The notes under the pieces: model-generated
Told to the model about the DNA's origin: nothing
Database searches by the model: none
Seen by the model: the letters and a program-made list of their open reading frames with translations, nothing else
In this document: one piece after another, positions 1-64,000 of the stretch
Numbering within the stretch: the stretch's first letter is position 1
Layout of the letters: each line of letters starts with the position of its first letter
Made by a program: the position numbers and the translations under genes
Virus record (IMG/VR): IMGVR_UViG_3300009182_003747
Span: 40,112 to 104,111 of that record
Strand: one strand, 5' to 3'
DNA from: a virus
Length of the DNA: 64,000 nucleotides

Positions 1-681
1 CTCGACGGCACCTATCCACGTCTTATAGAAGTGGTTCAAGCCGAGAGGCGTAGACACGAGCACCACCTTGGTCGTATTACCTGAAGTGATGGTAGGAAAG
101 ACCGACGTGAAGAACTCATCCCAGTTCTCGATGTGCGCGGCCTCGTCGATGAAGAGCAGATTGATGGTATAACCACGGATGGCGTCCGCTGACGTAGCGC
201 CGGCTATAACTCGAGACTGATTCTCGAGCTCGAATGAACCCTTGTTCCACTCGACGACACCCTGCTGCAGCCACTTGGGGAGATGCTGGTAGGCCAGCTG
301 CACTCGACCGAGGATCTCTCGAGCGGTGTCTCCTTTGTTGGCGAGAAGTGCCACTGTCTTCTCTGAGTGGAATATGATGTACCACAGTATGAACGCGCAT
401 GTGGTCGTCGACTTGCCGGCCTGTCGAGCGGTCGCTATGATCGTATACCTGTTGTCAGACATCGACTGCAGCATGTTCTTCTGGTAGTCGTACAGGTTGA
501 AGTTTATCAAACCCTTGTCGACGTTGATGATCTTCATGTACTTCTCGGTGAAGTACACTACGTCCTGAGAGCACTTTAGGTACTCCTGTATTAGATCTGG
601 AGTCCAGTCGACCGCGATGCCAGTTCTCTTGATGTTCGCGTTGCCGTTGTATCCCTTGTAGTTGGCAATATTGTCAACCAT
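1..681 (-). CDS. gp17: Terminase large subunit gp17, N-terminal part (cut by window edge)
   Basis: ATPase motor and nuclease that packages DNA into the prohead. The visible 227 residues are the N-terminal ATPase domain: Walker A ARQAGKST at residues 85-92, Walker B LLFIDEA at 175-181 with the catalytic Glu next to the Asp, and the coupling motif LVSTP at 208-212. The C-terminal nuclease lies beyond base 1. The N-terminal extension before Walker A is about 75 residues shorter than in T4 gp17. The start at 681 overlaps the end of the gp16 gene by 8 bases, as expected for coupled terminase genes. The reading frame is open to the window edge, so the gene is partial, not broken. Confidence 0.96.
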   Translation of the reverse strand, partial: MVDNIANYKGYNGNANIKRTGIAVDWTPDLIQEYLKCSQDVVYFTEKYMKIINVDKGLINFNLYDYQKNMLQSMSDNRYTIIATARQAGKSTTTCAFILWYIIFHSEKTVALLANKGDTAREILGRVQLAYQHLPKWLQQGVVEWNKGSFELENQSRVIAGATSADAIRGYTINLLFIDEAAHIENWDEFFTSVFPTITSGNTTKVVLVSTPLGLNHFYKTWIGAVE

Positions 682-1090
682 TCTTCATGTCCGCTATCAT
701 CTTCTGCAGTTCAGCGGTGCTGCCGACAAACATGTTGTTGTTTATGGTCTTGGCCTGAGAGCCGACTGGTCTGTCGGCATCGTTGAGCTGGCGTATGCTC
801 TTCTGGATATCCATGAGATCTTTGTTGGCATCGAGTATCGTCTTCATGACGGTGGCCACAACCTCGTAGGCACGGGGATGCTGCGACTGGTCCGCTATCT
901 GCCCGAGGTTCTGCATTGCCTCCATGCCAGTCTCGATCACCCGATATATGTTTGATCTTGCGTAGTCGAAGTCCTTAGTCGCGCTGTCGTCGTGCGCTTG
1001 CACCAGCATGTCATGAACTATGCCGTCTTTTACAAGAGGATTCATACCTAGAGCTGAGCTTATGGGATCATTGTTTGCTTGGTCACTCAT
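674..1090 (-). CDS. gp16: Terminase small subunit gp16
   Basis: Small terminase subunit that recognises DNA and regulates gp17 during packaging. The 138-residue protein is mostly helical with a central coiled-coil-like stretch (residues about 45-105, containing the family segment RSNIYRVIETGMEAMQNLG), matching the T4 gp16 oligomerisation core; T4 gp16 is slightly longer at 164 aa. It starts at 1090, overlapping the gp15 stop by 4 bases (ATGA), and its stop overlaps the gp17 start. Position directly upstream of gp17 supports the call. Confidence 0.9.
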   Translation of the reverse strand: MSDQANNDPISSALGMNPLVKDGIVHDMLVQAHDDSATKDFDYARSNIYRVIETGMEAMQNLGQIADQSQHPRAYEVVATVMKTILDANKDLMDIQKSIRQLNDADRPVGSQAKTINNNMFVGSTAELQKMIADMKNG

Positions 1091-1914
1091 TCTATCTCGT
1101 TCACGTTTATTACAAATCCAAAGTCATCGGCTATAGTTATCTGGTCTACTGGTATAGAAAGTGAAGAATTACCGGTAGGCATGCCGTTTGCAGTGAGACC
1201 CGGCTGTATGTGCACGTTATAGTGACTGAGTAGCTGAGTGTTGGCTGACTTGATCTCATCTGTAGTGGCAACGTAGAAGTTCGTGTTCGCGTACTTTATG
1301 ATCTTGCTCGACTTGACTGGACCGTAGATGTATCCCTTGAGAGTGAAGGTGAGAGTCCAAGTCAGACTCCTCCTCGTCTTAAAGCTCTCTTCGTACTGGT
1401 CGTTGAGACGAACTGTATTCAAGATAATCGGTATGTCCATGACTACGTTCATCTCTGGTATCAGCTTAACTGTGCTCGTCCAGTCTGGAGTAAAGAACGG
1501 CAGTATCTGCTCGATGATCTTTGTGCCATCCTCGGCGTTCTTTACCATTATATTTAGCTCAAAGTCTATATTGTATGGTACGGGATTGTACTGATAGCTG
1601 ATGGCATTTGGACTGGCAGAGTTGGCAGTCACAATCTTATTGACAGTAGGGAGCTTCCTGCTTCCATCGTATGATATCGACTTCATCTCGAATGACATGA
1701 TCGGCAGCTGTACTGCGAACTGCCTGTCTATATTAGGGTCTGCTATAACGCGAGCTAGCATCTTGTCTTTTGGACCGTAGGCAAGCGGTACCTTAAGCAC
1801 GGAGGTCACACTTCCGGCTTTACTCTTTCTGATGATGTGAACATCATTGAACAGGGTGCCGAATAAGATGACGTACTTGCGTATTGTGTCGAAATAAAAT
1901 GTCTGGCCGAACAT
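1087..1914 (-). CDS. gp15: Tail sheath stabiliser and terminator gp15
   Basis: Forms the hexameric ring that caps the contractile sheath and joins the tail to the head neck. Length is 275 aa against 272 aa in T4. The N-terminus MFGQTFYFDTIRKYVILFG is characteristic of the family, followed by the conserved pattern of alternating strands (VPLAYGPKDKMLAR, about residues 43-56). The gene shares one base with the gp14 stop and four bases with gp16, so translation is likely coupled in one late operon gp13-14-15-16-17. Confidence 0.93.
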   Translation of the reverse strand: MFGQTFYFDTIRKYVILFGTLFNDVHIIRKSKAGSVTSVLKVPLAYGPKDKMLARVIADPNIDRQFAVQLPIMSFEMKSISYDGSRKLPTVNKIVTANSASPNAISYQYNPVPYNIDFELNIMVKNAEDGTKIIEQILPFFTPDWTSTVKLIPEMNVVMDIPIILNTVRLNDQYEESFKTRRSLTWTLTFTLKGYIYGPVKSSKIIKYANTNFYVATTDEIKSANTQLLSHYNVHIQPGLTANGMPTGNSSLSIPVDQITIADDFGFVINVNEIE

Positions 1915-2648
1915 CAGAATACTCCCATCTCAGAGAAGGGATCTTTCTCAGTGAAGTCGACAAACCCATTCGACTCGGTCTGAACATCGCCTATGACGTC
2001 TATATTCGCCTGACTAGATGCTCCCTCAAATGTCTCTACGACAAGATAGTCACTGTCTTCTGTCATCAGGTAGTTTCCGTCTTCATCTAGTATCGTCCAG
2101 TCGAGAACATTCTCGCTGAACTTTGTCTGCATGATGTCTATCTCAGGGATGCCGGTGTTGAATACCTCACTCGAGTACTCGAATAACTCGCATGTCATCT
2201 CGTAGGTCTGCAGGGCTCCGAGCTGATAGAACATCTCGAACTTGTTCGTGAACTTGATCTGGAAGCACTTCCTGTTGAGCGGGAAGTATATGAGATCGCC
2301 CTCGTTCGGTCTGATCTGACCTGTTATAGTCTGGATCTCCTCGTTGAACGTCCTCTGCGCGACCGAGAACACCACCTGATCTCTGATCTCAAGACCGAAC
2401 TTGCTCATGAAGTTGCCGTCGCCTGAGAACCCGTCGATGGACTTTATATACATGCAGACGAGTATGGCTTTCTCATATCGCGATGAGTCGTCTTCCGTAT
2501 ATAGATCGTCTTTATTAGCGATCACGCGAGGAATGTAGTACATGTCCTGCCCATAGATCGAGATGGCCTCCACTACGAGGTCCTCGAGCAGACGCTGCTC
2601 CTGTGAGCTCTGGAAATTATTGAAGAAGAAGCTCGACATGCCTGCCAT
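1914..2648 (-). CDS. gp14: Neck protein gp14
   Basis: Neck (head completion) protein that seals the portal after packaging and makes the docking site for the tail. At 244 aa it is close to T4 gp14 (256 aa). The N-terminal SSFFFNNFQSSQEQRLLEDL and the DMYYIPR motif near residues 35-41 are family hallmarks. One base separates it from gp13. The C-terminal fifth is acidic and Thr/Glu-rich. Order 13-14-15 on one strand is the same as in T4. Confidence 0.92.
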   Translation of the reverse strand: MAGMSSFFFNNFQSSQEQRLLEDLVVEAISIYGQDMYYIPRVIANKDDLYTEDDSSRYEKAILVCMYIKSIDGFSGDGNFMSKFGLEIRDQVVFSVAQRTFNEEIQTITGQIRPNEGDLIYFPLNRKCFQIKFTNKFEMFYQLGALQTYEMTCELFEYSSEVFNTGIPEIDIMQTKFSENVLDWTILDEDGNYLMTEDSDYLVVETFEGASSQANIDVIGDVQTESNGFVDFTEKDPFSEMGVF

Positions 2649-2649
2649 G

Positions 2650-3390
2650 TTAATATATCATGTCGCTGACTGGAATGCTGTAGCTCTCGATCATCTCTTT
2701 CTCAAGCGCGGCTCTCTCTTGAACCGCCTCGTTGTAGATCTGCTGGCCGTTGAACGTCATGCCACCCGGTAGCTGCATTCCCTGGTACTTCTTGATGTTC
2801 TCTCCCCACTGCTGCTTTATCAGGCACGTGGCGTACCTAGCGAGCCAGCGATCGCCCCAGGTCTTGGTGTATACGTCTGGATCGATCACCTGATAGGCCT
2901 CGACGATGAGGTAGTTACCTACACTCAGCTTTCCCCAGTCCATGTCGATGTATAGCTTATTGACGTGTCGATTATAGCGGATAGGCTGCTTGCCGACGAG
3001 AATCTGCTCTAGAAACTGAATGTGCGTCAATGCCATGACGTACGGTACCATCGACACGGATGTCAGAGTGTACAAGTCGTTGAGGGCGATCTGATAGCGG
3101 ATGTTGAACAGGTTGTTGGTGTTGAGAGAAGCGCCGACGTCAAAGATGTTTATCACGCCGATGATGTTGTCCGGCATCGTGATGTACTTGTTGTCTATGT
3201 CGGTCTGAGTTACAGGCCACTTGTAGTAAGTCTTATCGGTACCGTCGAAGTGATAGTCTGCAAAGTACAGGAGTGCCTCAGAGATGCGGTCGTCTACCTG
3301 ATCGTCGTCGACGTTGATCTCGATGACGGGCTTACCCAGCTTGCGCAGGCAGTACTGCTTGAATGATTCTCTACTGGTAGGTATAGCCAT
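2650..3390 (-). CDS. gp13: Neck protein gp13
   Basis: Neck protein that binds the portal and gp14. The 246-aa product begins with MAIPTSRESFKQYCLRKLG, typical of gp13, and contains the conserved stretch around WGDRWLARYATCLIKQQWG (about residues 175-195). It is shorter than T4 gp13 (309 aa), as in cyanophage-like relatives. An AGGAGT ribosome site lies 7 bases upstream of ATG 3390, and a late-promoter box lies at 3411-3418, so this is the first gene of the packaging/neck operon. Confidence 0.93.
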   Translation of the reverse strand: MAIPTSRESFKQYCLRKLGKPVIEINVDDDQVDDRISEALLYFADYHFDGTDKTYYKWPVTQTDIDNKYITMPDNIIGVINIFDVGASLNTNNLFNIRYQIALNDLYTLTSVSMVPYVMALTHIQFLEQILVGKQPIRYNRHVNKLYIDMDWGKLSVGNYLIVEAYQVIDPDVYTKTWGDRWLARYATCLIKQQWGENIKKYQGMQLPGGMTFNGQQIYNEAVQERAALEKEMIESYSIPVSDMIY

Positions 3391-3410
3391 AAGTAACTCC
3401 TGTTTATCAG

Positions 3411-3418
3411 TATTTATA
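3411..3418 (-). promoter_or_regulatory. T4-type late promoter (TATAAATA)
   Basis: The minus strand reads TATAAATA here, 21 bases upstream of the gp13 start. This is the exact T4 late-promoter box, and it stands in the 30-bp gap between gp13 and the next minus-strand gene. It would drive gp13 through gp17. Confidence 0.8.
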
Positions 3419-3420
3419 AG

Positions 3421-4995
3421 TTACTTGATAACATACACGCGAACTTCGCCGCGAGATCCTGGTTGATTAGTAATGCCGCAGCCGCCGCCGCCTGGAGTAC
3501 TAGAACCCGTAGTGCCATTGGCACCGTATCCGCCAAATATAGAAATACCAACGCCTGCGGTTGTTGTGCCCATGCCGCCGCCGCCGCCAAAGACAGAATT
3601 TCCAGCAGCTCCTGTCATAGCCGCACCTCCGGCTCCACCAAATATAGATGTTCCACCATTGCCGGCAACACCTCCGCTGGTACCGCCGCCGCCACCACCA
3701 CCGAACGTGCTAATACCTCCAGCAGTACCAGAAGCACCGCCAAGTGGTCCTCCAGCTGTTCCGCGGCCGCCGTTGTTAAATGTACCGCCCCCTCCGCCGC
3801 CAAGTCCAGTACTGCCTGCTCCGCCGCCTCCGTACGCTAATAAAGTTCCAAAGCTAGAATTACTCCCGTTTGCTCCAGCCGTGCCGCCTGATCCAACTGT
3901 CACACTAGCAGAAGTTGCTATAGAGCTGTTAGACAATAGAAACATTCCCTGTTCATATCCACCGCCACCACCACCTGAGTTATTAGTCGAGTTATTTCCA
4001 CCACCGCCGCCACCCCACATCATTACAAACACTGTTTCATTTCCAGATAAAAACGGCCGTATAAAGTTATTCGTGTCATTTAACGGATTAATCCAAGTTT
4101 GCGTAGTGGTTGAATCCGTAAAGATCTGAGTATTGACTATGGCACCTAGAGGAACAGATGCTCCTGGAAAGCCAATTCCATTCCAAGTAACACCGCTTAG
4201 AGTGAGAGATGGAACAGATATGCCATAGGGAGTTATGATGCTGGTATTACCGGTGTTAAACGTGTTAGAATTTACGTTGACTGTTCCGTATGTGCCAGTG
4301 CCAACTCTAATGGTCGTTGTATCACTGAATGCAAAGTTAGAAAAATCAGAAGTAAAAGTACTAGACCCAGGAGGCGCGTACGAGAATGTAAACCCACTTC
4401 CGCTAAACTCACAATTCATTATAATTCTTATTCCATAGTACTGACCCGCAACAAGATTAGCTGTAGCTATATTTGGTCCAGCACTTGAGTTGATGTTTAA
4501 GTTCGAGTACAAAGCATTGGCACTTTGAAGATACTGGTTAGTGCTGTTAGCAATGCCTAGACCGGCATTTGCTCCTAAAAATATACCTATTAAGTTATAA
4601 GCATAACTTGCGTCTGTAGACAGATTAAAAGACCACTGACCTGTTGTTCTCGGCAGCAAGTATCCAGTCCACATATAAGAAGTTGAAATCTGTACTCCAT
4701 CAAGAGTATCAGAGCTATTATTCAAGCTTCTGAAGTCAAAATAAGTGGTATAACCTATGTTATTAGCATAGTAGTTGCTGTCGAAGATATGATTTATATT
4801 TCCATCCCCATACCAGCCGATACCTTGCTGTGCGTACTCTGTGAATAAAAGACCATTACTGAGAGGGCCAGAAGCGACCACAGACGGGCCAATAGACGTA
4901 TTATTAGTATTAGCTATAGTCAAGCCATTAAAAGATAAGCTTGAAGAAGTTATGACAGAGTTAGATATATTTGCATTGGCTACTATTAATTGCAT
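3421..4995 (-). CDS. Glycine-rich adhesin with PA14/GLEYA-like domain
   Basis: Probable receptor-binding virion protein. Residues 1-45 are a short fibre-type head shared loosely with its neighbours. Residues about 50-245 look like a PA14/GLEYA-like sugar-binding fold (GWYGDGN near 60, WTGYLLPRTTGQWSFNLS near 110). Residues about 325-512 are a glycine-rich lattice with many GGGGG runs introduced by MMWGGGGGG, and the protein ends in RGEVRVYVIK. The last two parts recur in the next two genes (5000-6568, 6568-7617), so the three are paralogues with different middle domains. Glycine runs of this kind form polyglycine-II sandwiches in gp38-type adhesins; that structure is inferred here. No catalytic motif is seen. 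Confidence 0.72.
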   Translation of the reverse strand: MQLIVANANISNSVITSSSLSFNGLTIANTNNTSIGPSVVASGPLSNGLLFTEYAQQGIGWYGDGNINHIFDSNYYANNIGYTTYFDFRSLNNSSDTLDGVQISTSYMWTGYLLPRTTGQWSFNLSTDASYAYNLIGIFLGANAGLGIANSTNQYLQSANALYSNLNINSSAGPNIATANLVAGQYYGIRIIMNCEFSGSGFTFSYAPPGSSTFTSDFSNFAFSDTTTIRVGTGTYGTVNVNSNTFNTGNTSIITPYGISVPSLTLSGVTWNGIGFPGASVPLGAIVNTQIFTDSTTTQTWINPLNDTNNFIRPFLSGNETVFVMMWGGGGGGNNSTNNSGGGGGGYEQGMFLLSNSSIATSASVTVGSGGTAGANGSNSSFGTLLAYGGGGAGSTGLGGGGGGTFNNGGRGTAGGPLGGASGTAGGISTFGGGGGGGTSGGVAGNGGTSIFGGAGGAAMTGAAGNSVFGGGGGMGTTTAGVGISIFGGYGANGTTGSSTPGGGGCGITNQPGSRGEVRVYVIK

Positions 4996-4999
4996 CTTA

Positions 5000-6568
5000 T
5001 TATCCTACGTGTGTTATCCATACTCTGACCTCGCCGCGCGCACCTGCGCTATATGTGCTGACACCAGTGCCGCCTCCACCTGGAATACCTGCAAGTTGAG
5101 ACGTATTAGCGCCCTTTCCTCCAAAAGTCGAAGTAGTAACAGCAAGAGCGCCTGTACCACCGCCTCCACCGTATATACTAGATCCGCCGGCATTGACACC
5201 AGTGCCGCCTCCGCCTCCTCCGTATACAGACCAACCGGCTGCGGTCGTATTATTAGATCCAGCGCCGCCGCCGAATGTAGAATTTGAAGAAGTGCTATTA
5301 CCTCCTAGGGGACTTCCTCCAGTAACAACAGTGCTGTTACCTATTGCGCCCGCTGAAAAAGTACCGCCTCCAGATCCACCCGAAGATCCTGTGGTAGAAT
5401 TTGCAAATCCACCGCCGCCGCCATATGCTGTGATAGAGAAAGTAGTGTTTGCATAGAAGATAGAGTTACCGCCAATACCTCCGTTTGCACCTGTAGTGCC
5501 TGCTGCCCCGCCTAGTCCCACTACAACGTTACAAGTGGCATTGCACTGGCTAGCTAGAAGATTAACCACAGTGCATCCGCCACCGCCGCCGCCGTTGTTT
5601 ATGGTATTAGCAGACCCGCCACCACCACCACCCCACATCATTATTGTGATCAAGTCGCCGCTCGTCGTATTAGCTGGTTTAGTCCAAGTTCCATTCGCCG
5701 TGAACACCTGGTAGTTCGATGTATTACCAAGAGGTGCAGAGGGGAAAGACGTGTAGTTCGTTCCGTTGATAGTTATGCTGTTTGTTGATAGTCCGCTGGA
5801 ATTTATAACAGAATTGCCAGCTGCTATAGAAGTGCTATTAATAACAACGTTGCCTACTGATATATTTTGATACGTCGTAATAGAAAGTGTCGGAGTATAA
5901 CTTGACGGAGAAGTTCCAATTTCTAGCTGTGGACCCCAGATATACATTCCTGAAGTTCCATCGCCGGTGTATGTCTGATAAATTCCAGATACATCTGTTA
6001 AGTAGTACGAGAATACTAAATTCTGCTGGTTACTAACAGTAAACGGAACATAGACTCTATACCAACCGTTTCCAACATAAGTTGTATTTCCAAAGTAATT
6101 GCCGATAGCTGAACCATATGAAGTAGTAGTATAATACGCTCCGTTATTGAGAAGATCAAAATTATATCCAAGGCCATCAGTATAAGATATATCTTCGCAC
6201 ATAAGTTCCGCATAGCGCTTCTCTGCTGCCTTAAAGTACATGCTGAAGCAGATAGGAGTTGTGCCTGGCCAGCTTGGAAATGAAGATTGAGATACAGGGT
6301 TATTATAGTAAGATATATTGTGCCTGCTGTAGCTCGTGTCTTCTGTCAATTTATAGGCGGTGAGAGTTCCATCGGGAGCGATAGTCGCGTTGGCTGTTAA
6401 TGTAACACCAGTTTGATTCCATGCTGCGCCGCTGAATGTCTTACTATATAAAAATCTATTCTCTCCGCCGCCTGCAGATATGGTCTGAGTGCTCGTAGTA
6501 TTACCTATTACGAGAGTATTGGCTTGTATAGAACCGACATATACAGTCGTGGCATTTACCTGTGACAT
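5000..6568 (-). CDS. Glycine-rich adhesin with carbohydrate-binding-like domain
   Basis: Probable adhesin of 522 aa. After a short fibre head (MSQVNATTVYVGSIQANTL), residues about 38-230 match the jelly-roll, carbohydrate-binding-like module common in phage fibres: SKTFSGAAWNQTGV at its start and IWGPQLEIGTSPSSY at its end. A bridging motif, FTANGTWTKP, precedes the glycine-rich block (about 309-510, beginning MMWGGGGGG) and the shared end RGEVRVWITHVG. It shares one base with the next upstream gene. The ligand is not predictable. The middle domain differs from those of its two glycine-rich paralogues, consistent with domain swapping on a common scaffold. Confidence 0.72.
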   Translation of the reverse strand: MSQVNATTVYVGSIQANTLVIGNTTSTQTISAGGGENRFLYSKTFSGAAWNQTGVTLTANATIAPDGTLTAYKLTEDTSYSRHNISYYNNPVSQSSFPSWPGTTPICFSMYFKAAEKRYAELMCEDISYTDGLGYNFDLLNNGAYYTTTSYGSAIGNYFGNTTYVGNGWYRVYVPFTVSNQQNLVFSYYLTDVSGIYQTYTGDGTSGMYIWGPQLEIGTSPSSYTPTLSITTYQNISVGNVVINSTSIAAGNSVINSSGLSTNSITINGTNYTSFPSAPLGNTSNYQVFTANGTWTKPANTTSGDLITIMMWGGGGGGSANTINNGGGGGGCTVVNLLASQCNATCNVVVGLGGAAGTTGANGGIGGNSIFYANTTFSITAYGGGGGFANSTTGSSGGSGGGTFSAGAIGNSTVVTGGSPLGGNSTSSNSTFGGGAGSNNTTAAGWSVYGGGGGGTGVNAGGSSIYGGGGGTGALAVTTSTFGGKGANTSQLAGIPGGGGTGVSTYSAGARGEVRVWITHVG

Positions 6569-7617
6569 TAGTAGAGCTTCCTTAGTGTGTAGACACGAAC
6601 TTCACCGCGTGCCCCGGTCGTGTTTGTCAATCCCGAACCTCCACCCCCAGGAACTGCAGCAGCCACCGAAGAATTTGCGCCAGATCCACCATAGATTGAT
6701 TGGCCGCCGGTACCAGTAGTTCCCGCTCCACCGCCGCCTCCATATATAGATTGGCCGCCGGCGCCAGTAGTACCAGATCCACCTCCACCGCCATAAACTG
6801 AACCACCGGCTGCAGTTGCAGAAATTGTACCGCCGCCCCCACCAAATGTTGAATTATTAGACGCCGCAGAACCACCGACTGCGCCAAGAGGACCGCCACC
6901 GGTATTAGCAGTGCCCGCACTACTCCAGCCGCCACCACCGCCGCCTACAGTAGTATTCGCTGCGCCGCCACCGTATGCAGTTAGTAGATTGCCGATGATG
7001 TCAGAAATAGAGCTATTACCACCAGCGATACCAGCAGTGCCGCCGCCCCCAACAACTACGTTAGCAGTGTAACCAGCACCCGCGCCACCAAGACCCGGAC
7101 CTTGATCGCCATAGATACCATATACCATAGCACCGCCACCACCGCCAAAACCAGTAGTTGTATTACCACCAGCCCCTCCGCCCCACATGTAGACAAAGTA
7201 CAACTCGTGGCCCGTATTAGCCCAAGCCGGCCTCGTCCATTGTCCATTCGCGGTGAATATCTGTGTGTTGACCAACTCAGTTGTAAAGCTGAAATTAGTC
7301 AATAAAGAATTAGCCCCTATTCCATTCGCGGTGAATAGATGTCCTCCGCTGTTATAGCGATTATATGCGTTTGAGGCATAGTAAGAAGCAGCGTTTGTAT
7401 ATCCGCCGACGTAGATAGATGGAGTCACTATAGTGGAAGACAAGATAACATTGGAAGTAGAATTACCGACTACTATCGAAGTAGTATTCGTTGTTATATT
7501 GTTAGATATAGGAATATACGAAGTAGAATTAATTGTGAGATTAGAAATACCCCCTAACACCAGAGTATTTGCGTTTAGATATGTTACAGTCAGAGTTGAT
7601 AGCTGAAGTGTCGACAT
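6568..7617 (-). CDS. Glycine-rich adhesin, short form
   Basis: A 349-aa member of the glycine-rich family with only a short Asn/Ser/Thr-rich head (residues 1-110) and no separate binding domain. The FTANGQWTRP motif near residue 120 leads into MWGGGAGGN and a long glycine-rich block (about 146-335) built of repeats such as SIYGGGGGAGTTGTGGQ. The end, RGEVRVYTLRKLY, matches its neighbours. A late-promoter box at 7650-7657 lies just upstream inside the glycosyltransferase gene. The probable role is a virion adhesin; receptor unknown. Confidence 0.7.
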   Translation of the reverse strand: MSTLQLSTLTVTYLNANTLVLGGISNLTINSTSYIPISNNITTNTTSIVVGNSTSNVILSSTIVTPSIYVGGYTNAASYYASNAYNRYNSGGHLFTANGIGANSLLTNFSFTTELVNTQIFTANGQWTRPAWANTGHELYFVYMWGGGAGGNTTTGFGGGGGAMVYGIYGDQGPGLGGAGAGYTANVVVGGGGTAGIAGGNSSISDIIGNLLTAYGGGAANTTVGGGGGGWSSAGTANTGGGPLGAVGGSAASNNSTFGGGGGTISATAAGGSVYGGGGGSGTTGAGGQSIYGGGGGAGTTGTGGQSIYGGSGANSSVAAAVPGGGGSGLTNTTGARGEVRVYTLRKLY

Positions 7618-7620
7618 TCT

Positions 7621-8328
7621 TTATCCCGTCTTATATTCGAATATACCAGTATTTATAGGTTTGATACCAGTTAAGATCTCTACTAAAGCGCCTTGAGTTC
7701 CCGCATGGTTGAATGGAACTGCTGGATCGCACCAGATATCTAGACCGGACTCGATAGCTCGCTTGCAGAACACGTAGTCCTCACCCCAGAACTCACCGTC
7801 TATCAGCTCGGTGTTGAAGAATGCATACCCGTCTTCTATCTCTCCTAGTATGTTCACCACGCTGTAGTAGAGCTTGGAGTGGAACTCCTGCATCTTCTCT
7901 ACTGCAGATCTCGTCATCATGAGAAATCCAGCCGGCACCCCTAGCATCTTGAGCAGGTTGCCCTCGGACTCTATCGCTCCATTCTCTATCGTCTTCGGTA
8001 TGAACAGGAACTTCTTTCCCACGTCGGCGTTCGTTCTAGCCGGATACACGCCCGCCACTATGTCCCTATCATAATTCAGAAACTTGAGAGGCGCCTCTGG
8101 ATGCCAGGCTAAGTCGCTGTCGATGCAAAGCAAGTGAGTGCAGTCGGACTCGACAAATGCTTGAACTATCTCGTTGCGCTCTCTGGCGAGTATAGAGCCG
8201 GTCGTAGGAAGCAGGAGCTCCGTCTTTACTTTTGCTTGGTCTAGTATATAGAGGCTTCGAGTTAGAGATAGAACATATGCGTTGTCAACTTTACCGTGGT
8301 GGCATGGCGTTGCGATCATAAGCTTCAT
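7621..8328 (-). CDS. GT-A type glycosyltransferase in the fibre cluster
   Basis: Predicted nucleotide-sugar transferase of 235 aa. The N-terminal MKLMIATPCHHGKVDNAYV is the nucleotide-binding strand/loop. IDSD at residues 69-72 is the DXD-type metal site, VPAGFLMMTRSAVEKM (about 140-155) forms the usual acceptor-side segment, and GEDYVFCKRA near 178 matches the ED-containing catalytic region of GT2-like enzymes. There is no membrane segment. It sits between fibre genes in the same direction, suggesting that it modifies a fibre or a host surface glycan; this is inference. A GGAG ribosome site precedes ATG 8328. Confidence 0.78.
   Translation of the reverse strand: MKLMIATPCHHGKVDNAYVLSLTRSLYILDQAKVKTELLLPTTGSILARERNEIVQAFVESDCTHLLCIDSDLAWHPEAPLKFLNYDRDIVAGVYPARTNADVGKKFLFIPKTIENGAIESEGNLLKMLGVPAGFLMMTRSAVEKMQEFHSKLYYSVVNILGEIEDGYAFFNTELIDGEFWGEDYVFCKRAIESGLDIWCDPAVPFNHAGTQGALVEILTGIKPINTGIFEYKTG
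7650..7657 (-). promoter_or_regulatory. T4-type late promoter (TATAAATA)
   Basis: The minus strand reads TATAAATA 33 bases upstream of the 7617 start, inside the last codons of the glycosyltransferase gene. The spacing is the same as at other late boxes in this window. It would drive the three glycine-rich adhesin genes. Confidence 0.6.
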
Positions 8329-8343
8329 AATATAAGTTCTCCA

Positions 8344-9822
8344 TCATGTCTTTATGTATATGTATGTGTTTCCATAGTTAGCAGTCGCAGTGTCATAAAC
8401 TGGAATCCCTCTAGCTGTGCCGTAGTACTCTTCTAAGAAAGGCGGCGTGATGAACTGCGTGTTGGAGTTATAAGGTATAACTTTGCTATAGATAGTATTG
8501 CCTAACCCCTGCGAAGAGCCTCCAACTACCACATATACGTTGTTACCATATGAGATATTTAAAGCTCCCCATGAACCTAAACCACCATAACCACTACCGC
8601 TGCTAACAACTCCGCACGCTTTAGTAAGTATAGAAGACGAGATATTTGTCCACGTTATGCCGTCTGTAGACGTCTGTGTGCTGCTCATTCCGCCGCCGCC
8701 ATATGATGGACCTAAGCCGCCGATGGACTGTGCGCCAAGAGCAAAGAATCTACCGTTCACGAACTTTATGGTGCTTATGCCTGTATAGCTATTTGCCGTC
8801 TGTCGCGCAGTCCAGTTAACACCGTCTGTTGATGTCTGTACCCATCCTCTACTGTAATAAAGACTTGCGTCAAGAACAAACGTACCATTTCCATAATCGC
8901 CAGTGTAGTGTGTATTATTATTAGCAATATAAGCATAATCACCGTCAAATGCTCCGGTTCTAGTAGTCCAAGTAATAAGATCCGTGCTAGTTGATATGCT
9001 TGGTCTTCCAACGCTATTAGCGCTGGCGCAAACATACACGCCATTTCCATACATCAAGGCACCGTAGACCCAGCTATTAGAAATCGTGAAAGGTATAGTA
9101 TACGCGCTACTCCAAGTTGTTCCGTCTGTAGACTTAATGGTATTGGCAGACGACCCCGACGTCGTTCCATTTAGATATGAACTTACAACGAATGTATTAT
9201 TAACTATATAAACTTGACCTGTGTTTCCAGTTCCTAAAGTTATTCCTGCTGCGGTGTACGCTGATGAAGTTGCATTAGACCAAGTAATAGCGTCTGTAGA
9301 ATTATATACGTTTAGACCAACATCAGAGTATACGAACTTGCCGTTTCCGTACGCTATTGCCGTGCCGCTGTATCCTACCGGATAAACTGCGCTTTGCGTC
9401 CATGTTATACCATCGGTTGATCTTAAGTATAATGAATTGCCTCCAATTATTGTAGCTACAAAAACGCCGTTTCCGTATACGATACAGTTCGCCCCATACA
9501 CAGATGGGTTGGGGACTGTCCCCGATGAAAATGGATTAGATACCCATGAGTTTGAAGAAGAGACAATTGTGGAGAGATTTGGATAGTCGACACTATTATA
9601 CGGGGTGTTGCTCACTGATATATATCCAGCAGGCGCGGTACTGTTTGCGCTTAGAAGATAAGTACCCGTAGAGTTGTACTGAGAAGATGAAGCCGCGCTC
9701 ACGAGAGACTGAGTGTTCGTGGCAATTCCGTTTGCAGTTATGGTCACACTATTATTCGAGAAGTTCACGCCGTTGACGCTACCGCTGTCAAAGTAGATTG
9801 AGTTGGTCTGAAGTATCGACAT
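8344..9822 (-). CDS. Beta-propeller fibre protein A
   Basis: A 492-aa fibre protein with about seven repeats of the form YGNG-x-F/Y-V followed 25-40 residues later by STDGITW. These are Asp-box/BNR-like propeller blades (first blade near residue 110, last near 440). The head (residues 1-90) is the short Asn/Ser-rich type seen in neighbouring fibres. The end, NTYIYIKT, is nearly the same as in the protein encoded at 11309-12751. A propeller of this kind usually binds glycans; no sialidase catalytic residues are evident. It shares one base with the next upstream gene. Confidence 0.7.
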   Translation of the reverse strand: MSILQTNSIYFDSGSVNGVNFSNNSVTITANGIATNTQSLVSAASSSQYNSTGTYLLSANSTAPAGYISVSNTPYNSVDYPNLSTIVSSSNSWVSNPFSSGTVPNPSVYGANCIVYGNGVFVATIIGGNSLYLRSTDGITWTQSAVYPVGYSGTAIAYGNGKFVYSDVGLNVYNSTDAITWSNATSSAYTAAGITLGTGNTGQVYIVNNTFVVSSYLNGTTSGSSANTIKSTDGTTWSSAYTIPFTISNSWVYGALMYGNGVYVCASANSVGRPSISTSTDLITWTTRTGAFDGDYAYIANNNTHYTGDYGNGTFVLDASLYYSRGWVQTSTDGVNWTARQTANSYTGISTIKFVNGRFFALGAQSIGGLGPSYGGGGMSSTQTSTDGITWTNISSSILTKACGVVSSGSGYGGLGSWGALNISYGNNVYVVVGGSSQGLGNTIYSKVIPYNSNTQFITPPFLEEYYGTARGIPVYDTATANYGNTYIYIKT

Positions 9823-11309
9823 TATGTTGCCCTCAAGTATGATATTTGATCTCCAGCAGTAACTTTAGTACGCAGCTTGAAGTAAGTCTGCGGGTCGTAT
9901 GAGAATAGATTACTTCCAAAGGTAGTACCTAAAGATCTAAATGTCCCATTTAGATAAGCATTAGCTGTACTGTAGATATAAGGGCCGGAAGTCAGACCGG
10001 CATTACCGTCTAAAAGATACCCAATAGTAGAAGTATTAGTCGGAATTATATAAGATCCTAAAGATCCCTGATAGATTATAGAACCATTAACAGAAGCAAT
10101 ACAACCGCCTATAGACGGGCTTAGAACACCATTAGAATAAAAATTCGCGCTATTGTCAGCCGATGTAATGTTAGTACTTCCTGTTATGTGAATTGTATTA
10201 ATACTGGAGAGATATAGAAAATTCTGACTTCCAGTCTGCAAATTTACCATAGAAGGTAAAATTGTATTTGTACTGCTGGTGGTAGAGGTGCCGTCTAGAT
10301 TAGACACAGTCCAGGTAGTACCGTTCGTGGACCTGCATATCCTCAATCCGCCGCTCCCTCCACCAGAAGGAGGTCCATACCCTACGGCCACAAAGTATCC
10401 GTTCGCGTATCCGACGTTAGTAAACACGCAATTGCTGGTAAATGGATTAGTTCTATTTGTCCAAGTTATTCCGTTTGTTGATGTCTGTATACTTCCTATT
10501 GACGTAAGAGGAAATGAGTATACTGCACTAATACCAAGTGCTCCGGTATTACCACCTACAGCCACGAAGACACCATTCCCATAGGCAACAGAGTAAGGCT
10601 CTGTAGATGTATTTGCCAGAGTTCTAAGGGTCCAAGAAGACCCATTAGAAGAAGTCTGCAGTGTAGATGATCCATTTAACGAGTTCGAAACTGCTTGAGC
10701 TATAATGAAGACGCCGTTTCCATATGCAAGAGCACCTGGATTATAATAATTACTAGCTGAGGTCATATTAGGAGAGCTTGTGGTGTAAGTCCACGTTACA
10801 GAGTCTGCGCTGTAGTATACAGCATTAGCATTTAATCCCCCTGATAATCCATCATATCCAATTCCCACGTATACGTTATTTCCAAAAACATAATCAAATA
10901 TTGCGCATGACTGTGGCGCGGTAGTAGTGTTGGCTAACAATACCACCGGAGTATATAAAAGTAGATCTGCATATGAGTAGGCATAGGTATTATAGTAACC
11001 CAGCCAAGTTGAGTTCGCATTCTTATTCTGCAGGATACCAGTGGGAATTAGATTGGCATTAGTAAAAGTTGCGCCGCTTGGGAAGATTACATACTCATTG
11101 ATCTTGGTCTCGTTTACGGCAGAGCCGTTGAAGTAAGCCGCAGTGGAGTTGACAACCATATTTGCTGAGGATACAGAAGTAGAGTTGATGATGTATGTCT
11201 GCGTGTTCGCAACTATATTGAGCGTCTGGTTAGTAGGACTCGACGTATTAGCGTATATCCTGTTGTTACCAGAAGAGTCGAAACTTAAGTTTGATACTAC
11301 TATGGTCAT
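9822..11309 (-). CDS. Beta-propeller fibre protein B
   Basis: A paralogue of the 8344-9822 product, 495 aa. At least four clear blades are visible (AYGNGVFIIAQ, AYGNGVFVAVG and GYANGYFVAVG, each with a SSNGSSW- or STNGTTW-type Asp-box), placed about residues 140-340. The C-terminal third is more divergent and ends in KVTAGDQISYLRAT, unlike the other two. The head, MTIVVSNLSFDSSGNNRIY, matches the head of the next protein. Probably an alternative receptor-binding subunit. Confidence 0.68.
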   Translation of the reverse strand: MTIVVSNLSFDSSGNNRIYANTSSPTNQTLNIVANTQTYIINSTSVSSANMVVNSTAAYFNGSAVNETKINEYVIFPSGATFTNANLIPTGILQNKNANSTWLGYYNTYAYSYADLLLYTPVVLLANTTTAPQSCAIFDYVFGNNVYVGIGYDGLSGGLNANAVYYSADSVTWTYTTSSPNMTSASNYYNPGALAYGNGVFIIAQAVSNSLNGSSTLQTSSNGSSWTLRTLANTSTEPYSVAYGNGVFVAVGGNTGALGISAVYSFPLTSIGSIQTSTNGITWTNRTNPFTSNCVFTNVGYANGYFVAVGYGPPSGGGSGGLRICRSTNGTTWTVSNLDGTSTTSSTNTILPSMVNLQTGSQNFLYLSSINTIHITGSTNITSADNSANFYSNGVLSPSIGGCIASVNGSIIYQGSLGSYIIPTNTSTIGYLLDGNAGLTSGPYIYSTANAYLNGTFRSLGTTFGSNLFSYDPQTYFKLRTKVTAGDQISYLRAT

Positions 11310-12751
11310 CAGCTGCTCCTCACGTATATATAAGTATTTGTCATTATATCAGTTGTTGGGATCGCGTTAGATGTGTTCCATCCTGTATACTGCGCTATCT
11401 TGTTGTTTCTTCCATAAAATCTAGAGAACACGGTATTTGTGACGTACGCGTATGGCAGAGTCGGTACGTATATCTCGGTGCTAGCAAGAGTAGTTAGGAC
11501 GTAGGGGGTGCTAGCAATCGTTCCGACAGAGGCCAGCATATTTAAAGTAGGCGAGTAGGCAATACCGGCTACAGCATACGATGCAGTATTAGACAATACA
11601 CCCAGAAGATTACTTCCCATATAATCCCAAGTATTACCATCAGTCGTTCTATATGCAACCCCAGAAGTACCTAGCGCGTAGAAGTAACCATTGGCATATG
11701 TAACTGCTGATAAATAACTATAGAAACCCGTCGAAGTCCATGTAGTCCCGTTTGTAGATCTAGCGCTATAATTGGTATATCCGACGGCTAAGAAGACTCC
11801 ATTACCGTACGCCACAGAATATAAGTTTGAAGATATAGGGGAAGTTTGCTGTGTCCATGACGTGCCGTTAGTAGATGACTGAATGGTTCCATTGGATCCA
11901 ACAGACACGAATACGCCGTTTCCATAGGCTATAGAAAAACCAGCATAGTTATTAGCGGAAGTTCTGCGCGTCCACGTGGTGCTGTCTGTAGAAGTCCACA
12001 CACCATTCCCAGCATAATTGCCAAGGCTGTTAGCTTGTTTAGTAGTAGCAACGTACACACCGTTGCCATATGCCACGCTCTGTGGATAAGAATTCGAACC
12101 TGTCACAGCTTGCACATAAGTCCACGTAACTGCGTCTGTAGAACTCAATATAACACCGCTTGAAGTCGCGAGGTTAGAGTTATTAGACGCGCCGACGGCC
12201 ACGTACTTGTCGTTTCCATATGCTACACCGAGTAGCAAGCAGTTGGCACCAGCGCCACTAACGCTTCTGTTAGTCCACGTTAGTCCGTCTGGAGAAGTCT
12301 GTATCATCCCGGCATTTCCGGTACTAACAGAATTACCTCCTACCATGACGAATTGGTTATTTCCCCACGTGATAGACTGAATACTATTTGCTAAACTCGC
12401 GTTCGCGTGCGTTCTTTGATTCCAAATGACACCAAAGTCAGGCTGGTTGTTCTGAAGTACGGGATAGAGAGTAGCCCACTGAGAAGACGCGCTATTTATG
12501 ATGGCGCTGGCATTCACGCAGTTGGCTAGAGTAGTCGCATTGCTGCTGAAGACGTAGGTTCCAATAGCTTGACCGGGAGGGACGAGAGGAACTATCTGCT
12601 TCGTGGTGTTGTTTCCGACAGATAGAGACGTTGTGTTTACTCCGAGTAGAACAGTATTAGACTGGAATATTGTTACGTTTACGCCGTCGAAGTGTATTCG
12701 ATTATTTCCGGTCGGCTCTAGGTGTACGTTGGCTACTACTATTGTGCTCAT
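11309..12751 (-). CDS. Beta-propeller fibre protein C
   Basis: The most regular of the three propeller paralogues at 480 aa. It has seven YGNG/YANG-type blades from about residue 120 to 400 (for example VAYGNGVYVATT, IAYGNGVFVSVG, VAYGNGVFLAVG), each with a T-D/N-G-x-T-W turn. The head, MSTIVVANVHLEPTGNNRI, pairs with protein B, and the tail, NTYIYVRSS, pairs with protein A. One base is shared with gene B. Likely a seven-bladed propeller on a fibre stalk. Confidence 0.7.
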   Translation of the reverse strand: MSTIVVANVHLEPTGNNRIHFDGVNVTIFQSNTVLLGVNTTSLSVGNNTTKQIVPLVPPGQAIGTYVFSSNATTLANCVNASAIINSASSQWATLYPVLQNNQPDFGVIWNQRTHANASLANSIQSITWGNNQFVMVGGNSVSTGNAGMIQTSPDGLTWTNRSVSGAGANCLLLGVAYGNDKYVAVGASNNSNLATSSGVILSSTDAVTWTYVQAVTGSNSYPQSVAYGNGVYVATTKQANSLGNYAGNGVWTSTDSTTWTRRTSANNYAGFSIAYGNGVFVSVGSNGTIQSSTNGTSWTQQTSPISSNLYSVAYGNGVFLAVGYTNYSARSTNGTTWTSTGFYSYLSAVTYANGYFYALGTSGVAYRTTDGNTWDYMGSNLLGVLSNTASYAVAGIAYSPTLNMLASVGTIASTPYVLTTLASTEIYVPTLPYAYVTNTVFSRFYGRNNKIAQYTGWNTSNAIPTTDIMTNTYIYVRSS

Positions 12752-12768
12752 GATATCTCTCTATTCAA

Positions 12769-13398
12769 TTATACGCCGATCGCTAGATAATATACGTTAG
12801 CAGTTGTTGTTGTTGAAGACGATCTAAGGTTAGCAGAAGTTAAACCAGATGCAGAAACATATGGTACGTTAGCGCCAGCTAATACAGTATTATCTCTAGC
12901 AGACATTGTTATTGAATAAACAGCTGTTGTAAATGGCGTAGGCCATGTAGTAATACTTGTCGTATTACACACTAATGTTCCCCACTGCAGCAGCAGTCCG
13001 TTTGGAAGACGGGTATAGCCGTTTGCTGTGATCGATGATGTACCGAGTGCGAGACTGTTGCCGGTTACTGCCACCTGACCATTACCGTAAACGCTCATGA
13101 ACGTAGAAGTCGCGTTGACAAATGAGGCCACAGTGCCAGTGTTCGACTGAACGTATATGCCTGTGCCGGTATTCGAGACAAACTGACCGCCTACGCTGGT
13201 ATTAGACTGACCATATAAACCATAGCCAGTGCTTGAGTAAGCAACAACAGCGTGATCTGCTTGACTGTTATTGCCTACTACCATCCTACCAGTGTTCGAC
13301 CACAGGGAAATACCTGGATTGCCGGTGTTTCCAGTAGATATCGACAAGTCGGTGGTGCCGTTTGCTGTTCTTATATTTGTCGTGCTTAGAGTGCTCAT
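12769..13398 (-). CDS. Short tail fibre with gp53-like C-terminal domain
   Basis: A 209-aa fibre protein. Residues about 1-125 are Asn/Gly/Ser-rich stalk repeats (GLYGQSNTSVGG-like). The C-terminal about 80 residues start GYTRLPNGLLLQWG and match the phage tail-fibre C-terminal domain known as gp53-like, which forms receptor-binding knobs. The same domain ends the 561-aa product encoded at 17458-19143. The stalk repeat, with the words YGLYGQSN, also occurs inside the 1198-aa fibre. Confidence 0.72.
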   Translation of the reverse strand: MSTLSTTNIRTANGTTDLSISTGNTGNPGISLWSNTGRMVVGNNSQADHAVVAYSSTGYGLYGQSNTSVGGQFVSNTGTGIYVQSNTGTVASFVNATSTFMSVYGNGQVAVTGNSLALGTSSITANGYTRLPNGLLLQWGTLVCNTTSITTWPTPFTTAVYSITMSARDNTVLAGANVPYVSASGLTSANLRSSSTTTTANVYYLAIGV

Positions 13399-13408
13399 CT
13401 CATTTTCC

Positions 13409-16400
13409 TTAGACTATGACCCATCTTGATCCAGTTTGTATAGTAACGTCCGCATTCAGAGTTATAGGTCCGGCGGACATATAGTTATAGGCGGTCTGCG
13501 CCGTGTAGTTAGTATTGACTGTCTTACCGCTGATGAAGAAATTGGTGTCTGAACCAGCTCCAGTACCAGTACCAATTCCAGGATTGGTCGTCATTGTCGA
13601 TCCGTCTGAGAACTTAATACCGCTCGCTGTGAACTCGAGTTGACCAGCTACAGTAAGCTTAGATGCCGGCGCGCTGTTGCCTATGCCTATATTACCGTTG
13701 GCATAGATACCAGCAAAAGTAGCAGTAGCATTAGCAAATAGTGCTACTATACCTGTGTTTGACTGTGCATAAAGACCATATCCAGTATTTGATATACCAT
13801 AGATGCCACCACCGCCGCCTCCATTTACACCGCCAATGCCCTGTACGCCATAAGAAGAATTTGATTGACCATACACGCCAACGCTGGAGTTTGATAGACC
13901 ACTAATAGCAATTACTGCAGCTGTCGTTGAGCCGGCAGTAATTGTAGCAGAATTAACTGAAGTGGCATTAACAACACCGGTATAAACACCGGCAGAGTTA
14001 ACAACTGTAGATGTACCTACCGTATAAGACGCAGAGTTAATCGTTGTGGCATTAACAACACCGGTATAAACACCAGTGGAGTTAGCAACTGTAGATGTAC
14101 CTACCGTATAAGAATAAGCATTCACCGAACCGGTAGCAAGAATGCTAGCTACTGTAGAGTTACCACCAGGTGTTATCTGTACATTACCTGCAGAGTTAGC
14201 TATATTTATGATCGATGTAGTCTGAGTGGTGGTGCTGTTACCAATCGATAAAGAGCCGGTATTTGATATAGTTACAGTCGGTAGTGTCGTTGTGTTACCG
14301 GCGTATGAGATAGAAGTATTTGATATAGTTAAGACTGTGCCGACAGTATAAGATGCAGAGTTAACACCAGCAACAGATATATTAGAAGAATTTATCGCAG
14401 TATTAACATCAGCTGCCTGAAGTGATGTTAATGCGATATTTGTACCATCGCCGCGAAGATAGTAAGCTGCGGTTGCGCCACCTGCGAGAGCATTGAGCGC
14501 AGCCTGTCTTGTGGTTGCACTAGTACCACCTTGTGCAAAACCAACAGCCGTGAAACCCGTGGCCAATGAGCCAGAAGCAAGAGCACCGGTACCAGTTATA
14601 CCGGTATATGAACCTGTTAGCTGTCCATTTGGTAATGTACCGGTTGTTATATTTGTAGCATTTGAGTAGTAAGAAGCAAGCTGGCCATTTAGATATGTTG
14701 TGTTATTTGAAGTTCCAGAATAAGATGTAGAGTTGAGTATGGTAACTGTAGAGTTACTTATTGTTATAGAGTTAGCCGCAATAGATCCAGGTACTGTACT
14801 ATTAGCTGATATACTAATAGAAGTTGAATTTACAACAAACGCGCCTAACGAGCCATATGGCTGAAGAAATGCCTGTAGGCTGCCTGTGGTAGTATTAGCG
14901 GATGTAGTGTCGATAGTAGAAGACGTATTTGGATTATTCTTTGTTCCAAATATTCTATATACTGGATTGCTGTTTGAAGATGAAGCCGCTATCCTAGCCA
15001 CGCCAGAGTACCAAGTTACAGTTGAGTTGCCAGCAGGAGAGAAGAAGCCGGTGTCTACTACATCAGTATTAGTATTATTAAGGCCAAGCTCAATGATATT
15101 ATCATTTACTATGAGGTTCTGTGTGTTAACAGTGAGTGTTGTACCGAGAATTGTTAGATTTCCAGATATAGTAGCGTCACCTGTTACACTCAGGGAATTA
15201 GACGTTATATTATTCACGTAGGCATTCGCTGCAGTGATATTTCCCGCAAATACTGTGCCCGTGCTGCTCATTGTCTGACGTATAATACCGCCGCTGACCA
15301 GTGACAGCTGGCCGTTAGCTGGATTATACATACCCGTATCTGAGTTTGCAGCAAATGAGTAAGATGGTGATCCAGCAGTTCCAGGATTAGCTAGAACAGT
15401 ATTAGCGCTTATGTTATTACTGAGAGTTAAGTTTTTATTTGCGCTGTTGAATGTGAACGCAGCGTCTCCACCGAATGATCCCGAGCTGTTGTACTGCACC
15501 TGCGTGTTAGATCCACCGGCACTGAACAGTGTCGTGCTCGTCATGGTGGTCCCATCTGGGAACTTAACACCGCCTGTTGTAGACTCGATAATACCAGCTA
15601 CAGTCAGCTTAGAACCAGGGGTTGTATTACTGACGCCAACTCTGCTGTTGGTGGTGTCAACAAATAACAGGCTCGTATTGAAGCTCGAGTTTGGTCCTGC
15701 TACTGTGATGCCGTTTGAGAAGTTGCCAGATGATCCAAATACGGTCCACCTGCTTGTACTATTACCGAGAGCGTACGCATTTGTAGAAGGAATAATATCG
15801 CCAGTACCAGTGCCCGTGTACGTAATGGCGCCTGTTACTATAAGATCGCCGCCTACTCTAAGAGTACCAGTAATATTAGCAGAAGCTCCAGTCGCGTTAA
15901 AGCTATTGGTCGTGATATTATTTGTGGATATTGTTAGAGAAGTTACGTTACCTGTTAAGTTGCCTGTTATAGTAGTAGCAGCGACGTTGCCAGTTAAGTT
16001 GCCTGTTATAGTAGTGGCAGTAACGTTACCTACAAGATTACCGGAGATGTTAGTTGCATTTACGTTGGTAGCTATGACGGTATTTGTATACACATTAGCC
16101 GAAGCGTTTACCACGGTTGCAGAGACATTGCCAATCAAGATACCTGTTAAGTTGCCTGTTATAGTACTGGCAGTAACGTTACCTACAAGATTACCGGAGA
16201 TGTTAGTTGCATTTACGTTGGTAGCTATGACGGTATTTACGTTTACAGCTGTGGCATTGAGGTTTGCGGTGGCGTTGATATTACCGAATGCTCCATTTCC
16301 AGAAGCAGAGATATTACCCTCAACGCGAAGCTTGTCAGCAGGAGCACTATTACCTATACCAACTCTGCTGTTTACTGAGTCGACAAAGAGAGTATTACCA

Positions 16401-17005
16401 GCTACGTTTAAGTTGGCACTCGTGATGTTGATTGTGTTTGTGGATGTGGAAGATCCACCGATGATGTAGAATCCAGAAGAGTTGCTTAATAAACGAGTAT
16501 CATAGTCATCAGCTAGAGGGGTCTTAAAGTCGATGTATCCGCCGTTCGATCCGCCGATCTCAATTCTACCTTGATTGTTCGAGTCGTTAGTTATGATAAC
16601 TTGGCCATTAACGGTGGAGTTCGCCGAGTAAACAGAGATGCTCGTTGAGTTCATCGTCACGTTGGCGATGCTGTTGCCTATCGTAGCTCCAAAAGTGGTG
16701 ATCTGAACGTTCGCGCCGACATTTGCAGATGTACTAGCGTATATGGTACCAGTGTTGGTCTGGTTTGTGATGTTAAGCGCCGATACGGCAGCCAGCTGTG
16801 TAACGTTGAGGTTGCCGGTGTTAGTAGTAGCGGTGACCGTGAGGTTCGAGGCAAGAGCGACATTGCCAGATACGTTCGCTGTTCCAACTACTGAGAAAGT
16901 TGCGTCTGGGGAAGCCGTATTGACACCAACTTTGCCGGCTGTAGCTACAATTAGACTGGTGTTTACTATGATGCCGTTCTTAACGACAAAGTCTTTATCA
17001 GACAT
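13409..17005 (-). CDS. Large tail fibre protein, 1198 aa
   Basis: A long Asn/Ser/Thr/Val-rich fibre with little charge or Cys. It is built of short beta repeats: GNLTGNVxxTTITGN near residues 260-340, and the fibre signature xGIGNSAPAxKL at about 220 and 1110 (VGVSNTTPGSKL near 465). It ends TIQTGSRWVIV, resembling the last residues of the small protein encoded at 17040-17456. Two internal DNA duplications are visible (13962/14046 and 15993/16146). A late-promoter box lies 32 bases upstream of ATG 17005 and a GGGGAAAGGG ribosome site precedes it. Likely a stalk or long-fibre subunit; its partner is unknown. Confidence 0.75.
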   Translation of the reverse strand: MSDKDFVVKNGIIVNTSLIVATAGKVGVNTASPDATFSVVGTANVSGNVALASNLTVTATTNTGNLNVTQLAAVSALNITNQTNTGTIYASTSANVGANVQITTFGATIGNSIANVTMNSTSISVYSANSTVNGQVIITNDSNNQGRIEIGGSNGGYIDFKTPLADDYDTRLLSNSSGFYIIGGSSTSTNTINITSANLNVAGNTLFVDSVNSRVGIGNSAPADKLRVEGNISASGNGAFGNINATANLNATAVNVNTVIATNVNATNISGNLVGNVTASTITGNLTGILIGNVSATVVNASANVYTNTVIATNVNATNISGNLVGNVTATTITGNLTGNVAATTITGNLTGNVTSLTISTNNITTNSFNATGASANITGTLRVGGDLIVTGAITYTGTGTGDIIPSTNAYALGNSTSRWTVFGSSGNFSNGITVAGPNSSFNTSLLFVDTTNSRVGVSNTTPGSKLTVAGIIESTTGGVKFPDGTTMTSTTLFSAGGSNTQVQYNSSGSFGGDAAFTFNSANKNLTLSNNISANTVLANPGTAGSPSYSFAANSDTGMYNPANGQLSLVSGGIIRQTMSSTGTVFAGNITAANAYVNNITSNSLSVTGDATISGNLTILGTTLTVNTQNLIVNDNIIELGLNNTNTDVVDTGFFSPAGNSTVTWYSGVARIAASSSNSNPVYRIFGTKNNPNTSSTIDTTSANTTTGSLQAFLQPYGSLGAFVVNSTSISISANSTVPGSIAANSITISNSTVTILNSTSYSGTSNNTTYLNGQLASYYSNATNITTGTLPNGQLTGSYTGITGTGALASGSLATGFTAVGFAQGGTSATTRQAALNALAGGATAAYYLRGDGTNIALTSLQAADVNTAINSSNISVAGVNSASYTVGTVLTISNTSISYAGNTTTLPTVTISNTGSLSIGNSTTTQTTSIINIANSAGNVQITPGGNSTVASILATGSVNAYSYTVGTSTVANSTGVYTGVVNATTINSASYTVGTSTVVNSAGVYTGVVNATSVNSATITAGSTTAAVIAISGLSNSSVGVYGQSNSSYGVQGIGGVNGGGGGGIYGISNTGYGLYAQSNTGIVALFANATATFAGIYANGNIGIGNSAPASKLTVAGQLEFTASGIKFSDGSTMTTNPGIGTGTGAGSDTNFFISGKTVNTNYTAQTAYNYMSAGPITLNADVTIQTGSRWVIV
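13962..14113. repeat. 68-bp direct repeat inside the large fibre gene
   Basis: Copies at 13962-14029 and 14046-14113, 84 bases apart, begin gtggcattaacaacaccgg and differ at only a few bases. The period of 84 bases is 28 codons, so the repeat keeps frame and duplicates one beta-repeat unit of the fibre. Confidence 0.85.
15993..16238. repeat. 93-bp direct repeat inside the large fibre gene
   Basis: Copies at 15993-16085 and 16146-16238 begin gttaagttgcctgttatag and I see a single difference between them. The offset is 153 bases (51 codons), in frame. The near-identity indicates recent duplication or ongoing conversion. Confidence 0.9.
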
Positions 17006-17036
17006 ACTGGTTCCCTTTCCCCAGGATTATTTTAAT

Positions 17037-17044
17037 TATTTATA
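17037..17044 (-). promoter_or_regulatory. T4-type late promoter (TATAAATA)
   Basis: TATAAATA on the minus strand, 32 bases upstream of the 1198-aa fibre start and overlapping the stop codon of the upstream small gene. Confidence 0.75.
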
Positions 17045-17456
17045 CGATGACTATCCTCGTACCGCTTGTTACTGTGAGAGTAAAGCCGGTATTTACCGTA
17101 TAGGGACCCGCTATTATAGTGTTGACGTTTGCGGGCGTGGTGTAGCTGTAGAGCAAGTTCTGTGGGTTCTGAAATCCAAGCGAAGAGAAAGTAGATACGG
17201 AGTTCATAGTGCTGTTGACGGTGGAGTTACCTATCGTCATGTTCTGCTGGTCGTTATTCCAGACAAAGTTGGTATTACCGTTCATATTTCCAGAGCTGTT
17301 GAACTGTATGCTCGTGTTAGAGCCACCAGCAGTCTGATAAGGACCGGTTGCAACCGCCCAGTAGCTGTAGTTGTTTATGTAGACGTAGGTGAGACCGGAC
17401 GTGGCATCGCTGAATACTTGACCATTTGCTGGTGATGATGGGAAGTCTAAAGCCAT
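17040..17456 (-). CDS. Small fibre/structural protein, 138 aa
   Basis: Begins MALDFPSSPANGQVFSDATSG, a head found on many phage fibre-like proteins where it precedes a short strand-rich region. The C-terminus, TLTVTSGTRIVIV, resembles the end of the 1198-aa fibre and may be a trimerisation or tip motif. It is rich in Asn/Thr/Ser with no enzyme motif. Two bases separate it from the upstream 561-aa fibre gene. Exact virion role unknown. Confidence 0.65.
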   Translation of the reverse strand: MALDFPSSPANGQVFSDATSGLTYVYINNYSYWAVATGPYQTAGGSNTSIQFNSSGNMNGNTNFVWNNDQQNMTIGNSTVNSTMNSVSTFSSLGFQNPQNLLYSYTTPANVNTIIAGPYTVNTGFTLTVTSGTRIVIV

Positions 17457-17457
17457 C

Positions 17458-19143
17458 TTATACTCCTATCGCCTGCCACTGACAGAGATTCGTCGCGGCA
17501 ACAGCCTGTGAGCTTCTTACCTGCAGAACAGTCGTGTTAGCACCCGCGGCATATCCATAGAAGCCCGTTAGTCCAGAAGTAACCGACCAGTTGTATATAG
17601 TGGTGAATGCTGTGGAGAACGTGATGTTGCCCACAGAAGTATTAGCCAGTATGTTACCCCACTGCATCAGCAGTCCATTTGGAAGACGCGTGTAACCGTT
17701 GTTAGCTACGATAGATGAAGTACCAAGGGTAAATGTGTTTGTCTGCACGGTCGCGTTGGTTGATATCTGTAGCGGAACTGCTATGTTAAGGTTACTGGTG
17801 TTGTTGTTACCGAATACAGACCAAATTGCTCTCTGCTGGTTCAGCGTGTTAGTTGAGTAGAACACAAAGTTATCGTCGTTCTGCTGTATGAAGTATACGT
17901 TAGATCCACCAGCCACAGGCGTGAATGTTAATTTCTGATTATTAAGAGTAGAAGAGAAGCCTGCATTAGAGAACACGCCGCTTGAGTTCGCCACTATACC
18001 GGTACCTACAGTATGTGATGCAGCATTGATAGAGCCAGTTGTAGTTATAGCATTGTATGTTATATTACTAAAAACAGTAGAGTTGCCGACGGCAATAGCA
18101 GTGGTGTTGATAAGTGATCCACCAACGGTGCTAGCGTTGGCGTATGTACCAACTTGAATATTAGCAGAAGCATTAACGACAGAAGATACGACGTTGCCGG
18201 TAAGAATACCGGTTACGTTTGCTGTAACAGTCGTCGTGGTAATTGCCGTCGAGTTTACTACAGAGTTTACTGTTGAGTTACCGACGTTGAACGATGCAGC
18301 CACCGCGTTCGCAGCCAAGACTATACCATATGGGTTGATGGTCAAGTTAGCGCTGCTGTTCGCTATATACACGGAGCTCGAGTTCATGGTGGCATTACCA
18401 GCCGAGTTCTGAACTGAGACGTAGCTCGCGCCGTTGCCGACAAGTATCAAGCTGAACGGGTTGATCGATGCATTTCCTATTGTGTTGCCAACGTATACTG
18501 TAGTGGCGTTAGCCAGCATGGTAGTCCCGACTGTATAAGATGTGGCATTCACGGTGCTGACGTTTACGGTCGTAGTGTTAATAGTCGTCGCGCCGACGTT
18601 TAGTACGGCGGTCGTCTTATTGAAAGTGAGAGAAGCCGATCCGTTAGAGTAGCCAGAATCGCTGAACTGGATGTACGTATTACCGCCTTTGGCAGCCAAA
18701 GTACCGCCACCAATCGCTGCCTCTACCCACTGATTAGACGTGCCGTCTGTGTAGTAAACAAGCGCTTTACCGATGTCGCTATTCCAGTACATCTGACCGT
18801 TCTGTGGTGAAGTTGGAAGAGTATTCTGCACCGCCACTACAGTAGTTGTAGTACCCCAGTAAGTACTCGTGCCGTTGGATACAAGAGCGTATCCAGAAGT
18901 ACCATTACTTCCGTTTGCAGACAAAGTCTTTATGGTGATGGTATTACTAACATTGACGTTGGTGTTGTTCGCACCGATCTCTATGAGAAGAGTGCCGTCC
19001 GACGTGTACAAGATCCTGTCGGTCATATTCAGCGCGAGCTCACCCGCGTTTATGTACTGACTATTAGAAGAGTTAGTAGTATTAGGAGTCCTACCAGAGG
19101 TACTACTTCTCTTCACTTGAATTATGTTACTGCCTACGGCCAT
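17458..19143 (-). CDS. Tail fibre with gp53-like knob, 561 aa
   Basis: The N-terminus, SNIIQVKRSSTSGRTP followed by NAGELALNMTD and ILYTSDG, is the fibre head related to the N-terminal domain of the major tropism determinant family. The middle is Asn/Thr/Val-rich stalk. The last about 80 residues, starting GYTRLPNGLLMQWG, are a gp53-like receptor-binding knob like that of the 12769-13398 product. An AAGGA ribosome site and a small palindrome (CGGTATATACCG) lie just upstream of ATG 19143. Confidence 0.75.
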   Translation of the reverse strand: MAVGSNIIQVKRSSTSGRTPNTTNSSNSQYINAGELALNMTDRILYTSDGTLLIEIGANNTNVNVSNTITIKTLSANGSNGTSGYALVSNGTSTYWGTTTTVVAVQNTLPTSPQNGQMYWNSDIGKALVYYTDGTSNQWVEAAIGGGTLAAKGGNTYIQFSDSGYSNGSASLTFNKTTAVLNVGATTINTTTVNVSTVNATSYTVGTTMLANATTVYVGNTIGNASINPFSLILVGNGASYVSVQNSAGNATMNSSSVYIANSSANLTINPYGIVLAANAVAASFNVGNSTVNSVVNSTAITTTTVTANVTGILTGNVVSSVVNASANIQVGTYANASTVGGSLINTTAIAVGNSTVFSNITYNAITTTGSINAASHTVGTGIVANSSGVFSNAGFSSTLNNQKLTFTPVAGGSNVYFIQQNDDNFVFYSTNTLNQQRAIWSVFGNNNTSNLNIAVPLQISTNATVQTNTFTLGTSSIVANNGYTRLPNGLLMQWGNILANTSVGNITFSTAFTTIYNWSVTSGLTGFYGYAAGANTTVLQVRSSQAVAATNLCQWQAIGV

Positions 19144-19175
19144 GTGGCATTCCTTCTATCGGTATATACCGAGGA

Positions 19176-19391
19176 TTAAAAGTCGCTATCTTTGGTCTTC
19201 ACTATCTTCTTATTATGAAGAGTTTCAAACTTAGATAGCTTCTCAGATAGTTCTTCAATTATCTTTATGTCGTCAGCAATCTTCTTCTGCATGATCTCAA
19301 TGTGTGTCTGATACAGAAGCTCAGCCCTTACATGCTCGTCTATCTTCTTAGCCATCTTCTCAATATAAGCATTGATAAATTCTTGGTCCAT
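19176..19391 (-). CDS. Small coiled-coil protein, 71 aa
   Basis: A charged, helix-forming protein (MDQEFINAYIEKMAKKIDE at the start, then IEIMQKKIADDIKIIEEL) with clear heptad spacing of Ile/Leu over residues 10-60. It is quite unlike the fibre proteins around it. Placed between two fibre genes in the same direction, it could be a fibre assembly helper or chaperone, but no family is recognised. Confidence 0.6.
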   Translation of the reverse strand: MDQEFINAYIEKMAKKIDEHVRAELLYQTHIEIMQKKIADDIKIIEELSEKLSKFETLHNKKIVKTKDSDF

Positions 19392-19411
19392 AGTTAATCC
19401 TCACTTTTTAG

Positions 19412-19440
19412 TTGACAAATTACAAATAGCTTGTTATAAT
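19412..19440 (+). promoter_or_regulatory. Perfect sigma70-type promoter, antisense to the fibre gene
   Basis: The plus strand reads TTGACA (19412-19417), a 17-base spacer, then TATAAT (19435-19440): both boxes match consensus. It lies in the 61-base gap between two minus-strand genes and points into the 3' end of the 843-aa fibre gene, so any transcript would be antisense. No plus-strand gene follows it. Confidence 0.6.
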
Positions 19441-19452
19441 AGATTTATATCT

Positions 19453-21984
19453 TTAGAATGCACCACCGTCGAGTGAGCCGTAGGCAGGAAGGTTGTTGGT
19501 AACCTGTAGTACCTGACCATTTGATCCAATACCAAGCTTAGATAAAGCAGTAGTTCCTGATGCGTAGAGCACGTCACCTATTGTGTACGACGTCTGACCA
19601 GTACCACCAGATCCAGCAACGAGACCTGTTGTCAGAGTCAAGCTGTTAGCAGTGAAGTTGACGTTGACTGTGCTGTTTGCTGTTATTGTAACCGCCAGTG
19701 AGTTGGCTACAAATGCGCCTGAAAGCCCGTATGGAAGGAGGTAAGCTTGGAGAGATCCTATGGTATAAGCCGTAGCTGTATTATCTACGATTGTCGTAGG
19801 CTCTGTATTCGAAGCAAAGATCTTGTACAGTGGATTTGTATTAGAAGACCCACTGTGATCTCTGTAAAAACCACTGTACAGAGTAGTACCAGTATTACCA
19901 AACGAGCCGTAGAAGCCAATGTCGTAAACATCAGTGAACGTCGTGGTAGAAGCTTCCGAGTCTGCAAGCTTGATCATAGGATCTTTTACTTGCAGCGAAG
20001 TAGTGTCGATGGTAGTTAAAGTTCCCTGAACAGTCAAGTTACCAGAGATTGTAGCATCGCGCACTCGAAGCAGAGAAGACGTCATGTCGACATTTGCGCC
20101 TGTGATGGATACGCTGCCGCCTAGAGTAGTGCTGCCATTTACAGAGAGCTTATCTGCGGGAGCGCTGTTACCTATTCCAAAGTTACCATTTGATACGTGG
20201 AATGCGGCAGTTCCAATAGTCACAGTATTCGTACTAGAAGTTAAGTTTGCAGCTGATAGCGCATTATTAACAATTAATGAGTTAGCTGTTAATGCGCCTT
20301 CAACACGAAGTTTATCTGTAGGCGCACTGTTACCTATGCCAACGTTGCCGTTAGATACAAAGTAAGAGCCCGTGCCGATTGTTACTGTGTTTGTCTGAAC
20401 ATATAATGAAGCAGCATTTACGACAGTTGAGTTAGCGCTAAAGCTAGTTGAGTTCACACCGCTGGTGTTTACTGATGTAGCACCAATAGTTAATGCGATT
20501 GATGTGAGGTTTGCGATGGTAGTCGAGTTTGCGACTTGAACTTGAGTGCCTGAGATATTCGTATTAACGGTCGTGTTAGTTCCAACAACAAGCTGAGTGG
20601 TGCTCAAGAATACGTTGCTGCTTGGACCTACTGCCGTGCTATTTACGTATGCGGTGCCTATTACTAGGTTTGCCGCAGAGAGATTAGCAGTAGAAGTAGA
20701 GTTGGTAACTTGAAACAACGTGTTGTTTACTGTGGCGTTTGTACCAAGAAAAAGAGTATTCGCTAAAGTTACGTTGTTTGTTGCCTTCGCGAATGTAAAG
20801 CCAGCTGCACCAGCGAGAGTACCACCGTCGTTGTACTGCATCTGAGTTGTACTGCCGGCAACCGTTGCGGCTGCCGAAGACCAGTATACAGTTCCCGTGC
20901 TACCGCCCGATGCGAGTACCTGACCTGCAGTGCCTATAGTTCCGTTTGTCTGTATTGTATTACCGGAAAGAACTAAGTTGGCAGCAAGCGTAGTACTACC
21001 ACCAATGTACATCGCTCCGGATACGTTCGCGGTGCCAGTTACTTGGAGCTTTGCATTAGGGTTTGTGTTGCCTATACCGACGTTTGCTCCCGCATCGATG
21101 CGCATCACCTCATTTGTAGCGAGGGTACCGTTGGCAAAGAACTGAATTGACTTGGCTGAGGCCGTACCGATAGCCATGGTGCCATTGGCAGCATAAAGAT
21201 ATCCATCGTCTGCGCCGTTGATCGTCCACGTGGTATTTGACCATCCAGAGCCGTTGATACCAAGATCGACGTAGTTAGTGGTGTCGGTGTAGTTGTCCGC
21301 ATTTATAATATAATCAGCAGAAGAAGAAGGTCCGGTGTTACTGTTGGTGAGCTGCACCTGTGCGTAGTTGTTAGCGTTTCCGTGCCAGTGCTGAAGCTGC
21401 TGGCCGCCGCCGGTTACATATCCCAACTGCACGTTGACGGAAGAATTACCAACCGTAATAGCGCCGGTTATGTAGTCGTAATTAAAGTTAGAGGCACCGG
21501 TGTTTATACCGCTGTTATTGAACAAGAAGTTGCCGTTCGCTCCAACCGCGGCACCTGTTCTACCGGCGACGTATGTGACGATAGAAGCAGAAGTGACGAT
21601 CTCATTGCCTGTGCCGCCACCAGAAGTATTACTTCCTATAACAGACGAGTTAGCAAAGCTAGATACGGAGTTGATGAGAGGCGCAGTTATTGTACCAGAA
21701 GAAGTTGTCTGAATAACAAGACCCTGCGTGTACACGCTTGAGTTAAACGAGTTTGAATCGAGTATGACCACCGCGTTTGCGGTCTGGACACCTGGATTTC
21801 CTGCGTTATCTAGGTAGCCGTACTTAGAACCGCCGATCTTTAAAGCGGTTGCGCCTATACCTGTCTGAGCTCCTATGAAGAAGCTGTTAGATGCGTAAGA
21901 GTAAGCCAGCTCACCAGCGTTTAGCGTAGTTGTAGGAGTAGAAGTACTACTACTTCTTTTTATCTGAATAAGATTATTGGCCAT
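19453..21984 (-). CDS. Tail fibre protein, 843 aa
   Basis: The head, NNLIQIKRSSSTSTPTTTLN followed by AGELAYSY, is the same tropism-determinant-like head as in the 561-aa fibre. The stalk contains several copies of the fibre signature GIGNSAPxDKLRVEG (near residues 550-590) and GIGNTNPNAKLQV (near 305). The end is GQVLQVTNNLPAYGSLDGGAF, and the terminal DGGxF recurs in the 84-aa protein encoded at 22043-22297. A late-type box (AATAAATA) lies 39 bases upstream and a GGA-rich site precedes ATG 21984. No chaperone domain is seen at the C-terminus. Confidence 0.75.
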   Translation of the reverse strand: MANNLIQIKRSSSTSTPTTTLNAGELAYSYASNSFFIGAQTGIGATALKIGGSKYGYLDNAGNPGVQTANAVVILDSNSFNSSVYTQGLVIQTTSSGTITAPLINSVSSFANSSVIGSNTSGGGTGNEIVTSASIVTYVAGRTGAAVGANGNFLFNNSGINTGASNFNYDYITGAITVGNSSVNVQLGYVTGGGQQLQHWHGNANNYAQVQLTNSNTGPSSSADYIINADNYTDTTNYVDLGINGSGWSNTTWTINGADDGYLYAANGTMAIGTASAKSIQFFANGTLATNEVMRIDAGANVGIGNTNPNAKLQVTGTANVSGAMYIGGSTTLAANLVLSGNTIQTNGTIGTAGQVLASGGSTGTVYWSSAAATVAGSTTQMQYNDGGTLAGAAGFTFAKATNNVTLANTLFLGTNATVNNTLFQVTNSTSTANLSAANLVIGTAYVNSTAVGPSSNVFLSTTQLVVGTNTTVNTNISGTQVQVANSTTIANLTSIALTIGATSVNTSGVNSTSFSANSTVVNAASLYVQTNTVTIGTGSYFVSNGNVGIGNSAPTDKLRVEGALTANSLIVNNALSAANLTSSTNTVTIGTAAFHVSNGNFGIGNSAPADKLSVNGSTTLGGSVSITGANVDMTSSLLRVRDATISGNLTVQGTLTTIDTTSLQVKDPMIKLADSEASTTTFTDVYDIGFYGSFGNTGTTLYSGFYRDHSGSSNTNPLYKIFASNTEPTTIVDNTATAYTIGSLQAYLLPYGLSGAFVANSLAVTITANSTVNVNFTANSLTLTTGLVAGSGGTGQTSYTIGDVLYASGTTALSKLGIGSNGQVLQVTNNLPAYGSLDGGAF

Positions 21985-22022
21985 CCTGGCGTTTCCTTTT
22001 TATAGAACTTCTTATTATGACC

Positions 22023-22030
22023 TATTTATT
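22023..22030 (-). promoter_or_regulatory. Late-promoter variant (AATAAATA)
   Basis: The minus strand reads AATAAATA 39 bases upstream of the 843-aa fibre start, in a 58-base gap. NATAAATA is the form accepted in cyanophage-type T4 relatives; the first base differs from the T4 consensus. Confidence 0.45.
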
Positions 22031-22042
22031 CCAAAAAACCAC

Positions 22043-22297
22043 TCAAAAAGTACCACCATCTATATTCACGACCGTTACCGGTAATATCTTTACGTCATAC
22101 TTGTTCGTTGTTGAATTGTATACTAAAGTAGATCCATTGTCAGGATTGCTCTCTACTACATCTAGAAGATTATGAACGTAGTTCTGGCTGATTTGAACTG
22201 ACTTGAGAACGAGATCTGGATTAGACTGAGTTGAGGTCAGCGAGTACGTATTTGCCTTTATTATAGTCGGACGCTGTACGGTTACCGATATAGTCAT
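22043..22297 (-). CDS. Small structural protein, 84 aa
   Basis: An 84-aa protein (MTISVTVQRPTIIKANTYS at the start) with a predicted strand-helix-strand layout and the C-terminal TVVNIDGGTF, resembling the DGGAF end of the 843-aa fibre. It shares one base with the next upstream gene and lies in a run of small virion-type genes. No named family is recognised; probably a virion component. Confidence 0.6.
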   Translation of the reverse strand: MTISVTVQRPTIIKANTYSLTSTQSNPDLVLKSVQISQNYVHNLLDVVESNPDNGSTLVYNSTTNKYDVKILPVTVVNIDGGTF

Positions 22298-22623
22298 TAT
22301 CTAGTTACCCTGGGAGTTACTGTGACTATACCCTCTACTACTCTCGATATCGTGTTGGCTGCATCCGTGAGGAAGATATCGTAGACGTATCTTCCAGACT
22401 CTAGATTAGAAGTCTGATTCGCTGTTAGAGCTAGAGTAACGGATCCATTGCTGATATTAGCGGTGAATACAACTGTGGCATTCGAGCTGCTGTACCACTT
22501 GCGAATCTGAGAGTTGGCTGTGTAGCCAACTGTATCTAATGGATCACCATTCTCATCTTTGAGATCGACAATGGTGTTGAATGTGGTACCTTGGTCTATT
22601 ACTATGTTAGCCTTCGTAGCCAT
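22297..22623 (-). CDS. Small Ig-like/BppU-N-like structural protein, 108 aa
   Basis: Begins MATKANIVIDQGTTFNTIVDL with the pattern DxxGxPxD-x-x-GYTANSQIRK, then an all-beta pattern ending in ESGRYVYDIFLTDAA. This layout is common in small phage baseplate-upper or fibre-connector proteins (BppU N-terminal-like). It has no Cys and no catalytic motif. It lies four bases from the next upstream gene, within the same transcript as other virion genes. Function inferred from fold-like pattern and context only. Confidence 0.65.
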   Translation of the reverse strand: MATKANIVIDQGTTFNTIVDLKDENGDPLDTVGYTANSQIRKWYSSSNATVVFTANISNGSVTLALTANQTSNLESGRYVYDIFLTDAANTISRVVEGIVTVTPRVTR

Positions 22624-22627
22624 ATTT

Positions 22628-23257
22628 TTACACCGATACTAGAGTCTTGCTTATAATGAGATTTGTGTTCGTAGAAGTTGGAGTGAATAGTATGTTTACG
22701 TTTCCTGAAGCTATATTAGCAGAGAACGTTCCAATGGTGTTGTTGCTCAGTAGAGTCGCGTACTCTGTCAAGTAGACATTACCACCGCTCTGTAGAACCA
22801 GTATCTCAGTCGTCTGGTAGTTATTGACTACGTTATCGTCCACGCTTATGACATACTTTCCAGATCTATAGGTGCTGGTGCTGAAAGTGTCGATAGATAC
22901 AGTAGAAGTTCCTGTAGTTGCAACGTTAGAAGACGCCATGTAAGTTAGGCCTTGACCTATGGTCAGGCTACCGTTTACAGATACAGTGTTACCTGTAAAA
23001 TTCGTGTTTGATAGAACACTGATCGCGGCGTTTGTCTGTACATTTCCGCCCCTGATACTAGTTGCGGCGATGGTATTTGAGCTAAAGATTCCGCTGACAA
23101 ATGCATTGCCCGAGGTGAGATCGCCGTTTGCAGTAAGTCCCGCGGTAACGACCACTGTGGTCAGTGCTGAAATGGCGTTATTTGTCTTTGCTATCCATCC
23201 CGTGAAAGTATCAGATGAGACATTTACTGATGGGAGTACTGCTGTGTTAACTGCCAT
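22628..23257 (-). CDS. Structural protein with conserved C-terminal beta domain, 209 aa
   Basis: Residues 1-105 are fibre-like (TFTGWIAKTNNAISALTT, then Asn/Ser repeats). The C-terminal about 90 residues (STYRSGKYVISVDD, YQTTEILVLQSGGNVYLTEYATL, ANIASGNVNILFTP) match a conserved domain found near the ends of T4-like marine phage structural proteins. It overlaps the 73-aa gene by 11 bases. Likely a fibre or baseplate attachment protein. Confidence 0.7.
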   Translation of the reverse strand: MAVNTAVLPSVNVSSDTFTGWIAKTNNAISALTTVVVTAGLTANGDLTSGNAFVSGIFSSNTIAATSIRGGNVQTNAAISVLSNTNFTGNTVSVNGSLTIGQGLTYMASSNVATTGTSTVSIDTFSTSTYRSGKYVISVDDNVVNNYQTTEILVLQSGGNVYLTEYATLLSNNTIGTFSANIASGNVNILFTPTSTNTNLIISKTLVSV

Positions 23258-23468
23258 TATTTACCGCCTGTGCTATTATTCTTAACATGTCTTTTATCTC
23301 AGAGACATCACCCTTTAGAGTATTCATCTCTGATCTTAGATTATTAAGCTCAACTGCCCTGTTTATCTGTTCTCTATACAATTTGAGCTCATCCATATTC
23401 ATATTTATAACGGCGTTTGTGCTCATATCTCGCATCAAACCTGGAACGTTAGTCTTAGCGTATTTCAT
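23247..23468 (-). CDS. Small conserved virion-cluster coiled-coil protein, 73 aa
   Basis: Matches the small proteins found beside baseplate-fibre genes in cyanophage-like T4 relatives. The N-terminus contains LMRDMSTNAVINMNMDEL (the short D-x-x-T-x-A-I/V-I-N-x-N-M motif), followed by a coiled coil (residues about 30-68, LRSEMNTLKGDVSEIKDML). It shares one base with the 1253-aa upstream gene and overlaps the next gene by 11. Function unknown, probably structural or assembly. Confidence 0.7.
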   Translation of the reverse strand: MKYAKTNVPGLMRDMSTNAVINMNMDELKLYREQINRAVELNNLRSEMNTLKGDVSEIKDMLRIIAQAVNNGS

Positions 23469-26400
23469 TATGCAGAGACACCTATAGCTCTTATACTCGC
23501 CACCATCGGCACGACAGATGGGTATTTAGCGAGCAATACAATCTTAAACTGCATTGTATCATAAGTATCAAACGTAACGTTATTGCCGTTGTAGTATCTC
23601 ACGACATTGTTGTTGTTCTTATTTGTGAAAGCTTGATACGGAGTACCACGCGCCGTGACATATCCAGTTGACGACAGCGCCTCTGCTCTGCCTACCAGCG
23701 ATATATTCAGTCCCGAGCCAACTACGCCGTACTGAGTTAGTACTGAATCGTTGATGTTAATAGAGGTATCGCTGTCTATAGTATTGACCACCGCTATCTG
23801 ATAGTTAGTAGGAAATAGAGGTGATGAGATCTTAACGATATCGCCTACCCTGTAGTCCAGACCAAACGTAGTTCCAATTCCAACTATATTCGTGCTGCCG
23901 TTTGCGGCTGTAACTACTCCCTGAGAAGTAAATACTACTGGCGGAGATGCAGGAAAGCCAAGCTGGTACTCTACTATATTTGATAGGTCTGTCGAGCTCG
24001 AGTATCTACTCTGGTTGGTCTTGTACTCTAGAAGCGTCCAGTCTTTATCATCGAATGGTTCTGGATCGTCTTTATTGTGAATCTTTACGTATACATACAC
24101 GTCTGTATCTATAGGGCGATACGCATTTACATATGCTACGACGTCTTCTGCCGACTGATTATTAGCAAAATTTATCTTTGTAGTTATGTGCTTGGCTACT
24201 GCGTTACCGTGTCTAGTATTCTCAAGTGTCGCGTCATTGTTGATGTAGTACGAAGCGGCATACACGTCCGCATAAGAAGTAACGGGCACCTCGAAGTCGT
24301 TATTTGAGGTGGCAGTAATCGTAAGAACAGTCTTGTTGTTTGCAGTCAGAGATCCGTTGTTAGCTATAACGACACCCTCTTGATATACCTCATTTGATCT
24401 CGACATAACCATGAGCGTGTTGCCAAAGTTAGTAAGAGTATTGGCACTTGGGTTAATAGTCAAACCGACTGGAGTCGGATGGTCTATACCATTATAGCCA
24501 CCATAGGTTACCGTACCATTTGAAGCTCTAAACCAAGGGGTAGAATACTTTATATCTATAGATAAAATACTCTTGGATTTATTAGTACTAACCGAAGGCA
24601 CTAACTTGCTTAGTTCTTGATCTACCATAACGGTATTACTGAATACTATACCGCTGTGCTCAGAACGCAGGGTAGAACCAACACTGAAGAAGAGATTAGC
24701 ACCCGTACCGCTTGATGCAGCATTAGATGAATTCTTTATGTTGTACTTCACATTTGTGACTGTGTCGTAGCTGTAGAATCCATATCCAGGATTAGTTATC
24801 GAGGTGTTAACAATAGCACCTGTGTTATTTGTTATTACGTTTGCGTAGGCGTTGACTGATTTAGAATATCCATTACCCGCGTATATCTCGATGAAGTCTG
24901 TGTTTGAGTATCCGGATCCAGTAGCGCTCTCTGTGTTTGCTCCTGGCGTGAGAGTGAGAACTGACGCGCTGTTTGCATACACGAACTGACCGGCAGATGA
25001 AGTTATGATATCGCCTATGTCTACAAACTGAGTGAGAGCAGTTCCGACGAACGTATTAGAACCAAATCCCATGCCCCTCAGAACTGCTTGTCTTCCGTTC
25101 TTCTTTGTGAGATTCGCAGGCATATCTCTCAGAGACCAGTTTATACCATCTGTTGATACCATGGTGTAAGAAGCGTGCTTTGTACCCATTCCGCCGGAAG
25201 CCATGAACACGCCGTCGCCGTATGTAACTCCGAATAGATATGAAACGCTTTTCTCAGGTGTAACGGCCCTGAATGTCCAGGTAGATCCGTCCGAAGACGT
25301 CTGTATTCCGGCTGTTCCTACAGCCACGAATAGACCATTTCCATAAGCTACGTCAAAGAACTGACCGATAGGTCCTGCGGTATCTCTAGTAGCAACTGTC
25401 CATGTAGTTCCATTTGTAGACTTAACGAAATTATTATCGCCTACTGCAACGTATACTCCATTTCCATAGGCTGCACCCCTGAGTGCTCCATCTGTATTTG
25501 AAGTTGCCCAAGAGCGCTGAGTCCAAGTTATAGTATCTGTAGAAGATAAGACATAAGATCTTATTCTATCGTATCCAAACCGTCCAACTGCAATGTACAC
25601 ACCGTTTCCATAAGCAGCTCCTCTAAGAGTATAGAGACCATCTTGATTAGGAGTTGTGGCTTGAGTCCATGTAACTGCGTTGTTTGTAGAGGTCCAGATA
25701 TTGCTGCTTCCGCCGACAGCAAAGAAAATTCCATTACCATATGAAACCGCATAGAAAGATGTATTAGAAGAAGTATTCTGATATCTCGATGTCCAAGTAG
25801 CTGCATTATTAGAAGACTGAATTGTTAGGTTCTCACCGACTGCGACAAACGCGCCGTTGCCGTATTGCACGTCGTACATCGGTGTAGAGACCGCGCCGTT
25901 AGACACAGCAAATATATTCTGGTAAGAGACTATAGGAAGATTGAGTGAGATGTACTCGATTGTATTGTTGACAAATCTAACTGTCGAGTTTGCATTGGAG
26001 TTTGTCATATAGAATGCGTCGTACAGCTTCTTCACGCCATCGAGAGGCGGAGAATCCAGCTGATCATAGTCCCAGTCAGGCGGATGATGGAAGCGATTAT
26101 CAGCAAAGTAGAACTGACCAACTGGAGATATACACATCTTAGCGGTGTTATCTGAGAATGTAGGGTTAGTATCTACGGTAATCTGTGTGTTCGAGTCGAT
26201 GCTGACAATCTTTCTTACGTCTGTATCGCTTCTATACGGGTCATACTGCCAAGAGCCGGTTGGATACTTGAACTTAGGCCTGTTATTGAAAGATCTGGTG
26301 TCAGTCCCCATATAGTTATTTTGAACGAGGACGATGTACATGTCGTTGTTTGGATTAGCCTTATACAGGCTGTTGAAGTTTATACTGCCGTCACTCTTGA

Positions 26401-27229
26401 TGATACGCGAGCTGGAATTTACTATGAGATTACCCGGTACGATAGGAGTAACCTGATAGATAAGATCGCCTGATGCTATGTCTCCATCCTTATATCCAAC
26501 GGTAGTTATCTGTGAGTTTCCACCGTTCTTTGAGTATCTTCCACCTGCAGTTTCATAGGAGTTATATCTGTCATATACTACGAATTCTTGTGGATTCTTA
26601 TTTTTTATGAAAGACACAGTGTATGGATTAACAGCGGCGTTTGCGCCTGATGTAGATATATTATATCTTCCAACATACGCCGTGAACATAAGATCTTCGT
26701 TAGTTACTGGAATCCAGTCTATTCCAACGCCGCCAGATCCCTTCTTGTACTCGTAGTAGGCGCCGATGTTTCTTGCAAAAGATCCAGGCGACTTGGTGCT
26801 CGTTCCAACTATAACGTCATTCTGTCTGCATGTCCAGAGAAAGAAGTCTTCATTTCCATCGTAGGCTATGACAAATGCATACATGGCGCCTGTTGTAGCT
26901 ACAACTGGATTGTTGAACTTAAAGTTTGTCTTTACCCAGTTTGCCTGAGGTGTCGTTGGCGCGTTAATATTAATTCCAGCATACTCAACTCGAGCCACAC
27001 CGTATCTGTCTATGTTATCAAGATCTGGTACGCTGTTGCCCTTGGTAGGAACAAAATAGACAGTAACACCGGGATTTGTAATACCAGATTTATTATTGGT
27101 GGCAGTTGGTTTTGCCTCAAAATACAGATCTACGCTAGTAACAATCACTTGCTCTGCATTCTGTACCACAGAGCTATCAATATAGAAAGTCTGTGCCAGA
27201 TTAAATAGTGTAGGCGCTGGTACCGTCAT
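23468..27229 (-). CDS. Baseplate-associated fibre protein with inserted beta-propeller, 1253 aa
   Basis: The flanking parts (residues 1-430 and about 730-1253) resemble the large structural protein next to DUF4815 in cyanophage-like T4 relatives: TLFNLAQTFYIDSSVVQNAE at the start and an IHNKDDPEPFDDKDW motif near residue 1055. Between them, residues about 440-725 form seven YGNG-type propeller blades (QYGNGAFVAVG, SYGNGIFFAVG, AYGNGVYIAVG and so on) homologous to the three propeller fibres. ATG 27229 is preferred to the TTG three bases earlier; AGAGGAAA lies upstream. Probably a baseplate-periphery protein with a receptor-binding insertion. Confidence 0.78.
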   Translation of the reverse strand: MTVPAPTLFNLAQTFYIDSSVVQNAEQVIVTSVDLYFEAKPTATNNKSGITNPGVTVYFVPTKGNSVPDLDNIDRYGVARVEYAGININAPTTPQANWVKTNFKFNNPVVATTGAMYAFVIAYDGNEDFFLWTCRQNDVIVGTSTKSPGSFARNIGAYYEYKKGSGGVGIDWIPVTNEDLMFTAYVGRYNISTSGANAAVNPYTVSFIKNKNPQEFVVYDRYNSYETAGGRYSKNGGNSQITTVGYKDGDIASGDLIYQVTPIVPGNLIVNSSSRIIKSDGSINFNSLYKANPNNDMYIVLVQNNYMGTDTRSFNNRPKFKYPTGSWQYDPYRSDTDVRKIVSIDSNTQITVDTNPTFSDNTAKMCISPVGQFYFADNRFHHPPDWDYDQLDSPPLDGVKKLYDAFYMTNSNANSTVRFVNNTIEYISLNLPIVSYQNIFAVSNGAVSTPMYDVQYGNGAFVAVGENLTIQSSNNAATWTSRYQNTSSNTSFYAVSYGNGIFFAVGGSSNIWTSTNNAVTWTQATTPNQDGLYTLRGAAYGNGVYIAVGRFGYDRIRSYVLSSTDTITWTQRSWATSNTDGALRGAAYGNGVYVAVGDNNFVKSTNGTTWTVATRDTAGPIGQFFDVAYGNGLFVAVGTAGIQTSSDGSTWTFRAVTPEKSVSYLFGVTYGDGVFMASGGMGTKHASYTMVSTDGINWSLRDMPANLTKKNGRQAVLRGMGFGSNTFVGTALTQFVDIGDIITSSAGQFVYANSASVLTLTPGANTESATGSGYSNTDFIEIYAGNGYSKSVNAYANVITNNTGAIVNTSITNPGYGFYSYDTVTNVKYNIKNSSNAASSGTGANLFFSVGSTLRSEHSGIVFSNTVMVDQELSKLVPSVSTNKSKSILSIDIKYSTPWFRASNGTVTYGGYNGIDHPTPVGLTINPSANTLTNFGNTLMVMSRSNEVYQEGVVIANNGSLTANNKTVLTITATSNNDFEVPVTSYADVYAASYYINNDATLENTRHGNAVAKHITTKINFANNQSAEDVVAYVNAYRPIDTDVYVYVKIHNKDDPEPFDDKDWTLLEYKTNQSRYSSSTDLSNIVEYQLGFPASPPVVFTSQGVVTAANGSTNIVGIGTTFGLDYRVGDIVKISSPLFPTNYQIAVVNTIDSDTSININDSVLTQYGVVGSGLNISLVGRAEALSSTGYVTARGTPYQAFTNKNNNNVVRYYNGNNVTFDTYDTMQFKIVLLAKYPSVVPMVASIRAIGVSA

Positions 27230-27259
27230 CAATAATTTCCTCTTAATTAGAACTATTTG

Positions 27260-27267
27260 TATTTATT
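27260..27267 (-). promoter_or_regulatory. Late-promoter variant (AATAAATA)
   Basis: AATAAATA on the minus strand, 31 bases upstream of ATG 27229, in a 72-base gap that holds no gene. It would serve the propeller-containing structural gene and those after it. Confidence 0.45.
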
Positions 27268-27301
27268 GCGCGTTCAGATGATTATTCAAAAGTAGACGCT
27301 A

Positions 27302-30300
27302 TCAAGTGTCATCGCCTTCACCTACAGCAGTTCCAAGTCCATTTTCTTGGTTTGCAAATCCATAATCAGTTTTATTATCTTGACTATTATTCTCAGGTCC
27401 GCGATTATCCCATGCTCGGCCATTGTCACCAAGACCATTAGAAGTTTCTTCAGGAGGTGGCGGTAGAGGAGCGAGTCTAGTCGCGGGAAGACTAAATGCA
27501 CCTACAGAAGAATTATCGCTGCTCTTAACTAGAACTACCTTTTTTGTAGGATTGACATTTGTATTCTTATACAGATTATTATATGCGTACTCATCTATAT
27601 TAATCATGATAAAGAAATTTGCACTGCCGCTGGCATCAGTCTGCACTTGATCTGTAACTTGACTTACCGATGTGCTTGCTGGTAGACTATCGCTCGATAG
27701 AAGTATAGCTGAGTTTGACAGTAGCTTATCATCTAGGTATATGCTGTGCTTTGTAAGAGGCTTGAGACTCTTCATCTTTATACTTACTTTTTGTCCGTAC
27801 CAGATTAGAGCATTCTTATTGTCATATCTTGGTATCACTAAAGTATCAGGATCTACACTTACAGCAACGCCATTATAGATAGTAGCATCAATACCGCCCT
27901 TTGTAGCCCCAGTTGCTATATTCTGAGATACAACGCTGTACTCTTGGATATACGTAATTTTATTATTTCCGGTGTGATTTATGAGCACAGGAAGATCTGC
28001 CGGCGTGATCATACCATTTGATACTCTGGCATTATACTCGACATTATTAATATCGGTAAATGAGTAGTTTGAGAATGTATCTGTAAAGAACCCAAACTTA
28101 AATCTATTGATACTTGGAGAAATAGAGCTCGGTATGGTAGTGTCTTTTATAGAAGTTTCCAACATCGTAAGACCAGTGTAGTACTCTAATGCGCGTATTC
28201 TTTTCTCAAGAGTTCCTATGTCTCGCATAGTATAAGCTATTGGCTGTATGCTATTTCTATTGGAGACATAGTTAGTCGTAATAGAGTGATTTTGTGATCT
28301 AATGAAACTGTATTTCTCAGTTGCTATTCTCGTGTTAATAATATTATTAAGATTTGTAGATCTATGCAGGGGTATAGATGGATACGGCGGATTAACAACG
28401 TTACTTATAACCATAGTATTGCTTGGCGTACGAGGATTTGGTAGGCGTGTTCCCTCAGCGCTCTGGCCTTTGACTAGAGATATCTTTCCAGTAGTATCAA
28501 CTATCACGTTATCTCTTCTTCCTAAGAAGTGAGACTGATTGAAAGTTACGCCTGAACCCGGTACCGGAAATTTCTTATCAGACGTATAACTACCGAACGA
28601 TAGACTATATACTGGATTTACGTTTGCAGCAGCTGCATTGCTAGTTATCACAGCGGTGTTTACTGCGCTCGGTCTAAAGTCTATCTGGTCGATCAAATCA
28701 TAGTATCTTCCACTCGAAGCGTACATCTCAGGTATCTCAAGCGTATTATAGCTGGACCCAATACTCGACAAGTTCGATGAGTCAGTTGAGAACCGCGTGC
28801 TCAAGTTGGCGCTGACGTAAGATGATACCGTGTGTAGACTTCCGGCTGTCGTAGAGGCGTCAAATTGAACTAGAAGCCAGTTGGTAGTAGACAGACTCAA
28901 GCTTGATGTTGACTTCTTGTGGATATAGCCAAGATCATAGAAGTCTTCATTCTGGTTGTGATCGATATAGAACTCATTGGTAACATCTGAGCTGCTGGTT
29001 GATACGTTAGAGTTGTCTGCCAGATATACATTCTTGAGGCGGAATATATCCGGAACACCTAGGCACCAAGGTCCATTTATTCCAGCTGCGTTATTAGCTA
29101 GTCTGATCTTTACAAAGCTGTCTCTGTTAGCTGTCTTTGCGTCTGCAGCCACACCGTTTCTATTGACGTTGTAGACCACAGAGACGTTTGCTGCAGAGGT
29201 CGCTGTAGTATTAACGTTGAGACTTACCGTGAGTATAGTACCGTTTGTATTGACATTTGCTACAAAATTATCTCTCTGAAGAGCTGGAGAAGACAGAGGT
29301 ATAGCCACGTTCTTTGGAAAGTATCTCGCCATACTGGCTGCTGAGTTTGAGAAAGATAGCTTGGAGTCCACATATAGGAAGCTATTATTGACTACAGCAG
29401 TTACTTTCTTTATGTCGTATACTGTTGAGTTCGCATAGAAGTAAACATAATCGCCGGCTATGAGGCCGCTGGTGGCACTTGCAAATACAGTACTCGTTCC
29501 ATATACGTTGGATGTACCGTCTGCGTTATTTGCAGCACTGGTTACGTTTGCAGTTCCCGCGAGGTCTGGAGTTATTCTCAAGCCTGCATTGAGCGGAGTT
29601 ATGATAATATCATTCTTTTGATCAAAGGTAAGAGTAGTACCGCCTACGTATTGAAACACCTCATTGGGAGAAGAAAGAAGACTTATCTGGAGCGAACCTG
29701 TATTTGAGAGAGTTATTCCGTTATTTACGGTTCTATAGAGATAATTTAGATTGCTCACGGCGAGAGTTGATTTTGTTCCTGTATTAAACAGCATCTTATT
29801 AACGCCGTTTATACCTCTTACTAGATTAGCTATACTTGTATTGCTAGATGCATTATAAGCCAGTAGTACGTCGGCCACACCCTTTACGGTACCGTTGTAG
29901 TTAATACCCTTTACCGAGCTGAAGTTGGCTCCAGCAATCATATTAAGATTAAAGAGATACAGTCTATATACTGCGCCGCTGAATCCGGGAGTACCAGATA
30001 CGTGAAGCATCTGACGAATATTCGCAGTGCCAATCTTATTACCAGAGTATCCAGAAGGAGGTATTGTACCTGCAGAAATTGCCGCAGTATTAGATAGATA
30101 TCCATACGCTTTGTCATAGAGATCTATTGAATCACCCGTGCTAAACATAAAGGTGCCTGCGACTTGACTGATGTCGACGTAGTTCTCATAGGATACGTTT
30201 ATACCAGATCCATTACTCGAGCTGTAGTCGATTGCCTTGATATTATCAAATGCGTAGTTGAAGAGAGTAGATACCCTAAAGCCAGATACGTATGCAGTAC

Positions 30301-31792
30301 CTGGATCTACGACTATGGTGTATGTATTTGCATCAAGAGAAGTATTAGCAGGAGATTTTGTTGTAGTTAAAAACCTATCTGTAACATAGTCGCCCGCGCT
30401 CTCTGCTGTGCGAAGAGCCATCTCGTCTTCTATAGCATTATACTGCGTTACTCTATTCTGCTTGTATGGATAACCCTCCGAGAACTCAACTATGCTGAGA
30501 AAATCTGTATTTGTAGAGGCAATATCAGTATTTGATACAACGAGAACAGGCTTTATCTTAAGTCTGTCTGCACCAGGAGCCATTGAATTTGGAGTTCCGG
30601 TGGAGTTGTCGAGAAGATTTGTATCTGCATTATAGTCAACGATCGTCTCGACAGCGCCAAATCCAATTGAGACGTTATTAGGATAAGAGTTATACATGCT
30701 TACCACCGTTGTCTGCGGGTCGACATTCAAGAAGTATCCGTTCTTGTAGATAACTCCAGAGGTAACACCAAAGGCATATCCATTGCCAATTGCATTCGCT
30801 GTGCTTGCGATCTTAATCTGACTTATATAATTGTAAGCGATAAGAGCGAGAGTACCATAGTTACCGCCTGTGGTATAGTTCTGTCTGATTGTAACATACG
30901 GTGGAACATAGTAGTTTGATCCGCCGTTGATTATAGAAAGATTCTGAATAGCGCCGATCGTGCTGTCTGTAATTATAGATGCCGTAGCGCCTGCGCCGAT
31001 GATCTCGTCGACTCCGGCCGCAGCGCCTGAAGACCCGCCGAGTATAGAATAACCGGGAACGAACTGCCACTTTGCTAGTGACACGCTCGTATTAGTGAGG
31101 TCTGTCTGAACTGGCTTGAGTGAGAGTATTGACTTTCCGGGAATAGTAGTCGTATCAATACCGTTGATGACAGCGCGACTGTTAGTCGTCGACTGCGTTA
31201 TTGTCTCGCCGTTGCTGAACGCCGTAGAAGAAGTAAGATTAGCGAGAATTGCTGGAACTATGACTACGGTGTCTGTATTAGCCCATCCTGTTGACCCATT
31301 TGTGATGGAGGTCTTACTTAGACTATTATTGCTGTCGTATATTACAATGGTATCGCCAGACGAGAAAGAAGTAAGATTGCCTGATGTGCCGCTGTTGATA
31401 TAGCGCATGTAGATTGTGTTGAGATTAGGATCTTGAGACTCATATCCGTCTGCAGAGTTTATAACTTGAGCGCGCAGATTGTTAGTTGGATTGCGAGCAA
31501 AGTGTCCAACGTATAGAGCAGGAGCAGCTAGAGTGCCATCGGTCTCTTTATCGAGAAGCTTTGCATACGGGTAGTTATCAAAGAATACGAAATTACAACC
31601 GTTGATTATAGTGCCGCGTCTATAGATGTTATTACCAAACTGCTCTATCTGATTCTGCAGTATGGCCTGAAGCTGGTTGAGCTCTCTTGTTTGAACGGCA
31701 ACAGACGGCTTGAATAGAATCCTATAGTATTCATTTGCTGGATCATAATCATCATAGTATGGAGCAACATCTAGATTTGTAGTAATAGGCAT
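27302..31792 (-). CDS. Large DUF4815 virion structural protein, 1496 aa
   Basis: The largest protein here. The N-terminal YYDDYDPANEYYRILFKP and VQTRELNQLQAILQNQIE (residues about 12-55) are the hallmark of DUF4815 phage structural proteins, found in T4-like marine phages as baseplate/fibre components. The middle is beta-rich. Residues about 1120-1250 include IRALEYYTGLTMLETSIKD, a conserved helical part. The last about 60 residues are Asn/Gly/Pro-rich and probably disordered. It lies 12 bases from the gp8 gene and is likely part of the baseplate periphery or fibre network. Confidence 0.82.
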   Translation of the reverse strand: MPITTNLDVAPYYDDYDPANEYYRILFKPSVAVQTRELNQLQAILQNQIEQFGNNIYRRGTIINGCNFVFFDNYPYAKLLDKETDGTLAAPALYVGHFARNPTNNLRAQVINSADGYESQDPNLNTIYMRYINSGTSGNLTSFSSGDTIVIYDSNNSLSKTSITNGSTGWANTDTVVIVPAILANLTSSTAFSNGETITQSTTNSRAVINGIDTTTIPGKSILSLKPVQTDLTNTSVSLAKWQFVPGYSILGGSSGAAAGVDEIIGAGATASIITDSTIGAIQNLSIINGGSNYYVPPYVTIRQNYTTGGNYGTLALIAYNYISQIKIASTANAIGNGYAFGVTSGVIYKNGYFLNVDPQTTVVSMYNSYPNNVSIGFGAVETIVDYNADTNLLDNSTGTPNSMAPGADRLKIKPVLVVSNTDIASTNTDFLSIVEFSEGYPYKQNRVTQYNAIEDEMALRTAESAGDYVTDRFLTTTKSPANTSLDANTYTIVVDPGTAYVSGFRVSTLFNYAFDNIKAIDYSSSNGSGINVSYENYVDISQVAGTFMFSTGDSIDLYDKAYGYLSNTAAISAGTIPPSGYSGNKIGTANIRQMLHVSGTPGFSGAVYRLYLFNLNMIAGANFSSVKGINYNGTVKGVADVLLAYNASSNTSIANLVRGINGVNKMLFNTGTKSTLAVSNLNYLYRTVNNGITLSNTGSLQISLLSSPNEVFQYVGGTTLTFDQKNDIIITPLNAGLRITPDLAGTANVTSAANNADGTSNVYGTSTVFASATSGLIAGDYVYFYANSTVYDIKKVTAVVNNSFLYVDSKLSFSNSAASMARYFPKNVAIPLSSPALQRDNFVANVNTNGTILTVSLNVNTTATSAANVSVVYNVNRNGVAADAKTANRDSFVKIRLANNAAGINGPWCLGVPDIFRLKNVYLADNSNVSTSSSDVTNEFYIDHNQNEDFYDLGYIHKKSTSSLSLSTTNWLLVQFDASTTAGSLHTVSSYVSANLSTRFSTDSSNLSSIGSSYNTLEIPEMYASSGRYYDLIDQIDFRPSAVNTAVITSNAAAANVNPVYSLSFGSYTSDKKFPVPGSGVTFNQSHFLGRRDNVIVDTTGKISLVKGQSAEGTRLPNPRTPSNTMVISNVVNPPYPSIPLHRSTNLNNIINTRIATEKYSFIRSQNHSITTNYVSNRNSIQPIAYTMRDIGTLEKRIRALEYYTGLTMLETSIKDTTIPSSISPSINRFKFGFFTDTFSNYSFTDINNVEYNARVSNGMITPADLPVLINHTGNNKITYIQEYSVVSQNIATGATKGGIDATIYNGVAVSVDPDTLVIPRYDNKNALIWYGQKVSIKMKSLKPLTKHSIYLDDKLLSNSAILLSSDSLPASTSVSQVTDQVQTDASGSANFFIMINIDEYAYNNLYKNTNVNPTKKVVLVKSSDNSSVGAFSLPATRLAPLPPPPEETSNGLGDNGRAWDNRGPENNSQDNKTDYGFANQENGLGTAVGEGDDT

Positions 31793-31804
31793 CTTCTATC
31801 CTTC

Positions 31805-33835
31805 TTAAAACTCAAGAGTGAGCTTGAATGTTTCCGTCTGATCGCTTCTTCTATTTACTGCGTCGATATTCTCGATGTACAGTATATCTCCGCTTCCATA
31901 GACTATCTCTGGATAGTATTTATTAGTAGGAGTAAATATGGCTCCAGAATTAGTTCCCCTTACGGTATTAGACGCCCCTAAGTTAAATGTGCCGATAGCT
32001 TGGGTAACATAGAGTCTATTGTAACTCCCGTAGTTTACAAGAGAGTTATACACTGCATTTGCGGTGAATGTATCAGTAGATGGAGTTATAATCTCATTAT
32101 TAACAAAAGTACCAGAATTTAAAGTTCCATCATACGAGAACATCTGCACGAAAGTATCAAAACTCTTAGTCTGATTGCTTCTTGAAACTGTGTTGACAGT
32201 GGCCTTGCAACCCGTTTGACTTCCAACTATCAGATCTGAGTTGGAGAAGATGCCATATGAGTTTGTGACCTGAATTGCTCCAGTTGTAGCTTGAATAACA
32301 TAGCCGGAAGAATCAGAATCAGGAAGCGAGATGCTAGCGGAGGTATCAGTGAATATAGAGTTGGTAGTAAGAGTTAAGTAAGTGCTATTTCCTACGCTGT
32401 TTACGGTACTAAGTTGATAAGTAGTGCTGTCGTTGGATACTAAGTAGATCATATCGCCAGAATTAAACTGATTGTTAAAGTCTGTACCGCTACCAGTTAC
32501 AGCTGTGCTGTATAGATTTATAGTAGCAGTTCCTACTATCTTTACTGGGTTTATTCTAAATACTTTCTCTCCTATAGAGAACGCACTGGACACCGCAGTC
32601 AGAGTCATGCTCACATTAGAGAACAGAGGATTCTTCATGATTCCTATTTGACTATAGGAGGCGTTAGCCACTATCGTATTGCCCTCGCTGTTTGCAAGAT
32701 TAACGCCGATAGTTGCGTACTTCGCACCTAGTTCTGCAAATATATTAGCGCCATGACCGTCTTTTGGCGGGAGTATCGGACGAATACTAGCTTGTCTAAA
32801 GTTGCTAGAAGAAACTACTATTGGACTTGCATTTACCACTGCAGTTGCATACTTAAAGTCTCTGCCACGGCTTAGCATCTTTATAGAAGACACGCTATTA
32901 CCAGAGTAAGAGTTTATTATAGCAATTGCATATGCATTTATAGACTGAGTGTAATCTCCTATAATCTCTACTGCGGGATACAACTCATATTGAGAAGTAT
33001 TATCTGGATTTATAGGAAATGTAGAATCAAGAACTACAAACTTCTTAGTGCTATTGGCAAATGATGCCAGTACTTTCTGATACTGCCCTTGACCAGTTCC
33101 AGAAGTTATATGAAGGTAGCAGCCGGTATAGGCATTATTCGTGGTGGACGCAGAATTTGATAGGGCGTATACCAGACTGTTAGCGTTTAGTCTCGTATCG
33201 CTGACTGAGAATGTTCCCGTTAGATAGTTAAAGTATCCAGACCCACCGTCCACGACTTTTACTATGTCTATAGAACCAGGAACTGCCGCTGCAGTAACGC
33301 TCGTGTTCTCAAATACAGGAAAATAATCAGTAGTCATAAACTTATTTGTCTGACTCTGAGAAGATGTGCACATGTACTTCCACTTGTAACCATCAGACGT
33401 CTGATATATCTCATCATTTGCAGTTACTTGCGATATACTCGGCGATATAGTAGAGGCAGTATTACCGTTGTTGTCTACACACTTAAATACGTGCTTGTAC
33501 GTTCCCTCTGTTACTATAGCATAGAATTCTTCATTAAAGATATTAGCATCTACATCGTCGTACATCGCGTATACCGTATTTGACTGATAGTCGTATCTTG
33601 GTATACTGAGGGCTACGTCAGAACTATAGATCTTCTTTCCATAGAGCATATTTCTATATGCATCTGATAGAGTATCATGTGTGTCATCATATGCCGTCTG
33701 TATGGTATTAAATGGCACGCTGTATCCAGCAAAGAAATAATACCTATTATCAGCGGTCGTATCAAACGACATGATAAAGTTCTTTGCGTTATTTAGACCA
33801 TAATTCGTAGTTATTAGTTTTTGTGATTGTGACAT
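31805..33835 (-). CDS. gp8: Baseplate wedge protein gp8
   Basis: Wedge subunit. The first about 190 residues carry the gp8 signature: VALSIPRYDYQSNTVYAMYDD, then FYAIVTEGTYKHVFKCVDN, then YQTSDGYKWKYMCT. T4 gp8 is 334 aa and this one 676, so the C-terminal half (beta-rich, with GSGTDFNNQFNSGDMIYLVS repeats) is an addition; similar enlargement occurs in cyanophage-type gp8. It shares one base with the upstream gp7-position gene. The conserved order gp6, gp7-like, gp8 supports the call. Confidence 0.88.
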   Translation of the reverse strand: MSQSQKLITTNYGLNNAKNFIMSFDTTADNRYYFFAGYSVPFNTIQTAYDDTHDTLSDAYRNMLYGKKIYSSDVALSIPRYDYQSNTVYAMYDDVDANIFNEEFYAIVTEGTYKHVFKCVDNNGNTASTISPSISQVTANDEIYQTSDGYKWKYMCTSSQSQTNKFMTTDYFPVFENTSVTAAAVPGSIDIVKVVDGGSGYFNYLTGTFSVSDTRLNANSLVYALSNSASTTNNAYTGCYLHITSGTGQGQYQKVLASFANSTKKFVVLDSTFPINPDNTSQYELYPAVEIIGDYTQSINAYAIAIINSYSGNSVSSIKMLSRGRDFKYATAVVNASPIVVSSSNFRQASIRPILPPKDGHGANIFAELGAKYATIGVNLANSEGNTIVANASYSQIGIMKNPLFSNVSMTLTAVSSAFSIGEKVFRINPVKIVGTATINLYSTAVTGSGTDFNNQFNSGDMIYLVSNDSTTYQLSTVNSVGNSTYLTLTTNSIFTDTSASISLPDSDSSGYVIQATTGAIQVTNSYGIFSNSDLIVGSQTGCKATVNTVSRSNQTKSFDTFVQMFSYDGTLNSGTFVNNEIITPSTDTFTANAVYNSLVNYGSYNRLYVTQAIGTFNLGASNTVRGTNSGAIFTPTNKYYPEIVYGSGDILYIENIDAVNRRSDQTETFKLTLEF

Positions 33836-36384
33836 TATGCATAATACCTGGTACTAGATGATGATCCATTGGCTATTGTTATAGTAGATAAATTTATCAT
33901 AGAAGGCTGATTTATCAATGACTTTTTTGAAACCTGAGAGAAGTACTTTGTGCCAGCCACATGAAGAACTTGCTTTAGCATCTCCACGTACTTATCTAGA
34001 TTAATCGGAGTCTTTATAACATATGAGAAGTCTTGATAGTAGTTTCCATCATATAGGTATTTATTGTCACTCAAGAAACCGCCGTTTGTTCTATTATAAC
34101 CAGAACCGGTTCCCTGCTTGTTAGCATAACCCTCTGCAATTCCAGATCTTAATCCATCTAGGGAAGTAAATGTAACGTTCTCACCATTTATGTATCCGAA
34201 TCCAGAGTCGACCACTTCAAGTTCATTTACTGCGCCGTTTGCGTTGCTGACGGATGTTCCTATCACGTCGTTTAAGCCTGCAAATGGGCTGTCTTGATAG
34301 TTCCATAGAGCAAGATCGGCAGTAAATCCAGAGTCTTGACCGACTATCTTGTGACTGGTATCAGTAAATCCATAGACAAAACGATCCTCGAAAGTTATTC
34401 TCCTGATATAGGCATTAGTTGAGTTTGCAAACTTGACTATGCCCTGACCGCCGCCGTTGCTCTGCTTTATGATCTCACCGGTATAGAACGTACCAGTTGC
34501 ATTGCTTAGAGTAAAGAAGAAATCTTTCTTCTGCAGGGGAGCTACCAACGGCTCGTATATCGACACGAATGGGGCATATGTGTATAGAGATCCTGGATTA
34601 ATACCAGTGAGAGATGCTACAGTTCCTAGACTATAGTGAGTAAAGTTGAGAGCCGAAGATAGAAGAAAACTTGCATTCGCATGATGAAGTGCGGCGCCGT
34701 AGTCGGATGCATTGAGAGCTACATTTCGGTATGGGTATATGTAGTCTGTTATAATAACATCTTCTTGATTTGTCAAGCTGCCTATCTGAAAAGTAGCTCC
34801 AGAACCAGATGGTATGCTACTTACAGTTCCATTTATATTACTTATAGGATCATACACGTAATTTCCAGCAAGATCATAGAAAGTATTATTTGTCGTTATA
34901 ATACCTATGTCAAACGCAATGGTATTTACAGAAGCAGTGATGACCGGACCATTCGCAGATGTATACTGATCGCTGTATATATTATTTCCGCTGACAAATA
35001 TACCATTTGTATTATTAAGAAATAAAGTACCTGACAATCCGGAAACCGTGGTGCTCCTTACAACGCCGTTCGCCGTTTGATTACCCAAGCTATCTAATTG
35101 AAAAATATTAGATCCAACAGCAAAGTTACCGTACACCGCATTTGCATAATTTATAGAAGTATTCGTAGATAGTCCTATGACTTGTCCCTGCGCGGTCAGG
35201 TCTATAAATCCAGAGTTAACAAGATTTGCAGTCACCACATTTCCGGCATTATAAAATACCACGTTTGACTGGAGATTGCCGCTAGTCGTAGATACAAGAA
35301 GATAACCAGAAATATTATTAGAAGTAGTTATGCTCAGTATATTTCCCTTGCCGGTAACAGAGCCGTTTGCGGCGTATGTAATGAGGTTATCGCCTACCAC
35401 AAATTTTGCATTTGCAGTAGATCCATTACTGTACTTTAAGTAGTTGTACTGAACGTTTGCAATAGGCTGAACTACCGTCTCAATACTATTTAAGAAGCTG
35501 CTGTTTACCGCGTACGTAGTTGTATTTGCAAGTCTCAGTACTTTATCGGAAATAAGCACCTGTGCATCAGAAGCGTATCCCCAGCCGCCGTCTATCAGAT
35601 TAAAGTTAACCTGACCATTGAGTATGGTGAGACTCTTTACGCGAGCCTTGCCCTGTTGGCCGCCGGCCTCGCTGAGATTTACTATATCTCCAATCTTAAA
35701 GTCTTTACCTCTGTCAGATGTGACTCCGAGGGCAGTAAGAGACCCTGTTACGATTGGATTATTATTGATAACTGTATTGCTATTATAGAGAGATATAGTC
35801 TCGCCTGTTATGAAGTCTTTAGTTAGACCCGATATGTAGAATATATCGATGTACTTTCCCTTGATTCTTCTGGTAACTACGTACTCGACGAACGCAAGAG
35901 CACCAGATGTAAGTCCCTGGATCTCTTGGTTAACAAAAAGCTTGTTTTCTTGACTTGGAGTTACCTCTAGATAAGTCGGAATAAACCACGCTGCATCTGA
36001 AGTTCTAAAGACATCATTTCCCGGATAATAGGTCTCTACGTCTTGACCATATACCAGCTTGAAGAAAAGATTAATGGCTCTCTCTGTGCCCTTAGATCTA
36101 TAGAGATCTAGACTGTGCTTTACTAGAAGCTTCGTGTCTGTTGCAGTATCAAACTGGATGTTCTTTAGATACTTCTCTTTGAAGTGAACTAAGAAAGTAT
36201 CTACAGTAGTGTCTATATCGCCGTAGTCAAGAATTCTTCTTGCATGATATGTTGCGTTTCCTGGCGACTCAAGCCACTCGTAGTAGGCCTTTATGAATCT
36301 TATAAAATCAGGTCCATATATCCTGTATATATCAGGAAATTGACTTGGTATGAACGAAGATATCTTCTTGTTTATAACAGACAT
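33835..36384 (-). CDS. Baseplate wedge protein, gp7 position
   Basis: An 849-aa protein between gp6 and gp8, where T4 has gp7 (1032 aa). The N-terminus, SSFIPSQFPDIYRIYGPDFIRFIKAYYEWLE, and the following RSKGTERAINLFFKLVYG (about residues 115-132) are conserved in T4-like marine phages. The middle is a long beta-rich region with repeated F-x-x-G-D/E-x-I/V units. The C-terminus includes VEMLKQVLHVAGTKYFSQV. The role as wedge subunit is inferred from position and conserved ends; direct similarity to T4 gp7 cannot be judged by eye. Confidence 0.75.
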   Translation of the reverse strand: MSVINKKISSFIPSQFPDIYRIYGPDFIRFIKAYYEWLESPGNATYHARRILDYGDIDTTVDTFLVHFKEKYLKNIQFDTATDTKLLVKHSLDLYRSKGTERAINLFFKLVYGQDVETYYPGNDVFRTSDAAWFIPTYLEVTPSQENKLFVNQEIQGLTSGALAFVEYVVTRRIKGKYIDIFYISGLTKDFITGETISLYNSNTVINNNPIVTGSLTALGVTSDRGKDFKIGDIVNLSEAGGQQGKARVKSLTILNGQVNFNLIDGGWGYASDAQVLISDKVLRLANTTTYAVNSSFLNSIETVVQPIANVQYNYLKYSNGSTANAKFVVGDNLITYAANGSVTGKGNILSITTSNNISGYLLVSTTSGNLQSNVVFYNAGNVVTANLVNSGFIDLTAQGQVIGLSTNTSINYANAVYGNFAVGSNIFQLDSLGNQTANGVVRSTTVSGLSGTLFLNNTNGIFVSGNNIYSDQYTSANGPVITASVNTIAFDIGIITTNNTFYDLAGNYVYDPISNINGTVSSIPSGSGATFQIGSLTNQEDVIITDYIYPYRNVALNASDYGAALHHANASFLLSSALNFTHYSLGTVASLTGINPGSLYTYAPFVSIYEPLVAPLQKKDFFFTLSNATGTFYTGEIIKQSNGGGQGIVKFANSTNAYIRRITFEDRFVYGFTDTSHKIVGQDSGFTADLALWNYQDSPFAGLNDVIGTSVSNANGAVNELEVVDSGFGYINGENVTFTSLDGLRSGIAEGYANKQGTGSGYNRTNGGFLSDNKYLYDGNYYQDFSYVIKTPINLDKYVEMLKQVLHVAGTKYFSQVSKKSLINQPSMINLSTITIANGSSSSTRYYA

Positions 36385-36387
36385 CTA

Positions 36388-38217
36388 TTATTCTCTTATC
36401 GCCTGGATAACCAGGTTAATTTCATTTGCTTCTAGATTCAATATGTCGTTCTGACCTGCGTATATGTCTTTCTCTGCCGATATGGCGTATATCTTAAGTT
36501 CTGGACCAGAGTAAAGATCTATATTAAAGTTCACGAGATTCACTATGCCCTTAGCGTAGTCCACCGTTCCAATTGTCTTTATGGTCTCGTGGTTTAACCC
36601 ATTTGACTTTACTATCCTCACGTTACCATCCGCGTCGTCCTCGAGATAAGCAGACTGTCCTTGGTACGTGAACTCGGTAGAGTATATGGTGTGGAGATCT
36701 GTTATAGGATGCACTGCACCTATTGGAAATAGAGTATCAAGAAGAGGCACGTTGAAGTTGACTGTTATATTCTGTGCGACACCAAATTTAGGATATATCT
36801 TCTTGTACATGTAGATCTCTGTCTCGTTGCCAACTACGCTGACGTCGGAAGAGTCTATGGTCTTTGCGAGCTGGCTGTATCTCAAGACAGAATTAAACTT
36901 ATTGAGATTGTTGTTATTATATGAGATGATGGAATTCTTTACTAGAGTTGCTATCTCAGACGGTGTATTCTTTGTCAGGTTAACGTTATATCTGACTACT
37001 GAGTTTATACTATAGTAGATATGAGAAGGAGATATGAATATAGGCTGCGTCGTGAGAGGCATCCTAGGCTTTAGGAAGTCGTAGTAAGCCTGTTTCTTTG
37101 AGTCTGGAAATCCCTGTACATTGGATATATCCACGGACACAATTACCTTGCCGTATCTCGGCGGTGAGAGTGTCTCTCCCCCGTATATAGCAACCACGTT
37201 GATCTCTGGGAATTGGCTCTTCAGTAGAGTCTCATAGTCTGCAGTGGAGACGGCGCGCTCTTGAGTCTGAAAATACCTAGGCGCATTGAATTTTACTGAG
37301 CTCACTGATTCTTTCTCAGTTCCGCCCTGCGCCGCGTTATTGGTAACAACTGTCATCTGACTGTAGAGAGTGCTATCGGTTATGTCCTGATTTATAGTAA
37401 ATCCCTTGGCACCGTTTGTCTCCATGCCGCTTGATATTCTATACTGCACGAGTATGGTGGCACCATCCTGTGGTCTGCGACCAATGACTCCATCGCCGAA
37501 CACGATCTCGAACATACCTGTCTCTGCGCCCTGAACGAAGTATGCCTTGGAAGCCGCGTTGAGATCTAGAAGAGTTGACTTCTTTAGATATGGAATATAG
37601 TTAATACCGTTGTCCTCGACGGATGTTACAGTTATCGTTGAAGTGTCTACCATGCTGTTTGTCATGATAAATCTCTGATTGAGATCAGAATAGTTCATGA
37701 CAAATGTGTCTGATACGTAGGCACCCTCGTATATATCCAGCGGCCCTATAGACCAGTTAGTTATGATATTGCTGCTAGAGTCAATATACGTATTTGTAGA
37801 GTGATAGACCTGAGTTGAGTCGGTATAGAAATTATACGAATTGAGGCCAACGCGAGCCGTGAAGCTAGTTCCCTTAGGTATAATTATGGTGCCGCTGTTG
37901 TTCTTTGTCTGGAAGCTCAGGCCTACAGTGGCTTTAGCAGACCCCGCAGATCTCGGAAGATAGTTGAGCTCTTTTGCGTGTGAGAATACGCTGGTCTCTA
38001 GCTGAGCAGTGTCTAAGAAAGCCTCGGATGCTACCATGTTGAGATAGAAAGAGTTCAAGTAGGTGTTGTAGGACAGTATGTCCAGCAGCACATTGAAGTT
38101 AGAGCCCGTGAAGTCGTAGTCCTTGAAGCGATCTTGCGAGGATAAGTAATTTACCATCGACGCCTTGAGGGTGTCGAAGTCCAACGAGGTGAGGTCTATA
38201 GTAGAATTTGCTGCCAT
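36388..38217 (-). CDS. gp6: Baseplate wedge protein gp6
   Basis: Forms the inner ring of the baseplate (gpJ-like fold). At 609 aa it is close to T4 gp6 (660 aa). The N-terminal segment DFTGSNFNVLLDILSYNTY and EAFLDTAQLETSVFSHAKEL (residues about 38-85), and PRSAGSAKATVGL just after, are diagnostic. The GVIGRRPQDGATILVQYR stretch (about 245-262) matches the gp6/gpJ core. It lies 2 bases after gp25 and 3 bases before the gp7-position gene. Confidence 0.95.
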   Translation of the reverse strand: MAANSTIDLTSLDFDTLKASMVNYLSSQDRFKDYDFTGSNFNVLLDILSYNTYLNSFYLNMVASEAFLDTAQLETSVFSHAKELNYLPRSAGSAKATVGLSFQTKNNSGTIIIPKGTSFTARVGLNSYNFYTDSTQVYHSTNTYIDSSSNIITNWSIGPLDIYEGAYVSDTFVMNYSDLNQRFIMTNSMVDTSTITVTSVEDNGINYIPYLKKSTLLDLNAASKAYFVQGAETGMFEIVFGDGVIGRRPQDGATILVQYRISSGMETNGAKGFTINQDITDSTLYSQMTVVTNNAAQGGTEKESVSSVKFNAPRYFQTQERAVSTADYETLLKSQFPEINVVAIYGGETLSPPRYGKVIVSVDISNVQGFPDSKKQAYYDFLKPRMPLTTQPIFISPSHIYYSINSVVRYNVNLTKNTPSEIATLVKNSIISYNNNNLNKFNSVLRYSQLAKTIDSSDVSVVGNETEIYMYKKIYPKFGVAQNITVNFNVPLLDTLFPIGAVHPITDLHTIYSTEFTYQGQSAYLEDDADGNVRIVKSNGLNHETIKTIGTVDYAKGIVNLVNFNIDLYSGPELKIYAISAEKDIYAGQNDILNLEANEINLVIQAIRE

Positions 38218-38219
38218 CT

Positions 38220-38642
38220 TTATCTAACTTTGCTGAGTGATATATCTAGCTGAGCTGTGCGCTGGCTATTTATTATTGAGAAGAGTATGTTTACATAGTA
38301 AGTTTGATCTGCTTCGCTTGGATTAACATAAAGATTAAGCAAATTTGCTCTAGGCTCATAGTTCTTTATGGTATTAGTTATCTCTGTGTGAAGCGCAAAC
38401 GAAGTGAGTTCATCGAGCGGCTCGAACAGCAGCTTGTATATGCCGGAGCCTATGTTTGAGTCAAATAGTCTCTCACCTGGAGCAGTCAATATCAAGTTTC
38501 TTATGGACTGCTTTATCGCCTCCTCATTGAGCAGACGAGACAAATTACCAGTAACCGGAGAGATATCCAGATTTATAGGAATATCACTGAAGAGCTCTTG
38601 TACATTATTGAGTGGAGTAAGCTTATCTGCTCTTGTTGACAT
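38220..38642 (-). CDS. gp25: Baseplate wedge protein gp25
   Basis: The small gp25/gpW-type wedge protein that links gp6 to the sheath. It is 140 aa against 132 in T4. The conserved core is NEEAIKQSIRNLILTAPGERLFDSNIGSGI (two adjacent segments, about residues 38-67), including the EERLF/GERLF-like turn. The order gp25 then gp6 is universal in contractile tails. Four bases separate it from the PAAR gene. Despite the historical name it is not a lysozyme. Confidence 0.95.
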   Translation of the reverse strand: MSTRADKLTPLNNVQELFSDIPINLDISPVTGNLSRLLNEEAIKQSIRNLILTAPGERLFDSNIGSGIYKLLFEPLDELTSFALHTEITNTIKNYEPRANLLNLYVNPSEADQTYYVNILFSIINSQRTAQLDISLSKVR

Positions 38643-38645
38643 CTC

Positions 38646-38951
38646 TTATCCTGAGTATATGTTTAGCGAACCAGATGATATAGTCTCACCGTTGTAGCTG
38701 TCATTTAGTCTGCCTATACCTAGGCTGTTGACGAATACAGTAGACGAGTTAGTAGAAAGATATACGATGTGAGGAACGCAGCTATCTCCTGATGGTACAT
38801 TATGTACTGCGGACGCATCACCATTTCTCACTGCGCCCTTTCCATTGAAGAATACATTTGTAGAACACTGGTCAGTAACTGTGGTGGCGTCACAGCCATG
38901 ATTAGTATTTATACTGTCTGTCCCACTTCCTCTGGCTATCGGCTGACCCAT
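38646..38951 (-). CDS. gp5.4: PAAR-repeat spike tip protein (gp5.4-like)
   Basis: Forms the sharp metal-bound tip on the central spike. The 101-aa protein has the PAAR pattern: it starts GQPIARGSGTDS, then NVFFNGKGAVRNGDASAVH, then CVPHIVYLSTNSSTVFVNSLGIGRLNDS, i.e. two V-F-x-N-G/S-x-G-x-x-R-x-x-D units. Cys and His residues at about 19, 27 and 56-60 could bind the metal. The spike beta-helix gene is directly upstream (10-base gap). Confidence 0.9.
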   Translation of the reverse strand: MGQPIARGSGTDSINTNHGCDATTVTDQCSTNVFFNGKGAVRNGDASAVHNVPSGDSCVPHIVYLSTNSSTVFVNSLGIGRLNDSYNGETISSGSLNIYSG

Positions 38952-38960
38952 ATTACTTCC

Positions 38961-39680
38961 TCACGGGTTAAAATCAATTCTAGTAGCAACTGCCTTTATA
39001 CTACCGTCTGTCATAGTTATTGTAGAAGATCCTATGTTGAGTACTATGTTGTCTTTGGTCATTGTGAGAGTAGATCCACCGACCTTCAGAGTTATCTTGG
39101 TCTCACTCTCAAGGAGCATATCGCTCTTGCTGTGAGTAGTCATAGTCTTGCCTATACTCTCAGAGACATAGCCCTTGACCTGCGTCTCTATGTCTCCGCC
39201 TATCTTGTTGTTATTATCGGTCTTTACGTCTACGTTTAAGTTACCCTTCACGCGAGACATCTGGTTACCTCTCACCGTAGAGAATACCTGACCGTCTACA
39301 AAGCTCACCGAGTTCTTATGAATAGAAGTAATATGATCGCCGCCGACAGATCTCGTAACGTCACCGACTATCTCCTCGTGGACGTCACCTCCAACCAACT
39401 CGCGGTAGTTGCCGCTGATCTTAGTATCGCTGTTGTTGTCAACCGTGGTGGTCATGCCGCCTTTGACATACTTCATGTCGTTGCCGGTTACGAGCTCGGC
39501 TTTTCTTCCATCGGGAGATATCTCATAGTAACTTCCGGTCCTATGGGCTATTCTTATTCTCTCACTTCCGGGAGTATTATCGAACTCAAGTTCGTGTCCA
39601 CCCTCATACAGTACTTTATTGTTGTATGGGTACTGGGCGTTGTACTTTGTCTTAGGATGACGTGTATCTGGAGCTGCCAT
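38961..39680 (-). CDS. Central spike beta-helix protein (gp5 C-terminal part)
   Basis: A 239-aa protein made almost wholly of the repeat that builds the T4 gp5/VgrG triple-stranded beta-helix: GGDVHEEIVGDVTRSVGGDH, then KGNLNVDVKTDNNNKIGGD, with a repeat of about 8 residues (residues 60-215). The N-terminus has HELEFDNTPGSERI, the VgrG motif that starts the needle. There is no OB-fold and no lysozyme domain; the OB-fold is encoded separately at 40904-41257. It shares one base with the intervening 404-aa gene. Likely a trimeric puncturing needle carrying the PAAR tip. Confidence 0.88.
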   Translation of the reverse strand: MAAPDTRHPKTKYNAQYPYNNKVLYEGGHELEFDNTPGSERIRIAHRTGSYYEISPDGRKAELVTGNDMKYVKGGMTTTVDNNSDTKISGNYRELVGGDVHEEIVGDVTRSVGGDHITSIHKNSVSFVDGQVFSTVRGNQMSRVKGNLNVDVKTDNNNKIGGDIETQVKGYVSESIGKTMTTHSKSDMLLESETKITLKVGGSTLTMTKDNIVLNIGSSTITMTDGSIKAVATRIDFNP

Positions 39681-40894
39681 TATCTATTCTTTCTCGGTAT
39701 ATTAGTGGAGAAATTTGTATTTCCAACTTCAACGGATGTAACTACGGCCGAGTTAGTAATTCCATTAGATGTTACTTGTATCTTCTGCTGATTTGTAATA
39801 TTCGGGTTCATCAGATTCAACTGATTATTTCTAGGTATATTGAGAGGTCTGTCAGTTATAGAGAGAATATGAATATTACTCGATGCAGTATTGATGAACA
39901 CGGCGTTAACTGATACGTCAGAGAGCAGTATTCCTCCCTGCCCGCCGACATTTCCACCGAGTCCACCAGGCCCGCCGTTGCTACCCAGTGGAAGCGATGG
40001 AGGTAGAGGAGGATACAGCGGGGGAGTTGAAGGAGTTGCAGGAGGGTTGGCTGGAACTGCAGGCTGCAGAACATATCCAGCGCAGCTTAGTGCCCTAGAC
40101 AAAGCAGAGAATGCGTTCAGCAGTCCGAGGGCATCAGCAATGGCCGCAAATAGAGACTCGATCATGTCTAGTATCTTACTCATGAAGTCAAAGCTACCAA
40201 TACCGCGCTTACCAATCGTCGTGGGTAAGTTAAGATCTTTAAAGAGCTCGTCGATGAGTGTCTTAAGAAGACCGCATATGTTGAGGTTACCTAGTATCTC
40301 GTCTATAAGCTTGCTCATGCATATAGAGCTGAGACTTGGTACCACACCACCGCTCAACTCAGCTGCTGCAGCGTTCGCGAGAGAACTTATAGCTTTAAAT
40401 GGATCTAGAACTCCATTTAGTAGATTGGTTAGAGACTGGCCGGCTAGAGCGGCGAGACCCGCTAGGTTACCTAGGCCGCCTGATGCAGAGCCGATAGGGC
40501 CGCATGGATTAGAGCAGAAAGTATTAATCAACGCGTTGTAAAGAGATGAAGTAAGAATGCTCTCGAACTCCTTGAGAGCATTCTCAACGCCGCTCAAGAG
40601 AGATCCGAGGATATCGCCTATGTTGAATCCATTTGCTAGAGAGCTTATAGCCTGCATGAGATTCTGTATGGCGTGCATTGCATTCAGGGCCGCGCGAATG
40701 ACACCGCTGAGATTACAGGCGTCGAGACTGATTAGAGTATCTAGAAGCTTCTTGCCGTCAAATGGAACTGCTCCTATAGTCGCCATAGTTCCAGATAGTA
40801 GATTCTGAGCTCCATGCTCGATGATGCTTATCCCGTTTAATATAGGGTTAACATCTTTTCCGCCCATCAGCGGTAGATCATTCTGCGCTACCAT
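39680..40894 (-). CDS. Hydrophobic Ala/Leu/Gly-rich hub-associated protein, 404 aa
   Basis: Not a recognised family. Residues about 1-290 are helical and rich in Ala, Leu, Ser and Gly with several Cys (NTFCSNPCGPIG, ICMSKLIDEILGNLNICGLL). Residues about 293-320 are proline-rich (PAVPANPPATPSTPPLYPPL) and then glycine-rich. The C-terminal about 70 residues are strand-forming and end FSTNIPRKNR. It lies exactly between the OB-fold piece and the beta-helix piece of the spike protein, with short spacing on both sides, so it is probably an inner hub or tube protein, possibly injected. Function is not assigned. Confidence 0.7.
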   Translation of the reverse strand: MVAQNDLPLMGGKDVNPILNGISIIEHGAQNLLSGTMATIGAVPFDGKKLLDTLISLDACNLSGVIRAALNAMHAIQNLMQAISSLANGFNIGDILGSLLSGVENALKEFESILTSSLYNALINTFCSNPCGPIGSASGGLGNLAGLAALAGQSLTNLLNGVLDPFKAISSLANAAAAELSGGVVPSLSSICMSKLIDEILGNLNICGLLKTLIDELFKDLNLPTTIGKRGIGSFDFMSKILDMIESLFAAIADALGLLNAFSALSRALSCAGYVLQPAVPANPPATPSTPPLYPPLPPSLPLGSNGGPGGLGGNVGGQGGILLSDVSVNAVFINTASSNIHILSITDRPLNIPRNNQLNLMNPNITNQQKIQVTSNGITNSAVVTSVEVGNTNFSTNIPRKNR

Positions 40895-40903
40895 GTATTA
40901 ACC

Positions 40904-41257
40904 TCAGGCTTTTATCTGGCCGCCGGTGGCGCCAGAAGTTGCATCTTTGGAAGTATTTGACTTATATATCGTGCCGAATACAACTGGTATCTGCTTGTCT
41001 TTATCCATCCAGAATCCAACTACAGTGGCTCCCTCTGTGACGAATGTAGGAGAAGTACCAATGTTATTATGACTCGAGCTCGTGATAGGAAGCACTGGGT
41101 AGGCCCACGGCAGATCTGTATCCGGTAAGTTTGTCTCGTCGTCGTGATAGCCGTAGATTCTAATCTTCAGCTTACCAGATTGAGTATCATCATTTTTTCT
41201 ATCTACTACTTTTGCCAAGAACCAATCGAATGTGGTCCCCATGTGTCTCTCTGTCAT
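40904..41257 (-). CDS. Spike OB-fold protein (gp5 N-terminal part)
   Basis: A 117-aa protein corresponding to the N-terminal OB-fold of gp5/VgrG: TTFDWFLAKVVDRKNDDTQS, KLKIRIYGYHDDE, DLPWAYPVLPITS, then GTSPTFVTEGATVVGFWMDKD and PVVFGTIY. In T4 this fold is fused to lysozyme and needle domains on gp5; here it is a stand-alone gene. It would sit between the gp27-like hub ring and the needle. The start overlaps the end of the gp27-like gene by 4 bases (ATGA). Confidence 0.88.
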   Translation of the reverse strand: MTERHMGTTFDWFLAKVVDRKNDDTQSGKLKIRIYGYHDDETNLPDTDLPWAYPVLPITSSSHNNIGTSPTFVTEGATVVGFWMDKDKQIPVVFGTIYKSNTSKDATSGATGGQIKA

Positions 41258-42483
41258 TGTGCATCCTCTTTATAAGATCCCTTGATTCCCTCTATTGCGC
41301 ACGTGTATCTTGGCTTTGATCTAGGAGGTCCAATCATATGCCTAACTGCGGATATCAAGTACTTTCCCGATATGAACTTCTCTTCTGAGCTCGCGCCCGT
41401 AGAGAAGCCGGGATTAGTTATATTAGACTGGAATCCCATTCCAGCAGTGAGCTCTGAGTCTCCAATAACGTGAATCATGAGACTTCCCTGAGCTACTTGA
41501 GATAAGAAAGCTCTCTGATTAGCCATCGTATCAGGTAAGAAAGTATCTGGCTTATGACTGTCTATTGGTATAGTGCTGTATACCGCAAAGCTATCGCTAT
41601 TATCATCAAAGAACTTTTGATTATTAGTCGACTTCATAGCGCCTTCTGCGGAGCTCATTCCAGCCAGCTTACCACCGCCGTACGGCTGGGTGTCTGTCTT
41701 TTCATAGCTCGTGTTGGCTATATTGAACTTTCTCGTTTGAACTTTTGGCTTGAGCAGCGTAGTATCGTACTGCTGTGGCTGATTGTAGCCTATTATATTT
41801 CTAAATGAGGGCTTGAAGAAGTCACCTCTTACCGTGATGTCGTTGGTGAATACCCTATCGCCGACGTCAATTTCCTTGAATAACTTCTCTAGGGACTTAT
41901 AGTGATAGCCCTTTTGATTCTCAAACAAAAGGAAAGCCGATGACTTATCTTCAGAAGATATACTTCTCTTTCTCATCATATTTATGGCGTCAAAAGGTCT
42001 CAGACTCTGTATCAACAGCGGCTGCACTCCCTTGGTCTCCTGCACGTCGATGCTCTTCTGAGTCTTAAGCTGATTTGTGAGTACGTCCTTGACCATGTTT
42101 GATATATTCGTGTTGTACGACTTCGTCATGTGCGTGAACTTATTCTTCTGAACTTCTTTAGAAGCGCACACGAGGGTATAAGATCTCGATTGGAGGGTTA
42201 CTTCTGAAACGCTGTTCTTCATTGATATGAGAGCAAACTCGTATTTTGCAGAGCTCTTTCCAGGCGTCTTAAATTCTAAGGTTACCGTCTCACCGCCGAC
42301 GAGAGGCAGAATACTCGCCATGTTGCTGTTGTCTCTTATAGAGATCTCGGCGTATATTCCAGGAAAGAATATTGACTCGTACACAGACATAAACAACAGG
42401 AGCTCAGTTGCATTGACAGTCCCATTTTTGGACTTAAGACTGATGGTGTCTATCTCCACTTCACCTTCTACGGCTGGCATCAT
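41254..42483 (-). CDS. Baseplate hub protein, gp27-like
   Basis: A 409-aa protein with the hub/tube-domain pattern: EVEIDTISLKSKNG, MSVYESIFFPGIYAEISIRD, LPLVGGETVTLEF in the first 75 residues, then SYNTNISNMVKDVL and RPFDAINMMRKRSIS (about 120-175), as in gp27-like hub proteins of marine T4 relatives. It should form the trimeric ring between tube and spike. Two start codons stand in tandem (42483 and 42480). It directly precedes the spike OB-fold gene, the expected partner. Confidence 0.85.
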   Translation of the reverse strand: MMPAVEGEVEIDTISLKSKNGTVNATELLLFMSVYESIFFPGIYAEISIRDNSNMASILPLVGGETVTLEFKTPGKSSAKYEFALISMKNSVSEVTLQSRSYTLVCASKEVQKNKFTHMTKSYNTNISNMVKDVLTNQLKTQKSIDVQETKGVQPLLIQSLRPFDAINMMRKRSISSEDKSSAFLLFENQKGYHYKSLEKLFKEIDVGDRVFTNDITVRGDFFKPSFRNIIGYNQPQQYDTTLLKPKVQTRKFNIANTSYEKTDTQPYGGGKLAGMSSAEGAMKSTNNQKFFDDNSDSFAVYSTIPIDSHKPDTFLPDTMANQRAFLSQVAQGSLMIHVIGDSELTAGMGFQSNITNPGFSTGASSEEKFISGKYLISAVRHMIGPPRSKPRYTCAIEGIKGSYKEDAQ

Positions 42484-42484
42484 A

Positions 42485-43396
42485 TCAAGAGAGCTCCGCT
42501 TTTAAGTTCTTTGTTACACTATTATATAGACTCTTGTCTAGGACTTTAACTGTATTCTTATCGCTGTTCTTTTCTGTCTCATAGTCATACGCGTATACCG
42601 GCGCCCAGTATGTGTACTCTCCCTGATTTATACTCCATATCGGCGTGGTATTTGCTACTGTTATACTCTGGGTGTAGCCAGAAGACAACCCATTTATATT
42701 CATGCCGGTCGTTATAGAAGCAGTAGACAAGTTGTTCTTGAGAGTTACCACCGTGCTGTTCGAGTAGACTACCTCTCCAGTTCCAATTAAATTTACGTTA
42801 GAAGAATCATACACCTTGGCTAACTCGCCTGCGGTATAAGAAGTACCGGTGTTCGACGCGTTCACGCCATATGTAACTACGTAGTTTGTAGTTGAAATGA
42901 GCTCTTCTGGCTTTCTCTCGTAGTATATTATTTTCTCAAAGTTATCAAAAACTGGTCTCCAGTACTTCTTTAGATCTACCGGAATGACAGTACCGTTCAT
43001 CACGACACCTACGTCGAGAAGATCATAGGCAGCTTTATCTATTCTTCTCTCGTCCTCGTACCAGTTAGATCTGAAGAAAAGTATCTTCTGCTGTGATATC
43101 TCTATGCTTCCATACTTGTCTATTAGATAAGAGTTTAATGTATCTTGACTCAGCTTCCAGTCGTAGTAGGGATCTACGACTCCATTTGACATGTATATAA
43201 TCCAAGATGCATAAGCGTCTTGATAGTACTTCTCGGCTATATAGTCTGGTCTCTGATCATTAATTATAGTATAGTCATAGTAGGTATATGGACTGTACTT
43301 TGCCGTCTGAGATATCACGACTCTGCTCAGCAGATTGCGAACTGTATTATTTGCGTATGTTATCTTCTGAAACTTATCGAAGTACTTCTCAGACAT
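42485..43396 (-). CDS. gp53: Baseplate wedge protein gp53
   Basis: Wedge protein that locks gp6 and gp25 rings together. Conserved residues: NLLSRVVISQTAKYSPYTYY, DQRPDYIAEKYYQDAYASWIIYMSNGVVDPYYDW (two adjacent blocks, residues about 20-80) and ILFFRSNWYEDERRID. At 303 aa it is longer than T4 gp53 (196 aa) because of an Asn/Thr-rich beta insertion (about 170-255) before the C-terminal EYTYWAPVYAYDYE. It lies 11 bases before the gp48 stop side in the same operon. Confidence 0.9.
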   Translation of the reverse strand: MSEKYFDKFQKITYANNTVRNLLSRVVISQTAKYSPYTYYDYTIINDQRPDYIAEKYYQDAYASWIIYMSNGVVDPYYDWKLSQDTLNSYLIDKYGSIEISQQKILFFRSNWYEDERRIDKAAYDLLDVGVVMNGTVIPVDLKKYWRPVFDNFEKIIYYERKPEELISTTNYVVTYGVNASNTGTSYTAGELAKVYDSSNVNLIGTGEVVYSNSTVVTLKNNLSTASITTGMNINGLSSGYTQSITVANTTPIWSINQGEYTYWAPVYAYDYETEKNSDKNTVKVLDKSLYNSVTKNLKAELS

Positions 43397-43407
43397 TAAT
43401 ATCTTCC

Positions 43408-44406
43408 TTATTGACCAACTGATTGTATAGCGCTATCCACATTCTGTATTACTCTAGCTCCAAGGGAGCCCGAGGCGCCTATGTTCTGTTCTGCTCCTTC
43501 TATATCGTCTGAAGTCCAGATCTGAACTTCTTGAAATGATATAGAGAGCTCTATTGTAGTCGGCGCATTGCTTGTTACAAAGAACGAGGGTGTTGGATTT
43601 GGTGAGTAGTTGATGACTATGCCTGTAACTACAGCGGGCTTAAACTTATACATGTTATCGCCTTCTGGAGACAGCGATATATTGACCATGTCTGGAATAG
43701 TGAATATAGGATTACCTGCTACTATAGTTGGAAGGGAGTGTTTCTTAAATGTGTTTATTATATTACGAAGAGAAGCTGTTTCTTCTATACTCTGCGGATT
43801 AAATCTCCACTTGAATGAGTGGGACTTTAGATCCATACCCTTAAACAATAGAGTTAAGTAGGGATTCTGAGCTACGCCGAGATCTTGAAGTACGGCCCCA
43901 GTAAGACCAGGTGCAGCAACTGAAGCAGCTATAATACCACCATATACGCCTAATCCTGCTACGGTAACAGCAACATCTTTAGCAATACCCTTATAATCGT
44001 ATGAGTCGCCAGATCTATAGTGCTCTAGACCGCCGTATTTATTTTCTACTGTATCTAGAAGATAACCGGCTGCGCCGAGTTCCGTCGCAGAGTAGCTAGG
44101 CTTATAACTATCCACTAGATTATTTGGTATTGGAAGAGCCACGCGGGGACCAGAAACTGTTCTAATTGGATCTTTTGCAGAAGCTCTATTATATGCAACA
44201 AAGCTAAAGAGCATCTTATACTTACCAATATCTGATGGAAAGTAGTCAACCGCGCCGCTGCTTGTATTATTCACAACTACATTAGGGTCTGAGTTGTTAT
44301 TATTTTTGTTTATACCGGTATTATACACGGTATTATTATTGGTGGGAGGATTCACCGTTGGCGATTGTATATTGTGAGCTGCTAGTGTTATATCGCCCGT
44401 GATCAT
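43408..44406 (-). CDS. gp48: Tail tube cap/baseplate protein gp48
   Basis: Binds the hub dome and starts the tail tube with gp54. At 332 aa it is similar to T4 gp48 (364 aa). An Asn-rich head (residues 12-50) is followed by the conserved KYKMLFSFVAYNRASAKD and, near residue 190, LKSHSFKWRFNPQSIEETASL, then the tube-like fold ending TTIELSISFQEVQIWTSDD. It is the first gene of the minus-strand baseplate operon and is divergent from gp4, with 24 bases between starts. Confidence 0.9.
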   Translation of the reverse strand: MITGDITLAAHNIQSPTVNPPTNNNTVYNTGINKNNNNSDPNVVVNNTSSGAVDYFPSDIGKYKMLFSFVAYNRASAKDPIRTVSGPRVALPIPNNLVDSYKPSYSATELGAAGYLLDTVENKYGGLEHYRSGDSYDYKGIAKDVAVTVAGLGVYGGIIAASVAAPGLTGAVLQDLGVAQNPYLTLLFKGMDLKSHSFKWRFNPQSIEETASLRNIINTFKKHSLPTIVAGNPIFTIPDMVNISLSPEGDNMYKFKPAVVTGIVINYSPNPTPSFFVTSNAPTTIELSISFQEVQIWTSDDIEGAEQNIGASGSLGARVIQNVDSAIQSVGQ

Positions 44407-44417
44407 TCTGGTTCCTT

Positions 44418-44425
44418 AATAAATA
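44418..44425 (+). promoter_or_regulatory. NATAAATA-like box in the gp48/gp4 divergent gap
   Basis: The plus strand reads AATAAATA only 5 bases before ATG of gp4. A transcript from it would start inside gp4, so it is doubtful as the gp4 promoter. The gap otherwise holds no recognisable promoter. Confidence 0.2.
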
Positions 44426-44430
44426 GTGGT

Positions 44431-44871
44431 ATGGCTCATAAAGGATTCTTTAAACCTAGAAACCCCTCTAAATACAGGGGAAATCCATCTAACATTATTT
44501 ATCGGTCCGGCTGGGAACTTAAGTTCATGATGTGGCTCGATGAGCATAAAGACGTGTTTGAATGGAGTTCTGAGGAGTTCTTTATACCCTATCGCAGTCC
44601 TGTAGACGGAAGAATACACAGGTACTTTCCGGACTTCTACGTGAAGAAGAAGAGCGCAGACGGTAAAATAGAGAGTCTAGTCATAGAGGTAAAACCCCTG
44701 CACCAGACGCAAGAGCCAAAGAAGCAGTCTAAGCCCTCGAGAAGATACATCAATGAAGTCATGACTTGGGGAGTAAATGAATCAAAGTGGAAGGCCGCTA
44801 ATGAGTACTGTCTAGATCGCGGATGGCAGTTCAGATTAATAACCGAGAGAGAACTAGGAATTAAATTCTAA
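44431..44871 (+). CDS. gp4: Head completion protein gp4 (nuclease-like)
   Basis: Head-completion protein needed to make filled heads competent for tails; the family has a PD-(D/E)XK/TnsA-like nuclease fold. It is 146 aa (T4: 150). The N-terminal NPSKYRGNPSNIIYRSGWEL and the EWSSEEFFIPYRSP stretch are diagnostic. Catalytic-type residues are visible: E28 in SGWEL, D in RYFPDFYV (near 68), and E-x-K in VIEVKP (near 88). First gene of the plus-strand block; its stop and the next start overlap as TAATG. Confidence 0.93.
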   Translation: MAHKGFFKPRNPSKYRGNPSNIIYRSGWELKFMMWLDEHKDVFEWSSEEFFIPYRSPVDGRIHRYFPDFYVKKKSADGKIESLVIEVKPLHQTQEPKKQSKPSRRYINEVMTWGVNESKWKAANEYCLDRGWQFRLITERELGIKF

Positions 44872-45476
44872 TGGCAGAGTATTCATTTCAGTCACTAGCG
44901 CAAAAGGGCTCATCGGGAGCAAAGACCCCGAGCTCTATGCAGGCCACCAAGTGGTTTGGTGACGTCGCGAAGAGCATAAACAACGTCAACATAAGTAAGC
45001 TGCAGAAGTCTGAGCCGGGAAGACTCGTAGACAATATAACCAGCAGCTCAATAGGCCGCATGTACTCGTTCTTCTATGATCCAAAGCTCAAGCACACACT
45101 ACCCTACTACGACAGGTATCCTCTCGTATTTCCAATCGAGCTCTATAGCGATGGCTTCCTGGGAATAAACATGCACTATCTACCGCCGTTTCTACGCGCA
45201 AAACTGATGGACGCTCTCTATACTACTATAAATAATACTAAATTCGACGATACGACTAAGATAGTAGTTTCTTATAATATACTCAATGGCGCTTCTAGAT
45301 TTAAGTACTTTAAGCCGTGTATAAAGAGATACCTACACAGTCACGTAAAGTCAAAGTACATGGACATAAGTCCAACACACTGGGATATGGCACTCATGCT
45401 GCCGACAGAGAGATTCGTAGGGGCTGACGCTGGAACCGTTCAGGGTGAATCAGCAGACAAGATAAGCAGGAAGTAA
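44871..45476 (+). CDS. Conserved T4-like virion protein, 201 aa
   Basis: Found in marine T4 relatives beside gp4 and gp54. Conserved segments: GRMYSFFYDPKLKHTLPYYD, RYPLVFPIELYSDGFLGINM, HYLPPFLRAKLMDAL, SRFKYFKPCIKRYL and MLPTERFVGAD. It is mostly alpha/beta with no membrane part. Annotators have sometimes linked this family to the DNA end protector gp2 because of its place near gp4; I cannot support that from sequence. Start and stop both overlap neighbours by one base (TAATG), so it is translated with gp4 and gp54. Confidence 0.75.
   Translation: MAEYSFQSLAQKGSSGAKTPSSMQATKWFGDVAKSINNVNISKLQKSEPGRLVDNITSSSIGRMYSFFYDPKLKHTLPYYDRYPLVFPIELYSDGFLGINMHYLPPFLRAKLMDALYTTINNTKFDDTTKIVVSYNILNGASRFKYFKPCIKRYLHSHVKSKYMDISPTHWDMALMLPTERFVGADAGTVQGESADKISRK
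45227..45234 (+). promoter_or_regulatory. Internal late-promoter box (TATAAATA)
   Basis: An exact TATAAATA on the plus strand inside the 201-aa gene, about 240 bases upstream of gp54. It could be an internal late promoter for gp54 and downstream genes, but the sequence is part of codons and may be chance. Confidence 0.3.
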
Positions 45477-46228
45477 TGCCAGTAAGTATCAACCAGTTCA
45501 AGTCAAATCTCCAGCAGGGAGTTCTCGTTCCCAATAGGTTCGAGGTGACTATAACTCCCGGCAGCCGAGTGTACAATAGTCTCAATAGGGCTGTATTCAA
45601 TCGCGTGTCCGGCTCAAACATTAGATTCTTTATCAACGGCGTTAATCATCCCGGTATATCAGCTCTAACCACAGATACTATGAGATATGGGTATGGTGTG
45701 CCGCAGAAGATGCCTTATGGAGTAAGATACACCGACCTATCAGTTTCTGCATTGATAGACAATGACGGCAAGATTCTAAATATGTTTAGAACTTGGATGA
45801 AGATGGTAGTCAACTATGACATACCAGAGAATCAAACTATAAATGATCGCACGGGCGTTAATCCTCAGCATAATCCATATGAGGTGGCTTATCACGATGA
45901 GTACACAACTAATCTCAGAATAAGTGTCTATGATACTAGCGATTTTGTCGTATCTGAGATCAACTTTGTCGAGGCGTATCCTATATCTATTGGAGACATA
46001 GGCCTAAACTGGAATGCAGGTAGTCAAGCTCTACTTTCAGTTACATTTGCCTACAAGTACTGGTATGGTTCGGGAAACAGCGCGCTTCCTATAAACAACA
46101 GTACCGGCAGTATTAAAGTAAGACTTGCTGGAGGTGACCAGCCTCAGCCGTCGAGCGATACCATACCCTATCCTGGATATAATAAATTAATATCGCCTAT
46201 TCAGGGAACACCTATACCACCACCTTAA
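45476..46228 (+). CDS. gp54: Baseplate tail tube initiator gp54
   Basis: Tube-like protein placed between gp48 and the first gp19 ring. It is 250 aa (T4: 320). The tube fold is evident: LVPNRFEVTITPGSRVYN near residue 16, HPGISALTTDTMRYGYG near 57, PYGVRYTDLSVSALIDND near 80, FRTWMKMVV near 103, and FVEAYPISIGDIGLNW near 163. gp19 has the same fold, but the position next to gp4, gp48 and gp26 favours gp54. The C-terminus is Pro-rich and probably flexible. Confidence 0.82.
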   Translation: MPVSINQFKSNLQQGVLVPNRFEVTITPGSRVYNSLNRAVFNRVSGSNIRFFINGVNHPGISALTTDTMRYGYGVPQKMPYGVRYTDLSVSALIDNDGKILNMFRTWMKMVVNYDIPENQTINDRTGVNPQHNPYEVAYHDEYTTNLRISVYDTSDFVVSEINFVEAYPISIGDIGLNWNAGSQALLSVTFAYKYWYGSGNSALPINNSTGSIKVRLAGGDQPQPSSDTIPYPGYNKLISPIQGTPIPPP

Positions 46229-46243
46229 TAATGGAGCTACATA

Positions 46244-46954
46244 ATGCCTCTACCTAAGATTGAGCACCCAATACTCGAGTGCATACAACCTTCTACAAAC
46301 AAGCCTATAAAGTATCGTCAGATGCTGGTAAAAGAAGAGAAGATTCTTCTCATGGCAAAAGTATCGGACAACATCGCCGACATATACACCAGTATCAAGC
46401 AGGTAGTAAACAACTGCGTTCTAGAAGATAAGTTCGATGTAGACATGATACCGATCTTTGATCTTGAGTTTATCTTTCTAAAGATCAGGGCGGCTTCAGT
46501 AGACAACATCGCTAAGATAAGCTTTAAGGATAGCGAGGACGATAAGGTATACGACTTTGAGATTAATCTCGATGAGATCAAGGTGGTGTTTCCAGATAAG
46601 ATCGATCGCGTAGTAAAGGTAAACAAGCAGGTCGGCTTTACACTGAACTATCCAAACGGCAAGCAGTACGACAACATGGACTTCTTGACTGAGAAAGATA
46701 GAGCCTTTGAGCTCATGGTCATCGGCTGCATAGATAAGATCTTTGATGGAGATGAGATCATCGATCCGATAACCACTCCTAAAGAAGAGCTCTTTGAGTT
46801 CATCGAGAGTCTAGACACAAAGACCTATGATAAAGTCAGAAGCTTCTTATCGTCAGTTCCATCAATCAGCCATACTCTTAATTATAAGAATTCACTCGGC
46901 AATAAAAAAGAGATAGTGCTGAATACGTTAACTGATTTTTTTACGTTTCGTTGA
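46244..46954 (+). CDS. gp26: Baseplate hub protein gp26
   Basis: T4 baseplate hub family, 236 aa (T4: 208). Conserved features: KIEHPILECIQPSTNKPIKYR at the start, MLVKEEKILLMAK (residues 26-38), DIYTSIKQVVNNCVLED and the acidic helix FDLEFIFLKIRA. gp26 is essential for hub assembly in T4. The stop codon TGA (46952) overlaps a TTG start of the next small gene (TTGA), an arrangement like that of tail assembly chaperone pairs. Confidence 0.88.
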   Translation: MPLPKIEHPILECIQPSTNKPIKYRQMLVKEEKILLMAKVSDNIADIYTSIKQVVNNCVLEDKFDVDMIPIFDLEFIFLKIRAASVDNIAKISFKDSEDDKVYDFEINLDEIKVVFPDKIDRVVKVNKQVGFTLNYPNGKQYDNMDFLTEKDRAFELMVIGCIDKIFDGDEIIDPITTPKEELFEFIESLDTKTYDKVRSFLSSVPSISHTLNYKNSLGNKKEIVLNTLTDFFTFR

Positions 46955-47127
46955 GTCATAATACACTAGATAATTACTACAAGACTATATTTGCTTTGAC
47001 TCAACATCATAAATACTCTATTAGTGATTTAGAGAATCTCATAGTATTCGAGAGAGACATATATGTAGATATGCTCTCGAAGTATCTAAGAGATCTAGAA
47101 GAGAGGCAGAGCAAGAAAAATGGGTAA
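46951..47127 (+). CDS. Small conserved protein after gp26 (TTG start), 58 aa
   Basis: Reads from TTG 46951 to TAA 47127. The protein starts SHNTLDNYYKTIFALTQHH, continues with KYSISDLENLIVFERDIYV and ends with a charged helix. I recognise this N-terminal pattern from small proteins following gp26 in cyanophage-like T4 relatives. TTGA overlaps the gp26 stop, and its own end overlaps the holin start by 8 bases, so it fills the gap precisely. A role in hub or tape assembly (chaperone-like, as for gp51) is inference. A short ORF with a rare start codon, easily missed. Confidence 0.72.
   Translation: MSHNTLDNYYKTIFALTQHHKYSISDLENLIVFERDIYVDMLSKYLRDLEERQSKKNG
47008..47015 (+). promoter_or_regulatory. 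Possible late-promoter box (CATAAATA)
   Basis: CATAAATA on the plus strand inside the 58-codon gene, about 105 bases before the holin start. It fits NATAAATA and could give separate late transcription of the holin/hydrolase genes. Weak evidence. Confidence 0.25.
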
Positions 47128-47587
47128 TCCTTTTGTAGACGAAGATGACGCTAACGCATCTCCGACTGTAGTGCTAAACAGCGCCGTAAGTCCATCTACT
47201 ATTATGGCTCAGCAGACTGTGCAGATGGCGTCAACTCAGGCCACTGCTCAGGCTCAAGCTTCTGTTGGTCTGGCTCAAGCAAATATTGACAATAAAGTCG
47301 TAGATGCTCAGCTGCAGAAGGAAGATGAGCACTGGGTAAAGTCATATTGGAGACCAGCAATGGGCTGGCTCTATATGGCTATCAACTTAATGGACTTCAT
47401 TGTATTTCCCGCCATAAGCATGTTCATTCCGATTGTATATAAGGCATTTGGCGTGCCACTTGGTTATACCGCTTGGGTTCCACTGACTCTATCTAACGGT
47501 GGATTGATTCATCTTTCGTTTGCTGCTATTCTAGGCGTGGCTGCATACACCCGCGGGCAAGAGAAGCTAGCAAAAGTGAGCTCATAA
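47120..47587 (+). CDS. Holin, three-TM family
   Basis: A 155-aa membrane protein of the 3-TM holin family first described in gene transfer agents. The N-terminal about 75 residues are Ala/Gln/Thr-rich and helical. The signature HWVKSYWRPAMGWLYMAINL follows, then TM1 (about 82-98), a second hydrophobic segment IPIVYKAFGVPL/WVPLTLSNGG, and TM3 IHLSFAAILGVAAYTRGQE. It would open the inner membrane at lysis. It lies 3 bases before the first of two hydrolase genes. ATG 47120 overlaps the end of the 58-codon gene. Confidence 0.85.
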   Translation: MGNPFVDEDDANASPTVVLNSAVSPSTIMAQQTVQMASTQATAQAQASVGLAQANIDNKVVDAQLQKEDEHWVKSYWRPAMGWLYMAINLMDFIVFPAISMFIPIVYKAFGVPLGYTAWVPLTLSNGGLIHLSFAAILGVAAYTRGQEKLAKVSS

Positions 47588-47590
47588 GAC

Positions 47591-49147
47591 ATGGTGGACA
47601 TACCGGGCGGTATCTACAGGACAGTAACTGGTGCCGCCAAGGCAGTTGGCAGAGAGACTCTCGCCGGAGTAGTAGGTCCGCGCGGAGCCGACGCACTTAT
47701 AAGAAACTTCTCAAGCGCAGCTGCTACTAACACGAGCGCCATGCAGGGAGTTATGCGCGCTGTAGTTGAGTCTAATAGATTAAACACTCAGATCTACAAG
47801 GAAGTTCGCTCTCAGAGTGTTCTTCTCGACAGCATGAACATGAATATGCTGGCGATAAAGAACGGCATAGCGAACTTGACATATCAATTGTCCGGCGGTG
47901 GAAATAGATCTACCAATGTAATATCACAGAGTGGAAACTCGGAAGACACAGGTCTGCTGGGTATGATTACATCTGGCGCAGTAGACTCTGTGGTACCAAT
48001 TATTGTTCCAGTTGTAGCCGCCGTGCTGGCCGGAATATTTGGGGCTAACTATAAAGATATAGTAAAATACTTAAAAAAAGACCCCTATGAAAAAGGCGGT
48101 AGCACAGGTCAAGAATCTCGTACTCGCAATAACTACGCTCGCGATCCAGAGACCGGTCAGTACTCAGAAGAAGCATTTAAGAAAGAGACGACAAGACCGG
48201 GTTTCAATCCCGACAACTTAGTATATGACTACAATAGCGATGTTAAGTCGGGTGCACCAGTTCCCCCTTATATAGAGAAGTACGTTGAGCAGCTCAGAGA
48301 CGAATCCAAAAAGAGGGGAGAAGAAACTCCTAAGTCAAGTACAAACTTAGGATTTAAGCAAGATATCTCTCCGACTCCATCACCCGATACGACAAAGTCA
48401 TCTGTTCTGGGCATGCCTATAGAGAGAGTCCATGAGCTCTATAAGAAGTTTGGTGCGCCCGGTCCATCTGGTTCAAATGGAATGCTTCCCGATAACGCTC
48501 TGACTACAGTAGATGGAACTAAAGCAGAATCAGCAACTGCCGCAGACTATCTCAAGATGAAAGAAGCAGCTGCGAAAGACGGCGTAAGCTGGGGTAAGCC
48601 GAGCGGTTATAGAACTTACGACGAGCAGGTAGCACTCGCTGAGCAGAAAGGAATATACGGGCACGGCGGACTGGCCGCTACTCCTGGAAGATCTAACCAT
48701 GGTCTCGGCATGGCCTTTGACCTAAGCGGTATGAACGACAAGGCCTTCAAGTGGCTTGAGCAGCATGGTACAGACTATGGATTTAAGACTATACCAGGAG
48801 AAAAGTGGCACTGGGAGCATACAGCACAGAGACAAGCCGCTCTTGGAACAGGCGCCAGCAGGCAGGCGAGCGAAGAGTCATCAAGCAAAGTTGCAATGCT
48901 AGAGCCGGGCAATAGTACTGGCGATAATATAGCGAGTAACTCTATAAAGAGAGAAGAACAGCAAGCAGTATCTCCTTCAGTTATCATGCAGAGTTCTGCG
49001 TCCGATACAGATCACGCGAGAGCCAATCCTATAATGCCAAAAGGCGCAAATGATCCAAGTCCACACAGCGTGCCGGATGTGCATAGTAGGTCCATCATAG
49101 CGAGTCTGTTTGGCATGGACGCCGACCCTAGACTAGGAACTGCATAG
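47591..49147 (+). CDS. Membrane-anchored M15-type peptidase (cell-wall hydrolase)
   Basis: 518-aa modular protein. Residues 1-115 are a helical module (PGGIYRTVTG at the start, IYKEVRSQSVLLDSMNMNML, IKNGIANLTYQL). Residues about 130-153 are a hydrophobic segment (VVPIIVPVVAAVLAGIFG). A long polar linker follows. Residues about 330-412 are a zinc M15/VanY-like D,D- or L,D-peptidase: SGYRTYDEQ, SNHGLGMAFDLS (His and Asp ligands) and EKWHWEHT (catalytic/ligand Glu and His). The C-terminal about 25 residues (IIASLFGMD) recur in the next protein. It could be the endolysin, or a virion hydrolase or tape-measure-like protein; placement after the holin favours lysis. Confidence 0.83.
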   Translation: MVDIPGGIYRTVTGAAKAVGRETLAGVVGPRGADALIRNFSSAAATNTSAMQGVMRAVVESNRLNTQIYKEVRSQSVLLDSMNMNMLAIKNGIANLTYQLSGGGNRSTNVISQSGNSEDTGLLGMITSGAVDSVVPIIVPVVAAVLAGIFGANYKDIVKYLKKDPYEKGGSTGQESRTRNNYARDPETGQYSEEAFKKETTRPGFNPDNLVYDYNSDVKSGAPVPPYIEKYVEQLRDESKKRGEETPKSSTNLGFKQDISPTPSPDTTKSSVLGMPIERVHELYKKFGAPGPSGSNGMLPDNALTTVDGTKAESATAADYLKMKEAAAKDGVSWGKPSGYRTYDEQVALAEQKGIYGHGGLAATPGRSNHGLGMAFDLSGMNDKAFKWLEQHGTDYGFKTIPGEKWHWEHTAQRQAALGTGASRQASEESSSKVAMLEPGNSTGDNIASNSIKREEQQAVSPSVIMQSSASDTDHARANPIMPKGANDPSPHSVPDVHSRSIIASLFGMDADPRLGTA

Positions 49148-49148
49148 T

Positions 49149-50660
49149 ATGGCAGATTCACCAGGTGGGCTATATAGGACAACTACTGAAGATCAAATAT
49201 CCTCTGCAACAAAGAGCTTTGCGGGACAGACAGCTTCATTTAGAAATGTATCTAGCGCTGTTACCACATCTAATAGAATAACTAATCAGGTCTATAAAGA
49301 AGTCAGAAATAATACCGCTCTTCTCAATAGTATAAACTTGAATATGATAGGTCTAAAGAACGGCATAGCGAACTTGAGCTATCATCTCTCTAGACAGACG
49401 TCAAATAAACCTGATACAATTGGTTCACAAAAAAGAGAAAATGGAAGAGGAATCACAGAGTACCTCATACCTGTTGCCGCTGGTGTTATAGCAGCTCTGG
49501 GACTATCTTCTACTACAACTAATGCCAAAGACGATAAACCGCCACCAGAGAGCAGTGGTTCTACTGCGTCGCCTGATGTCAAAAAAAGTGATGTGCCGTC
49601 TGACGTTAAAAAGAGTGACACAACTGGACAAAGTATTCCTGCGCCAGAGGGTAGAACAGAAGCTCCAGCCGCAGCGCCTGTAAAGTCTCAGCCTGCTCAG
49701 TCGCTGCAAACACCAGCGAGTAAAGCGCCTGATGCAGAGAAAGTACAGCAAGCTCCTGCAGTGCCTGCACCAGCAAGTCCATCTGTACCCCCTATAGCTG
49801 CAACTCCACTTCCGCCTCTCAAAGAAGCTAAATCAGAGAAACCAGCGCCAGTTCAAGGGCCTCATACTCCTGGATCTCCATGGAATAAAGATCGTATAGA
49901 GGGAAAAGATATCCCTCCGCCCGCAGAGAAGCCAGTTCCTCTCCCTCCTGTAAGACCGCCAGAAGAGAAGAATGAGCCAGTTAAAAAAGATAAAGCTGCT
50001 GGTGATTCTAATTTAGTACGCATGAATAAACGCACATATGTGGGTAAGCCTGAATTTATATCCGCATCAGACATACTCAGCTATCTCATGGGTAAGACTG
50101 ATAGAGTTCATGCAATAGGTATCATTGCAAACATGGAGCGCGAGTCGAGCTTCAGTCCAAATGTTCTTGGGGATGATAAAACATCAGGGGGACTATTTCA
50201 GCACCATCTTGATAGATTCAAAGCGATGAAGGACTACGTGGGTCCAAACTGGACTAGTGATTGGAAGAAGCAGATCGACTATGCCTTCAATGAGAAACAA
50301 ATGAATGATTATCTGGCTAAGAAATTCAAGAATAGCGAGGCCGCGGCTTCTGAATTTGTTGATATATTTGAACGTCCTAAAGATGGGACAAAGGCAAAAA
50401 GCGGTGCTATAGCAAACGCAAAGAAATACGATAAGTCATCTGATGCTGGAGATACTCTCAATGATAGGTCTATGAATACAGAGGCTAATAGAACTGCAAT
50501 GGCAAACAGACCCATCGTACTTCCTGTTCCAAGCCAGAGAGGCACGCAGATGACTGCCAATAGAGGTTCAGGCTCTGGAAGATCTGGTAGAAGTAATCCA
50601 CTCTTTGCCGGTGAGATCATCGGTCATCTGTTTGGATTGGATGACCATCAGGCTGCATAA
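49149..50660 (+). CDS. Membrane-anchored tail-lysozyme-type hydrolase
   Basis: 503-aa paralogue of the preceding protein with a different enzyme. Residues 1-80 repeat its N-terminal module (SPGGLYRTTT, QVYKEVRNNTALLNSINLNM, LKNGIANLSYHL). A hydrophobic segment (YLIPVAAGVIAALGLSS, about 103-122) and a Pro/Ala/Lys-rich linker (about 125-285) follow. Residues about 300-430 match the phage tail lysozyme domain: AIGIIANMERESSFSPNVLG with the likely catalytic Glu, SGGLFQHHLDRF, and KQIDYAF. The end, EIIGHLFGLDD, parallels IIASLFGMD of its partner. Peptidoglycan cleavage is probable; whether it acts in the virion or at lysis is open. Confidence 0.8.
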   Translation: MADSPGGLYRTTTEDQISSATKSFAGQTASFRNVSSAVTTSNRITNQVYKEVRNNTALLNSINLNMIGLKNGIANLSYHLSRQTSNKPDTIGSQKRENGRGITEYLIPVAAGVIAALGLSSTTTNAKDDKPPPESSGSTASPDVKKSDVPSDVKKSDTTGQSIPAPEGRTEAPAAAPVKSQPAQSLQTPASKAPDAEKVQQAPAVPAPASPSVPPIAATPLPPLKEAKSEKPAPVQGPHTPGSPWNKDRIEGKDIPPPAEKPVPLPPVRPPEEKNEPVKKDKAAGDSNLVRMNKRTYVGKPEFISASDILSYLMGKTDRVHAIGIIANMERESSFSPNVLGDDKTSGGLFQHHLDRFKAMKDYVGPNWTSDWKKQIDYAFNEKQMNDYLAKKFKNSEAAASEFVDIFERPKDGTKAKSGAIANAKKYDKSSDAGDTLNDRSMNTEANRTAMANRPIVLPVPSQRGTQMTANRGSGSGRSGRSNPLFAGEIIGHLFGLDDHQAA

Positions 50661-50681
50661 AAAAAGGGGGCCGAAGCCCCC
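50659..50681 (-). terminator. Rho-independent terminator of gp32
   Basis: On the minus strand, 7 bases after the gp32 stop: GGGGGC-TTCG-GCCCCC followed by seven T. The 6-bp G/C stem with a UUCG tetraloop is textbook. It also sits at the end of the plus-strand hydrolase gene, where it is preceded by A and followed by a weaker T-rich stretch, so it may stop both convergent transcripts. Confidence 0.93.
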
Positions 50682-50687
50682 TTAATC

Positions 50688-51602
50688 TTACCTAGCTGCT
50701 AGGTTCTTAAAGAACTCAAGACCCTCGTCATCTTCCTCGTCCAGCTTAGGCGCTGGAGCCGCCTTGAACTTAGGCGCAGGGGATTCATCCTTCCACGGGA
50801 GGTCGTCGTCCTCGGCCTTCGTACGGGCGATAGCGCGGGCTCCAGATGCAGAGCCGTCGGTACCGAGAACCTTGGCCAACTTGGCCGAGAGCTCCTCGTA
50901 CGTCTTGAAGTTCGACGGCGCGAGGAACTCCTGAAGAGAGCTCTCTTGCTTCCACAGTCCCTCGAGCTCTGAGTCGTCCTGCAGGAGAGGAGCTGACTTA
51001 GCGAACTCAGACTTATCGTAGTTGCGATAACCCTCAACCTGACGAATCTTGAGCTTGAAGTTCGCGCCGGCCCAGAAGTCAAACGGGTTGACCGCCTCTT
51101 CGTCTTGGAACTGTGGGTTCATCAGCTCGTTGAGCTTGTCGAAGATCTTCTTGCCGTACTTGAACAAGAATACCTTGCCCTCGTTATCGGGATTGCCCGG
51201 ATCGTTCACGACGTAGATGTTGCTGATGAAGTGAAGGCGGCGCTTCTGCTTGCGCGCGACTTCCTTGTCGGACTCAAGGCCAGAGTTCCAGAGCTTTGAG
51301 TTGTGCTCAGAGACTGGATCGTTCTTGCCGATAGTCGTGAGTGAGTTCTCGATGTACCACGTGCCGGTCGGGCCTTGGAAACCGTGATCCCAAACGCGAA
51401 CGAAGGGCATGTCTTCATTTGGAGGTGCTGGGAGGAAGCGGAATACGGCATAGCCATTGCCCGCCTTGTCTACTGTCGGCGACCAAAAGCGATCGTCCGA
51501 CTTGCGTTCCTGCTGATTAGTTGCAAGCTTGCTGAGGTCTGCTGCGAGCTTGTCGAGTCCAGACTTGCCGGACTGCTTCTTGAGTTGTGAAAAGTCTACC
51601 AT
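50688..51602 (-). CDS. gp32: Single-stranded DNA-binding protein gp32
   Basis: Replication/recombination ssDNA-binding protein. ATG 51602 (MVDFSQLKKQSG) is chosen: a GGAG site lies 8 bases upstream, and the basic LKKQS N-terminal cooperativity motif follows directly. An in-frame upstream extension to 51644 lacks a site. The 304-aa protein has the core patterns RFWSPTVDKAGNGYAVFRFLP, KLWNSGLESDKEVARKQKRR and VNPFDFWAGANFKLKIR, and an acidic C-terminal tail (EEDDEGLEFFKNLAAR) for partner binding. It contains no Cys, so the zinc site of T4 gp32 is absent, as in cyanophage-type gp32. gp59 and gp33 lie upstream as in T4. Confidence 0.95.
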   Translation of the reverse strand: MVDFSQLKKQSGKSGLDKLAADLSKLATNQQERKSDDRFWSPTVDKAGNGYAVFRFLPAPPNEDMPFVRVWDHGFQGPTGTWYIENSLTTIGKNDPVSEHNSKLWNSGLESDKEVARKQKRRLHFISNIYVVNDPGNPDNEGKVFLFKYGKKIFDKLNELMNPQFQDEEAVNPFDFWAGANFKLKIRQVEGYRNYDKSEFAKSAPLLQDDSELEGLWKQESSLQEFLAPSNFKTYEELSAKLAKVLGTDGSASGARAIARTKAEDDDLPWKDESPAPKFKAAPAPKLDEEDDEGLEFFKNLAAR

Positions 51603-51666
51603 TGTATTCTCCGTATGTTGCGATGTATTTTCGTATGTATACACTGAGCTGAATGTCGCTCAATAT

Positions 51667-51700
51667 TATTTATACTATCATCATTGCTGATATTTGTCAA
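51667..51700 (-). promoter_or_regulatory. Overlapping host-type and late promoters of gp32
   Basis: On the minus strand: TTGACA (51700-51695), 17-base spacer, TAGTAT (51677-51672), and an exact TATAAATA at 51674-51667 overlapping the -10. It lies upstream of gp32 and overlaps the end of gp59, so gp32 can be transcribed early and late. Confidence 0.7.
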
Positions 51701-52277
51701 CAATAATTTCTCTCATCTTTTCCTCGTCGTACTTGAGGAAAGGCTTGTACTTGGTGATAATGAGTTCTATCTCATCCCATATTGGATCACCTTCCATCTT
51801 ATTATTCCAGTATCTCAGACACTTTGCAACGTGAACTAATATCACGAGAGTCTCGAGCGATATCTCTCCGCGCATGTATAGCTTAAGCAGGTGCGGGTGC
51901 TGGCCGTCTTCTATCTTGAAGTTGCTGTCGAAGTCCTCGTTCAGCTTGGACAACTCAGACTTAAAGATATAGCTCAGAGACTGGATCTTCTTCTGCCACT
52001 CGTCGTGGATACGCTGGGCCTGCTCGTTGTATGCGATATCCTTAATCCACATCTTATTGTTATGGATCATATTGGACAGCATAAAGCTGTGCGGATCGGG
52101 ATGCTTGGCCAGCTTAGCGAAGAATATCTTATCGCGGCGTCCCTCGAAGCTGGACAGCTTGGCGTTCACCTTGCCGTTGTACTTCAGGTAGTCGTATCCC
52201 CTGCGGCTGAAGTGCTGCTTTAAAGCTAGGTACTCTTGGTAGCACTCAAATGGCGTCACTTTTTTCCTCGGTATCAT
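51681..52277 (-). CDS. gp59: Helicase loader gp59
   Basis: Loads the gp41 replicative helicase on gp32-covered DNA. The 198-aa protein (T4: 217) starts MIPRKKVTPFECYQEYLALK and contains HFSRRGYDYLKYNGKV and RRDKIFFAKLAKHPDPHSFML, which are diagnostic, then a C-terminal helical domain. The ATGA overlap with gp33 (52274-52277) suggests coupled translation. Order gp33-gp59-gp32 is as in T4. Confidence 0.93.
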   Translation of the reverse strand: MIPRKKVTPFECYQEYLALKQHFSRRGYDYLKYNGKVNAKLSSFEGRRDKIFFAKLAKHPDPHSFMLSNMIHNNKMWIKDIAYNEQAQRIHDEWQKKIQSLSYIFKSELSKLNEDFDSNFKIEDGQHPHLLKLYMRGEISLETLVILVHVAKCLRYWNNKMEGDPIWDEIELIITKYKPFLKYDEEKMREIIVDKYQQ

Positions 52278-52510
52278 ACCGGCAGTCTCGCGCCCTTCTT
52301 CAGAACGTTGATGTTCTCGGCTTCGGTCTGCATCTTTGACTTTAGTACTGGATCTTTCTTGATCATATTTGCTGCGTATTCTACTTCTAGATTATTCTTC
52401 TGACACCAGAAGATCACAGCGTCGATGTAGTCGAGGTTCTTAGAGTTTACGAGTTTCTCTATCTCAGTCGAGAAGATAGAATTAGAATTCACAATGCTGA
52501 TGATACTCAT
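52274..52510 (-). CDS. gp33: Late transcription coactivator gp33
   Basis: Small RNA polymerase-bound protein that connects the late sigma-like factor gp55 to the sliding clamp. The 78-aa protein carries the family core YIDAVIFWCQKNNLEVEYAA (residues 28-47) and the hydrophobic end NVLKKGARLPV. It is shorter than T4 gp33 (112 aa), as in marine relatives. It is encoded directly before gp59, and the TATAAATA boxes in this window are its expected targets. Start overlaps the upstream small membrane gene by 4 bases. Confidence 0.85.
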   Translation of the reverse strand: MSIISIVNSNSIFSTEIEKLVNSKNLDYIDAVIFWCQKNNLEVEYAANMIKKDPVLKSKMQTEAENINVLKKGARLPV

Positions 52511-52683
52511 TCTGTATCGTCATTCTTTTCAAATTCAAGAACTAAAATATTATTCTTTATCATCATTATCCATACTCCAATTATAATAGACGAAGATACC
52601 AGACTTCCAGTAACAAACATATTAAAGGCAAAGACGAGCATTGCGACTGATAAGAAAACTACCCATATGGGCACCACGTGCAT
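52507..52683 (-). CDS. Small membrane protein, 58 aa
   Basis: Two hydrophobic segments (PIWVVFLSVAMLVFAFNMFV, about residues 5-24, and SSSIIIGVWIMMI, about 31-43) and an acidic end (EFEKNDDTE). ATG 52683 is taken as start; an in-frame GTG two codons earlier (52689) has a better-placed GAGG and may be the real one. It overlaps gp33 by 4 bases (ATGA). Family not recognised; probably an inner-membrane protein of unknown role. Confidence 0.6.
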   Translation of the reverse strand: MHVVPIWVVFLSVAMLVFAFNMFVTGSLVSSSIIIGVWIMMIKNNILVLEFEKNDDTE

Positions 52684-52715
52684 ACTCACTCGTACCTCGC
52701 TTTAATTTATATAGA

Positions 52716-52807
52716 TGGTAGGCGTGGAGGGATTCGAACCCCCTCGAGAACGGTAATCTGCCGCTGAAAGGCTTATAAGGCCTCCCTGTGTACCAACACC
52801 CACGCCT
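52716..52807 (-). tRNA. tRNA with UAU anticodon by simple folding, long variable arm (isotype uncertain)
   Basis: 92 bases on the minus strand. Acceptor AGGCGTG/CACGCCT pairs fully, discriminator A, and CCA is encoded. T-arm GGGGG-TTCGAAT-CCCTC is normal. Anticodon stem GAGGC/GCCTT closes loop CTTATAA, giving UAU, which would read the Ile codon AUA. The variable region is 24 bases with its own GCGG/CCGT hairpin, a class II trait not expected of tRNA-Ile, and the D region is 3 bases short with G at position 8. It could be a divergent or decaying tRNA. Confidence 0.75.
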
Positions 52808-52812
52808 ATGAT

Positions 52813-52888
52813 TGGCGATCACCAAGGGACTCGAACCCCTAACCTAGAGAGTAGAAATCTCTTGCTCTTCCAGTTGAGCTAGGTGACC
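52813..52888 (-). tRNA. tRNA-Arg (UCU)
   Basis: 76 bases on the minus strand. Acceptor GGTCACC pairs with GGTGATC (one G-T), discriminator G, and CCA is encoded. D-stem GCTC/GAGC, anticodon stem AGAGA/TCTCT with loop TTTCTAC giving UCU, and T-arm AGGGG-TTCGAGT-CCCTT. It reads AGA, a codon this phage uses often. It is 5 bases from the UAU tRNA. Confidence 0.93.
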
Positions 52889-52895
52889 AATTAAA

Positions 52896-53111
52896 TTATT
52901 TTTTGTCAATAAATGCTTTTAACTCTTCTGCCAATAAAATAATATCCGATTTGCTTGGATATTTCAAAGCATTCATAGCAGCAATTCGATTTGGGGAATT
53001 TGGTTCGGTTGTATCTCTGATACGTTCCATGGCCGCAAAATATTCACCAGTTAACTGGCTTTGCGCATAATGAAGAAGATCAAAACGAATTTCAAATGGT
53101 GTTTTTGTCAT
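52896..53111 (-). CDS. Small conserved phage protein, 71 aa
   Basis: ATG 53111 is preferred because AGGAGA lies 9 bases upstream and the protein then starts MTKTPFEIRFDLLHYAQSQL, a form seen in other T4-like phages; the longer frame to 53171 runs into the tmRNA tag region. Helical and charged, with no enzyme motif. It lies between the tmRNA and the tRNAs, in the same direction, and may be on the tmRNA transcript. Function unknown. Confidence 0.68.
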   Translation of the reverse strand: MTKTPFEIRFDLLHYAQSQLTGEYFAAMERIRDTTEPNSPNRIAAMNALKYPSKSDIILLAEELKAFIDKK

Positions 53112-53154
53112 AGTAGTCTCCTGTGTCTGTGTTTGTGTAGTGAGTCCGTTATTT

Positions 53155-53452
53155 GATAGGGTGCAACTCATACCCCAGACTTATCTTTTAAGCAGCAATT
53201 TTCATTGCGGAATAATTAATATTGTCATTATGTGCTTTTTTTGCAGATAACTTATTTATGCAGTCGTCTCGGTCCGCTTTTAACACACCTGTCGATCCTA
53301 TTTCGCCCCCATCAAAGATACATCGGGTGTTCGGAGAAACCTATTACACCATATTTGTTCCGACTATGGAGACCGATGTATCCATGGTGGAGGCGGCGGG
53401 TACCGCCCCCGCGTCCAGTATGTCTATTCTGCTTTCGTCATCAACAACAGCA
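53155..53452 (-). ncRNA. ssrA: Circularly permuted (two-piece) tmRNA
   Basis: Minus strand, in order. Acceptor piece (about 53452-53385): CTGGAC, T-stem GCGGG/CCCGC with loop GGCGGTA, acceptor CGCCTCC and A-CCA (CCA 53387-53385). Intervening segment (53384-53311): arms GATACATCGG and CCGATGTATC pair perfectly. Coding piece from 53310: GGGGGCG pairs with CGCCTCC including the G3-U70 alanine identity pair, then a D-loop-like GGATCGACAGG; CAGGTGTG can pair with CATACTG as helix P2. Resume codon GCA at 53244 follows TTATCT (U and A at -5/-4). Tag AKKAHNDNINYSAMKIAA, stop TAA 53190-53188. A hairpin (53185-53155) follows. Rescues stalled ribosomes and tags the nascent chain. Exact mature ends are estimated. 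Confidence 0.9.
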
Positions 53453-53457
53453 TATAT

Positions 53458-53488
53458 TATTTATACCACGTTTTAGATTATTTGTCAA
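53458..53488 (-). promoter_or_regulatory. Overlapping host-type and late promoters of the tmRNA
   Basis: Minus strand: TTGACA (53488-53483), 17-base spacer, TATAAA (53465-53460), and the same bases form an exact late box TATAAATA (53465-53458). Both would start transcription near 53450, at the 5' side of the acceptor piece. It overlaps the end of the upstream gene. Confidence 0.82.
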
Positions 53489-53909
53489 TAACTAAATCAG
53501 GTCCTACTACATTAATTTTAACTAGTCGAGTAATGTTGAGATCTTTGCCGCCCCAGCGAGTGTACTCACGACCGCCGTCGACAAATACGGAATTGTCTGG
53601 ACTGCCGCGATAGTCGTGACGGAATCGACTGTAGATCACGTCACCGTTGTCAGCTACTATGCCATCGAACGGCTCGGTTGCAGAGTCGGCTTTGCAGATC
53701 ATCACATCTTTATCATAGACATACATGCCGAAGTAGTTAGACATCTCAGGAGGTGGGTGCGGTTGGTAGAACACGGCGGCTGGTTGATAGCTCCACCCGC
53801 CGTCTTTCGTCTTGAGACTGGAGTCACAGACATACTTGGCGCGATACGTCTCCTCGATCTTCTCGATAGACTCTTTAGGAAAGACGATAGACTCATTTAG
53901 GATCTTCAT
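53478..53909 (-). CDS. Hypothetical protein, 143 aa
   Basis: Not a recognised family. A soluble alpha/beta protein: MKILNESIVFPKESIEKIEE start, then a strand-rich part with PAAVFYQPHPPPEMSNYFGM, IVADNGDVIYSRFRHDYRG and GGREYTRWGGKDLN. The aromatic and Asp/Arg content could suit a small-molecule or nucleic-acid binding role, but nothing is diagnostic. One base separates it from the upstream 366-aa gene. Its last codons overlap the tmRNA promoter. Confidence 0.65.
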   Translation of the reverse strand: MKILNESIVFPKESIEKIEETYRAKYVCDSSLKTKDGGWSYQPAAVFYQPHPPPEMSNYFGMYVYDKDVMICKADSATEPFDGIVADNGDVIYSRFRHDYRGSPDNSVFVDGGREYTRWGGKDLNITRLVKINVVGPDLVIDK

Positions 53910-53910
53910 G

Positions 53911-55011
53911 TCAGATAACTTTCAGTAAGATTGTGTTCTCATTGATGCGAGGATTGAACGTATTAGACTTAAGATCTGCTAGGACTTTCTTAAGTCCGGC
54001 CTTGGTTGCCTTGGCTACGGCGTCTGCGACCACAGCCGTCTTACGACCAGTCTTATAGCTCGCGGACTGAGTCTCGTCGAACGCAGCGATAGTCGTGCCC
54101 TTGACTTTAAGACCACCTCGGTCTAGCGCCCGGAAGATCGTGATGATACCGTACTTAGAGTTGAAAGCCCAGAGCTCTTGTGCGCCGATGATCTTCTGTG
54201 GATCTACAGACGCCAGCTTGTACTCGGCGGACTCTTTCTGATACTTAAAGTTCTTAAGCATCTTATCGACAGATACAGGCCGCGGCTTGCGCACTGCGCG
54301 GGTCTTCTTGGTCACACTGCCGTAGCGCTCTGCGTCTTCTACTAGCTGAAGATAGAAACTCATTCGAGTCTTGAGCTTGGCTTTATTCCAGTTCTCATAC
54401 CCATCGATATTACCCGACACGGCGTCGATGAATTCATTTAAGACCGGCGCGTAGTACTCAACGATCTTACTCGCGTACATAGCTGGGATCTCATTCTTCT
54501 GCAGCCACGTATAGAGTGAGAAGGGCTCGTCTTTGTCGATGAGCTCCTCGATATCACCTATGATTTCATAGCCGCGCTCCTTGATGCGATCTTGAATAGA
54601 AGGCTTGTCTGCCTTAGGCTTATCTTTAGGCTCTTCTGGAGTCACTTTCTTGATAGACTCGATGATCATCTCGAGAGAGCGATCGCTGATCTTAGTTCCG
54701 GTGCGTGTTGCGATACGGCAGTTCCACGCCGCGGTGAATGGAATCCAGTTATCAGGAATAAGCGATACAGACTTTACTAGAGCGGCCTGATGCTGAGACA
54801 GATAGTCCACCAGATAGTCGCGTGCGTCGTCTTTAGAAGCCATAGAGCCGTACCATGAGTAGGCTCGCGCATAGTCAGATACGGACTTGATCTTAGCTGA
54901 ATCCGGCTCGTCGCCGAGGTACTTGAAGTTAACGAGATATGCCTCGGACCGAGTAATCTTTGGCTTCTTGGTATTTCTACCCTTATTCAGAAGCTTGCTT
55001 TTTACTGCCAT
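53911..55011 (-). CDS. Hypothetical conserved phage protein, 366 aa
   Basis: A basic, mainly helical protein starting MAVKSKLLNKGRNTKKPKIT. Features seen: RAYSWYGSMASKDDARDYL (about 48-66), a Lys/Pro linker EEPKDKPKADKPS (about 125-138), TKKTRAVRKPRPVSVDKMLK (about 233-252), and a C-terminal part with LWAFNSKYGIITIFRALDRGG and VADAVAKATKAGLKKVLADL. The basic character suggests nucleic-acid binding; no family or catalytic site is recognised. It overlaps a small upstream membrane ORF by 29 bases. Confidence 0.7.
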   Translation of the reverse strand: MAVKSKLLNKGRNTKKPKITRSEAYLVNFKYLGDEPDSAKIKSVSDYARAYSWYGSMASKDDARDYLVDYLSQHQAALVKSVSLIPDNWIPFTAAWNCRIATRTGTKISDRSLEMIIESIKKVTPEEPKDKPKADKPSIQDRIKERGYEIIGDIEELIDKDEPFSLYTWLQKNEIPAMYASKIVEYYAPVLNEFIDAVSGNIDGYENWNKAKLKTRMSFYLQLVEDAERYGSVTKKTRAVRKPRPVSVDKMLKNFKYQKESAEYKLASVDPQKIIGAQELWAFNSKYGIITIFRALDRGGLKVKGTTIAAFDETQSASYKTGRKTAVVADAVAKATKAGLKKVLADLKSNTFNPRINENTILLKVI

Positions 55012-55141
55012 TTAATAACTCCATTGCAAATTTAGGGTTTACGATACCCGCGACTATGAGCATAAGTCCGAGGAATACCACGAGGAGGCGTGCTGCCACC
55101 TCGCAGTAGACTATGTGAAGGGCTTGAGATATCTCGCTCAT
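54983..55141 (-). CDS. Small single-TM protein, 52 aa
   Basis: Reads from ATG 55141, overlapping the stop of the DUF932-type gene as ATGA, to TAA 54983, overlapping the start of the 366-aa gene by 29 bases. The protein starts MSEISQALHIVYCEVAA and has one membrane segment (LLVVFLGLMLIVAGIV, about 19-34) followed by a short basic tail. The precise stop/start overlap and clean TM segment support a real gene filling the gap. Family unknown. Confidence 0.55.
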   Translation of the reverse strand: MSEISQALHIVYCEVAARLLVVFLGLMLIVAGIVNPKFAMELLNGSKKQASE

Positions 55142-56100
55142 GCCGCGTCGGCGAACTCAATCGCCGTCTCAAGCGCCTTGATCTTGAGGTTCTTGTTTCC
55201 GCCGTACCAAGCTGACTGGAGACGGGTGTCGCGCGAGCGACCGAGTGTGTGGTCGGTCATGTACGTGACGGTGTTGAACGCCTGCCACCAGGTGCCCTCA
55301 CCCATGTCAGCGCCAGGCTGTGTGTACATGTAGATGAGTGCGTCGGCTGCATTGCGCGACATCTCTTTCTTGGTGTCTTCCTTAGGGCGGTTGAGCGGGA
55401 AGATCGACTTGAAGTAGTCGACGATGTTGTTACCATTGTAGCGCTTGGTGCCGAGGTACTCAGCCATCTCCTTGTACTTAGCCATCTTCTCGTGTGCTAC
55501 GCCAAGCATAACCTTGACGCTCTCTGGATCGAACTTCTTGCGATGAGAGATCTTCACCATGTTCTGAACGCGAGCGTTAAGCGAGGCAGTAAGCGTGTTG
55601 TTGCATACCACGCGGATAGGCGAGAAGCGTACGTCGGTAGCGAAGCCAAAGCGGTGGAAGTTAGTAAAGAGGAGATAAGAGTCGACGACGTCCTTGCCAC
55701 CAAAGAGCTCAAATGACTCCTTGACTTTTGCAAGACCCCAGACAATCTGGCCGTCGCGCAGGGAGCCGGCTGTTTCCATGGACATGTCACCTGCCATAAC
55801 GAAGTCGTTGAAGAACTCAAACGCCTCTTCGTTCTGGATTGGATTCCAATCTTCAGAAACGACGTCCAGTACCGAGTCATCGAGAGAGCGAACGAGTGCC
55901 GACTGTCCGATAGCGATCTTCTTGCCGTTGATCTCCGCGTAGGCGGGAATCTTCTCGACGGTCCAGTCGAGGCCAGCAGCCTCGAGCATCTGGACTGGTG
56001 TTAAGTCTGCTGGTACCTTCGTACCGAGACCATGCCAAGGCGTCTCACCCGTGTAAGCCATCTGAGCCTTGCCGTTAATTTCTTCAATCATGTGTGCCAT
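55138..56100 (-). CDS. DUF932-type phage/plasmid-like protein (TIGR03299)
   Basis: A 320-aa member of the phage/plasmid-like family. Conserved signature parts: PWHGLGTKVPADLTPVQMLEAAGLDW near the start (two blocks, residues 21-46), NPIQNEEAFEFFNDFV (about 86-101), NFHRFGFATDVRFSPIRVVCNNTL (about 147-170) and a C-terminal GTWWQAFNTVTYMTDH. Widespread on phages and plasmids; biochemical role not established. A TTGACA/TAATAT promoter lies 53 bases upstream, so it has its own early-type transcript. Confidence 0.88.
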   Translation of the reverse strand: MAHMIEEINGKAQMAYTGETPWHGLGTKVPADLTPVQMLEAAGLDWTVEKIPAYAEINGKKIAIGQSALVRSLDDSVLDVVSEDWNPIQNEEAFEFFNDFVMAGDMSMETAGSLRDGQIVWGLAKVKESFELFGGKDVVDSYLLFTNFHRFGFATDVRFSPIRVVCNNTLTASLNARVQNMVKISHRKKFDPESVKVMLGVAHEKMAKYKEMAEYLGTKRYNGNNIVDYFKSIFPLNRPKEDTKKEMSRNAADALIYMYTQPGADMGEGTWWQAFNTVTYMTDHTLGRSRDTRLQSAWYGGNKNLKIKALETAIEFADAA

Positions 56101-56152
56101 TATATAGATCCTTGAGTTTGGTTTTGATTTGCTGTATTCATATTATATTAAG

Positions 56153-56181
56153 ATATTATCATAAGAAAGATTATTTGTCAA
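56153..56181 (-). promoter_or_regulatory. Host-type promoter for the DUF932-type gene
   Basis: Minus strand TTGACA (56181-56176), 17-base spacer, TAATAT (56158-56153), in the gap before ATG 56100. The -35 overlaps the stop of the SprT-like gene. Confidence 0.75.
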
Positions 56182-56650
56182 CCCTCCTACTCAACTTTTT
56201 TTGATCACGATTCCAGGCGAAGTAATCAGATGCCAGCTTATCCTGCATGGCGTAGGCCTCTACTTCCCATGGTAGATCGCGATAGGGAGTATCAGGGGAT
56301 ACTGGGGAACCATGCCAGTGGGCGTCTTTACGAACGTACTCCTTGAGTTCGTTCTTTGCCCACTGCTTTATGTGCACCATCTCGTGTGCCAGAGTGCGAA
56401 TCATTGCAATACGTCCGAGAGAAGCTTCAAGCTCGATCTCAAACTCACGTGGACGAGCGTGGTCGTCAATTGGAACGCACCATGCAAAAACATTATCGAG
56501 CTTCATGAGGTTCTTACGGATCTTGATGAACGTAAGAACTTTTATTGACAGCCTAGGTGTCAATAATTTGTCAGCAAAGAAGTTCACTGCCTGTCGAATC
56601 TCAGCGCGGGTTATCTTCGTCGGTGAAGAACCTAGAATCTTAACTCTCAT
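56171..56650 (-). CDS. SprT-like zinc metalloprotease
   Basis: 159 aa with the zinc motif HEMVH at residues 89-93 (H89, E90, H93) preceded by the helix RIAMIRTLAHE and followed about 35 residues later by the conserved RDLPWEVEAYAMQD, where Glu may be the third ligand. This is the compact SprT-like layout found in many phages. Host SprT/Spartan proteases act on DNA-bound proteins; the phage role is unknown. An AGGAGAT ribosome site and a TTGACA-17-TATTAT promoter lie upstream. Confidence 0.85.
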   Translation of the reverse strand: MRVKILGSSPTKITRAEIRQAVNFFADKLLTPRLSIKVLTFIKIRKNLMKLDNVFAWCVPIDDHARPREFEIELEASLGRIAMIRTLAHEMVHIKQWAKNELKEYVRKDAHWHGSPVSPDTPYRDLPWEVEAYAMQDKLASDYFAWNRDQKKLSRRVDK

Positions 56651-56675
56651 GTGATCTCCTATTGATTATAGGATT

Positions 56676-56704
56676 ATAATATCATAAAAAAGAATTATTG
56701 TCAA
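56676..56704 (-). promoter_or_regulatory. Host-type promoter for the SprT-like gene
   Basis: Minus strand TTGACA (56704-56699), 17-base spacer, TATTAT (56681-56676), 26 bases before ATG 56650, in a 58-base gap with no other feature. Confidence 0.78.
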
Positions 56705-56708
56705 CCCC

Positions 56709-56924
56709 TTATTTATGATCAGAAGTACATCTCTCTAGCTCTCTTTCATACCAGTCGATTGTCTTCCTGAGTTGGAGCTTCTCGTACTTCATCTCTTTTA
56801 TCTTATCGTAAGACGTATTAGACTGAGAGTCAATAATTTTCTGGTCCAAATCCCGATGGGACTGGACCAGATGCTCCAAGTGTCTCTGCATGGCCCTTAT
56901 CTTTGGGCTGGTTGTATCTTTCAT
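56709..56924 (-). CDS. DUF465/YdcH-like small coiled-coil protein
   Basis: 71 aa. HLEHLVQSHRDLDQKIID (residues 15-32) followed by a second helix (IKEMKYEKLQLRKTIDWYE) is the DUF465/YdcH pattern, a short antiparallel helical hairpin. ATGA overlap with the nuclease gene upstream. Function of the family is not known. Confidence 0.75.
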   Translation of the reverse strand: MKDTTSPKIRAMQRHLEHLVQSHRDLDQKIIDSQSNTSYDKIKEMKYEKLQLRKTIDWYERELERCTSDHK

Positions 56925-57607
56925 CCAAATAACTCCCTTACTCTGCCTGTATATAGGGACTTCTGCTTCTTAAACACCAGTGGTTCTGGGGCGTCGTCTA
57001 CCATAATTATGATGACGATCTGCGGTACCTGAATTCCATGTCTCTCTTCTGCCATGAGCGCATAGCACGTGGCCTGAAGAAAGTAGCTCTCGATCATGCT
57101 CTCTGTCTTATTGCCGCGAGAGGTCTTGAAGTCGATGATAGATGTCACACCGTCGTAGTCGGCAATAACGTCCGTCGCACCAGCCGTCTTTAACTCGTCA
57201 GAGTAGAGGAAGTGCTCGATCCCGTAGATGGTATCAACGTGCTCGTCTAGAACTCTCTTAGCCATCATAAAAGTCTCGACGTTGGCCGGCATGGCACCCT
57301 TCGTCCAGAACTGCTCGTTGAGGAGATATCTCTCCGCTATATCGTGAACTGCGGTACCACGACGAGCAGCGAGGTTAGAGACCTTAGCAGCCTCCACCTC
57401 GCCCACTCTCTTCTTCCAGTCCTCAAGACCCTTCTTGCTCAGCTTCTCGCCGAGAATGGTGGTCACAGACTTGTACGCTTGGCCTTCGGCGGTGACGTAG
57501 TGTCTCTTTTCATCTATCTCAACACGCTCGAGCTCGATGCGCTCGAGCAGACTATGCGTGAAGATCTTCCCTTCGTTCCTTTTGACGGGTGTATCTGTCT
57601 TTAGCAA
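56921..57607 (-). CDS. PD-(D/E)XK nuclease (Cas4/RecB-like)
   Basis: 228 aa. Motifs in order: RRGTAVHDIAERYL (about 82-95, the RecB-family helix with His), TAGATDVIADYDG (about 140-152, first metal Asp), and IIDFKTSRGN (about 156-165, D-F-K = second acidic and catalytic Lys). A C-terminal helix MIESYFLQATCYALM supplies the Q-x3-Y motif. Probably a DNA exonuclease acting in replication or host DNA breakdown. The only start before motif I is TTG 57607, so the gene overlaps phoH by 56 bases; AAGGA lies upstream. Confidence 0.85.
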   Translation of the reverse strand: MLKTDTPVKRNEGKIFTHSLLERIELERVEIDEKRHYVTAEGQAYKSVTTILGEKLSKKGLEDWKKRVGEVEAAKVSNLAARRGTAVHDIAERYLLNEQFWTKGAMPANVETFMMAKRVLDEHVDTIYGIEHFLYSDELKTAGATDVIADYDGVTSIIDFKTSRGNKTESMIESYFLQATCYALMAEERHGIQVPQIVIIIMVDDAPEPLVFKKQKSLYTGRVRELFG

Positions 57608-58331
57608 TGATATATTCCTTCACCATTCTTGATCTAACAATATCTTGAATCTCAAATTCAATAAACTCAAAGGCCTTCATGGTCTTTATGATGTTTATAA
57701 AATCCCTCAGTCCTGACTTCTCTTGTTCACGAGTAAAGTCAGTCTGCCTAAAGTCACCTGAGAATATAATCCTGCAGTTGTCGCCGACTCGAGTTATAAT
57801 CGAGTCGATCTCATGGTACGTCATATTCTGAACTTCGTCAACTATTATTACGCAGTTGGATAGAGTTATACCTCTTATGTACGAGGTAGAGATGAACTCT
57901 ATGTAGTCCTTTGTCTTTAGCACCTCATACGCATCGCCACGACCAAACAACTCTGTGGCTATGGCCATATAAGGCGCCTCGTATACCTTTGACTTCTCTT
58001 TTGTGTTTCCAGGTAAGAAACCCATGTCTCTAGTAGGAACCGCGCTCCTTACTATGAATATCTTGTTGTACTTGTCGCTACCCGATGTCAGCTCTCTTAT
58101 TGAGAGATAAAGTGATAAAAACGTCTTACCAGTTCCGGCAATTCCATGGAGAAGTAAGTTCTTTCCATTTTCAAATGCCTCAAATGTTTTTCTTTGGTTC
58201 TCAGTTAGAGGATCTATATTCTTTAGCTTAAAATTAGATCTAAATCCCGTGTCTTGATTACCAAGCACTCCTTCCTGTCTTAAGATTCTTCTTTGTTTTT
58301 TTGTTAATCTCTGAGTGACAGTTTCTGACAT
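57552..58331 (-). CDS. phoH: PhoH-like ATPase
   Basis: 259 aa with Walker A GIAGTGKT (63-70), the PhoH segment IVRSAVPTRDMGFLPG (about 93-108) and Walker B VIIVDEVQNMT (about 157-167), then FSGDFRQTDF and the arginine-finger region. Common in T4-like marine phages; belongs to the RNA/DNA helicase-related P-loop group, with RNA-related function proposed but not proven. A small inverted repeat (CGCTCT/AGAGCG) spans the ribosome-site region upstream of ATG 58331. Confidence 0.92.
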   Translation of the reverse strand: MSETVTQRLTKKQRRILRQEGVLGNQDTGFRSNFKLKNIDPLTENQRKTFEAFENGKNLLLHGIAGTGKTFLSLYLSIRELTSGSDKYNKIFIVRSAVPTRDMGFLPGNTKEKSKVYEAPYMAIATELFGRGDAYEVLKTKDYIEFISTSYIRGITLSNCVIIVDEVQNMTYHEIDSIITRVGDNCRIIFSGDFRQTDFTREQEKSGLRDFINIIKTMKAFEFIEFEIQDIVRSRMVKEYIIAKDRYTRQKERREDLHA

Positions 58332-58358
58332 TTACGCTCTTTCTTATTAGAGCGCTCC

Positions 58359-58601
58359 CTAGAATGTGTTTACAGTAGACCTAGATATGCCTCTTGAGTT
58401 CTTCTTCTTAATATCCCTCAAGAGATCTCTAAATCCGTTATCTGGTTTTTGATTACCTCGTCCTGATACAATCATAGGAGCGCCGTTTACGAGTTGGGTT
58501 ATGCTGGGGTTATCCTTTAGATATTCATCCAGCTGCGACATAGACATAAACATAGTGTACTCTTCACCACTATCATTATTTAGAAATCCATAAGTTGGCA
58601 T
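58359..58601 (-). CDS. FmdB-like small conserved phage protein, 80 aa
   Basis: Starts MPTYGFLNNDSGEEYTMFMS, then QLDEYLKDNPSITQLVNGAP and a C-terminal PDNGFRDLLRDIKKKNSRG. This is the cyanophage-like version of the FmdB-type small protein that has lost the zinc Cys pairs (no Cys here). One-base overlap with the next upstream gene (TAATG). Function unknown. Confidence 0.75.
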   Translation of the reverse strand: MPTYGFLNNDSGEEYTMFMSMSQLDEYLKDNPSITQLVNGAPMIVSGRGNQKPDNGFRDLLRDIKKKNSRGISRSTVNTF

Positions 58602-58786
58602 TAGTATCCATAATCCTCATCATAATCAACAAGCCGGTCAACATTCTTCGTCTTGATTGCCTGTTGAAGGCGCTTCATTCTATTCTTACTCTTCTCACTT
58701 TTTAGCTTAGATATAGTCGTCTCTTCGCCGTCGTAGTACTTACGTTCTTCATAACGAAAATTAAAATTACGCTTTGTCTTGCTCAT
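58601..58786 (-). CDS. Small basic protein, 61 aa
   Basis: Highly charged (MSKTKRNFNFRYEERKYYD, then KLKSEKSKNRMKRLQQAIKTK and an acidic, Tyr-rich end). Probably nucleic-acid binding or intrinsically disordered. It overlaps the DUF6433 gene by 20 bases and the 80-aa gene by 1. Family not recognised. Confidence 0.6.
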   Translation of the reverse strand: MSKTKRNFNFRYEERKYYDGEETTISKLKSEKSKNRMKRLQQAIKTKNVDRLVDYDEDYGY

Positions 58787-59195
58787 TGATAAGCCCTGGA
58801 AATGCTTCTTTTACGATTGCCTCAGTTAATCCCTTATATGGGAGCTTCTTGTCCTTTATAGCCGCGAGTAGCTCTGCGTCTGCTGGTGCCAGCGACTCTA
58901 GTAGCTCAATGAACAGGGTCTCTCTCCTGAGCTGCTTTAGATTTGGATTACCGCCTTCTACAAAGAGATATAACTTTCTGATCTCAGAGTACAGAACGCT
59001 CTCTAGGTCTTCAAGATCATTCTTCTTGTATGGCACCTCGCCAGGAGGCAGAAGCCACTTGATATCCTTGCTATAGGCGCCCTGCAGGATAGTTCTAATG
59101 GCGTAGTTATCGTTCTGCCTTAGAGCTGCAATCTTTTCATCTTTGGTCTTTAGACTTGCGATCTTTCCTAAGATCTCAGCAATTCCTAGTTTCAT
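58767..59195 (-). CDS. DUF6433 family protein
   Basis: 142 aa. Conserved patterns: NDNYAIRTILQGAYSKDIKW, LLPPGEVPYKKNDLEDLESV, PNLKQLRRETLFIELLESL, and the end KDKKLPYKGLTEAIVKEAFPG. The family is almost limited to T4-like marine phages and usually lies beside RNase H, as here (shared base at 59195). Role unknown. Confidence 0.85.
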   Translation of the reverse strand: MKLGIAEILGKIASLKTKDEKIAALRQNDNYAIRTILQGAYSKDIKWLLPPGEVPYKKNDLEDLESVLYSEIRKLYLFVEGGNPNLKQLRRETLFIELLESLAPADAELLAAIKDKKLPYKGLTEAIVKEAFPGLINEQDKA

Positions 59196-60058
59196 TAAAA
59201 TTCCCCAATATGCTCGACGAGCATCTTCAATTTGTTTACGATAAAGTAGTTAAGAAGCTTGCTTCTATCTCTACTGTCCTGAACTATATATGATTCTTTG
59301 ATTTTCTCGGATATATCAGCAGGTATGCACGTTAGGTCGATAAGCTGCTGGTTTCTGGCGTAGTTGCGTGCGAGAGCGTGATTTAGATCCATGGCTATAT
59401 TCTGCTCTATAAAAGCATCGATCTTCTTCTGAGTGAGAGGCTTCTGACGCTCACCTACCACAAAGCAGTTATCAGAAGATAGAACATTAGGGATACCATC
59501 GCCTGAGTCACCCTTGAGAACGTGCTCTTGAAGATAGCGTATAGGATCTGCGTGAGTTATAAACTTCTTTCTCACGGGGTCGTACTGTCTCACGTGGAGG
59601 TACTTGTGCAGCTGGATGAAGTCCTTATCACCAGATAAGATCAGTACCTTTGCGTCTTCACCGATGGACGCCGCGGCTGTCATCTTAACGAGCGTGGCGA
59701 TGATATCGTCTGCCTCTGCCGACTCGATGTCGATCACGCGATACGGAAAGAACTCCTTGAGCTCTGCGCGAAGCTTGTTCATGCACTCAAAGATAGATAC
59801 CCAGTCGAGCTCAGACTTCTCTATGTTCTTCTTGCGATTTGCCTTGTAGTAGGGAAAGATCTTCTTGCGCCAGTAGTTCTTATTATCGCAGGCGATGATC
59901 ATCTCGCCGTACTCACTGCAGAATCTATTACGATAAGATCTAATTGAGTTGAGAACCATATGCCTGATCATGTTCTCTTCGATCTTGGCGTTGGTATGAT
60001 TGCCTATCTGCATCATTAAGTTAGAAAGCATCACCTGTGATAGGTCTAGTATAATCAC
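59195..60058 (-). CDS. rnh: RNase H / 5'-3' exonuclease (T4 Rnh-like)
   Basis: 287 aa, FEN-1/T4 RNase H family, which removes RNA primers at lagging-strand fragments. Metal-site acidic residues visible: D5 in MIILDLSQ, D58 in MIIACDNKNYWRK, AEADD near 123-127, LSGDKDFIQL near 149-158 and GDSGDGIPNVLS near 190 (helix-hairpin DNA-binding turn with Asp). Length is close to T4 Rnh (305 aa). ATGA-type overlap with the upstream gene. Confidence 0.93.
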   Translation of the reverse strand: MIILDLSQVMLSNLMMQIGNHTNAKIEENMIRHMVLNSIRSYRNRFCSEYGEMIIACDNKNYWRKKIFPYYKANRKKNIEKSELDWVSIFECMNKLRAELKEFFPYRVIDIESAEADDIIATLVKMTAAASIGEDAKVLILSGDKDFIQLHKYLHVRQYDPVRKKFITHADPIRYLQEHVLKGDSGDGIPNVLSSDNCFVVGERQKPLTQKKIDAFIEQNIAMDLNHALARNYARNQQLIDLTCIPADISEKIKESYIVQDSRDRSKLLNYFIVNKLKMLVEHIGEF

Positions 60059-60447
60059 TCTTTTAATTCCTTCTCTATGTCATCATAGAATCGCGTGTCT
60101 AGCTCTATATTCAGCTTATTGACTATCCTGAGACTGCCGTCCTCTTCAGGGATAAAGATCTCTTGCGCTATCTGCTGAAATGGATGGTCCATCTCATAGT
60201 TATACATCAACATGGATCTTATAGACTCGACTATGAAAGCCCCATACTTGAGCTCAAGACCGTCTTCCTGAAAATCAAAACCAGCTATATTCAACTGCTC
60301 AAAGAGCATAGGAACTACGACGGATATTGTCTCTCCTATATGAACGTGTCTTATCATGTCCATATTTGAATTTATCTCCTCAAGGGATGTTGGTCCCTTG
60401 ATATTCTGATTGATCTTTGGAAAAGATATTATGTTATTGCTATCCAT
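60055..60447 (-). CDS. Conserved phage hypothetical protein, 130 aa
   Basis: Starts MDSNNIISFPKINQNIKGPTS, a form (xxNIIxFPxxN) seen in T4-like marine phages next to RNase H. The rest is helical: VVVPMLFEQLNIAGFDFQ, LKYGAFIVESIRSMLMYNY. No catalytic motif. Preceded by a TTGACA/TATATT promoter carrying an inverted repeat, and overlaps RNase H by 4 bases, so it leads a transcript with rnh, DUF6433 and phoH. Confidence 0.72.
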   Translation of the reverse strand: MDSNNIISFPKINQNIKGPTSLEEINSNMDMIRHVHIGETISVVVPMLFEQLNIAGFDFQEDGLELKYGAFIVESIRSMLMYNYEMDHPFQQIAQEIFIPEEDGSLRIVNKLNIELDTRFYDDIEKELKE

Positions 60448-60461
60448 GTTGACCTTTATTT

Positions 60462-60501
60462 AATATATCACACGGGTGAATTTCTGTCAACTCACCCGTG
60501 T
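60462..60501 (-). promoter_or_regulatory. Host-type promoter enclosed by an inverted repeat
   Basis: Minus strand TTGACA (60490-60485), 17-base spacer, TATATT (60467-60462). Perfect 10-base arms ACACGGGTGA and TCACCCGTGT (60492-60501 and 60470-60479) flank the -35 box. The repeat could be an operator, or a terminator stem for the upstream glycosyltransferase gene, although no T-run follows on this strand. Confidence 0.7.
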
Positions 60502-60505
60502 TAAA

Positions 60506-61480
60506 TTAGATTATTTTATATGAGAACATCTGCTTTGGTAGTTCTCTCGGAGAGTCCACATGACTCTTTAAGAACGCCTCCCACTGAGCGATCCTGCTAT
60601 CCCAGCTATAGAAAACATCCATATAGGCCTTCTGATTCTTGAGTCTAGAATTCATAGTATCAGTACCAATATCGCCGATGATTGAGTCTAATACCGTGTA
60701 GAACATCTGCGCGTGAGAGTTCTTATCCTCATTCCACTGGTACATGAAAGTCCAGTTGCTCGCCGTCTCAGGTAGCGCGCCGAAGTTTGGATGCGCGCAC
60801 GCCAGTCCAGCGCTCATTGCCTCCATTAGACACAGGCAGGAGGTCTCTTGCCAAATTGATGGATACGCAAAGATATGAGCCTGCTCAAGCGCAGATCTTA
60901 CGACCTCATTAGACTGTGTGCCGTGGTAGTTGATCTTTGGATGAGCCTCGAGCGATTCAAAGAGCTGCGTATATGGATTATCTCTCTCTTCCCAGCCGTA
61001 TAGCTTAAAGGACGAGAAGACATCTAACTCGATGTTGTCGTGCTTCTCACAGAGCTTGTTGAACACGGCGTATAAGATATCTAAACCGCGATGAGGCGTT
61101 GGTGTGTAGATCAGCTTGATCTTATCTTTTGGCTTCTCGACGAGATTAAGTGGGTTTATGGCATTGTGTATTACCATGCACTTAGACCACGGGATATTGT
61201 ACATCTCGATAAAACCACGCATCTGCCAGTGAGACGAGAATATCAGCTTAGCGAAGTTTCTCCAACCGCCGTCTTTGAGATGCTCACTTGCTGGATCACC
61301 AGCTAGATCTTGAAGCCATAAGATTCTAACGTGTTTATCTGATAGATCCTCGTGCACGCGAGACACAAAGATCTGGAAGTTATCAAGCAACTCAGGATCA
61401 ATTCTTTCTATCAACCCGTTCTTCATGATCTCAGTTCCGCCCATGGCATTACCTGCGATCTTATCAACTGCAAAAGGCAT
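60506..61480 (-). CDS. GT-B glycosyltransferase (family 4-like)
   Basis: 324 aa. The N-terminal domain has a GGTE motif (GNAMGGTEIMKN, residues 10-21). The C-terminal domain has VIHNAINP, TPHRGLDIL (PxRGL donor-site loop, about 130-140), YHGTQSNEVVRSALEQAHIF and the E-x7-E region PSIWQETSCLCLMEAMSAGL with GALPE. It transfers a nucleotide sugar to an unknown acceptor, perhaps phage DNA, virion or host glycan. Encoded next to a dTDP-sugar dehydratase-like gene (11-base gap). Confidence 0.88.
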   Translation of the reverse strand: MPFAVDKIAGNAMGGTEIMKNGLIERIDPELLDNFQIFVSRVHEDLSDKHVRILWLQDLAGDPASEHLKDGGWRNFAKLIFSSHWQMRGFIEMYNIPWSKCMVIHNAINPLNLVEKPKDKIKLIYTPTPHRGLDILYAVFNKLCEKHDNIELDVFSSFKLYGWEERDNPYTQLFESLEAHPKINYHGTQSNEVVRSALEQAHIFAYPSIWQETSCLCLMEAMSAGLACAHPNFGALPETASNWTFMYQWNEDKNSHAQMFYTVLDSIIGDIGTDTMNSRLKNQKAYMDVFYSWDSRIAQWEAFLKSHVDSPRELPKQMFSYKII

Positions 61481-61491
61481 ATTATACTCCG

Positions 61492-62508
61492 TTATTTAAT
61501 CCAATCACGGTTCTCATCGAACCAACGCGCGAGCTGTGGAATTGCATCTGCCGCTTTGTACTCTTGCTCCCAGCCTATCGCTCTTAGGTACTCGCCGGAT
61601 ATGCTGTACTTAAAATCATGACCGGGACGATCTTTGCTTGGGTCTATGAGCTCGTAGTTGAGCTCTGTTCCAACGCCAGAAGCCAGTATCGATGCTACCT
61701 CAAGATTATTTAGCTCTTCTGTAGAAGCAATATTAATCTTAACGCATCTTCCAGACGTAGTATTCTCTGGTATGACAAGCGTGGGCTGCTTCAGGATGAA
61801 TAGAAGTGCGCTGGCCACGTCCTTTGCATGAAGATAGCAGCGGCCGCCGATCTTTCCTGTCTTGCTGTCGTAGTGAATAGTCAGCTTATCGTCGTTGATG
61901 ATCTTCTTCATGCATAGCGGTATAAACTTCTCTGTGCTCTGTCTCTCACCGTATACGTTCATGGTGTGAGTGATATAGATAGGAAGATTATACGTATTCT
62001 CATAGGCCACCGCCATGGCCTCACCGGCTGCCTTAGAAGCAGAGTATGGATTTGTAGGGTTGAACCTGTCGTACTCTTTGAAAGTAGTATCAGGAACTGC
62101 GGGACCGAATACCTCATCTGTAGAGAAGTAGACTAAGCGCTCTAGATTATTTAGCGTCCTTGCAAATTCAAGGATGTTCACCGTTCCGTTGACATTATTC
62201 TCAACGAACTCCATTGGATACTTGATAGAGCGGGTAACGTGAGAAGAAGCACCGAGATGCAAGACGATATTAATATCGCCAATGAGATCTGCCGTGTGCT
62301 CGTTGACTGAAGCTCTAAGGTCGTGATAGACGATCTTTACTCGCTTTGCATCGCGACGATTCTTTAAGATGTCATGCAGGCGGTTTAGACTTCCAGAGAA
62401 GTCGAGCCTGTCTAAGCTGACTATCTCGAAGTCTGTATTGTCGAGAAGATACTCAATGAGATGGTGCCCGATAAATCCGGCACCGCCAGTAACCAATACT
62501 CTCTTCAT
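61492..62508 (-). CDS. NAD-dependent nucleotide-sugar dehydratase/epimerase (dTDP-glucose 4,6-dehydratase-like)
   Basis: 338-aa extended SDR. GGAGFIG (8-14) binds NAD, STDE at 129-132 carries the Thr-Asp-Glu dehydratase signature, and Y155-x3-K159 (NPYSASKAAGE) is the catalytic pair. VYGERQSTEKFIP and GGRCYLHAKDVASAL follow as in RfbB. Makes a 4-keto-6-deoxy sugar precursor; the substrate dTDP-glucose is likely but not certain. Forms a sugar cassette with the downstream GT4 gene. Confidence 0.9.
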   Translation of the reverse strand: MKRVLVTGGAGFIGHHLIEYLLDNTDFEIVSLDRLDFSGSLNRLHDILKNRRDAKRVKIVYHDLRASVNEHTADLIGDINIVLHLGASSHVTRSIKYPMEFVENNVNGTVNILEFARTLNNLERLVYFSTDEVFGPAVPDTTFKEYDRFNPTNPYSASKAAGEAMAVAYENTYNLPIYITHTMNVYGERQSTEKFIPLCMKKIINDDKLTIHYDSKTGKIGGRCYLHAKDVASALLFILKQPTLVIPENTTSGRCVKINIASTEELNNLEVASILASGVGTELNYELIDPSKDRPGHDFKYSISGEYLRAIGWEQEYKAADAIPQLARWFDENRDWIK

Positions 62509-62510
62509 GT

Positions 62511-62876
62511 TCAGGCCTGGCGCTGCAAGAATGCTGCTTTATGGCCTGTTATCTTGAAGTACTTAACAGCGCAGTCTAGAACAGTCTGTGGGTCAAATGT
62601 CTTGCAAGAAAATACGTCGAGATAGAACGTATTGTTCTCTTCTACAAAGTGCGCGCAGATATTTGAAGTCTCAATGAGCTGCACTAGGGTATAGCCGAGT
62701 TTATTTCCAGAACCAAAGTGGATTACCTGAGGTTCGCCATATGGCACCATGTCGATCTCTTTAACGAGCTCGCGTGCAAAGTTAGCGATGTTCTCGCCGT
62801 TTGAGATTGACTCTGGGTCTGCACCCGAGCAGTCGAGAATGAGGTGGTAACCCCAAGATGGTACTTCATTTTCCAT
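62511..62876 (-). CDS. speD: S-adenosylmethionine decarboxylase (SpeD-like)
   Basis: 121 aa, short prokaryotic AdoMetDC, supplying the aminopropyl donor for spermidine. GYHLILDCSGADP (residues 9-21) is the conserved opening. The self-cleavage site aligns as IETSNICAH: Ser is kept (pyruvoyl source) but the usual preceding Glu is Thr and the usual following His is Asn. The His of CAH and the Cys of DVFSCK match the catalytic acid and Cys. SpeD is frequent in T4-like marine phages. Activity is likely, with a slightly altered processing site. Confidence 0.85.
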   Translation of the reverse strand: MENEVPSWGYHLILDCSGADPESISNGENIANFARELVKEIDMVPYGEPQVIHFGSGNKLGYTLVQLIETSNICAHFVEENNTFYLDVFSCKTFDPQTVLDCAVKYFKITGHKAAFLQRQA

Positions 62877-62895
62877 TATTTACTCCATTTATATT

Positions 62896-63081
62896 TTAAG
62901 GATTTGTGACAGCGTTTAGCGTGTCGTACTCGCTCGGTGAGAGCATAGCGGCGAAGTCTTTTCCATCGCGCGTAATAATAATTATCTTATTATCATTATC
63001 AACTAGAGAGAGATAGTAATCAAAATCTCTCTCTAGTTCAGTCATATTTATTCGAATCTTACGTGATTCGTCTTCGCTCAT
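62896..63081 (-). CDS. Phd-like antitoxin domain protein, 61 aa
   Basis: ATG 63081 is preferred because it overlaps the upstream stop (TGATG) and gives MSEDESRKIRINMTELERDF; the longer frame runs back into the neighbouring gene. The sequence RDFDYYLSLVDNDNKIIIITRDGKDFAAMLSPSEYDTL (in two blocks) follows the Phd/YefM pattern: N-terminal DNA-binding strand-helix with an I-I-I-T-R-x-G-K wing. No toxin gene adjoins it. It may be a phage antitoxin against a host toxin, or a repressor. Confidence 0.72.
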   Translation of the reverse strand: MSEDESRKIRINMTELERDFDYYLSLVDNDNKIIIITRDGKDFAAMLSPSEYDTLNAVTNP

Positions 63082-63368
63082 CAGTAGTTGTCTACAAACT
63101 GAACGTACTCGACGGTACTGATTCGAAAAGATCTCCAACCGCCTTTCTCCATGTCCCAAACAGCCATGACGTCAGGGTTCTTTGCGTGGAACTCTTTCTC
63201 TTCATTGATGTTGTGATTAGGAGGAAGCATCTGTGGTGCGAGCGTTGCTCGCATCTTGCGGGGAGTTCCATCTACCTTGGTAAAGTGAATCTCAACCACA
63301 CCGCGCTTTAGATCTTTAAGAAGCGTGGTACGGCCTTCGTCTGTTAGGCCTACAATCTCTTCGTTCAT
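63081..63368 (-). CDS. SH3-like DUF2693-type protein, 95 aa
   Basis: Pattern LLKDLKRGVVEIHFTKVDGTPRKMRATLAPQMLPP (two adjacent blocks, residues 16-50) and VMAVWDMEKGGWRSFRIST near the C-terminus match the small SH3-like fold proteins common in T4-like phages. ATGA overlap with glutaredoxin (63365-63368). Role unknown; it often lies among nucleotide-metabolism and redox genes. Confidence 0.8.
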   Translation of the reverse strand: MNEEIVGLTDEGRTTLLKDLKRGVVEIHFTKVDGTPRKMRATLAPQMLPPNHNINEEKEFHAKNPDVMAVWDMEKGGWRSFRISTVEYVQFVDNY

Positions 63369-63634
63369 AGTATAACTCTCTCATTTAGAAGTTGCTGATT
63401 ATTTTGTTGACTCGATACATGTTCCCTGAGTTCTTTATAGCCACCGATGTGATATCCATCGACAATAATAACTGGAAATGTCTTTGCTGTTGGATACTTC
63501 TCAAGGAGGAATTCTTTGGTAAAGTTCACGTCGAGCTTATGCTCGAGAAACTCTATGTTCTTCTGGCGAAGAAATCCAACCGCCATCTCGCAGTAGCTGC
63601 AACCGCTCGTGCTGTACATCTCTATGCTGCTCAT
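63365..63634 (-). CDS. grx: Glutaredoxin
   Basis: 89 aa, thioredoxin fold. Redox site C-S-Y-C at residues 12-15 (STSGCSYCEMAVGFL), cis-Pro in TFPVIIVDG (about 52-60) and the glutathione-site GGYKELREH (about 64-72). It may supply electrons to phage ribonucleotide reductase. A GGGAGAGG site lies about 15 bases before ATG. It overlaps the next upstream frame by 98 bases. Confidence 0.93.
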   Translation of the reverse strand: MSSIEMYSTSGCSYCEMAVGFLRQKNIEFLEHKLDVNFTKEFLLEKYPTAKTFPVIIVDGYHIGGYKELREHVSSQQNNQQLLNERVIL

Positions 63635-63749
63635 TTTTGTTTACTAACCTCTCCCAATAAAGTGCAATATCTTTTTTATCTGCTGGATCATAACCAACTG
63701 CGATCATATCTCTACCAACTAAAATCTCAAGTTCGCTAAGTAGACTCAT
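63537..63749 (-). CDS. Small hypothetical protein, 70 aa, overlapping glutaredoxin
   Basis: Starts MSLLSELEILVGRDMIAVGY and continues DPADKKDIALYWERLV; the last about 32 residues are translated from within the glutaredoxin gene in another frame and look random (QLLRDGGWISSPEEHRV). The first 36 residues look like a real protein, so either a genuine long overlap exists or the frame has been extended by loss of a stop codon. It shares one base with the upstream gene. Family not recognised. Confidence 0.5.
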   Translation of the reverse strand: MSLLSELEILVGRDMIAVGYDPADKKDIALYWERLVNKNEQHRDVQHERLQLLRDGGWISSPEEHRVSRA

Positions 63750-63949
63750 TAATCATGTTCCTCTATCTTATATATCTTGTACGTAACGTAGTCAAGATAT
63801 ACATCGATTCTCTTTTTATCAACCATATCATACTGGATGCTGCAGTTATCAAAAATCAAGTTGACAACACATCCATCTGACTCAGCGATAGCCTGAAGCT
63901 TATCAGCATGATCATCGTAGAAATCGCCTATGAATCTATCGTATTTCAT
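63749..63949 (-). CDS. Small hypothetical protein, 66 aa
   Basis: ATG 63949 (MKYDRFIGDFYDDHADKLQA) is preferred to the in-frame TTG at 63961 because AGAAGAG lies just upstream and TTG is too close to the tRNA. A small acidic alpha/beta protein (VDKKRIDVYLDYVTYKIYKI at the C-terminus). No family recognised. Lies 17 bases after a tRNA end. Confidence 0.55.
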   Translation of the reverse strand: MKYDRFIGDFYDDHADKLQAIAESDGCVVNLIFDNCSIQYDMVDKKRIDVYLDYVTYKIYKIEEHD

Positions 63950-63965
63950 ATCTCTTCTCAAAATT

Positions 63966-64000
63966 TGGTGGACCCGGCAGGACTCGAACCTGCAACCAGA
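63966..64000 (-). tRNA. Partial tRNA (3' part) at the window edge
   Basis: The minus strand reads a T-arm GCAGG-TTCGAGT-CCTGC, acceptor strand CGGGTCC, discriminator A and encoded CCA. The 5' half and anticodon lie beyond base 64000, so the amino acid cannot be told; the 5' acceptor strand should read GGACCCG. Confidence 0.88.

Follow-up and report, generated by a model that had tools for sequence, protein, structure and literature searches.

The window, a stretch of 64,000 nucleotides corresponding to bases 40112–104111 of a 104,111-base IMG/VR virus record, carried a complete circularly permuted tmRNA gene on the minus strand at positions 53488–53139, within a T4-like phage contig. On this strand the 3′ half came first and was followed by an encoded CCA, a spacer and the 5′ half. 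According to the Rfam alignments and the sequence, the 3′ piece (53385–53448, minus strand) extended from the start of the Rfam permuted-tmRNA match through a P2 strand and the T-arm to the 3′ acceptor strand, with CGCCTCC-A-CCA ending at 53385. The 5′, mRNA-like piece (53139–53310, minus strand) began at 53310 with the acceptor strand GGGGGCG and GGATCGACAGG, and contained a D-like loop, the second P2 strand, the tag frame and a 3′ pseudoknot, up to the end of the RF01849 match at 53139. The two acceptor strands formed an intact 7-bp stem with a G3–U70 pair (alanine identity), and this pair was present in all 178 unique viral loci, which had been chosen for a 7-bp acceptor. The first-pass annotation had named the same parts at the same places, including the G3–U70 stem and spacer arms that pair perfectly, and each of them was recovered.

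The covariance-model search that it had proposed was also positive. Rfam model RF01849 (alpha_tmRNA) matched 53492–53139 with 94.5 bits (gathering score 50, E 1.9e-24) and RF04321 (tmRNA_permuted) matched 53448–53188 with 93.3 bits (gathering score 47, E 9.5e-17); both scores were about twice the cut-offs, full-length and far above chance. ARAGORN reported a permuted tmRNA at 53097–53478 and a tag reading frame at 53188–53244 on the minus strand, encoding AKKAHNDNINYSAMKIAA followed by a stop codon. Upstream of the gene, at 53458–53488 on the minus strand, there is a promoter-like pattern of sigma-70-like boxes, TTGACA-17-TATAAATA, and similar boxes were seen 5′ of other viral tmRNAs. A consensus promoter scan missed the boxes in the window because the second one is TATAAA; we take this second box also to fit the T4 late promoter TATAAATA.

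The tmRNA gene was located beside two tRNA genes and the genes for a late coactivator, gp59 and gp32. In profile searches the neighbouring genes matched the T4-type families late coactivator, helicase loader, gp32, PhoH-like protein and exonuclease, so that T4-type replication and late-transcription genes surround the tmRNA. ARAGORN placed tRNA-Arg(TCT) at 52813–52888 and tRNA-Ile(TAT) at 52716–52807, both on the minus strand and 3′ of the tmRNA. The T4-like setting with tRNAs and gp32 had been proposed from the sequence and was borne out. Directly 3′ of the tmRNA, a small open reading frame (52896–53111, minus strand) encodes 70 amino acids from an ATG at 53111, with AGGAG upstream; it was conserved in two other viral loci, L128 and L132, and had no match in a PHROG search. 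The related virus L128, found via a neighbouring protein, encodes neighbour proteins 50–81% identical to those of the window and keeps the tmRNA gene at the same place. No SmpB gene was found in the 104-kb record, which may be incomplete. A rescue function of the phage tmRNA, which the first-pass annotation had suggested, would therefore depend on the SmpB of the host.

Two-piece tmRNAs of phages have been published, and the novelty claimed for this one was overstated. PMC9004378 describes 53 two-piece tmRNA structures from phages, of which 50 come from marine or aquatic samples, and locates the tmRNA of phage Melnitz directly upstream of the late coactivator gene; PMC11915505 presents a tmRNA database with 79 phage tmRNA sequences. 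As a tmRNA, the gene in the window is a further member of this known group. Like the window, Melnitz (MZ577097; PMC9004378) represents a T4-like phage in which a permuted tmRNA precedes the genes for the late coactivator and the helicase loader. Unlike the window cassette, the Melnitz spacer is about 140 nt long and contains a small open reading frame; a glutamine riboswitch lies just after the Melnitz tmRNA, whereas an Rfam search found none in the window. The tmRNA section of PMC9004378 does not discuss the spacer. The alphaproteobacterial permuted tmRNAs (RF01849/RF04321) share the gene order, the G3–U70 acceptor, the T-arm and the tag frame with the window.

The RNA might act as a decoy or poison: rather than rescuing ribosomes, it would compete for them, for SmpB or for charging with the tmRNA of the host. 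A form of the phage DS6A tmRNA without a tag frame is reported to inhibit the endogenous tmRNA in E. coli (PMC11915505), and the tag in the window is longer than the tags of its relatives. However, the window has lost none of the acceptor, T-arm, tag frame or 3′ pseudoknot, and the pseudoknot strands TGAGT/ACTCA of the window are changed to TGAGC/GCTCA in L128, a compensatory change. The retained parts and the compensatory change suggest selection for a working tmRNA, and we consider the decoy very improbable.

The spacer of a split tmRNA gene is usually seen as a discarded segment. In the window the spacer cassette comprises 74 nt (53311–53384, minus strand) between the CCA and the 5′ acceptor strand, and it would be excised in the two-piece model. 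The first-pass annotation had read it merely as pairing arms; no other part of the tmRNA gene is as conserved, and it is also the least explained part of the locus. Between L128 and the window the spacer is nearly unchanged, while the tag and the flanks have diverged. The same spacer was present in 23 other viral contigs, which were found by scanning viral contigs with spacer-derived patterns, a method that favours conserved members; each copy lay inside a permuted tmRNA (two of the contigs begin close by). In the compared pairs, identity was 87–99% in the spacer versus 49–86% in the upstream 3′-half region and 39–59% in the 5′ piece; part of this high spacer identity could come from recent spread rather than constraint, and the two are not fully separable. 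Within this family, 27 of 28 pairs showed a higher similarity in the cassette interior than in the flanks. The L131 group carries the same cassette inside a different acceptor stem, GGGCCAG/CTGGTCC, in which G3–U70 is kept, and shares none of the tested neighbour genes with the window. This rewritten acceptor was seen in L131, L133–L135, L137, L139–L142, L144, L146 and L148, and ARAGORN missed the tmRNA of L131, the one locus of the group that was tested.

The 15 distinct members of the spacer family aligned almost without gaps. From this alignment, the spacer is predicted to fold as an 11-bp closing helix around an H-type pseudoknot with conserved loops. The predicted closing helix P1 (53373–53383 with 53316–53326, minus strand) is well supported by covariation, since all 11 pairs are kept in 15 of 15 distinct members and four pairs are changed on both sides; U–G intermediates in P1 fit an RNA of the minus strand. 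The predicted hairpin P2 (53349–53369, minus strand), formed by CCATA (53369–53365) and TATGG (53353–53349), is moderately supported by double-sided changes in two of its six pairs, including TCATA/TATGA in L152. The pseudoknot helix P3 (53331–53363, minus strand), with TCGGA (53363–53359) and TCCGA (53335–53331), is predicted purely from complementarity, which is identical in all 15 distinct members (crossing-stem score p 0.02 versus shuffles). The fold as a whole was 97.6% paired, its covariation score was reached by 0 of 500 shuffles, and sliding the partners destroyed the pairing. A covariance model of the spacer (R1) gave at least 88 bits for the members and nothing comparable otherwise; weaker hits covered the closing helix only, or were these sites read on the opposite strand. 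The invariance of the core is partly a result of pattern searching, and when each core half was left free in one scan, no variation appeared except at the positions seen in the alignment.

Several identities for the spacer were considered and rejected. A coding function was excluded for the window spacer by the lack of any open reading frame of at least 20 codons on the tmRNA strand and by indels of 1–2 nt between members. A known riboswitch or ribozyme was ruled out, as an Rfam search of the spacer at E up to 10 returned only tmRNA models and two chance matches. A host origin was rejected on the basis that the spacer patterns had no exact match in 84,980 GTDB bacterial and archaeal species genomes, and host spacers of at least 50 nt were unlike the viral ones. 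A search of GenBank phages with the spacer gave no meaningful match. In the open-licence literature searched, neither the spacer element nor cassette exchange was found to be described, although an earlier mention is possible.

To place the window spacer among others, spacers were taken from viral and host loci that have a 7-bp acceptor and CCA. A motif scan of IMG/VR gave at least 120 stretches, mostly permuted tmRNA loci with a few standard tmRNAs. Viral spacers had a median length of 76.5 nt and 70% of them were at least 50 nt long, compared with a median of 30 nt and 6% for sampled GTDB hosts; the viral fractions are not unbiased estimates, because the window family was collected with cassette patterns and the other loci with conserved tmRNA motifs, and because a further viral scan fixed part of the closing helix. 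The 178 unique viral loci held 21 recurring cassette families and 75 singletons of at least 50 nt. In 29 pairs of tmRNA genes the flanks were at least 93% identical and the cassettes unrelated; in L059 and L073, for example, the flanks are identical and the cassettes differ. The same was seen in the cultured Ruegeria phages DSS3P8 and V10, whose spacers differ throughout, with only two other differences in the aligned gene region.

Unrelated spacers between similar tmRNAs were at first sight a virus-specific pattern, and this was weakened by the host control, in which 39 of 103 pairs with similar flanks had dissimilar spacers. Replacement is thus also common in hosts, and we therefore relied on the reverse pattern, in which conservation is higher in the spacer than in the mature RNA. 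Viral loci showed it in 87 pairs (52 loci), and sampled hosts in 0 of 1653 pairs. Neither nested folding nor crossing-stem scores supported strong structure as a property of viral spacers in general: the interiors of most viral cassettes folded no better than shuffles (nested folding, with pseudoknots left out), and crossing stems were not enriched across the viral cassettes overall. Compensatory changes inside the cassette were also found in the L029, L080 and L296 families.

These comparisons bear on the view that the spacer is filler, cut out and discarded. Nothing in it but the closing helix would then be of importance, and cassettes would be exchanged incidentally, through the frequent recombination of phages within the conserved halves of the tmRNA. 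The short, fast-changing spacers of hosts, the stability of most viral interiors, which does not exceed that of shuffles, and the many singleton cassettes agree with this view. Against it stand the greater conservation of the window cassette than of the mature tmRNA in all but one of the compared pairs, the compensatory changes in spacer hairpin P2 and inside other cassette families, the purifying selection on spacer proteins described below, and a constant length of 74 nt with invariant loops, which filler would not be expected to show. We regard filler as improbable.

In other viral loci the slot encodes small proteins. The L022 spacer encodes MKNPLVQRVSKWMFRAYIVWSICADITLLAGIIYLVFF, with the stop codon TGA just before GGGG, and relatives of this protein were found in five other loci (L045, L076, L096, L109 and L122); the L022 and L076 contigs carry T4-type genes. 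Further groups of spacer reading frames comprised L012, L030 and L054, and L042 and L107. These frames often have a Shine-Dalgarno-like site, and several stop at a TGA before the 5′ acceptor strand. In three spacer-protein families the finite dN/dS values were 0.06–0.33, indicating purifying selection, with two pairs having saturated synonymous sites for which dN/dS is printed as 0. Seven spacer proteins tested against PHROG had no significant match, and the one searched against GenBank phages had none. The protein-coding frames in other slots support the view that the slot carries selected content, even though the window cassette is non-coding.

A different role for the cassette would be that of a cis-acting maturation or switch element, which presents the two cut sites, perhaps responds to a metabolite or protein, and sets the amount of two-piece tmRNA. 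The closing helix joins both cut sites and is general in viral spacers, with a mean of 9.6 bp in viruses (shuffles 4.4) versus 6.0 bp in hosts (shuffles 4.5). The pseudoknot with conserved loops may resemble the layout of small riboswitches, and the glutamine riboswitch just after the Melnitz tmRNA is an instance of a small RNA fold near a phage tmRNA. However, no riboswitch family matched the window spacer at E up to 10, the glutamine riboswitches RF01739 and RF01704 included, and near-identical tmRNA halves with unrelated interiors indicate that no one interior is needed for maturation. The cis-acting element is possible in our judgement, and on the unlikely side. The same near-identical halves favour cargo over a part of the tmRNA or a cis-acting switch.

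We consider it probable that the window gene is a working phage two-piece tmRNA whose spacer is a separate unit that has spread between diverged tmRNA genes and is most likely a cargo RNA. As judged by comparison between loci, the slot, the exchange of spacers and the selected structure were shown; that the spacer is released and acts in trans as a functional RNA is what we infer from them. By analogy with the family, host tRNA-processing enzymes would cut one transcript after the CCA at 53385 and before the G at 53310. The two tmRNA pieces would pair via the acceptor stem and the tmRNA P2, the G3–U70 pair would direct charging with alanine, and together with host SmpB the RNA would rescue stalled ribosomes and add a degradation tag. 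The cutting would also free the 74-nt spacer, with the tmRNA gene providing promoter and processing, and the freed RNA may act during infection on a cellular target of its own. For viral permuted tmRNAs in general, we lean slightly towards a slot that carries exchangeable units, either structured small RNAs or small proteins translated from the precursor, which move independently of the tmRNA, the 74-nt pseudoknot RNA of the window being one such mobile RNA.

If viruses use this slot for expressed, cut-out small RNAs or microproteins, genes would be packed and traded in a new way, and the many cassette families would form a defined set that can be tested. Two cultured phages with one laboratory host, whose cassettes differ and whose tmRNA halves hardly do, provide a concrete system. 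A cargo slot could also help to explain why phages keep tmRNA genes.

Some further observations were made on these loci. ARAGORN found no tRNA in the L344 spacer; this spacer, which ends at about 213, looks as though made up of tRNA pieces, having two T-arm-like motifs (GACGGTTCAATTCCGTC and GAAGGTTCAAATCCTTC). In Melnitz (L385), a reading frame at 3332–3508 runs through the tmRNA spacer with GGAGAA before it, and by eye it resembles the L094 spacer frame. Permuted tmRNAs that their deposited annotation lacks were found in Ruegeria phages DSS3P8 and V10, Rhodobacter phage RcXuper and Mesorhizobium phage Cp1R7A-A1. DSS3P8 and V10 (L002, L003) also carry, likewise outside the deposited annotation shown, a GOLLD RNA at 1853–2286 (RF02032, just above threshold), with about 160 nt between its end and the permuted tmRNA downstream. 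In the window, the adjacent genes at 47591–49147 and 49149–50660 have similar N-termini and, by eye, different peptidoglycan-hydrolase-like ends, and L128 seems to hold a similar pair.
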